The notes under the pieces: model-generated
The model's input: only the letters and a program-made list of their open reading frames with translations
Databases searched by the model: none
What the model was told of the DNA's origin: nothing
Shown here: positions 1 to 32,027 of the stretch, piece after piece
Position numbering within the stretch: position 1 is the stretch's first letter
Layout of the letters: each line of letters opens with the position of its first letter
From: Methyloversatilis discipulorum
GTDB taxonomy: Bacteria > Pseudomonadota > Gammaproteobacteria > Burkholderiales > Rhodocyclaceae
Assembly (NCBI RefSeq): GCF_018780585.1
Contig: NZ_JADMJL010000023.1
Coordinates: 1 to 32,027, forward strand
DNA length: 32,027 bases
Direction of reading: 5' to 3'
Program-made: the position numbers and the translations under genes

Positions 1-52
1 CACCACCTTGACATGGTGGGGGTCGTTGGTTCGAGTCCAATCGCGCCTACCA
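1..52 (+). tRNA. tRNA-Val(GAC), 3' part
   Basis: The window opens inside a tRNA. The anticodon stem CCACC/GGTGG encloses the 7-base loop TTGACAT, giving anticodon GAC (valine). It is followed by a 5-base variable region, a T arm GTTGG-TTCGAGT-CCAAT, the acceptor 3' strand, discriminator A and an encoded CCA at 50-52. The acceptor 5' strand and D arm lie outside the window. A tRNA-Val just before thrS is a familiar betaproteobacterial arrangement. Confidence 0.93.
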
Positions 53-144
53 ACACACACTGCAGGGCTTGAAAGGCAGCGTTATGACACCGCGAACTCG
101 TTTCACCCCGGTATCGATCACTGCCTGAGGCCTGCAGCCAAAGA

Positions 145-199
145 CGCACGTTCTGACGTGCGCAGACAGAAAAGTGCGGCCGAGGCCGCACTTTTTTTT
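145..199 (+). terminator. Tandem hairpins ending in an intrinsic terminator, thrS leader
   Basis: A 7-bp hairpin (145-151 with 156-162, loop TCTG) is followed by a strong hairpin AAGTGCGGCC/GGCCGCACTT (about 172-193) that runs into eight T residues ending at 199. The second is a classical rho-independent terminator lying between tRNA-Val and the thrS ribosome binding site. The modules CGCAC (145-149), GTGCG (158-162), GTGCG (174-178) and CGCAC (187-191) are interchangeable partners. An alternative 1:3 pairing would break the terminator, so the element could be an attenuator. That last step is inference. Confidence 0.8.
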
Positions 200-248
200 C
201 GTCCATAGATTCCATTACATCCCCGTTACCGATTTCCGGAGCAAGACC

Positions 249-2171
249 ATGGTCAACATCACCCTGCCTGATGGTTCGGTCCGCAGTTTCGAATCCGCCG
301 TGACCGTCCGCGACGTCGCCGCGTCGATCGGCGCGGGTCTGGCGAAGGCGGCATTGGCCGGCCGTGTGGACGGCAAGCTGGTTGATACCTCCTTCGTCAT
401 CGAGAACGACGCGCAACTGGCCATCGTGACCGACAAGGACGCCGACGGCCTGGACATGATCCGCCACTCGACGGCCCACCTGCTGGCGTATGCGGTGAAG
501 GAGCTGTTCCCGGATGCCCAGGTGACCATCGGTCCGGTGATCGACAACGGCTTCTATTACGACTTCTCGTACAAGCGCCCGTTCACGCCGGAGGATCTGG
601 TGGCGATCGAACAGCGCATGGCCGAACTGGCGAAAAAGGACATTCCGGTGTCGCGCGAGGTGTGGCAGCGCGACAAGGCGGTCGAGTTCTTCAAGTCCAT
701 CGGCGAGCACTACAAGGCGGAAATCATCGCGTCGATTCCGGCCGACCAGGACGTGTCGCTGTATCGCGAGGGCGATTTCATCGATCTGTGTCGCGGCCCG
801 CACGTGCCGTCTACCGGCAAGCTCAAGGTGTTCAAGCTGATGAAGGTGGCCGGTGCCTACTGGCGCGGCGACGCGAAGAACGAAATGCTCCAGCGCATCT
901 ATGGCACCGCCTGGGCGAAGAAGGACGAGCAGGATGCCTATCTGAACATGCTGGAAGAGGCGGAAAAGCGCGATCACCGCCGCCTGGCCAAGCAGCTCGA
1001 CCTCTTCCACATGCAGGAAGAGGCGCCGGGCATGGTCTTCTGGCACCCGAAGGGCTGGGTGGTATGGCAGCAGATCGAGCAGTACATGCGTAATGCGCTC
1101 GATCGCGCCGGCTACCGCGAAGTGAAAACGCCGCTGATGATGGACCGTGTGCTGTGGGAGAAGTCCGGCCACTGGGAGAACTACCGCGAGAACATGTTCA
1201 CGACGGAGTCGGAGAAGCGTGACTACGCGGTGAAGCCGATGAACTGCCCGGGCCACGTGCAGATCTTCAACAACACGCTGCATTCCTATCGCGACCTGCC
1301 GCTGCGCATCGCCGAATTCGGCTCCTGCCATCGTAACGAGCCGTCCGGCGCGCTGCATGGCCTGATGCGCGTGCGCGGTTTCGTGCAGGACGATGCACAC
1401 ATCTTCTGTACCGAAGCTCAGATCACGTCTGAAGTGATCGCCTTCAACGAACTGCTGCAGACCGTGTATCGCGATTTCGGCTTCACCGACGTCGCGGTCA
1501 AGCTGTCGCTGCGTCCGCCGAAGCGGGCCGGGTCCGACGACGTGTGGGATCGCGCCGAGGCTGGCTTGCGTGATGCGCTGTCGGCATCCGGCATGCAGTG
1601 GGAGGAACTGCCGGGCGAGGGGGCCTTCTACGGTCCGAAGATCGAGTACCACATCAAGGACGCGATCGGTCGCTCGTGGCAGTGCGGTACGCTGCAGCTC
1701 GATTTCGTGCTGCCTGAGCGTTTGCACGCCGAGTACGTGGCGGAGGACAACTCGCGCCAGCGTCCGGTCATGCTGCACCGCGCCGTGCTCGGTTCGCTCG
1801 AGCGTTTCATCGGCATCCTGATCGAAAACCACGCCGGAAACTTCCCTTTGTGGCTCGCGCCGGTGCAGGCCGTCGTGATGAGCATCACCGAAGCGCAGGC
1901 CGATTACGCTCAAACCGTTGCAAATGCGCTACGCGACGCCGGTCTGCGTGTCGAATGCGATTTGCGCGGAGAGAAAATAAACTATAAAATCCGCGAACAT
2001 AGCTTGCAAAAGCTGCCTTACCAGATTGTCGTCGGCGACAAGGAGAAGGCAGCAAACGTGGTGGCCGTGCGTGCCCGCGGAAATATCGATCTCGGGCAGA
2101 TGCCTTTGAGCGACCTGATTCAGCGTTTCGCTGATGAAATCGCTTCCCGGGGCATCGATCGCACGGCTTGA
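249..2171 (+). CDS. thrS: Threonine--tRNA ligase
   Basis: Cytosolic class II synthetase that charges tRNA-Thr and edits mischarged Ser-tRNA-Thr. The 640 residues match the family (E. coli 642). An N-terminal TGS domain (about 1-62) is followed by the editing domain with the zinc-site-like set His73, His77, Cys181 and His185. The catalytic core has MNCPGH (Cys333), the motif 2 region [18 protein letters not shown], His384 and the motif 3 histidine in [13 protein letters not shown] near 510, which corresponds to the E. coli Cys-His-His zinc site. The ATG at 249 is chosen because GGAG (238-241) lies 7 bases upstream and the protein begins MVNITLPDG. An in-frame GTG at 174 lies inside the terminator and is not credible. 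It heads the translation-factor operon and probably carries an internal promoter for infC near its 3' end. Confidence 0.98.
1962..1990 (+). promoter_or_regulatory. Putative internal promoter for infC within thrS
   Basis: TTGCGC (1962-1967), a 17-base spacer and TAAAAT (1985-1990) sit in a conspicuously A/T-rich patch (1971-1991) of an otherwise GC-rich gene. This is about 200 bases before infC. In E. coli infC also has promoters inside thrS. The assignment is by sequence likeness only. Confidence 0.45.
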
Positions 2172-2196
2172 TTTTTTTCGTCTTGGGAGTACGAGC

Positions 2197-2721
2197 ATCA
2201 GTCAGCAAAAATCGCAGCGCACCAATTCGGAGATCAACGCCCCTGAAATCCGCCTCGTAGGCGACGAGGGCGAACAGCTTGGAATCATGTCTTCACGCCA
2301 GGCATTGGCCATGGCGGAAGAGGCTGGACTTGATCTGGTCGAAATTGCGCCGCTTGCCAAGCCGCCGGTCTGTCGTCTGATGGACTTCGGCAAGTTCAAG
2401 TACCAGGAAGCCAAGCGCGCTGCCGAGGCGAAAGCCAAGCAGAAGCAGATCCAGGTCAAGGAAGTCAAGTTCCGTCCGGGTACGGACGAGGGTGACTACC
2501 AGATCAAGCTGCGCAACCTGACGCGCTTCCTTCAGGACGGCGACAAGGCGAAGGTCACCCTTCGTTTCCGCGGTCGTGAAATGGCGCACCAGGAGTTCGG
2601 TATCCGCCTGCTTGAGCGCGTGAAGACGGATCTCGAAGCACTGGCTGTAGTCGAGCAGTTTCCGAAGCTTGAAGGGCGACAGCTGATCATGGTGCTGGCT
2701 CCCCAGAAGAAGAAGGTCTGA
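2197..2721 (+). CDS. infC: Translation initiation factor IF-3 (AUC start)
   Basis: IF-3 binds the 30S subunit, prevents premature 50S joining and proofreads the start codon and initiator tRNA. The 174-residue product has the usual N domain ([20 protein letters not shown] near the start), a lysine-rich linker and the C domain ending in APQKKKV. The start is read as ATC at 2197, preceded by GGGAG (2185-2189) with 7 bases of spacing. This gives the family length. The nearest upstream in-frame ATG (2134) lies inside thrS, has no supporting ribosome binding site and adds 21 unrelated residues. A rare AUU/AUC start is the known basis of IF-3 autoregulation, because IF-3 itself discriminates against such codons. 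It follows thrS by 25 bases and precedes rpmI-rplT. Confidence 0.95.
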
Positions 2722-2763
2722 CCGACGCTTCTCAGGAATCTGCCGGGGTGATACCTGGCGATG

Positions 2764-2805
2764 CGCGAGGCAGAAGCCTCGCGTCGCCGACACATCAGTG
2801 TCGGC
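2764..2805 (+). promoter_or_regulatory. Twin perfect hairpins in the infC-rpmI spacer
   Basis: Two consecutive perfect hairpins occupy the spacer. The first is CGCGAGGC/GCCTCGCG (2764-2771 with 2776-2783, loop AGAA). The second is GCCGACAC/GTGTCGGC (2786-2793 with 2798-2805, loop ATCA). No T tract follows, so this is not a terminator. In other bacteria ribosomal protein L20 represses rpmI-rplT by binding a structured leader in this position. A similar role here is inference. Confidence 0.55.
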
Positions 2806-2885
2806 AAAACAAGTATTCACGGGTCTGAAAGTGCAGCGAAGGGTTCGCGGCCACCTGTGAAGATGACATAAATGGAGTTTTTGTC

Positions 2886-3083
2886 ATGCCCAAGATGAAG
2901 ACCAAGAAGGGCGCTGCAAAGCGCTTCAAGGTCCGGGCGAGCGGCAGCATCAAGCGTTCGCAGGCGTTCAAGCGCCACATCCTCACCAAGAAGACCACCA
3001 AGTCGAAGCGTCAGCTTCGCGGTACGACGGCGGTGCACGCCACGGACGACGCACGCGTCCGCAACATGTTGCCCTACGCATAA
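2886..3083 (+). CDS. rpmI: 50S ribosomal protein bL35
   Basis: Small, very basic 65-residue protein of the large ribosomal subunit, beginning [16 protein letters not shown] and containing the family segment around [16 protein letters not shown]. The length equals that of E. coli L35. The ATG at 2886 is preceded by GGAG (2874-2877). It sits between infC and rplT, 12 bases before rplT, and is probably co-regulated with rplT through the structured infC-rpmI spacer. Confidence 0.97.
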
Positions 3084-3095
3084 GGAGGCCGAACC

Positions 3096-3455
3096 ATGCC
3101 GAGAGTGAAACGTGGCGTGACGGCACGTGCCCGTCATAAGAAAGTTCTTGACCAGGCCAAGGGTTACCGCGGCCGTCGCAACAGTGTCTACCGGATCGCC
3201 AAAGAAGCGGTGATGAAGGCGGGGCAATATGCCTACCGCGACCGTCGTCAACGCAAGCGTCAGTTCCGTTCGCTGTGGATCGTGCGTATCAACGCCGCCG
3301 CACGTGAGCTGGGCATGACCTACTCCACGCTGATCAACGGCCTGAACAAGGCGTCGATCCAGGTGGACCGCAAGGTGCTGGCTGACCTCGCCGTGTTCGA
3401 CAAGGCTGCGTTTGCCGCCATTGCGAACCAGGCCAAGGCCAAGCTCGCCGCCTGA
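3096..3455 (+). CDS. rplT: 50S ribosomal protein bL20
   Basis: 23S rRNA-binding protein needed early in large-subunit assembly, and in several bacteria the autorepressor of rpmI-rplT. The 119 residues match the family. The basic N-terminal extension [16 protein letters not shown] and the segment [19 protein letters not shown] are diagnostic. A strong AGGAGG precedes the ATG at 3096. The gene is followed directly by a rho-independent terminator that separates the ribosomal part of the operon from pheST. Confidence 0.98.
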
Positions 3456-3468
3456 GCGTCCCGTACGC

Positions 3469-3497
3469 AAAAAAAGGAGGCCAGGCCTCCTTTTTTT
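3469..3497 (+). terminator. Rho-independent terminator/attenuator between rplT and pheS
   Basis: A 12-bp inverted repeat consists of seven A plus GGAGG (3469-3480) and CCTCC plus seven T (3486-3497), with loop CCAGG. It lies 13 bases after the rplT stop and 27 bases before the pheS ATG. E. coli uses the pheM leader peptide to attenuate pheST at this place. No phenylalanine-rich short reading frame fits in the 69-base spacer here. Confidence 0.88.
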
Positions 3498-3518
3498 GTC
3501 CCTGAAATACCTGGGTAG

Positions 3519-4556
<1,038 letters not shown>

Positions 4557-4568
4557 GGTTTCACTGAC

Positions 4569-6938
4569 ATGCAATTTTCCGAAAAGTGGTTGCGCAGCTT
4601 TGTCGATCCGGAGATCGACACCGCAGCGCTGTCTCACCTGCTGACGATGGCCGGCCTTGAAGTCGAGGAACTGGATCCGGCGGCGGCGCCTTTCACCGGC
4701 GTCGTGGTTGCGGAAGTGCTGTCGGTGGCGCCGCACCCGGACGCGGATCGCCTGCGCGTCTGCCAGGTCAATGCGGGCGGCGAGCCGCTGCAGATCGTCT
4801 GTGGTGCGCCGAATGTCGCCGCTGGCATGAAGGTGCCCTGCGCCACCGTGGGTGCGAAGTTGCCGGGCATCGACATCAAGCGCGCCAAGCTGCGCGGTGT
4901 CGAAAGCAGCGGCATGCTGTGTTCGGCACGCGAACTGGGCATCTCGGAAGAGGCCTCCGGCCTGCTCGCGCTACCGGCCGATGCGCCGGTGGGCACCAGC
5001 ATCCGTGAATACCTCGATCTCGATGACAATGTGTTCGTTATCAAGCTCACGCCTAACCGGGCGGACTGCTTCGGCATGACCGGCATCGCCCGCGAGGTTG
5101 CAGCGCTGACCGGTGCACCGCTGAGCCTGCCGACGATCGCCACCGCACCGGTGAGCATCGCCGACGTACTGCCGGTGAAGGTCGAGCACGCCGATCTGTG
5201 TGGTCGTTTTTCAGGCCGCGTCATCCGTGGCGTCAATGCCCGTGCGGCGACGCCGGACTGGATGAAGCGTCGCCTGGAGCGCGCCGGCATGCGCTCGATT
5301 TCGGTACTGGTCGACATTTCCAACTACGTCATGCTGGAAATGAACCGCCCGAATCACGTGTTCGATCTCGACCGCGTGCAGGGCGGCCTGCATGTGCGCT
5401 GGGCGAAGGCGGGTGAGAAGCTGGTGCTGCTGAACGAACAGACCATCGAACTCACCACCGACTGCGGCGTGATCGCCGACGACGCCGGTGTCGAGAGCTT
5501 CGCCGGCATCATGGGCGGCGCGTCGACCTCGTGCACCGACGACACGCGCGACGTCTATGTCGAAGCGGCCTTCTGGCTGCCTGATGCGATCCAGGGCCGC
5601 GCCCGTCGTTACGCCTTCTCCAGCGAAGCGGCGCACCGTTTCGAGCGCGGCGTCGATTTCGCCGACACGGTGGCCGGCGTCGAGCGCGTCAGCCAGCTCA
5701 TCCTCGAGCTGTGTGGCGGCCAGGCCGGTCCGGTCGATGACCAGATCACCGCACTGCCGTCGCGCGATCCGGTTCGGCTGCGTCCTGCCCGCGCGGCGCG
5801 TGTGCTCGGCATCCGTTTCAGCGACGACCAGATCGCTGCGCTGCTCGGCCGCCTCGGCCTCGCGTTCTCGCGCGATGGCAGTGATTTCATCGTGCAGCCG
5901 CCGAGCTGGCGCTTCGATCTGCGCATCGAGGAAGACCTGATCGAGGAACTGGCGCGTCTGCACGGTTACGACAACATCCCGACCGTGCCGCCGGTGGGTC
6001 GCCTGGCGATGCCGGCGCTGCCGGAAGCGCGACGCGGCGCGTTTGCGCTGCGTCACCTGCTGGCTGACCGCGATTACCAGGAGGTGATCAATTTCGCCTT
6101 CGTCGAACGTCGCTGGGAAAGCGACTTCGCGGGCAACGAGGCGCCGGTCGTGCTCGCCAATCCGATCGCCAGCCAGATGTCCGTCATGCGCTCGACGCTG
6201 ATCGGTGGTCTGGTCGACAACGTCGCCACCAACCGCCGTCGCCAGACCGAGCGCGTGCGCGTGTTCGAGATCGGCCGCTGCTTCGCGAAGGATGCCGGTG
6301 CCCAGCCGGTTGCCGGCTATGCACAGACGCTGCGTATCGCGGCGCTGGCCTGGGGCGGTGACAGTGCCGAACAGTGGGGCGTCGCCACGCGTGCGGTCGA
6401 CTTCTTCGACGTGAAGGCGGACGTCGAGGCGCTGCTGTGGCCGCGTCAGGCGACCTTCGCCGTGGCACGTCATCCGGCTCTGCATCCGGGGCGATCTGCG
6501 TCGGTCAGCCTCGACGGACACGTCATCGGCTGCATCGGAGAGCTGCACCCGGAACTGGTCCAGCGTTACGAGCTGGGTTCGGCGCCGGTCCTGTTCGAAC
6601 TCGATCTCGAACCGCTGCTCGAAGTGCCGATGCCGGCACATCGCACGCTGTCGCGTCAGCCCTCGGTGCGTCGCGACATCGCGCTGCTGCTGCCGCGAAG
6701 CACCGCAGCTTCGGCTGTGCTCGACGGTCTGCGGAGCGTCGCACCAGGCATCGTGCAGGAGATCGCACTGTTCGACCTGTATCAGGGCAAAGGCATTGCA
6801 GATACGGAAAAAAGCTTTGCTTTCCGTATACTTATGCAAGATACTGAACGTACTTTGGCGGACGCGGAAGTCGACGCGGCCGTGCAGGAACTGGTGAGCT
6901 ATGCACAGCGTGAGTTCGGGGCAAGGCTGCGCGCCTGA
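4569..6938 (+). CDS. pheT: Phenylalanine--tRNA ligase beta subunit
   Basis: Partner of PheS, providing tRNA binding and editing. The 789 residues match the family (E. coli 795). Regions in order are an N-terminal part, an EMAP-type OB-fold tRNA-binding domain (about 39-150, with VAPHPDADRLRVCQVNAG and QIVCGAPNVAAGMKVP), the B3/B4 editing region (about 210-370), the B5 domain (about 400-475) and a C-terminal ferredoxin-like anticodon-binding domain (about 695-788, starting near LSRQPSVRRDIALLLP). It starts 12 bases after pheS. The last 150 bases contain an unusual A/T-rich palindrome and a promoter-like sequence that may drive ihfA. Confidence 0.98.
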   Translation: MQFSEKWLRSFVDPEIDTAALSHLLTMAGLEVEELDPAAAPFTGVVVAEVLSVAPHPDADRLRVCQVNAGGEPLQIVCGAPNVAAGMKVPCATVGAKLPGIDIKRAKLRGVESSGMLCSARELGISEEASGLLALPADAPVGTSIREYLDLDDNVFVIKLTPNRADCFGMTGIAREVAALTGAPLSLPTIATAPVSIADVLPVKVEHADLCGRFSGRVIRGVNARAATPDWMKRRLERAGMRSISVLVDISNYVMLEMNRPNHVFDLDRVQGGLHVRWAKAGEKLVLLNEQTIELTTDCGVIADDAGVESFAGIMGGASTSCTDDTRDVYVEAAFWLPDAIQGRARRYAFSSEAAHRFERGVDFADTVAGVERVSQLILELCGGQAGPVDDQITALPSRDPVRLRPARAARVLGIRFSDDQIAALLGRLGLAFSRDGSDFIVQPPSWRFDLRIEEDLIEELARLHGYDNIPTVPPVGRLAMPALPEARRGAFALRHLLADRDYQEVINFAFVERRWESDFAGNEAPVVLANPIASQMSVMRSTLIGGLVDNVATNRRRQTERVRVFEIGRCFAKDAGAQPVAGYAQTLRIAALAWGGDSAEQWGVATRAVDFFDVKADVEALLWPRQATFAVARHPALHPGRSASVSLDGHVIGCIGELHPELVQRYELGSAPVLFELDLEPLLEVPMPAHRTLSRQPSVRRDIALLLPRSTAASAVLDGLRSVAPGIVQEIALFDLYQGKGIADTEKSFAFRILMQDTERTLADAEVDAAVQELVSYAQREFGARLRA
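6803..6845 (+). promoter_or_regulatory. Palindrome and putative internal ihfA promoter in pheT
   Basis: TACGGAAA (6803-6810) and TTTCCGTA (6821-6828) form a perfect 8-bp inverted repeat around a 10-base centre. Overlapping it, TTGCTT (6817-6822) and GATACT (6840-6845) are separated by 17 bases, as in a sigma-70 promoter. This is about 130 bases before ihfA. E. coli ihfA also has its own promoter inside pheT. The function here is inferred from position and spacing. Confidence 0.4.
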
Positions 6939-6971
6939 GGCGGCAGGGCGACAGGAGTTGAAGGGAGCCGC

Positions 6972-7280
6972 ATGACCACACTGACCAAGGCCGAACTGGC
7001 GGAGATGCTGTTCGAACAGGTAGGGCTGAACAAGCGCGAAGCCAAAGATATGGTCGAAGCATTTTTTGACGAAATCCGCGACGCGCTTGAAAGCGGCGAC
7101 GGCGTGAAGCTGTCGGGCTTCGGCAATTTCCAGCTGCGCGACAAGCCGCAGCGGCCCGGCCGCAACCCGAAAACCGGCGAAGAGATTCCGATCACGGCGC
7201 GGCGCGTCGTCACCTTTCATGCCAGTCAGAAACTGAAGTCGGCAGTCGAGGGCATCGCCTACGATGGAAACGACGAATAA
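6972..7280 (+). CDS. ihfA: Integration host factor subunit alpha
   Basis: Alpha subunit of the heterodimeric DNA-bending protein IHF, which shapes promoters (notably sigma-54 promoters), recombination sites and the nucleoid. It has 102 residues. The N-terminal [29 protein letters not shown] and the GFGNFQLR strand are typical, as is the beta-arm [14 protein letters not shown] whose proline intercalates DNA. GGGAG (6964-6968) precedes the ATG. Location after pheT is the conserved proteobacterial position of the alpha, not beta, subunit. Its last 17 bases overlap the following merR-type gene. IHF is relevant to the sigma-54 promoter at 27431. Confidence 0.97.
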
Positions 7281-7632
7281 GGAATCGCAGGCGCTGCCTG
7301 CAATTCCTGCCAAGCGCTATTTCACGATCGGCGAAGTCAGCGAACTGTGCGGCGTGAAGCCGCACGTGCTGCGCTACTGGGAACAGGAATTCACCCAGCT
7401 CAAGCCGGTGAAGCGGCGCGGCAACCGGCGCTACTACCAGCACCACGAAGTGCTGCTGGTGCGCCGTATCCGCCAGTTGCTGTACGAGGAAGGCTTCACC
7501 ATCAGTGGCGCGCGCAACCGGCTCGACGATTCCGATCCGCGTGCGGCGGCAGCCGACGCTGCATCGAGCGGCGGAATCGACGTCGCGGCGCTGCGCAGTG
7601 AACTCGAAGCGCTGCGCGATCTGTTGAGCTGA
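7264..7632 (+). CDS. MerR-family transcriptional regulator
   Basis: Short 122-residue protein with an N-terminal MerR winged helix-turn-helix: [25 protein letters not shown] (about residues 19-43), then the wing [13 protein letters not shown] and a second helical segment [23 protein letters not shown]. The C-terminal part is only about 40 residues. It has no cysteine cluster or evident effector domain, so the signal sensed cannot be read. It overlaps the end of ihfA by 17 bases and is therefore translationally coupled. Small MerR proteins of this kind are conserved next to ihfA in many proteobacteria. Regulatory targets are unknown. Confidence 0.9.
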
Positions 7633-7681
7633 ACGTATTCATTTTTAGTGCATCGCGGCCCCGCAAGCGGCAGTCCGCTGT

Positions 7682-7687
7682 TATACT
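7682..7687 (+). promoter_or_regulatory. Putative -10 element of tRNA-Pro
   Basis: TATACT lies 12 bases before the mature tRNA 5' end, the spacing expected for a tRNA promoter with a short 5' leader. No convincing -35 hexamer is visible 16-18 bases upstream, so confidence is limited. Confidence 0.4.
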
Positions 7688-7698
7688 TGCAGGCTGAG

Positions 7699-7776
<78 letters not shown>

Positions 7777-7819
7777 TTTGTTTGTTTCCGGCAGTGCTGA
7801 TGCACAGGCCGATCTGCTC

Positions 7820-7847
7820 AAGCCGTTCCGTTCCGGAACGGCTTTTT
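7820..7847 (+). terminator. Rho-independent terminator after tRNA-Pro
   Basis: The stem AAGCCGTTCC/GGAACGGCTT (7820-7829 with 7835-7844), loop GTTCC, runs into five T residues. It ends the tRNA transcript and separates it from the transporter gene. Confidence 0.87.
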
Positions 7848-7917
7848 GCTTTCTGGCGGTCACTGCGGCGGAGCGTTGTTGAGCGCGCTGTCGTGCTGCT
7901 CTGCACGAAGGAAGTCC

Positions 7918-9258
7918 ATGCGCATGTCCGCTCTGTCCGCGCAGATGACCGGCGGCGTGGTGGGGACGTTGATCGCGCTGGCGGTCTATGTCCTTGGTCC
8001 GGCCGATGACGCGCTGCGTGCCGGTCTGGCCATCTTCGTGCTGATCGGCGCACTGTGGCTGACGCAGGCGCTGCCGCTGACCCTCACCGCACTGCTGGTG
8101 CCGGTGTGCGCGGTGCTGTCGGGTCTGATGAGCGTACAGCAGGCGCTCGCGCCCTTTGCCCATCCCATCATTTTCCTGTTTCTCGGTGGCTTCGCGCTCG
8201 CCGCCGCATTGGCTCGGCACGGCCTCGATCGTCTGCTTGCACGTCGTGTGATGGCCCTCGCCGGCGGATACCGCCTGCGCGCGCATCTGCTGCTGTTCGT
8301 GCTCGTTGCCGCGCTGTCGATGTGGATCAGCAACACGGCGGCGGCCGTCATGGCGCTGCCGCTTGCGCTCGGACTGCTACCCGCCACGGCGGATGCGCGC
8401 GAGCGCACCTTCGTGCTTCTCGGGGTGGCCTACAGCGCCAGCATCGGCGGCATCGGCACCCTCGTCGGCAGCCCGCCCAACGCCATCGCAGCGGCGCAGG
8501 CGGGAATCGGCTTCGCTGAGTGGATGCGCTTCGGCATTCCGGCGGTACTGCTGCTTATGCCGCTGATGGTCGGTGTGCTGTGGCTAATGTTGCGGCCACC
8601 TGTCGACGGCGACGCGCCCTTGCTGGCGGACGAGCATTACGCCTGGACACCGGGCGCGCTTCTGACGCTCGTCGTGTTTGCCTGCGCGGTGCTGGCCTGG
8701 GTGTTCGGCGCACCGCTGGGTCGCCTGCTCGGTGTGGCCGGCGACATCGATGCGCTGATCGCGTTGATCGTGCTGAGTGCACTCGTGGCTGGCCGGGCGG
8801 TCGAGTGGAAGGACGTCGAGCGGCAGACCGAGTGGGGCGTGCTGCTGCTGTTCGGCGGTGGGCTCGCACTCGGTGCCGTGCTCGGAAGCAGCGGTGCAAG
8901 CGGCTATCTGTCCGACCGTTTGCTGAGCGTGATGGCCGACGCGCCGGGCTGGTTGATCGTGCTCGGCGTGGTGGCCTTCGTGGTCATGTTGACGGAGCTG
9001 GTGAGCAATACCGCTACTGCGGCGCTGCTGGTGCCCTTGCTCGTTGCGCTGGCACCCGATGTTGGCCTCGATCCGCGGGGACTGGCGGTGGCCGCGGCGA
9101 TTTCGGCGTCCTGTGCCTTCATGCTGCCGGTCGCAACGCCGCCGAACGCTCTGGTGTTCGGCACCGGCGCCGTCGCGGCGCGCGACATGATGCGGTGCGG
9201 GCTGCTGCTCAACCTGGTCTGCATCCTGGTGATCTCCGCTCTCGTCGGCGTACTCTGA
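7918..9258 (+). CDS. SLC13/DASS-family Na+-coupled anion transporter
   Basis: Inner-membrane carrier of the divalent-anion:sodium symporter family, whose members take up dicarboxylates, sulfate or similar anions. The 446 residues form many hydrophobic helices arranged as two repeats. Each repeat carries the Na+/substrate SNT motif ([16 protein letters not shown] and [17 protein letters not shown]) and a second tip sequence ([16 protein letters not shown] and [16 protein letters not shown], the latter the family signature). The ATG at 7918 is chosen because AAGGA precedes it by 5 bases. The ATG at 7924 is also possible, whereas the longer TTG-initiated frame begins inside the preceding terminator. 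It stands alone between tRNA-Pro and surE. The substrate cannot be assigned from sequence. Confidence 0.9.
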
Positions 9259-9478
9259 ACGCGTCCGGACGGCTGTGCGCGGCGCCGTGCTATAGTCCGC
9301 GGCTGATTTCGCGGGGCTCCGGCAGGGCGTGCGGCGGTGTGCCGGCAAGCCCGACGGCAAGGCCTCGCGCCGTTTTCCCATGTGCGTCGCCGACATCCGG
9401 ACCGCAATCCGGCCGCAGCTCCGGCGCACTCGACCGGCACCCAGGCGTCCGGTCGCAACCTTCGTTCCGCAGCCTTTC

Positions 9479-10222
9479 ATGCGCATCCTGTTGTCCAACG
9501 ACGACGGCTACTTTGCCCCCGGCCTCGAGGCGCTCGCCCGTGCGCTGACAGAGGTCGGTGATGTGACCGTCGTGGCCCCCGAGGCCGACCGCAGCGGCGC
9601 CAGCAATTCCCTTACGCTGGACCGCCCCCTCATCCTGCGCCGCGCGCGCAACGGTTTCTATTATGTCAATGGCACGCCGTCGGACTGCGTGCACCTGGCA
9701 GTGACCGGCATGCTCGACCATCTGCCGGACATCGTAGTGTCCGGCATCAACGACGGCGCGAACATGGGTGACGACACCATCTACTCGGGCACCGTCGCCG
9801 CCGCCACCGAGGGCTTTCTGCTCGGCGTGCCGGCCATCGCGATGTCGATGACGCGCAAGGGCAGTGCGCACTACGAAACCGCCGCCCGCATTGCCTGCGA
9901 TCTGGTGCGCCGCCTCACGGAGCGACCCTTCGCGGCGCCGGTGCTGCTCAATGTGAACGTGCCCGACCTGTCGACCGAGGAACTGAAGGGCATACAGATC
10001 ACCCGCCTGGGTCGGCGCCACAAGGCGGAGCCGGTGGTGCGCACGATCAACCCGCGCAACGAGACTGTTTACTGGGTCGGCGCCGCTGGTGCCGCGCAGG
10101 ACGCCGGTGACGGTACCGATTTCCACGCAACGGCGAACGGCTTTGCGTCGATCACGCCGCTGCAGATCGACCTCACGCACGTGGCCCAGATGGGGCAGGT
10201 CCGGGACTGGCTGGGCGCATGA
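9479..10222 (+). CDS. surE: 5'/3'-nucleotidase (stationary-phase survival protein SurE)
   Basis: Metal-dependent cytosolic phosphatase acting on nucleoside 5'- and 3'-monophosphates, induced in stationary phase. The 247 residues match the family. The N-terminal [16 protein letters not shown] provides the metal-binding Asp pair. It is followed by the SGASNSLT serine region, NGTPSDCV and [25 protein letters not shown], which contains the metal-ligand Asn. The ATG at 9479 is chosen because it opens the canonical domain. The 50 codons of open frame upstream are Arg/Pro-rich and unrelated, and no strong ribosome binding site is visible. A TATAGT at 9291-9296 may be the -10 of an operon promoter in the 220-base gap. 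Its stop overlaps the pcm start as ATGA. Confidence 0.96.
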
Positions 10223-10875
10223 CGTCGAAGGACGAGAGCCTCGCGCTGACGCGCGCACGGGCGCGCATGGTCGATCGACTGCGTGCGTCAGGCATCCGCG
10301 ACGAGGGCGTGCTGGCGGCAATGCAGGCCATTCCGCGCCATCAGTTCGTCGAAGAGGCGCTGCGCAGCCGGGCCTACGAAGACACGGCGCTTCCGCTTGG
10401 TTATCAGCAGACCATTTCGCAGCCCTTCATCGTCGCGCGCATGATTGAACTTCTGCGCGTCGGCGGGCGTCCTCTCGGCAAGACGCTGGAGGTCGGTGCG
10501 GGTTGCGGCTATCAGGCCGCCGTACTGTCGAAGCTGGCGAAGGACGTCTACGCGGTCGAGCGCATCGCGCCGCTGCTCGAACTGGCCAAGCGCAATCTGC
10601 GTCCGCTGCGTCTGCCCAATGTGCGCCTGAAACATGCGGATGGCACCGTCGGTCTGGCTGCCGAAGCGCCCTTCGATACAATCATCGTCGCCGCGGCGGC
10701 CACCACCGTACCGATGCCGCTGCTCGAACAGCTGGCCGAAGGTGGCCGCCTCATCCTGCCGGTGGGCGCCGGCGACCAGACGCTGCGCATGATCGAGCAT
10801 CAGCCGCAGCATCGCTTTGTCGAATCGAAACTGGACGCGGTGCGCTTCGTGCCGCTCCTGCCGGGGGTTGAATGA
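10219..10875 (+). CDS. pcm: Protein-L-isoaspartate O-methyltransferase
   Basis: Repairs isoaspartyl damage in aged proteins using S-adenosylmethionine. It has 218 residues. The N-terminal helical part is followed by [19 protein letters not shown], the family substrate-site segment. SAM motif I is [17 protein letters not shown], with the acidic ribose-binding position in [39 protein letters not shown] forms the later strands. It overlaps surE and nlpD by 4 bases at each end, so the four genes surE-pcm-nlpD-rpoS are translationally linked, matching the known stationary-phase operon. Confidence 0.96.
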
Positions 10876-11837
10876 ATAGAAGGCTGTGTGCGCTGTCCGT
10901 CTCGAGCCTGCTGCTGGCCGCGTGCGCCGGCACGCGTCCGGCTCCGGTCGAGGACCGCACTTCGGCGCCGGCAGTCGCGGCGACGGCTGCGCCTGCGGCG
11001 ACCGCAGCGCCGGCCGCACGTGCCGGCTTCCACATCGTGTCCAAGGGCGAAACCCTCTACAGCATCGCGCTGGAGCACGGTCAGGACTGGCGTGATCTGG
11101 TCATCTGGAACCGCATCGAGAACCCCAATCTGATCCGCATCGGTCAGGAATTGCGCGTCGCGCAGCCGGAGGGGGCGGTCGAGATACGTCCCATCGTGAC
11201 GCCGGGTGCGGTCGAGTCCCGGCCGCTTGAGCCGGCGCCGCAACAAGCGGCGGCAGCTGCTGCAACGACCGCGGAACCGGCTAACAGCACCGTGCTGAAG
11301 CGTGAGCCGCGCGGTGGCGTCGAAGCCTATTCGGAAGAGGCGCTGGCGCGCATGAAGGGGGCGCCACTGGCGGCAGCCACCGCGGCGCCGACACCGGCTG
11401 CGGCCGCGGCCGCGACGACGCCGGCAGTACCCGTCGTCGCGCCCGAGTCGTCCCGCTCGGAAGACGGTATCGAATGGAGCTGGCCGGCACAGGGCCGCAT
11501 CATCGGCCGCTTCGGTGAAGGATCGGGCAAGGGCGTGGACGTCAGCGGCAAGCTCGGCGACCCGGTGCTCGCCGCGGCCGGCGGCCGTGTCGTGTATGCG
11601 GGCGAGGCGATGCGCGGTTATGGCAAACTGGTCATCATCAAGCATGACAACACCTATCTGTCCGCGTACGCGCACAACAGCAGGATCCTGGTTCAGGAAC
11701 GCGATACGGTGAAACGCGGACAAAGGATAGCCGAGCTCGGTGACACCGATACCGAAGCCGGCAAGCCCCGGCTGCACTTCGAAATACGGCGCCAGGGCAA
11801 GCCCGTCGATCCGCTGAAGTATCTGCCACCGAGATAG
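10872..11837 (+). CDS. nlpD: LysM/M23-domain lipoprotein NlpD
   Basis: Outer-membrane lipoprotein that in E. coli activates the amidase AmiC during cell separation. The 321 residues begin with a lipoprotein signal [18 protein letters not shown] (lipobox LAAC, acylated Cys18). An Ala/Thr/Pro linker, a LysM peptidoglycan-binding domain (about 55-100, [19 protein letters not shown]) and another Ala-rich linker follow. The C-terminal LytM/M23 domain (about 205-321) ends [25 protein letters not shown]. The first zinc-ligand His of active M23 enzymes is replaced (GKGVD), as in E. coli NlpD, so it should be an activator rather than an enzyme. It ends 5 bases before rpoS. In relatives rpoS promoters lie inside nlpD, but none was identified with confidence here. 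Confidence 0.94.
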
Positions 11838-11842
11838 CCGCC

Positions 11843-12796
11843 ATGTCCGATCTGTCGCTGCCTGATGATGCCGAACCCGTCGAGCCCATCGAGGACGACG
11901 CGGCGATCAGCGACATCGACACGCCGGAAGCGGTGGTCGAGGCGGTCGAGCCCGCCGAGGCGGAGTTCTTCGGCGACGCGACCCAGCTCTACCTGAACGA
12001 GATCGGCGCCAATCCGCTGCTGACGCCGGAAGAGGAGCTGTCGCTGTCGCGCCGCGTGCGCCTTGGCGACTTCGAGGCCCGGCAGATCATGATCGAGCGC
12101 AACCTGCGCCTGGTCGTCAATATCGCCAAGCATTACCTGAACCGCGGCATGCCGCTGCTCGATCTGGTCGAGGAGGGCAATCTCGGCCTGATCCACGCGC
12201 TGGAGAAATTCGATCCCGAGCGCGGCTTCCGTTTCTCGACCTACGCCACCTGGTGGATACGGCAGAACATCGAGCGCGCGATCATGAACCAGTCGCGCAC
12301 GATACGGCTGCCGGTACACGTGGTGAAGGAGCTGAATCAGGTGCTGCGCGCAATGCGCAGCCTGGAGTCGCGCAGCGGTGGCGACTGCTGCGCCGAGGAC
12401 ATCGCGCAGCTGCTGGCCAAGCCGGTCGAGGACGTGCGGCACATCCTGTCGTTGAACGAACACACCGCCTCGCTCGACGCGCCGCTGGACATCGACCCCT
12501 CGCTGTCCATCGGCGAATCGCTGGCCGATGACGAGCAGGACGGGCCGGACGTGCAGATCCAGAACGCCGAGATCGGCTCACTCGTACACACCTGGATTTC
12601 CCAGCTCGGCGACAAGCAGCGCACGGTGATCGAGTACCGCTACGGCATCAATGGCTGCGAGATCGCCACACTGGAAGAGCTGGCCGAGCGACTGGGCCTG
12701 ACGCGCGAGCGGGTGCGCCAGATCCAGCTCGAAGCGCTGGCGCAGCTGCGCAAGATATTGCGGCGGGCGGGGGTGTCGAGGGACGTGCTGTTGTAG
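11843..12796 (+). CDS. rpoS: RNA polymerase sigma factor RpoS (sigma-38)
   Basis: Stationary-phase/general-stress sigma factor. The 317 residues comprise an acidic N-terminal tail (1-45), region 1.2 (DATQLYLNEIGANPLLTPEEEL), region 2 with the core-binding and -10-reading segment FDPERGFRFSTYATWWIRQNIERAI, region 3 (RTIRLPVHVVKELNQV) and region 4 with the -35-reading helix-turn-helix near TLEELAERLGLTRERVRQIQLEAL. Lack of the long region 1.1 and the position after nlpD separate it from RpoD. Followed by a 470-base gap containing structured repeats that would lie in the 3' end of its transcript if no terminator intervenes. I see no T-tract terminator directly after the gene. Confidence 0.97.
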   Translation: MSDLSLPDDAEPVEPIEDDAAISDIDTPEAVVEAVEPAEAEFFGDATQLYLNEIGANPLLTPEEELSLSRRVRLGDFEARQIMIERNLRLVVNIAKHYLNRGMPLLDLVEEGNLGLIHALEKFDPERGFRFSTYATWWIRQNIERAIMNQSRTIRLPVHVVKELNQVLRAMRSLESRSGGDCCAEDIAQLLAKPVEDVRHILSLNEHTASLDAPLDIDPSLSIGESLADDEQDGPDVQIQNAEIGSLVHTWISQLGDKQRTVIEYRYGINGCEIATLEELAERLGLTRERVRQIQLEALAQLRKILRRAGVSRDVLL

Positions 12797-12826
12797 ATTC
12801 CTGAGCGGTTTTCCCGCGCTTATCCC

Positions 12827-12855
12827 TTTAGGAGCGGTCTTCTGACCGCGACAGA
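12827..12855. repeat. REP-like palindromic element after rpoS
   Basis: TTTAGGAGCGGTC-TTCT-GACCGCGACAG contains a perfect 6-bp hairpin GCGGTC/GACCGC (12834-12839 with 12844-12849). The shape TAGGAGCGG...CCGCGAC closely resembles the GTAG-headed REP sequences scattered in intergenic regions of Pseudomonas and other proteobacteria, which are mobilised by REP-associated tyrosine transposases. Only one copy is seen in the window. Confidence 0.5.
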
Positions 12856-12981
12856 GCAGCTGATTCCGCGTCGTGTCGGGTTCAAGCCACATCCGCCGCG
12901 AATCGGCAAGGGTGGCGTGGTGCGCCGCTAGACCTGGATGGCTGGAGTGCCGCCCCAGCTTGGCTGACCGGTCCTTCGGAT
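12856..12981. other. Non-coding spacer before the tandem repeats
   Basis: First part of the 470-base rpoS-fliR gap after the REP-like element. No credible reading frame or terminator is seen. A weak hairpin GCTGG/CCAGC lies around 12941-12959, and the CCCCAG-GGCTGACC text just before the first full repeat may be a decayed repeat remnant. Confidence 0.4.
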
Positions 12982-13237
12982 GCGATCACGGGTATGCCTT
13001 CTGATGATGCCTGCGCCGATCGGACCACCCCAGGGCCGGCTTTGCATGGCCGGCCCGTTCGTCAGGTGCGATCAGGGGCAGGCTTTCTGCGTATGCCCGC
13101 GCTGATCGACCACCCCAGGGCTGGCCCTGCATGGCCAGCCCGTTCAGCGGGCGCGATCACGGGGATGCCTTCTGATGATGTCCGCACCGATCAACCAACC
13201 CAGGGCCGGCTTTGCACAGCCGGCCCGTTCGTCAGGC
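12982..13237. repeat. Three tandem ~85-bp structured repeats
   Basis: Units begin GCGATCA at 12982, 13068 and 13153 (86, 85 and 85 bases). All share GATGCC-like, GATC, ACC-CCCAGGG and CCCGTTC blocks. Each has a strong 8-bp hairpin with an 8-base loop: GGGCCGGC/GCCGGCCC at 13033-13056, GGGCTGGC/GCCAGCCC at 13118-13141 and GGGCCGGC/GCCGGCCC at 13203-13226. In unit 2 the C-G pair is replaced by T-A (13122/13137), a compensatory change, while loop bases vary freely. A weaker first hairpin may form between the flanking GATC blocks of each unit (GATCAG/CTGATC in unit 2). No coding or T-tract signal is seen. Function is unknown. Confidence 0.85.
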
Positions 13238-13254
13238 GCGAAGCAGTGCTTCGC
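13238..13254 (-). terminator. Hairpin just downstream of fliR
   Basis: GCGAAGC/GCTTCGC with a 3-base loop lies 12 bases beyond the fliR stop, inside a wider TCAGG/CCTGA inverted repeat. There is no T tract on either strand, so it may be a weak or rho-assisted 3' end rather than a true intrinsic terminator. It begins with the GCG that would open a fourth repeat unit. Confidence 0.4.
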
Positions 13255-13266
13255 GAAACCCCTGAC

Positions 13267-14040
13267 TCACCCCATTGCCAGCTGCGCTACGGTGCGCAGG
13301 CCGTAGTCGAACAGTTGCTGCAGCGCCGGGGCGAAGAAGGGCATCGACAGCAGCAGCATGACGAAACCGGCGATCAGCGTGACCGGGAAGCCGATCGCGA
13401 ACAGGTTCAACGTCGGTGCGGCACGGGTCAGTATGGCCAGGGCGATGTTCACCACCAGTAGCGCCGCGATCACCGGCAGCGCGAGCATCACGCCGGCCGA
13501 GAAGATGGTGCTGCCCCAGCGCGCGATCGCCATCCATCCGTTGGCCGGGAACAGGTCGGCGCCGACCGGCCACCATTCGAAGCTGTTGCCGATCACCGCC
13601 AGCAACATCAGGTGGCCGTTGATCGACAGGAAGATGAGCATCGCGAGCAGGCCGAGAAACTCCGAAATCACCGGCGACTGCGCGGCGTTGTCCGGGTCGT
13701 AGAACATCGCGAAGCCCAGACCCATCTGCAGACCGATCAGCTCGCCCGCCAGATCGATCGCGGTAAACACGACGCGCATCGAGAAGCCGAGCGCGATGCC
13801 GATCAGCATCTGCTGCAGCAACGCGAGCAGACCCGGCCACGAACCGACGATCAGTCCCGAGGGCGGCAGCGCGGGGATCAGCGCCAGCGTCATCGCCGCG
13901 CCGAAGCCCATGCGGATGCGCGCCGGAATCGCGCGATTGCTCAGGATGGGTGCGGTCGCGATCAGCCCCATGATGCGGGCCAGCGGAAACAGGAAGCCCG
14001 CCATCCACAGGTCGAGCTGGGCGGCGGACAGATTGATCAC
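13267..14040 (-). CDS. fliR: Flagellar export gate protein FliR
   Basis: Polytopic inner-membrane component of the flagellar type III export gate, assembling with FliP and FliQ into the helical FliP5-Q4-R1 pore. The 257 residues form about six long hydrophobic helices, with the family-typical LARIMGLIATAPILSNRAIPARIRMGFG near the N terminus and MQMGLGFAMFYDPDNAAQSPVISEFL in the middle (written here as QMGLGFAMFYDP). The start is GTG at 14040, one base after the fliQ stop, giving MINLSAAQLDLW. It is the last gene of fliOPQR; flhB does not follow, and the next gene is convergent rpoS beyond a 470-base gap. Confidence 0.95.
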   Translation of the reverse strand: MINLSAAQLDLWMAGFLFPLARIMGLIATAPILSNRAIPARIRMGFGAAMTLALIPALPPSGLIVGSWPGLLALLQQMLIGIALGFSMRVVFTAIDLAGELIGLQMGLGFAMFYDPDNAAQSPVISEFLGLLAMLIFLSINGHLMLLAVIGNSFEWWPVGADLFPANGWMAIARWGSTIFSAGVMLALPVIAALLVVNIALAILTRAAPTLNLFAIGFPVTLIAGFVMLLLSMPFFAPALQQLFDYGLRTVAQLAMG

Positions 14041-14041
14041 G

Positions 14042-14311
14042 TCAGCCGATCAGCGACGGAATGGACGAGTAGAGCCGGCGGATGTAGTCGGTCATCAGCG
14101 TGATCATCCACGGCCCGGCCAGCACGATGACCAGGAACACCGCGATCAGCTTCGGGATGAAGGAAAGCGTCATTTCGTTCACCTGCGTCGCCGCCTGGAA
14201 GATGCTGACGAGCAGGCCGGTCACCAGCGCGGCGCCCAGCATCGGCGCCGAAATGATGAGCAGGATTTCGACCGCGTGGCGGCCGATGTCGACGACGGTG
14301 GTGGGGGTCAT
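14042..14311 (-). CDS. fliQ: Flagellar export gate protein FliQ
   Basis: 89-residue protein with two transmembrane helices, the second gate component wrapped around FliP. The N-terminal MTPTTVVDIGRHAVEILLIISAPML and the central ALVTGLLVSIFQAATQVNEMTLSFIPK are characteristic, and the length matches the family. A good AAGGAG precedes the ATG. It lies 13 bases after fliP and 1 base before fliR. Confidence 0.97.
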   Translation of the reverse strand: MTPTTVVDIGRHAVEILLIISAPMLGAALVTGLLVSIFQAATQVNEMTLSFIPKLIAVFLVIVLAGPWMITLMTDYIRRLYSSIPSLIG

Positions 14312-14324
14312 GGGTACGGCTCCT

Positions 14325-15077
14325 TCAGATCTGGCCGAAGCTCGACACCAGCGTGCCGAGTATCAGGTTCCAGCCATCGACCAGCACGAACAGCATGAGC
14401 TTGAACGGCAGCGACACGATGACTGGCGACATCATCATCATGCCCATCGACATCAGCACCGACGCGACCACCATGTCGATGATGATGAAAGGGATGAATA
14501 CGATGAAGCCAATCTGGAACGCCGTCTTCAGCTCCGACGTGACGTAGGCGGGCACGACCACGCGCATCGGCAGTTCTTCCTGGCTGGCCACCTTGGGCGT
14601 GTTCGACAGCCGCATGAACAGCTCGACGTCGGGCTCGCGTACCTGCTTCAGCATGAAGGCCTTCAGCGGCTTCGAGCCGATGTCCAGCGCCTGTTCGAAG
14701 GTGATGCGGTTCTCAGACAGCGGCTGGTAGGCGTTGGCATAGATCTGCTCGCCGACCGGCGCCATGATGAAGAAGGTGAGGAACATCGCCAGCCCGATCA
14801 GCACCTGGTTGGGCGGGCTGCTCTGCGTGCCGATGGCCTGGCGCATCAGCGACAGCACGATGATGATGCGGGTGAAGCTGGTCATCATCAGCAGTACCGC
14901 CGGCAGGAAGGACAGACTGGTCAGCAGCAGCAGCGTCTGTATTGACAGCGACCAGTTGGTACCGCCGCCGGGCGCCGGCGTGCTGGTCAGCGCCGGCATC
15001 GACTGCGCCAGCACCTCCGGGGCAAGTACGGCGGCGACAGCACCGGCGCCGAACAGCGGGAGCAGGCGGCGCGTCAT
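14325..15077 (-). CDS. fliP: Flagellar export gate protein FliP
   Basis: Core of the export pore. The 250 residues begin with a cleavable signal peptide (MTRRLLPLFGAGAVAAVLAPEVLAQS), as in other FliP. Four transmembrane helices follow with the signature stretches LLTSLSFLPAVLLMMTSFTRIIIVLSLMRQAIG and FIVFIPFIIIDMVVASVLMSMGMMMMSP (read in parts). Its start overlaps the fliO stop (ATGA). FliO is the assembly chaperone for FliP in relatives, consistent with the coupled translation. Confidence 0.97.
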   Translation of the reverse strand: MTRRLLPLFGAGAVAAVLAPEVLAQSMPALTSTPAPGGGTNWSLSIQTLLLLTSLSFLPAVLLMMTSFTRIIIVLSLMRQAIGTQSSPPNQVLIGLAMFLTFFIMAPVGEQIYANAYQPLSENRITFEQALDIGSKPLKAFMLKQVREPDVELFMRLSNTPKVASQEELPMRVVVPAYVTSELKTAFQIGFIVFIPFIIIDMVVASVLMSMGMMMMSPVIVSLPFKLMLFVLVDGWNLILGTLVSSFGQI

Positions 15078-15487
15078 GAGCGGGGCGCCTTCAACCGGGC
15101 GAGCAGCGCGCCGAAATCGGCGGCGGCCGGCTGTGCGCTGCTCTGCTGCAACTCACCGCGCGGCAGCGTGGCGATGCCGGTGACCGACCCGGGGGCGACA
15201 CCGACCACCAGCCAGTGGTCGCCGATTTCGAGCAGCAGCACGCGCTCGCGCGAGCCGACGGCGATGCCGCCGACCGTGCGTATCGGTGCCGGCCCCGCCA
15301 GCTTGCCGCCGGAAATGCGGCGCAGCAGCCACAGCACCGCGAACAGCGCCGCCAGCACGACGCCGAGCGCGCCCAGCATCTGGATTACCGCGCCAGCGCC
15401 GCTTGGCGGTGTCGCGGGGGCAGCCGCGTCGGCGGCGTGCATTGCGCCGCTCGATGCGAGCAACAGTAAGGCCATGCGTATCTTCAT
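15074..15487 (-). CDS. fliO: Flagellar biosynthesis protein FliO
   Basis: 137-residue bitopic membrane protein that helps FliP oligomerise. It has a signal-like N terminus (MKIRMALLLLASSGAMHA), a short Ala/Pro linker, one transmembrane helix (AVIQMLGALGVVLAALFAVLWLLRR, about 33-57) and a cytoplasmic beta-rich domain with RTVGGIAVGSRERVLLLEIGDHWLVVGVAPG, typical of FliO. This gene is poorly conserved between species, so assignment leans on this domain plus the fliP overlap. It is the first gene of the cluster, and the fliMN genes that usually precede it are absent. No clear ribosome binding site is visible, and 122 bases separate it from the Crp/Fnr gene. Confidence 0.9.
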   Translation of the reverse strand: MKIRMALLLLASSGAMHAADAAAPATPPSGAGAVIQMLGALGVVLAALFAVLWLLRRISGGKLAGPAPIRTVGGIAVGSRERVLLLEIGDHWLVVGVAPGSVTGIATLPRGELQQSSAQPAAADFGALLARLKAPRS

Positions 15488-15609
15488 GGCCGCAGGTTAA
15501 CGCGCGGGCCGCCGTGGTCAGACCGGGAATAGACCCGGTTTCGGGCGGCAATTTCTGCCGCCATGACGCGAGGGCGTGGACGCGCCTGTGGTCATCGAAT
15601 GCGCTGCGC

Positions 15610-16299
15610 TCAGCCCTCGGCCGCCAGCGCCGTCAGCGCCTCGCGCTCGCGCACCTCGATGCGGCCGCGCGTCATCGCGATCCAGTTGCGCCGCTCCCAC
15701 TGTTTCAGGATGCGGCCGACCGGTTCGCGCGTGCTGCCGAGGTCGGTGGCGATGCGACTCTGCGTGTCCTCGAGCGCTGCGCCGTCGGCCGTGCGCGCGA
15801 GCAGCAGGTCGGCCAGGCGGGCGTCGAGGCGGCGGAATTTCAGTTCGTCGAGCAGGGCGATCATGTCCGACAGCAGCCGGCCGTAGTGCTCGAACACGAA
15901 CTGGCGGAATACGTCCGAGGTGTTCAGCAGCTTGCGGAAGGTGGCGCCCGCGATCGCCACCTCGCGCAGGTCGGTTTCCGCCGTGCTGGCCGCCGGGTAG
16001 CGCGCCACGCCGAGCAGGCAGGAGGTGGTGAGTACGCAGGAGTCACCTGGACCCACGCGGTACAGCAGCACTTCGCGGCCATTGGCCGACAGCCGCTGGA
16101 TGCGTGACCAGCCTTCGATGCGCAGGATGAAGTTGTTGCAGGCGTCGCCTTCGCGGTAGCCAGTCTCGCCCGCCGACAGCCGCACCTCGAAGCTGTTGGC
16201 GAGCAGTTCCTCGCGTGCCGCCGGCTCGAGGTCGGCGAGCCGCGGGAAGTGCGTAATCCAGTCGCGCCACAGACCGGGCGCGCCGACGTATCGGCTCAT
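15610..16299 (-). CDS. Crp/Fnr-family transcriptional regulator
   Basis: 229-residue regulator with an N-terminal cyclic-nucleotide-binding-like beta roll (about 25-120), a dimerisation helix (about 125-155) and a C-terminal winged helix with DTQSRIATDLGSTREPVGRILKQWE (about 178-202). It lacks the N-terminal Fe-S cysteines of FNR but has Cys54, Cys88 and Cys94 in the beta roll (GDACNNF and DSCVLTTSCLL), so a redox or other ligand is possible. Start: an ATG at 16317 exists, but the GGAGGAGG between it and the ATG at 16299 (MSRYVG) marks the latter as the real start. It is divergent from the SoxYZ-like gene, with a candidate palindromic operator between them. Control of that gene, of itself, or both is inferred. 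Confidence 0.92.
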   Translation of the reverse strand: MSRYVGAPGLWRDWITHFPRLADLEPAAREELLANSFEVRLSAGETGYREGDACNNFILRIEGWSRIQRLSANGREVLLYRVGPGDSCVLTTSCLLGVARYPAASTAETDLREVAIAGATFRKLLNTSDVFRQFVFEHYGRLLSDMIALLDELKFRRLDARLADLLLARTADGAALEDTQSRIATDLGSTREPVGRILKQWERRNWIAMTRGRIEVREREALTALAAEG

Positions 16300-16361
16300 G
16301 ACTCCTCCTCCATCCATCTTTGTTGTTGTCGAGGGATGCTATCCCGCCGGTGCGCAGCGAA

Positions 16362-16376
16362 TGTGACTAAGTCGCA
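16362..16376. promoter_or_regulatory. Candidate Crp/Fnr-type operator between divergent genes
   Basis: TGTGAC-TAA-GTCGCA is an inverted repeat with one mismatch. The TGTGA half-site is typical of CRP-like recognition. It is centred at 16369, about 70 bases from the regulator start (16299) and 65 bases from the SoxYZ-like start (16434). Binding by the adjacent regulator is a prediction. Confidence 0.45.
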
Positions 16377-16433
16377 GATCGCCGGCACGGTGGCGCGTTC
16401 AATCGCAGTCAAACGACAACGGAGGAGACCGCC

Positions 16434-17258
16434 ATGCCCCTGAATTCCTTGCGCGCGCTGCTGTGCACCTGCGCCGCGCTGTGGCTGCTGCCGGCCGGTG
16501 CGGCCGATGAGCCGTCGTCCGACACCGAAGTCTGGCAGGGCGTGCGGGCCACGGTGTTCGCCGGACGCGAAATCGTCGAGTCGAACGAGGTGATCGAAAT
16601 CGAGGCGCCTTTCCGCGCCGAGGACGCCGCCGTGGTGCCGGTGGCGCTGCGTGCGCGGATCGACCAGACCCCGCAGCGGCACATCCGCAAGCTGTGGCTC
16701 ATCATCGACGGCAACCCGACGCCGGTGGCCGCCGCGATCACGCTGAGCCCGGAGGCAGGGCGCGCCGACATCGAAACCCGCGTCCGCGTCGAGCAGTACA
16801 CCTGGATGCGCGCGGTGGCCGAAACCAGCGACGGCAAGCTGCACGCGTCGAGCAAGTTCGTCCGCGCATCCGGCGGCTGTTCGGCGCCGGCTGGCAAGGA
16901 CTTCGAGGAGGCGATGGCGCGGCTGGGCAGACTGAAGCTCAAGGTCGAGAACGACGCCGGAAGTGCCGCGGCCGCGACGCTGATGGTGAGCCATCCCAAC
17001 CTGAACGGCATGCAGATGGACCAGGTCACCCGCCACTTCACGCCGGCCCACTTCGTGCGCCGCATCGAGGTGAGCTACGCCGGCCGCACGCTGCTGACGG
17101 CCGACGTCGACTTCGCATTGAGCGAAAACCCGCAGCTGCGCTTCCAGTTCAAGCCGCAGGAAGGTGGCGAACTGCAGGCGAAGGTGATCGACTCGAAGGA
17201 CCTCTCCTTCACCCAGACCGTCGCCGTGAAGGGCGGCGCGCTCGCCAGGTCGAAGTGA
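16434..17258 (+). CDS. Secreted SoxY-SoxZ fusion carrier (quinoprotein dehydrogenase-associated type)
   Basis: The 274-residue protein has a signal peptide (about 1-24, ending LPAGAADEP). It then joins a SoxY-like domain (about 30-150) to a SoxZ-like domain (about 165-272: LMVSHPNLNGMQMDQV, HFVRRIEVSYAGRTLLTADVDFALSENPQLRFQF). In thiosulfate oxidation SoxYZ carries sulfur intermediates on the C-terminal cysteine of a GGCGG arm. Here a single cysteine, Cys149 in ASGGCSAPAG, sits at the inter-domain junction where the SoxY arm would end. Fusions of this kind are known next to PQQ-dependent alcohol/methanol dehydrogenase genes, where their role is unclear. None is seen nearby here. GGAGGAG (16421-16427) supports the start. 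It is probably controlled by the divergent Crp/Fnr regulator. Confidence 0.85.
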   Translation: MPLNSLRALLCTCAALWLLPAGAADEPSSDTEVWQGVRATVFAGREIVESNEVIEIEAPFRAEDAAVVPVALRARIDQTPQRHIRKLWLIIDGNPTPVAAAITLSPEAGRADIETRVRVEQYTWMRAVAETSDGKLHASSKFVRASGGCSAPAGKDFEEAMARLGRLKLKVENDAGSAAAATLMVSHPNLNGMQMDQVTRHFTPAHFVRRIEVSYAGRTLLTADVDFALSENPQLRFQFKPQEGGELQAKVIDSKDLSFTQTVAVKGGALARSK

Positions 17259-17267
17259 GTCGGGCGC

Positions 17268-17459
17268 TCAGCGCCGGCTGAGCGCTTCCTCGATCTTCTT
17301 CTCGGTCTTGTACTGGCTCAGCGCATAGACCGCCCACAGCGCGGCCGGAATCCAGCCCAGCAGCGTGAGCTGCAGGATGAGACAGATGATGCCGGCCACC
17401 GGGCGGCCGATGGTGAAGAACACCGTGAAGGGCAGAAAGATTGCGAGCAGCAGTCGCAT
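17268..17459 (-). CDS. Pmp3/YqaE-family small membrane protein
   Basis: 63-residue proteolipid with two transmembrane helices. It begins MRLLLAIFLPFTVFFTIGRP, followed by the family core AGIICLILQLTLLGWIPAALWAVYALSQYK and a charged tail. Members of this family (yeast Pmp3, E. coli YqaE) are linked to membrane potential and salt or stress tolerance. GGGAG lies 7 bases before the ATG. An 8-bp hairpin GTTGAGCG/CGCTCAAC (17472-17492) lies in the leader just upstream of that site. The gene converges on the SoxYZ-like gene and is divergent from relA. Confidence 0.88.
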   Translation of the reverse strand: MRLLLAIFLPFTVFFTIGRPVAGIICLILQLTLLGWIPAALWAVYALSQYKTEKKIEEALSRR

Positions 17460-17603
17460 GACGGACTCCCGGTTGAGCGAAGTGCGCTCAACGGTACAAG
17501 ATTAAGCGGTCGAGTTGAAGCCCGGACCGCGCGCTGACGCCGTTGTGCCGACAATGCTGCTGCGCCGCAAGCTGCGCGCCGCCTAATCCGGGATAATCGC
17601 GGC

Positions 17604-19805
17604 ATGGTATCCGTCGTTCATTCCCTCTCCAGCGCCGACGCGGCGCGCACCACACTCGAATTGCTGACCGACGGTCTGGGCGACGCCGAAGCGGACACGC
17701 TGCGCCGCGCCCACGACATGGTGACGCCGCTGTACGCCGAGCGCTGGCTCGGCACCGGCGAGCCGATGCACGAGCACGTGGTCGGCCAGGCGCTGATCTG
17801 CGCCTCGCTGCGGCTCGACCTCGAAACCCGGCTGGCGGCGCTGCTGTTTCCGCTGCACGAGGTGCAGGACGACGCCAGTGAACACATCGCTGCCCAGTAC
17901 GGCCCGGCGGTCGCCGAACTGGTCGCCGGCCTGCAGCGGCTCGACAACCTGCGCCTGATCACCCGCGCCCATGCTTCGCAGAGCGTGACCGGCAACGACG
18001 CCGGCGGCGATCAGGCCGAGGTGCTGCGCAAGATGGTGCTGGCTATGGTGGCCGACGTGCGCGTGGTCATGCTGCGTCTGGCTTCGCGTGTGCAGAGCCT
18101 GCGCTGGCTCACCGCCCACCCGAACGACGACCGCCTCGACATGGCGCGGGAATCGCTCGACATCTATGCGCCACTGGCCAACCGGCTGGGCGTCTGGCAG
18201 CTCAAGTGGGAACTGGAAGATCTGTCCTTCCGCTTCCTCGAACCCGATACCTACAAGCGCATCGCCAAGCAGCTCGACGAGAAGCGGGTCGAGCGCGAGG
18301 CCTTCATCGCCGACGCCATGGTGAAGCTGAAGGCCGAACTGGAGGCGGCCGGCATCAAGGCTGAGATTCAGGGGCGGCCGAAGCACATCTACAGCATCTG
18401 GAACAAGATGCGGGCGAAGAAGCTGGAGTTCTCCGAGGTGTACGACGTGCGCGCGCTGCGCGTGCTGGTCGATTCGGTGCGCGACTGCTACGGCGCGCTC
18501 GGCGTCGTGCACCAGCTCTGGCATCCGCTGCCGCGCGAGTTCGACGACTACATCGCCCAGCCCAAGGGCAACAACTACCAGTCGCTGCACACCGCGGTGA
18601 TCGCGCCCGACGGCCGCTCGCTCGAAGTGCAGATCCGTACGCGCGACATGCACCGCCACGCCGAGATGGGCGTCGCTGCGCACTGGCGCTACAAGGAAGG
18701 GTCGGGGCAGGACAAGGACTACGACGACAAGATCGCCTGGCTGCGCCAGCTGCTGTCCTGGCGCGACGAAATCGCCGACCACTCGGAGTGGGTGGAACAG
18801 TTCAAGCGCGCCGCGCTCGACGACACCATCTATGTGCTGACGCCGCAGGGCAAGGTGATCGACCTGCCACAGGGCGCGACGCCGGTCGACTTCGCCTACC
18901 GCCTGCACACCGACCTCGGCCACCGCTGCCGCGGTGCCCGCGTGAACGGCCAGCTGGTGCCACTGAACACGCCGCTCGACAACGGTCAGCGGGTCGAAAT
19001 CATCGCCGCCAAGCAGGGCGGGCCGTCGCGCGACTGGCTGGTGCCGCAGCAAGGCTACATCACCACGCACAACGCGCGGGTGAAGGTGCGCCGCTGGTTC
19101 GCCCAGATCGAGGAAGGCGAGACGCTGGCCCAGGGCCGTGCATGGCTGGCGCGCGAACTGGCGCGCGAGGGCGCCAGCCAGACCAGTCTGGAAGAGCTGT
19201 CGCAGAAGCTGGGTTACAACAGCGTCGATGCGATGCATATCGCCTGCGCGCACGGCGAGGTCGGCCCGCGCGCTATCCACGTCGCGCTGAAGGGCGAGGA
19301 GCCGCCGCCGGACGAGCCGGAAATCAAGCCGCGCGCACCGCGCGCCACCGGTGAGCGTGGCGTGCTGGTCGAGGGCGTCGGCAAGCTGCTGACCCAGCTC
19401 GGTCGCTGCTGCAAGCCGGCACCGCCGGACCCGATCTCCGGCTTCGTGACTCGCGGCCGCGGCGTGGCCATCCACCGCAGCGACTGCCCGAACTACATCA
19501 ATATGGTGGCGCGCAACCCGGAACGGGTGATCGACGCGCAATGGGGCGAAGTGGCCGGCCGCGACCCGGACGCGCGCTTCGCCGCCGACATCCACGTCGA
19601 GGCGCACGACCGTCAGGGGCTGCTGCGCGACATATCCGAAGTGCTGTCGCGCGAGAAGATCAACGTCACCGCGGTCAGCACGCAGTCCAAGGCCGGCATG
19701 GCGCGCATGAGCTTCACCGTCGAGATCGCCGGCGTCGGACAGATCCAGAAGGTGCTCGGGCTGATCCGCGACGTCGACGGCGTGGTCGAGACGCGGCGCG
19801 GCTGA
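17604..19805 (+). CDS. relA: (p)ppGpp synthetase RelA, monofunctional type
   Basis: Ribosome-associated GTP/GDP pyrophosphokinase of the stringent response. The 733 residues consist of a degenerate hydrolase domain (about 30-190) in which the catalytic His-Asp pair is replaced (LLFPLHEVQDD, 81-90), a synthetase domain (about 240-375) with HIYSIWNKM, VYDVRALRVLV and the acidic EFDD motif (312-315) that marks RelA rather than the RFKD of bifunctional Rel/SpoT, a TGS domain (about 408-470), a helical/zinc-finger region containing GRCCKPAPPDPISGF, and a C-terminal ACT domain (about 655-733). It should make but not degrade (p)ppGpp, implying a separate SpoT elsewhere. The start ATG has only GGGA upstream. 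Confidence 0.96.
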   Translation: MVSVVHSLSSADAARTTLELLTDGLGDAEADTLRRAHDMVTPLYAERWLGTGEPMHEHVVGQALICASLRLDLETRLAALLFPLHEVQDDASEHIAAQYGPAVAELVAGLQRLDNLRLITRAHASQSVTGNDAGGDQAEVLRKMVLAMVADVRVVMLRLASRVQSLRWLTAHPNDDRLDMARESLDIYAPLANRLGVWQLKWELEDLSFRFLEPDTYKRIAKQLDEKRVEREAFIADAMVKLKAELEAAGIKAEIQGRPKHIYSIWNKMRAKKLEFSEVYDVRALRVLVDSVRDCYGALGVVHQLWHPLPREFDDYIAQPKGNNYQSLHTAVIAPDGRSLEVQIRTRDMHRHAEMGVAAHWRYKEGSGQDKDYDDKIAWLRQLLSWRDEIADHSEWVEQFKRAALDDTIYVLTPQGKVIDLPQGATPVDFAYRLHTDLGHRCRGARVNGQLVPLNTPLDNGQRVEIIAAKQGGPSRDWLVPQQGYITTHNARVKVRRWFAQIEEGETLAQGRAWLARELAREGASQTSLEELSQKLGYNSVDAMHIACAHGEVGPRAIHVALKGEEPPPDEPEIKPRAPRATGERGVLVEGVGKLLTQLGRCCKPAPPDPISGFVTRGRGVAIHRSDCPNYINMVARNPERVIDAQWGEVAGRDPDARFAADIHVEAHDRQGLLRDISEVLSREKINVTAVSTQSKAGMARMSFTVEIAGVGQIQKVLGLIRDVDGVVETRRG

Positions 19806-19831
19806 TTGCCGGCGCGCCGACGACCCGTGCG

Positions 19832-21043
19832 CTAGAACAGTTCGACCTCGCCGGTGCTCATCGTGCCGCGCGGTCCGGACTGCAGGGTCATCGACCGTGC
19901 GGCCTCGCGTGCGTCGGTCAGCAGGCGTGACAGCACCTCGTTGCGTTTCTCGACCCGGGCGATGCCGTCGCGCTGTTCGCGGTCGCGGTGCGCGTCGAAC
20001 ACGCCGTTCACGTAACGCGCCATCAGTTCGGTCTGCTCGCTGACTTTCGCCAGCAGCTGGCTCACCATGTCCTCGAACTGCATCGACACCATGCCCTGCA
20101 TCACCGCCTCGTGTATGGTCGATGACAGGCGATTGATGCGCTCTGCCTGTTCGGTGGCATGGCGGTTGATGTCGGACATCTGTTGCCACAACTGGGCGGC
20201 GCGCTCCTCAGATTCACGCGCCGAGCCGATGTCGGTGCTGGCTGAAGCGGCGACGGCTTCACCGGCCTCGCTGATCGCACCATGCACGTCGCCAAGCAGC
20301 GCGCTGATTTCGGTGCTGAAGGTTTCAGTACGTTGCGCCAGTTTGCGCACTTCGTCCGCCACCACGGCGAAGCCGCGTCCGGCTTCGCCCGCGCGTGCTG
20401 CCTCGATGGCGGCGTTGAGCGCCAGCAGTTCCGTCTGGCGATTGATCTGGTTGACCTGGCCGATCAGTCCGCGCACCTGCTCGAGCTTGTTGCGTACGCC
20501 GTCGAAGCGCTGCCCGATCGCCGCGCTGCCTTCGCTCAAGGTTTCCACCGTGCGCACGAAGCCGGACAACGATTCCTGCGTGCGGAGCGCGAACTGTTCG
20601 ATCTCGCTGCGGCGGCGCGCCTGCTCCTCGTCGGTCGCCAGTGCAAGCAGTTCCTCCACCATCTCTCGCAAGTTCGAACGTCCGTTGCTCTCTCGCAGAT
20701 TGGCAGCGGCGCCGGCGACGATGTCCTGCGAACGGGTCAGTGCCTCGCGCAAGCGTTCGAACTGTTCCCGACTGCCACCCGCAAGTGCTCCACACAGATC
20801 GTCGTACTGCCGCACATTGCGGTCGATCTCCGCCATGCGGGCTGCCTGTCGCGCTGCGTGTCGCGCCCGCGCCCGACGGCTCAGCATCTGTGCGATGACC
20901 AGACTGGCAATCGCCAGCGTGATCAGCGCCGTCGTTGCCCAGCCGGAAGGCCGGGTCACGCTCAGTACTGCACCGCCCGCGCTGACCGCCAGCGCCAGCC
21001 ACACGGCAAGGTCATCACCTCTCAAAGAGCCCGTTTTCGTCAC
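19832..21043 (-). CDS. Methyl-accepting chemotaxis-type protein
   Basis: The 403-residue protein has two closely spaced transmembrane helices near the N terminus (about 10-28 and 35-53), almost no periplasmic part and no recognisable sensor domain. A long cytoplasmic coiled coil follows. It contains the conserved signalling hairpin tip region [31 protein letters not shown] (read in parts), which binds CheA/CheW. The tail MSTGEVELF lacks a CheR/CheB-binding pentapeptide. It therefore probably senses an intracellular or membrane-state signal. The start is GTG at 21043 with AAAGGA 8 bases upstream. It is the only chemotaxis gene in the window; fliOPQR lies about 4.5 kb away. Confidence 0.92.
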
Positions 21044-21185
21044 GTCGATAGTCCTTTCTTCTGGTCTTGTTTTGTACGACGAAAGTCATATCGACAATGC
21101 CCTTGGGGTTCTCAAGGGTTCTGGTGTGAAAATTTCCCTGATGTACGAACAAGGTCGGTCTGGCGCCACGTGACGGCCGGAGGGA

Positions 21186-21698
21186 TCAGGCGGGGACGTC
21201 TATCGATGGGCGCTGTGCCGGCCGCGGCTCCGCATAGATCAGCAGCGGTGTGCGGGCCGCGACGTCCGGACGTGCAACCGATCCCTCGGTCGCGGCCGCC
21301 AGTTCGGCTTCGGCCTGGCGAGCCATCTGCGCCGCCCTTGCGGCGACCGCGAGGTCCTGCCCGGATGGCTCGGCCGGCGCCAGCGCGGCGGCGCTGATCT
21401 GTCGCGCGCGGCGCAGCGTCTCTTCCGGCGTGCGGCCGGGTGACACGTCCAGACTCACTTCGCCGCCGACGGCGTAATTCACGCCGTCCGGACCTCGCTG
21501 GAAGCTGTAGTTCGCGCCCGACGTGGCCAGACCACCGGCCGCCGCCTGATGCGCCTGCTCGTGCTGTCTCACCTCTCGGTCGCGCGCCTGCAGTGCGCGC
21601 AGCTGTTCGGTTTCTTCCGGGCTGAATTCACCCGCGGCTCGCATGCGCGAGGCGGCCGAAAGCGTGGCGGAGGGAGAGCTCGGAGCGGAGATATTCAT
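21186..21698 (-). CDS. Putative metalloprotease, SprA-related (CJM1_0395-like) family
   Basis: 170-residue protein with an Ala/Ser-rich N terminus. The conserved block VRQHEQAHQAAAGGLATSGANYSFQRGPDGVNYAVGGEV (about 43-81, read in parts) contains the HExxH zinc motif HEQAH (46-50). This block matches proteins usually annotated as SprA-related or CJM1_0395-family putative metalloproteases. The rest is Ala/Arg/Glu-rich and probably helical. No signal peptide is evident. The start at 21698 (MNISAPSSP) is preferred over 21755 because a TATAGT -10-like sequence at 21764-21769 (minus strand) would leave the upstream start without a leader. Enzymatic activity is unproven. Confidence 0.78.
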   Translation of the reverse strand: MNISAPSSPSATLSAASRMRAAGEFSPEETEQLRALQARDREVRQHEQAHQAAAGGLATSGANYSFQRGPDGVNYAVGGEVSLDVSPGRTPEETLRRARQISAAALAPAEPSGQDLAVAARAAQMARQAEAELAAATEGSVARPDVAARTPLLIYAEPRPAQRPSIDVPA

Positions 21699-21799
21699 CG
21701 GCGCGATGTCCCGGATGGCCTCGACACCGGTCACCGCAGCAGGCGGCCGGCGCATGAATATCCACTATAGACAGTGCGCCGGATGCGCGTGCGCGGGGC

Positions 21800-21874
21800 T
21801 GGCGGCCCCAACAGGAATCGAACCTGTACCTACCCCTTAGGAGGGGGTTGTTGTATCCATTCAACTATGGAGCC
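21800..21874 (-). tRNA. tRNA-Arg(CCU)
   Basis: 75-base tRNA on the minus strand. The acceptor GGCTCCA pairs with TGGGGCC (one G-U), and the D stem is GTTG/CAAC. The anticodon stem ACCCC/GGGGT encloses CTCCTAA, giving anticodon CCT, which reads the AGG codon. The T loop is GTTCGATT, followed by discriminator G and an encoded CCA. It stands alone between the metalloprotease-like gene and the GT-C gene. Confidence 0.96.
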
Positions 21875-21904
21875 GCAGGGGCGCGATTGTAACCGCGCGC
21901 CGCG

Positions 21905-23335
21905 TCAGCGGACGAGGGTGTAGCGGTATTCGATCGGCGGGTGGCCGGGGTGGGCGTGGCGGTAGCGCAGGCGGAGCAGGGCATAGTCGCCCGTGCCGGC
22001 GCGGTCGAACATCGCGCGGCCCGCTTCGCCGCGGCCGATCAGCAGGTGAGCGCCCGGCGGCACCTGCGGAGCGGGTGCGTCGTCCTTCCAGACGACGACC
22101 TGCGCCTGCGGAAAGCGCAGGCGCAGTACGCCGCCGAGCACCGCATCGTGGGTGACGATGGGCGCGCGGCCGTCGTAGCCGGCGCTGCGCAGCGCGAGCG
22201 CCAGTTCGGCCGCGGGTTCGTTCAGTTCGTCCGGCCGGTTGCGCCAGCCGTCGAATACCGGCCGCATGCTGGCCATGAAGAGGTAGAGCAGCGCGAACAC
22301 GATGAGCGTGCCGCGCAGCCAGCTCAAGTGCGGGTGTGCGGACAGATGCGGTCGGCAGCAGAAGAAGGCCAGCGGCGCCATGAACAGCAGCGGCTGCAGC
22401 CAGCGACCCTTGAAATGGGTGGCGCCGCCGACCACCACCAGCGCGATCATCAGCAGCGCCAGCAGTCCGAGATAGCGGCCCCACAGGCGGCAGTGTGGCG
22501 ATGCGGCGGTGGGCGCCCACGCGGCGCGGCCGAAGATCGCGGCGAAGGCGAGCGCGAGTGCGGCCAGTGTGGCCAGCGTGGCGCCGAGCAGGCTGCTCAG
22601 GCCGCGCACGACGCCGCCCGCCACGCCGGGCACGGCGTCCAGCTTTTCCAGCGTGCGGGCGCTGGCCAGCTGCCAGTTGTCGAGCAGCCACAGCGCGTGC
22701 GGCGCGAGCACGACGAGCGCCAGCAGCGCCGCCGCGATCAGCCACGGGCTGCGCAGCATGGGCCGCGTGTCGCGCGACAGCAGCACCGCCAGGCCGAGTG
22801 CGGCCAGATAGACCGCGAAACTGTATTTGGACAGCAGGCCGAGCGCTGCGCACAGGCCGAGCGCCAGGTAGAGCAGCGGGCGCGGCTTCTCGATCAGTCG
22901 CACGACGACATAGAGCGTGGCGGCGGCGACGGCGGTGGCCAGCACCGAATGCGTCAGGTCGCGCTGCGATTCCCAGCCGATCTGCGGAATCAGCAGCATG
23001 GACGCCGCGGCGAGCAGCGCCAGCGGCGGCGCCATCAGCCGGCGCGCGGCCAGCCAGACGAAGGCGTAGGTCGATGCGAGCAGCGTGTTCTTAAGCAGCG
23101 ACAGCGACAGTACCGACACGCCCGCCACCTGGAACACAGCCCACTGCAGCCATGTGTAAAGCGGCGGCTGCGTGCCGTAGCCGGCGGCCAGTTGCTGGGT
23201 CCACAGCGCCTGCTCGGCCTCGTCCAGTTCGAGCGCGTCGGACACCAGCGTGCGAGCCACGATGTGGGCGCCGAAATAGAGCAGGAGCAGCAGCCACGGG
23301 GCGCGGTGCGACGGGGTGGAAGCAGGGGCGTTCAT
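21905..23335 (-). CDS. GT-C/GT39-type membrane glycosyltransferase (ArnT-like)
   Basis: 476-residue polytopic inner-membrane protein with about 11 hydrophobic helices. The first periplasmic loop carries an acidic pair in LELDEAEQALWTQQLAAGYGTQPPLYTWLQW (Asp38-Glu39 region, read in parts), matching the catalytic loop of ArnT/PMT-type enzymes that use polyprenyl-phosphate sugars as donors. QRDLTHSVLATAVA and LGLLSKYSFAVY are further family-like features. The C-terminal 120 residues form a small soluble periplasmic part ending in RYTLVR. It is divergent from the GT2 gene, which would make the lipid-linked sugar it uses. The acceptor is unknown. Confidence 0.87.
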   Translation of the reverse strand: MNAPASTPSHRAPWLLLLLYFGAHIVARTLVSDALELDEAEQALWTQQLAAGYGTQPPLYTWLQWAVFQVAGVSVLSLSLLKNTLLASTYAFVWLAARRLMAPPLALLAAASMLLIPQIGWESQRDLTHSVLATAVAAATLYVVVRLIEKPRPLLYLALGLCAALGLLSKYSFAVYLAALGLAVLLSRDTRPMLRSPWLIAAALLALVVLAPHALWLLDNWQLASARTLEKLDAVPGVAGGVVRGLSSLLGATLATLAALALAFAAIFGRAAWAPTAASPHCRLWGRYLGLLALLMIALVVVGGATHFKGRWLQPLLFMAPLAFFCCRPHLSAHPHLSWLRGTLIVFALLYLFMASMRPVFDGWRNRPDELNEPAAELALALRSAGYDGRAPIVTHDAVLGGVLRLRFPQAQVVVWKDDAPAPQVPPGAHLLIGRGEAGRAMFDRAGTGDYALLRLRYRHAHPGHPPIEYRYTLVR

Positions 23336-23403
23336 GGCGTCGCAGTGTCGCCGCAGATCTTTAATTTGGCGTTAACCGCGGCGCTGCACGATGACGGCTC
23401 TTC

Positions 23404-24426
23404 ATGCCGGATCATCCGCCCATGCCCCAGGTTCTCGAATTCGCCCAGCCGGAGTCGCCGGCGCGTGCCACCGCCGAGGCGCCGGAGGTGTCCGTCGTCG
23501 TGCCGGTGTTCAACGAATTCGACAATCTCGGCGATCTGGTCGATCGCATCCACGCCGCACTGGCCCCGACCGGCCGCCGCTTCGAGCTGATCGTCGTCGA
23601 CGACGGCTCGCGCGACGGCAGCGGCGCGCTGCTGACGCGGCTGGTGGCCGAACGCCCGTGGCTGCGGCCGGTGCTTCTGGTGCGCAACTACGGTCAGTCG
23701 AGCGCGCTGCAGGCCGGCTTCGACCGTGTGCGCGGTCGCTACGTGGTGACGCTCGACGGCGATCTGCAGAACGACCCGCTCGACATTCCGGCGATGCTCG
23801 ACCGCCTCGACACGGATCCCGACGTCGACATGATTTCCGGCTGGCGCCAGCAGCGGCAGGACAAGGCGCTGTCGCGCCGGCTGCCGTCGCTCATCGCAAA
23901 CAAGCTCATTTCCGCCTCGACCGGCGTGTATCTGCACGACTACGGCTGTGCGCTGAAGGCGTACCGGCGGGACATCATCGACCGCATCCGGCTGTACGGC
24001 GAACTGCACCGCTTCATCCCGTCGCTGGCGCGCGACGCCGGTGCGCGCATCGCCGAAGTGCCGGTGCGTCACCACGCGCGCACGCGCGGCGTGTCGAAGT
24101 ACGGCATAGACCGCACCTTCCGCGTCATCCTCGACCTGGTGCTGATCGTCTTCTTCATGCGCTACCGCCAGCGTCCGCTGCACGCGTTTGGAGCGCTCGG
24201 CCTGTGGCTGGCCACACCCGGTGCCGCCATCCTCGGCTGGATGGGCCTGCTCAAGCTGTTCGGCGAGGACATCGGCGGCCGGCCGCTGCTGATGGCCGGC
24301 GTCATGCTGCTGCTGATGGGCGTTCAGCTCATCGTTGCCGGCCTGATCGGCGAACTGCTCATCCGCATCTATCACGAAGGTCGTGGCCGGCCGCAGTACC
24401 ACGCGCAGGAGCCGGAGGCGCGATGA
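23404..24426 (+). CDS. GT2 polyprenyl-phosphate glycosyltransferase (ArnC/GtrB-like)
   Basis: The 340-residue enzyme is predicted to transfer a sugar from a nucleotide donor to undecaprenyl phosphate on the cytosolic face. The GT-A domain starts EVSVVVPVFNEFDNLGDLVDRI, with DDGSRDGS (66-73), the donor-binding VTLDGDLQNDP (DXD at 118-120), SGWRQQRQDKALSRRLPS and a C-terminal KYGIDRTFRVILDL amphipathic region. Two transmembrane helices follow (about 260-282 and 295-320), as in ArnC and GtrB. The start ATG at 23404 lacks a strong ribosome binding site, and the ATG at 23422 is an alternative. Its stop overlaps the next gene by 4 bases. The 68-base gap to the divergent GT-C gene should hold both promoters. 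Confidence 0.92.
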   Translation: MPDHPPMPQVLEFAQPESPARATAEAPEVSVVVPVFNEFDNLGDLVDRIHAALAPTGRRFELIVVDDGSRDGSGALLTRLVAERPWLRPVLLVRNYGQSSALQAGFDRVRGRYVVTLDGDLQNDPLDIPAMLDRLDTDPDVDMISGWRQQRQDKALSRRLPSLIANKLISASTGVYLHDYGCALKAYRRDIIDRIRLYGELHRFIPSLARDAGARIAEVPVRHHARTRGVSKYGIDRTFRVILDLVLIVFFMRYRQRPLHAFGALGLWLATPGAAILGWMGLLKLFGEDIGGRPLLMAGVMLLLMGVQLIVAGLIGELLIRIYHEGRGRPQYHAQEPEAR

Positions 24427-25355
24427 CGCGCGGCGCCGCGCTGCGCCTCGCGGCAGCCGGCGGGCTGCTGGCGGCGGTGATTCATGTGGCGGAGCCAGCG
24501 GTTCTGGTCGATACCTTGCGACGCGCCGACCGTGACTGGCTGCTGCTTGGCCTGGTCGCCGCGCTGCTGTCCAACGTCGCATCGGCCCTGCGCTGGCGCG
24601 CGCTCACGGCCTGGCTCGGTGCGGCCGTCAGCCCCTCGTTCGCGCTGCTCGCCTACTTCCGTGCAATGGCGCTGAACGCACTGCTGCCGGGGGCCGTCGT
24701 CGGCGGCGATCTGTATCGCGCGCTGGCGCTGCGTCAGGCCGGTCTGCCGACACTCGACGCCGGCCTGTCGGTGCTGCTGGACCGCGTCAGTGGCCTTTGG
24801 GTGCTGCTGGCACTCGGTGCCGGCGCATTGCCGTTCGCTGCATCCTCCATCGCACTCCCATTGCCGCTGCCGTCTGTCTGGATCGACCTGTCGTGCGCGG
24901 TGGCGGCCGTGCTGCTGCTCACCGCGCCACTGCTCGTGATTGCGTGGCCTATCAGCGGCGCTCGCGCGCTCGCCGCGCTGGCGCGCCTGCAGTCGCGATT
25001 GCGGCGCCCGCGCGTGCTGCAGCAGTACGCGCTGCAGATGGGCGCTTCGCTTGTCGTGCAGGTGCTGTCGATTGCCGCGCTCGCCTGCGGCGGCCGCGCC
25101 CTCGGGCTCGACCTGTCGCCGGCCGTGTGGGCGACGGCAGCGGCGCCGATCTTCCTGATGGCGGCGCTGCCGGTCAGCGTCGGCGGCTGGGGTACGCGTG
25201 AAGCGGCGGCGGCGGCGGTGCTCGCCGTCTTCGGTGTGCCGGCCGCGCAGGCGGTCGCCGTGGCGCTGATCTACGGCGTATTCGGTCTGCTGCAGGCGGC
25301 GCTGGGCGGCTCGCTGTTCGCCTGCCGGCCGCAAGCGGTGCCGCGCGTGGGCTGA
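24423..25355 (+). CDS. Flippase-like membrane protein (LPG-synthase TM/UPF0104 domain)
   Basis: The 310-residue integral membrane protein has about seven to eight hydrophobic helices and corresponds to the lysylphosphatidylglycerol synthase transmembrane region without the soluble aminoacyl-transfer domain. Family features include SNVASALRWRALTAWLG, the motif FRAMALNALLPGAVVGGDLYRA, LDRVSGLWVLL and the late LPVSVGGWGTREAAAAAVL. The ATG at 24423 overlaps the GT2 stop (ATGA), so the two are translated together. Proteins of this type accompany lipid-linked sugar pathways and may assist lipid translocation, although the biochemical role is not settled. The longer open frame extending upstream to 23391 is a shadow of the GT2 gene. 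Confidence 0.87.
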   Translation: MTRGAALRLAAAGGLLAAVIHVAEPAVLVDTLRRADRDWLLLGLVAALLSNVASALRWRALTAWLGAAVSPSFALLAYFRAMALNALLPGAVVGGDLYRALALRQAGLPTLDAGLSVLLDRVSGLWVLLALGAGALPFAASSIALPLPLPSVWIDLSCAVAAVLLLTAPLLVIAWPISGARALAALARLQSRLRRPRVLQQYALQMGASLVVQVLSIAALACGGRALGLDLSPAVWATAAAPIFLMAALPVSVGGWGTREAAAAAVLAVFGVPAAQAVAVALIYGVFGLLQAALGGSLFACRPQAVPRVG

Positions 25356-25381
25356 GTCACCGCCGGGGCAGGGCGTATACT
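25352..25381 (+). promoter_or_regulatory. Possible promoter of uup
   Basis: TATACT (25376-25381) lies 39 bases before the uup start. CTGAGT (25352-25357), 18 bases further upstream, is only a weak -35 match and overlaps the end of the preceding gene. Confidence 0.3.
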
Positions 25382-25420
25382 GCGCGCCCGCCTCCGAACC
25401 GCCCCCGCACGCCGCCCACC

Positions 25421-27322
25421 ATGCCGCTGATCACCCTCGACAATGCCTGCCTTGCCTTCGGCGACCTGCCACTGCTGGACCACACCGCGCTGGTGGTCGA
25501 ACCAGGCGAGCGGCTGGCGCTGATCGGCCGCAACGGCACTGGCAAGTCCAGCCTGCTGAAAATCCTCGCAGGCGATGCGGCACTCGACGACGGCATCGTC
25601 TGGCGTCAGCCCGGCACGAAGATCGCCTACGTTGCGCAGGAGCCGCAGTTCGCCGCCGGTGCCCGCGTGTTCGATGCCATCGCGCAGGGCCTGGGCGAGC
25701 TGTCGCAACTGCTGATCGACTATCACGACGTGGCCGAGGCGGTCGCGCACGGCGACGAGAGCAAGCTCGACCGCATGGCCGAACTGCAGGACGCGCTGGA
25801 GCACCACCAGGCCTGGCGTTTCGAGCAGCGCATCGAACAGGCGCTGGTGCGGCTCAACCTGCCGGGCGACGCGACCGTGGAATCACTGTCCGGCGGCATG
25901 CTCAAGCGCGTGGCGCTGGCGCGCGCGCTGGTCGCCGAGCCGGACATGCTGCTGCTGGACGAACCGACCAACCACCTCGACCTCGACGGCATCGCCTGGC
26001 TGGAAGCGCTGCTCAACGATTTCCGCGGCGCCAGCCTGGTCATCACGCACGACCGGCGCTTCCTCGACAGCTTTGCCACCCGGATCATCGAACTGGACCG
26101 CGGCCTGCTGCGCAGCTACCCCGGCCGCTACGCGCAGTACGTCGCGCGCAAGGCCGACGAACTGGCGGCCGAGGCGCTGGAATCGGCACGGGCCGACAAG
26201 CTGCTGGCGCAGGAGGAGGTGTGGATACGCAAGGGCGTCGAGGCGCGCCGCACGCGGGCCCAGTTCCGTGTAAAGCGGCTCGACGAACTGCGCGCACGGC
26301 GCGAGGCGCGGCGCGAACAGATGGGACGCGCCCGCATCGGGCTGGATCGCGGCGAAGCGTCCGGCGAACTGGTGGCGGAACTGGAGGGCGTGAGCAAGCG
26401 CTACGGCGATCGCCCCATCGTTCGCGACTTCTCGACCCGCATCGTGCGTGGCGACAAGGTGGGCCTGATCGGCCCGAACGGCGCTGGCAAGACCACGCTG
26501 CTCAAGCTCATCCTCGGTCAGCTGGAGGCGGACGAAGGGCGTGTGCGCACCGGCAGCCGCATCCAGGTCGCCTACTTCGACCAGTTCCGCACCCAGCTCG
26601 ACGAATCGGCCACGCTGGCCGAGGTGATCAGCCCGGGTTCGGATTTTGTCGAGATCGGCGGCAAGCGCACGCACGTGATCGGCTATCTCGGCGACTTCCT
26701 GTTCCCGCCTCAGCGCGCGCGCGCCAAGGTCGAGTCGCTGTCCGGCGGCGAGCGCAACCGGCTGCTGCTGGCGCGGTTGTTCGCGCGACCGGCCAACGTG
26801 CTGGTGCTGGACGAGCCGACCAACGACCTCGACATGGAAACGCTGGACCTGCTCGAACAGCTGCTGCAGGACTACGACGGCACGGTGCTGCTGGTGTCGC
26901 ACGACCGCGCCTTCCTCGACGCCGTCGTGACGCAGACCATCGCCTACGAAGGTGACGGTCGCTGGCGCGAATATGTCGGCGGCTACAGCGACTGGATTGC
27001 CCAGCGCCCGGCCGCGCCGGCGTCGCCCGCCGCCACGCCGGCAAAATCAGCGCCGCCAGCGCCCGCGGCTTCGCCGGTCAAGGCCGACAAGCCGGCCGCG
27101 GCGCCGAAGAGCAAGCTCAGCTTCAAGGAACAGAAGGAACTGGACAGCTTGCCCGACCGTATCGCTGCGCTGGAGGACGAACAGACCTCACTGACCGCAC
27201 GGTTGTCGAGCGGCGCATTGGCCGGTCCCGAAGCGGCCGTCGTGTCGACCCGGCTGGGCGCGCTGGCGGCCGAAATCGACGCCGCCATGCTGCGCTGGGA
27301 AGAACTGGAATCGCGTCGCTGA
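25421..27322 (+). CDS. uup: ABC-F ATPase Uup
   Basis: The 633-residue cytosolic ABC-F protein belongs to a family acting on the ribosome; Uup is also linked to transposon precise excision and DNA-branch processing in E. coli (635 residues). There are two ATPase cassettes. Cassette 1 has Walker A GRNGTGKS (36-43), signature LSGGMLKRVALARAL and Walker B MLLLDEPTNHLD. The interdomain linker is Arg/Glu-rich. Cassette 2 has GPNGAGKT (about 350-357), SGGERNRLLLARLF and VLVLDEPTNDLD. An Ala/Pro/Lys linker then leads to the C-terminal coiled coil (about 565-633, KLSFKEQKELDSLPDRIAALEDEQ) that distinguishes Uup from EttA and YheS. No membrane domain is present. It follows the flippase-like gene by 65 bases. 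Confidence 0.93.
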   Translation: MPLITLDNACLAFGDLPLLDHTALVVEPGERLALIGRNGTGKSSLLKILAGDAALDDGIVWRQPGTKIAYVAQEPQFAAGARVFDAIAQGLGELSQLLIDYHDVAEAVAHGDESKLDRMAELQDALEHHQAWRFEQRIEQALVRLNLPGDATVESLSGGMLKRVALARALVAEPDMLLLDEPTNHLDLDGIAWLEALLNDFRGASLVITHDRRFLDSFATRIIELDRGLLRSYPGRYAQYVARKADELAAEALESARADKLLAQEEVWIRKGVEARRTRAQFRVKRLDELRARREARREQMGRARIGLDRGEASGELVAELEGVSKRYGDRPIVRDFSTRIVRGDKVGLIGPNGAGKTTLLKLILGQLEADEGRVRTGSRIQVAYFDQFRTQLDESATLAEVISPGSDFVEIGGKRTHVIGYLGDFLFPPQRARAKVESLSGGERNRLLLARLFARPANVLVLDEPTNDLDMETLDLLEQLLQDYDGTVLLVSHDRAFLDAVVTQTIAYEGDGRWREYVGGYSDWIAQRPAAPASPAATPAKSAPPAPAASPVKADKPAAAPKSKLSFKEQKELDSLPDRIAALEDEQTSLTARLSSGALAGPEAAVVSTRLGALAAEIDAAMLRWEELESRR

Positions 27323-27371
27323 GCCCGGTTTCTGTCGGATTTATTTACAGCGCCTGGCCCGGAGAACGGTG

Positions 27372-27384
27372 CTATCCGAGATAG
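27372..27384. promoter_or_regulatory. Candidate activator site upstream of the sigma-54 promoter
   Basis: CTATC-CGA-GATAG is a perfect 5-bp inverted repeat centred near -79 relative to the start expected from the sigma-54 promoter at 27431. This is where enhancer-binding activators commonly bind. PrsR, the PEP-CTERM system activator, is a candidate on family grounds only. Confidence 0.35.
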
Positions 27385-27430
27385 GTAAAAAACTTCATAT
27401 ATTTCAGTTTTGTGTAACACCCTGTTTTTC

Positions 27431-27446
27431 TGGAATATGACTTGCT
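27431..27446 (+). promoter_or_regulatory. Sigma-54 (-24/-12) promoter of the PEP-CTERM gene
   Basis: TGGAAT-ATGAC-TTGCT has the invariant GG (27432-27433) and GC (27444-27445) separated by exactly ten bases, in an A/T-rich region 66 bases before the start codon. PEP-CTERM genes in betaproteobacteria are known to be driven by RpoN with the PrsK/PrsR two-component system, which fits. Confidence 0.75.
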
Positions 27447-27511
27447 ACACGATCGATGACAGCTCGGGAAAATTTCCCTTGTCGTCGTGACAAGAACCCA
27501 GGAGACAGATC

Positions 27512-28645
27512 ATGACCATCCCCTTCCGCCGGAAGGTTCGTCTCGCCGCACTGGCTGCGGCCCTTGCCGGCATCAACGCCGCACACGCCGCACCGACCGT
27601 CGATCTTGAGAACGTCGGTTGGGTCACCTACGGCGATGCCCGTTCCTATTCGCTGCCGATTTCCGGTCTCGAAGTGATGGCCGGGCCGGGCCAGATCGAT
27701 ATCTTCACCAAACTCGGCCTGGGCGCCGACGGCCAGACCAGTAACGGCACACCCGGTGTCGACGACGCCTTCGACACCCCGCAGGCGAACACCACCGAAG
27801 GCTTCCGCACCACGACCGCAAACGAACCCAACAGTCTGGCCGGTGTGCTTGATGGCAGCTGGGATCGCTCCGGCTGGTGGGATGCCAGCCTGTCGGCACT
27901 CAATGCCGAACTGAACTTCGACGAAAACTCGCTGGTGTTCTTCTTCGCCAACAACGAAATCGGCTCCGGCGAGGACCGCGCCAGTCTGGCGGCGTGGATG
28001 CGCGTCGAGGTGTCGCAGATCAGCACCGGCACCATCCTCGGCCGCTTCGACCTGAGCAATGACTTCGACCAGGATGGCGTGTCGGTCTACGGCGGTCTGC
28101 CGACCTTCGACGGCTCGGGTGGCTCTGGCATCATTCTCGGCGGCTCCGACCTGTACACCGCGCCCGGCGCGCTGACCGAAGCAGGTCGTGTCGAACCGGT
28201 GCTCGCCGATTTCGTGCGCTCCGGTGGTCCGGTCTGTCTGGCAACGGTGCCCGGCGGCGAAGTCATCGTCGATTGCGCCGGTCCCTATGACCGCAAGGTC
28301 GAGCACAATCTGGGTGGTGACCGCGCTGCCTACGCCATCGTGATGACCGAGCTCGACGCACTGATTGCCAGCCTGCTCGGCGGCGATCTGAGCGACTACG
28401 CGATCCATGTCGACTACCGCCTCGGCTGTGGCAGCGAGGACGGCTTCGGTACCGTGCGGGAAGCGCCGCGTCAGAACCAGGACGTCGGCAACTGTTTCGA
28501 CCGGTACGCGCTGAACGGCGGTGACGAGAAGCTGTTCATCGGCACCCAGGCGCATACGGACATCAATGTGCCCGAGCCCGGTTCGCTGGCGCTGATCGCC
28601 GCGGCGCTGGCCGGGGTCGGCGCGCTGCGCCGCCGTCGCGGCTGA
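27512..28645 (+). CDS. PEP-CTERM sorting domain-containing protein
   Basis: The 377-residue exported protein has a signal peptide of about 27 residues (MTIPFRRKVRLAALAAALAGINAAHA). A long body is rich in Gly, Asp and Ser with four cysteines (in GGPVCLATVPGGEVIVDCAG, LGCGSEDG and GNCFDRY). The C-terminal tripartite tag starts VPEPGSLALIAAALAGVGAL and ends RRRR. The tag is recognised by exosortase EpsH/XrtA, which cleaves it and leads to surface or exopolysaccharide-associated deposition. I recognise no catalytic domain in the body. AGGAGA (27500-27505) precedes the ATG. It is transcribed alone, from a sigma-54 promoter, and ends at a strong bidirectional terminator. Exosortase and EPS genes are not in the window. 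Confidence 0.92.
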   Translation: MTIPFRRKVRLAALAAALAGINAAHAAPTVDLENVGWVTYGDARSYSLPISGLEVMAGPGQIDIFTKLGLGADGQTSNGTPGVDDAFDTPQANTTEGFRTTTANEPNSLAGVLDGSWDRSGWWDASLSALNAELNFDENSLVFFFANNEIGSGEDRASLAAWMRVEVSQISTGTILGRFDLSNDFDQDGVSVYGGLPTFDGSGGSGIILGGSDLYTAPGALTEAGRVEPVLADFVRSGGPVCLATVPGGEVIVDCAGPYDRKVEHNLGGDRAAYAIVMTELDALIASLLGGDLSDYAIHVDYRLGCGSEDGFGTVREAPRQNQDVGNCFDRYALNGGDEKLFIGTQAHTDINVPEPGSLALIAAALAGVGALRRRRG

Positions 28646-28673
28646 TCGCGGCTTCTGCGGCACGCCGCACGTG

Positions 28674-28709
28674 AACGACAAAGGCCACCCGCGGGTGGCC
28701 TTTGTCGTT
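28674..28709. terminator. Bidirectional terminator, 17-bp inverted repeat
   Basis: AACGACAAAGGCCACCC (28674-28690) and its perfect complement (28693-28709) are separated by two bases, with AAAG/CTTT flanks giving T runs on both strands. It lies between the convergent PEP-CTERM and HDOD genes and can serve both. Confidence 0.85.
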
Positions 28710-28728
28710 GTGATGGCGTCGGACGGCG

Positions 28729-29598
28729 TCAGTCCGCGTCCGGGGCGGCGTGATCGGGGAGCGTCGGCGGCGGCGAGCCGTCCATCGGCAGACCCAGGCG
28801 GCCGAGCAGCGTTTCGTGGCTGATCCGCAACAGCTCCTCGATGTCCTTGAAATCGTCCGGCAACGCCGGGTCGTCCCAGCCCTTGGCGCTGTGACGGGCC
28901 AGATTGACCGCGTACTGCACGTTGCGTACGCGCGGCGACGGGTGGGCGGAGCCGCCCATCAGTTCGACCAGCAGCGCCGGCAGTCGCCAGGCCTTGGCCA
29001 GCGCCACCTGCAGATCGTGCGAAGTGACGTTGAACACCACCTTCTGCGCGGCCGCCGTGCGCATCGTCGGATTGGCGCGCAGCAGGTCGCGCAGCTTCAG
29101 CGACAGCTTCGGCGCGAACACCCAGCAGAGGATTTCCGCCACGTCGTGAAGCAGCGTGGCGACGGTGATCTCGTCGACGTCGATGTCGTGGCGCATCAGT
29201 GCCCACTCGCGAGCCCAGCCCGACGCCTTGCGCGCCCGCGCGATCACGCGCATGACGCCGAGAAGTGCCTGCGGGTGTGCGTGCAGGTGCTCCTCCAGCG
29301 TCGGGAGCGACTCGAAATGATTGAAGAAGGGCGTGATGCCTATCATCATCAGCGCCCGTTCGATCGTCGTGATGTCGGTATGCTGGCTGCGGCCGCGCTT
29401 CGCTTCGATGAAGGCGAGCACGCGCAGCGTCATCAGCGGATCGTGCAGGATGACTTGGGCGATGGTGCGGGCGCTGACCGTGTTTTCGGTCTCCCGCAAC
29501 TGGGCCAGTTCGCGGGTGGTGCGGGCAAGTACCGGCAGCGGCTTGTCGCTCATGAAAGCGACCCAGCCCTCCAGGGTGGCGTTCGACGCGTCGCGCAT
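28729..29598 (-). CDS. HDOD-domain protein
   Basis: The 289-residue cytosolic protein has an HDOD domain spanning about 12-215: LPVLARTTRELAQL, VSARTIAQVILHDPLMTLRVLAFI, ITTIERALMMIGITPFFNHFE and TVATLLHDVAEILCWVFAP. HDOD domains are related to HD phosphohydrolases but usually lack full metal sites and act as signalling or scaffold modules. A His-Asp pair is still present in LLHDVAEI. The C-terminal 75 residues, ending in a Pro/Asp-rich tail, show no known domain. AGGA lies 8-9 bases before the ATG. No GGDEF, EAL or receiver domain is attached. Specific function cannot be stated. Confidence 0.88.
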   Translation of the reverse strand: MRDASNATLEGWVAFMSDKPLPVLARTTRELAQLRETENTVSARTIAQVILHDPLMTLRVLAFIEAKRGRSQHTDITTIERALMMIGITPFFNHFESLPTLEEHLHAHPQALLGVMRVIARARKASGWAREWALMRHDIDVDEITVATLLHDVAEILCWVFAPKLSLKLRDLLRANPTMRTAAAQKVVFNVTSHDLQVALAKAWRLPALLVELMGGSAHPSPRVRNVQYAVNLARHSAKGWDDPALPDDFKDIEELLRISHETLLGRLGLPMDGSPPPTLPDHAAPDAD

Positions 29599-29714
29599 GT
29601 GTCAGGTCCTGTGGACGATGACCTGTTAACGGCTCCGCGCGCGGCCTACTGAAGAGGTGACGCCATGAAGCGTGTGTCTGTCTGCAAGCTGCGCAGGGCG
29701 TTCACCGGCGGGCC

Positions 29715-29924
29715 TCAGCTTCCGTCGTCGTCCTCGTCGCCGTCGGCGTCCGGCCAGCTGTCGTTGTCGGCGTCGCCATCGGCCTCGGCCACCATCGTCA
29801 TCGCGTTGATCTGCGCGATCTGGTCGAGCAGGCTCGGCATGGCGGGAATGCGCTCGTCCGACTTCAGCGGACGGCGATGATGGCGAAAACCCAGTGTTTC
29901 GGACGTCGGGCGCGGCATGGACAT
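29715..29924 (-). CDS. Small acidic-tailed protein, unknown function
   Basis: 69-residue reading frame with a well-placed AGGAG 7 bases before its ATG. The N-terminal third is basic (LGFRHHRRPLKSDERIP), a short amphipathic segment follows (SLLDQIAQINAMTMVAEA), and the last 20 residues are almost all Asp, Glu, Gly and Ala (DGDADNDSWPDADGDEDDDG). No family is recognised. The acidic tail resembles Asp/Gly calcium-binding or nucleic-acid-mimic tails, but nothing proves either. It is divergent from earP and followed by the HDOD gene in the same direction after 116 bases. An overlapping plus-strand frame (29665-29880) is Ser-rich because it is antisense to the Asp codons. Confidence 0.65.
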   Translation of the reverse strand: MSMPRPTSETLGFRHHRRPLKSDERIPAMPSLLDQIAQINAMTMVAEADGDADNDSWPDADGDEDDDGS

Positions 29925-30039
29925 GTCGGGACTCCTGATACTGTTTGACGGTGGTTGATCGCTGCTGCTCTGCTGATTACGACGTTTGACTCGCGGACTT
30001 GAAGGCATGTCGCACCCTCTTTGTGAAGATTCCTCACTG

Positions 30040-31170
30040 ATGCAGCACCGGCCACGCCCGGATTGCGATCTGTTCTGCCGTGTCGTCGACAACTTCGGCG
30101 ATGCCGGCGTGTGCTGGCGCCTCGCTCGCGCGCTGGCGCGCGAGCACGGCTGGACGGTAAGGCTTTGGATGGACGCGCCACAGGCGCTGGCGCGGATCAA
30201 GCCACAGGGCGCCGACGAGCCGGGCGTCGAGGTGAGGTACTGGACCGATGAGCTGCCCGACTGCGAACCCGCACACTGCGTCATCGAAGCCTTCGCCTGC
30301 CATCTGCCGCCGACCTTCGTCGCGGCGATGGCGGCGCTGGCCGTGCCGCCGCGCTGGATCAATCTCGAATACCTGACGGCCGAAGACTGGGCGGACGGCT
30401 GTCATGGCCTCGCCTCGCAGGACCCGGCCACCGGTCTGACCAAGCACTTCTTCTTCCCCGGCTTCAGCGCGCGCACCGGCGGCCTGTTGCGCGAGCGCGA
30501 CCTGTTTGCCCGACGCGACGCGTGGCGCGCGGATGCCGCGCTGCAGCATGCGACCTGGGCGCGTATCGGCATGCGGCCACAGCCCGGAGCGCTCCAGGTG
30601 TCGCTGTTCAGCTATGAAAGCCCGTCGATGTCGCCCCTGGTCGACGCGCTGGCTGCACGCGCTCAGCCGACCCAGCTCTGGGTGCCTGAGGGCAGGGCGC
30701 TGATCGCGCTGGCCGGCGTGCTGGCGAGGCCACTGGTGGCTGGCGACGATATCCGGCACGGTGCGCTACGGATCTGCGCATTGCCCTTCATGGACCAGGA
30801 CGACTACGACGCGCTGCTCTGGCACTGCGACCTGAACATCGTGCGCGGTGAGGATTCCTTCGTCCGCGCGCAGTGGGCGGCCCGCCCACTGCTGTGGCAC
30901 ATCTATCCGCAGGACGACGGGGCGCATCTGCCCAAGCTCGATGCCTTTCTCGACCGCTACTCGGCCGGCCTCGACCCGGCGCCGGCAGCACGCCTGCGCG
31001 CGCTGCATCACGGCTGGAGCGGGGGGGCGGCGATCGCGTCGGCCGACTGGCTGGCCGCGCTTGCCGACCTGCCGCTGCTGACGGCACACGCGCAGGACTG
31101 GGCGACCCGGCTCGCGGCTATAAGCGACCTCGCAACCCAGCTTGTGTTGTTTAATCAGACACCTATATAA
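30040..31170 (+). CDS. earP: EF-P arginine rhamnosyltransferase EarP
   Basis: The GT-B inverting enzyme transfers rhamnose from dTDP-L-rhamnose to the tip arginine of EF-P. The 376 residues begin [22 protein letters not shown], with Asp17 and Asp21 corresponding to the catalytic aspartates of P. putida EarP. Tyr192 in SLFSYESP and Arg269/Glu271 in [16 protein letters not shown] match the dTDP-contacting residues. The ATG at 30040 is chosen because it begins just before the conserved domain and gives the usual length. ATGs at 29986 and 30007 are possible but add unrelated residues. It is immediately upstream of its substrate gene efp, the conserved arrangement. Confidence 0.95.
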
Positions 31171-31171
31171 T
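31142..31171 (+). promoter_or_regulatory. Putative efp promoter overlapping the end of earP
   Basis: TTGTGT (31142-31147), an 18-base spacer and a perfect TATAAT (31166-31171) overlap the earP stop codon. The predicted start near 31178 gives a leader of about 70 bases before efp, allowing EF-P to be made in excess of its modifying enzyme. Confidence 0.65.
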
Positions 31172-31250
31172 GCCGGGTTTGCCGCGACGGGCGTTGCAAC
31201 AGGGGTTGCAAAGGTTCGCATGGCGGCCTCAACCCCCACAGGAACACTGC

Positions 31251-31808
31251 ATGAAAACCGCTCAGGAACTGCGCGCCGGCAACGTCGTGAAAATTGGCAA
31301 CGACGCCATGGTCGTGCTCAAGGCCGAATACAACAAGTCGGGCCGCAACGCCGCCGTCGTCAAGATGAAGATGAAGAATCTGCTGACCGGCTCCGGTCAG
31401 GAGACGGTCTACAAGGCCGACGACAAGTTCGACGTGGTCATCCTGGAGCGCCGCGAAGTCACCTACTCGTACTTCGCCGATCCGCTTTACACCTTCATGG
31501 ATGCCGACTACAACCAGTACGAAGTCGAAGCCGAGAACATGGGCGACGCACTGAACTACATCGAAGACGGCATGGCCTGCGAAGTCGTGTTCTACGAAGG
31601 TCGTGCCATCTCGGTCGAACTGCCGAATTCGGTGGTGCGTGAAATCATCTACACCGAGCCGGGCGTCAAGGGCGACACCTCGGGCAAGGTGCTCAAGCCT
31701 GCCAAGATCAACACCGGCTACGAAGTGGCGGTGCCGCTGTTCTGCGATATCGGCGACAAGATCGAAATCGACACCCGCACCGGCGAATACAAGAACCGCG
31801 TGAAGTAA
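31251..31808 (+). CDS. efp: Elongation factor P (Arg32 type)
   Basis: The 185-residue, three-domain tRNA-shaped factor relieves ribosome stalling at consecutive prolines. The domain I loop reads [11 protein letters not shown], placing Arg32 at the tip, as in Pseudomonas and Neisseria EF-P modified by EarP, rather than the Lys34 of E. coli modified by EpmA. Domains II and III include [20 protein letters not shown] and the C-terminal [33 protein letters not shown] (read in parts). AGGAA (31240-31244) lies 6 bases before the ATG at 31251; the longer frame from 31170 is upstream leader. It ends at a strong terminator. Confidence 0.98.
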
Positions 31809-31852
31809 GCAGCCGATCCGGCCGCGCAGTCGGGCGGTCGGCGGACGAAAGA

Positions 31853-31880
31853 GGCCCTGCCATCGTGCAGGGCTTTTTTT
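31853..31880 (+). terminator. Rho-independent terminator of efp
   Basis: GCCCTGC (31854-31860) pairs with GCAGGGC (31867-31873) across a 6-base loop and runs into seven T residues. A second, weaker AAGCCCG...CGGGCTTTT arrangement follows around 31939-31974. Confidence 0.9.
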
Positions 31881-31986
31881 CGCCCGGTGTCGCTGTCTTG
31901 CATGAGCGGCTCGGCGACCGCGAGAGCGGCCTGAATTCAAGCCCGCAGACCGCAGCCGCCGCGGCCGGGCTTTTGTGGGAGATTCT

Positions 31987-32027
31987 ATGTTCCGGCGCAA
32001 GCGTTTTCGTGCTGTTTCGGGACATAG
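31987..32027 (+). CDS. Start of a CDS cut by the window edge
   Basis: An ATG preceded by GGGAGA (31977-31982) opens a frame reading MFRRKRFRAVSGH up to the window end without a stop. The basic start could precede a membrane helix, but only 13 codons are visible, so neither family nor reality of the gene can be decided. Confidence 0.35.
   Translation, partial: MFRRKRFRAVSGH

Follow-up and report, generated by a model that had tools for sequence, protein, structure and literature searches.

The window analysed here, a stretch of 32,027 nucleotides from Methyloversatilis discipulorum (contig NZ_JADMJL010000023.1), carries the convergent genes rpoS and fliR. The 3' end of the gap between them (12797-13266) holds three copies of a hairpin, H1, about 85 bp apart and each preceded by a GATC block, together with one copy of a second hairpin, H2 (Table 1). 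Units start at the GCGATC of each block, with spacings of 86 and 85 bp; H1 is a perfect 8-bp stem in all three and forms 8-9 pairs on folding. H2 follows the third unit and reads, in order, TCAGG, CGCGAAGC, agt, GCTTCGCG, aaacc and CCTGA, with the pair G13231-C13266 outside; its end adjoins the fliR stop codon. Between rpoS and the array, at 12829-12852, inspection by eye revealed TAGGAGCGGTC-TTCT-GACCGCGAC, a GTAG-type REP-like hairpin.

Table 1. Features of the rpoS-fliR region, in window coordinates.
Feature	Position	Strand	Basis or remark
rpoS	11843-12796	+	sigma-70 regions 1.2, 2, 3 and 4 matched; name rpoS inferred
GATC block 1	12982-13021	+	start of unit 1; occupies the place expected of H2; stem putative
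H1 hairpin, first copy	13033-13056	+	folded as RNA, -20.0 kcal/mol
GATC block 2	13068-13107	+	start of unit 2; same kind of block; stem putative
H1 hairpin, second copy	13118-13141	+	C-G to T-A swap at 13122/13137; fold -19.6
GATC block 3	13153-13192	+	start of unit 3; same kind of block; stem putative
H1 hairpin, third copy	13203-13226	+	fold -19.2
Canonical H1+H2 element	13202-13269	+	match to model R1, 90.7 bits, E 6.9e-18
H2 hairpin	13231-13266	+	fold and covariation; inner stem CGCGAAGC/GCTTCGCG, outer stem GTCAGG/CCTGAC
fliR	13267-14040	-	open reading frame; name from synteny and the preliminary description; stop codon 13267-13269

A preliminary description of this DNA had recognized the three tandem units, the perfect hairpin in each and the matched replacement of C-G by T-A in the second (T13122/A13137), all of which stand. 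The tandem periodicity of about 85 bp is likewise real, but for the family as a whole the unit is H1+H2, of which H2 had been missed. The same description proposed a weaker second stem formed by the GATC blocks. Such a stem can be drawn, but among eight copies from four genomes none of its 13 pairs showed a double change, and its pairing stood at the shuffled level (80.6% versus 81.1%), if better than for slid partners (25-40%); we therefore dropped it as a conserved structure. As a dispersed repeat the block was ruled out, its three matches in the genome all falling inside the window. Searches of plasmid and phage collections with 12976-13275 returned no match.

Distribution and gene context of the H1+H2 element

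BLAST with the region returned partial copies elsewhere in the same genome in which H1 is followed by H2 instead of a GATC block, the arrangement typical of the family; of the H1 copies in the window, two of three are followed by a GATC block. A covariance-type model built on a seed of 26 copies, a search that the preliminary description had suggested, produced 192 matches in 67 sources. The genome of the window contains at least 14 matches at E<=0.001, located in seven places. Within the genus 12 of 13 genomes were matched, each at least 7-70 times at E<=0.001 (lower bounds, as up to 150 candidates were scored per genome), and one, G006, yielded none. The element occurs in 25 of 300 genomes of the order, one of which (G162) has six copies of equal score, and in 4 of 369 genomes of a class sample, the genome of the window counted. 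The supposition that a repeat family with compensated stems extends beyond rpoS-fliR is thus confirmed: it is dispersed through the genus, and both hairpins covary. A search of open-licence full texts, sequence words included, found no prior description of the H1+H2 element, and within that literature we regard the family as not described before.

At rpoS-fliR itself, the nearest relatives as judged by FliR were Methyloversatilis and one Gammaproteobacteria MAG (eight loci in total). Six of the eight carry H1+H2 units and two (L024 and L026) do not; the number of units, a comparison also proposed earlier, differs between species, from one to five. Three other genomes examined closely at this locus (L141, L145 and L158) hold mixed arrays in which H1 is followed by either H2 or a GATC block.

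Gene context was surveyed for 74 clusters obtained from the best 150 of the 192 matches in the 67 sources (66 loci with clusters; the clusters form 36 locus groups), with genes called by a codon-usage script; the genus regions came from the top-scoring of at least 402 matches, G009 contributing none and G005 three. Overlap with a predicted gene exceeds 25 nt in none of the 74 clusters, and 65 of 72 clusters sit downstream of a gene. By orientation, 32 are convergent, 31 codirectional sense, six codirectional antisense and one divergent, with one flank uncalled in the remaining four. Wherever a cluster contains several copies these lie head to tail (42/42). The right end of the element is followed by CCC in 67 of the 74 clusters, and in 25 of the 38 clusters with a downstream opposing gene the stop codon of that gene lies -4 to +10 nt from this end. 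Convergence being symmetric, orientation was judged from the ratio of 31 to 6 alone. The sense bias arises largely because copies nest in a single other repeat, class A, that has an orientation of its own; the context labels A, B and C derive from loose patterns and misplace some loci, among them L136, L143 and L155, which were grouped with REPs despite lying against a stop codon.

Filled sites, empty sites and nesting

Comparison of filled with empty sites gave net insertions of 69-72 bp, some of them inside other repeats, including a REP hairpin. Between mreD and mrdA, the genome of the window carries two insertions, each of net 72 bp, that its close relative G002 lacks. Of these the second is exact: in the empty site CTGCGCTCG directly adjoins CCCTCGGGG, and in the filled site 72 bp stand between G and CCC, with target duplication absent; other filled/empty pairs are less exact. 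The mraY-murD junction is filled, by net 69 bp, in two of the 13 genus genomes, that of the window and G002. The surrounding repeat is present without the element in three (G004, G009 and G012, by eye), and eight lack both repeat and element, two of which (G001 and G011) keep a short remnant-like sequence (by eye). At rpoS-fliR, filled and empty relatives have diverged too far for their alignment to give a clean insertion point. The left end varies among insertions (TTCCACGG, CGGGAGGG or ACAGGG).

G010 contains a GTAG hairpin three times at 24 bp and once at 95 bp, the long copy having the element inside (net 71 bp) and adjoining a PF01797 gene; the element therefore nests in other palindromic repeats. 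In G162, two copies (L102 and L125) share a stretch of 274 bp at 92% identity, which means that the moved unit can exceed 72 bp.

Several further arrangements were seen around copies. At mraY-murD (L193 in G000, L201 in G004), about 60 bp from the start of murD are present twice, with a C/G-rich repeat, CCCCCACGCTCACTTCGTTCGCT...GGGGCGGCCC, between the two copies; this repeat also occurs without H1+H2. Outside the genus, at L108, L190 and L191 (around 1360-1640), the element adjoins tRNA genes and part of the tRNA is repeated on the far side; the tRNA was called in L108 and L190, and in L191 a tRNA-like sequence was seen by eye only.

The operon sites bear on the idea that the hairpins between rpoS and fliR form a bidirectional transcription terminator. 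Convergent genes and strong hairpins on both strands are what such a terminator would present. However, a scan of 12700-13350 for a hairpin followed by a T run, the mark of an intrinsic terminator, gave no candidate, in agreement with the preliminary description of the region as non-coding and free of T tracts. Moreover, copies lie inside operons such as mraY-murD and mreD-mrdA, where strong termination would harm, and we consider this explanation quite improbable.

Covariation of the stems

Folded as RNA, the 300-bp region lies 6.2 SD (+ strand) and 3.4 SD (- strand) below dinucleotide shuffles. In the seed alignment of 26 copies 93.0% of cells are paired, against 82.2% after shuffling, and double changes are seen in 12 of 22 pairs. 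Among the best 150 of the 192 matches (135 distinct rows), pairing reaches 95.8%, in an alignment that was fitted to the model and so leans towards it; here 16 of 22 pairs show double changes, with 475 double-change cells compared to 175 in shuffled data and 8-59 for slid partners. Copies whose stems had mutated without compensation, an outcome that the preliminary description had singled out, were not found. Sequence outside the stems is also kept: the GTTC-type linker positions and GAAACC are invariant in the seed. In the orthologous last units of the rpoS-fliR arrays, the window has GAAGC/GCTTC as the inner stem of H2, whereas L141 and L145 have GGCGC/GCGCC; the outer stem varies between GTCAGG/CCTGAC and AGCGGG/CCCGCT.

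Strong folding and covariation, together with the 31 to 6 sense bias and the position of H2 against the fliR stop codon, would suit a structured RNA or a 3' regulatory element of rpoS or fliR selected as RNA. Constraint on RNA of the + strand is expected to favor G-U (G.T) over A-C. Yet G.T and A.C cells number 21 and 30 of 2688 across the 20 inner pairs, and 41 and 63 of 2958 across all 22; with no G-U surplus on the + strand, RNA is not favored over DNA. The inner stem of H2 has 15 A.C and five G.T cells, a weak hint of pairing in RNA of the - strand. The dedicated rpoS/fliR element envisaged in the preliminary description is further at odds with the occurrence of the same element at many unrelated loci and with its absence at rpoS-fliR from two of eight relatives, just as the tandem structured RNA envisaged there is at odds with the 36 locus groups, the presence and absence of copies at orthologous sites and the lack of a G-U surplus; the orientation bias, as noted, comes largely from nesting in class A. 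Nor does any Rfam family reach its own cut-off here. Selection as RNA we accordingly regard as unlikely.

The che1 RNA (RF02935), which like the element has two G+C-rich hairpins and is recorded in Streptomyces (PMC8079986), matched 13176-13268 on the - strand over its full length (32.1 bits, cut-off 54.1). At 16 loci with other copies of the element it was not found at E<=0.01, and the match was judged to be chance.

Compensated stems can also be made by template-switch repair of quasi-palindromes, in which case the repeats would be passive debris free of structural selection. Two observations are as this process predicts: the 475 double-change cells far exceed the 41 G.T single-side intermediates of 2958, and whole inner stems of H2 have been swapped between orthologous end units (GAAGC versus GGCGC). 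Against it, the letters of loop and linker (GTTC-type, GAAACC) are kept and the order of the two hairpins is constant across genera, neither of which is expected of passive decay. We treat this account as a serious minority possibility.

Relation to known repeats and mode of spread

REPs of the GTAG and CGTC super-families are reported as short intergenic palindromes, mostly between convergent or codirectional genes and often no more than 20 bp from gene ends, that even supply stop codons and whose stem changes are compensated (PMC3733652). The element resembles them in being short, palindromic, intergenic and close to gene 3' ends (one divergent case among 74 clusters), with compensated stems. 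It differs in consisting of two unlike hairpins in fixed order within one unit of 69-72 bp, whereas a REP is a single palindrome of 20-40 bp; in its 7-70 matches per genome (lower bounds); in its head-to-tail arrays; and in its occurrence without a detected Y1 transposase. The unpaired GTAG or CGTC tag that marks REPs was not seen at any conserved position among the 26 aligned seed copies, as examined by eye.

REPINs, described as the same REP in two inverted copies, partnered by a RAYT (REP-associated Y1 transposase), share with the element a mobile unit of two hairpins and tandem clusters that take in flanking DNA (PMC3116915). However, the sequences of H1 and H2 are unrelated, no inverted match between them exists in the window, and the association with a RAYT is weak. 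PATEs, described as ends-only derivatives of IS200/IS605, have a hairpin near each end, ends that may differ and no target duplication (PMC7290912), features that the element shares, the last of them at one clean site. PATEs have their ends in common with an autonomous IS and, on the expected side, an invariant motif of four or five nucleotides; the element has CCC after its right end (67/74), and among the matches to the model no parent IS with its ends appeared. Its separation from both families follows from defining features that were absent or not demonstrated. A further candidate considered, the integron attC site, is marked by R box and L box core sites and an integrase.

An origin of the element as a family of GTAG/CGTC-type REPs or REPINs, mobilized by a RAYT, would suit its extragenic placement at 3' ends near stop codons, as reported for REPs (PMC3733652). 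The RAYT-like domain PF01797 occurs in 11 of the 13 genus genomes, and the one element-free genome, G006, also lacks it. G005, however, has at least 25 element matches with PF01797 not detected. In the order, PF01797 was found in 18 of 24 element-bearing genomes versus 12 of the 21 element-free genomes listed in the order and class tables; the six element-bearing genomes without it include G162, on a single contig, in a search that divergent RAYTs could escape. Three of 18 PF01797 loci (L097, L098 and L100) have the element nearby at E<=1e-4, and this proximity is explained by ordinary GTAG/GTGG hairpins that flank the RAYT and carry or adjoin the element. With the association this weak, no tag in the seed, and H1 and H2 not inverted copies, we rejected the RAYT as mobilizer and think this origin highly unlikely. 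No mobilizing enzyme was found for the element; on these data a Y1 enzyme need not be involved, though it may be. L100 (951-2261) itself shows a RAYT-like PF01797 gene between GTAG hairpins, some with H1+H2 inside.

Taken together, the region is very probably a degenerate array in which copies of H1+H2 lie head to tail, H1+H2 being a non-autonomous mobile DNA element, palindromic and short (about 69-72 bp). The element is best read as a new family, REPIN/PATE-like and not a demonstrated member of either. The conserved object would be the hairpin in DNA, as a single strand or cruciform, used during copying and insertion. Insertion may often occur where a CCC run flanks a stop codon, or flanks or lies within another inverted repeat, after which arrays would grow by tandem duplication, possibly with flanking DNA; in the window, a GATC block appears to have replaced two copies of H2. 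More speculatively, and on balance doubtfully, the element could represent an undescribed class of mobile DNA, with a pair of unlike hairpins as its unit and other hairpins as preferred targets (REP loops or arms, C/G-rich inverted repeats, possibly tRNA D-arms), that moves without a dedicated Y1 transposase, perhaps through a host enzyme of replication or repair that acts on hairpins in single strands.

Any local effects on the neighboring transcripts would be secondary. Translation is reportedly affected by REPs no more than 15 nt from a stop codon, with ribosomes stalling (PMC12306157), and H2 starts right after the stop codon of fliR (- strand), so that on the fliR mRNA it could act like these hairpins, protecting the 3' end or slowing termination; by analogy, ribosome stalling could apply to fliR. 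The rpoS mRNA, should it read this far, would carry four hairpins.

Covarying stems beside rpoS need not imply a regulatory RNA. The RAYT/Y1 mechanism is linked to most of the palindromic mobile repeats known from bacteria. With its clean filled and empty sites, its two unlike hairpins, its nesting in REPs and its presence in genomes with no detected Y1 transposase, the H1+H2 element offers a small, testable case for another route by which hairpin DNA may spread.
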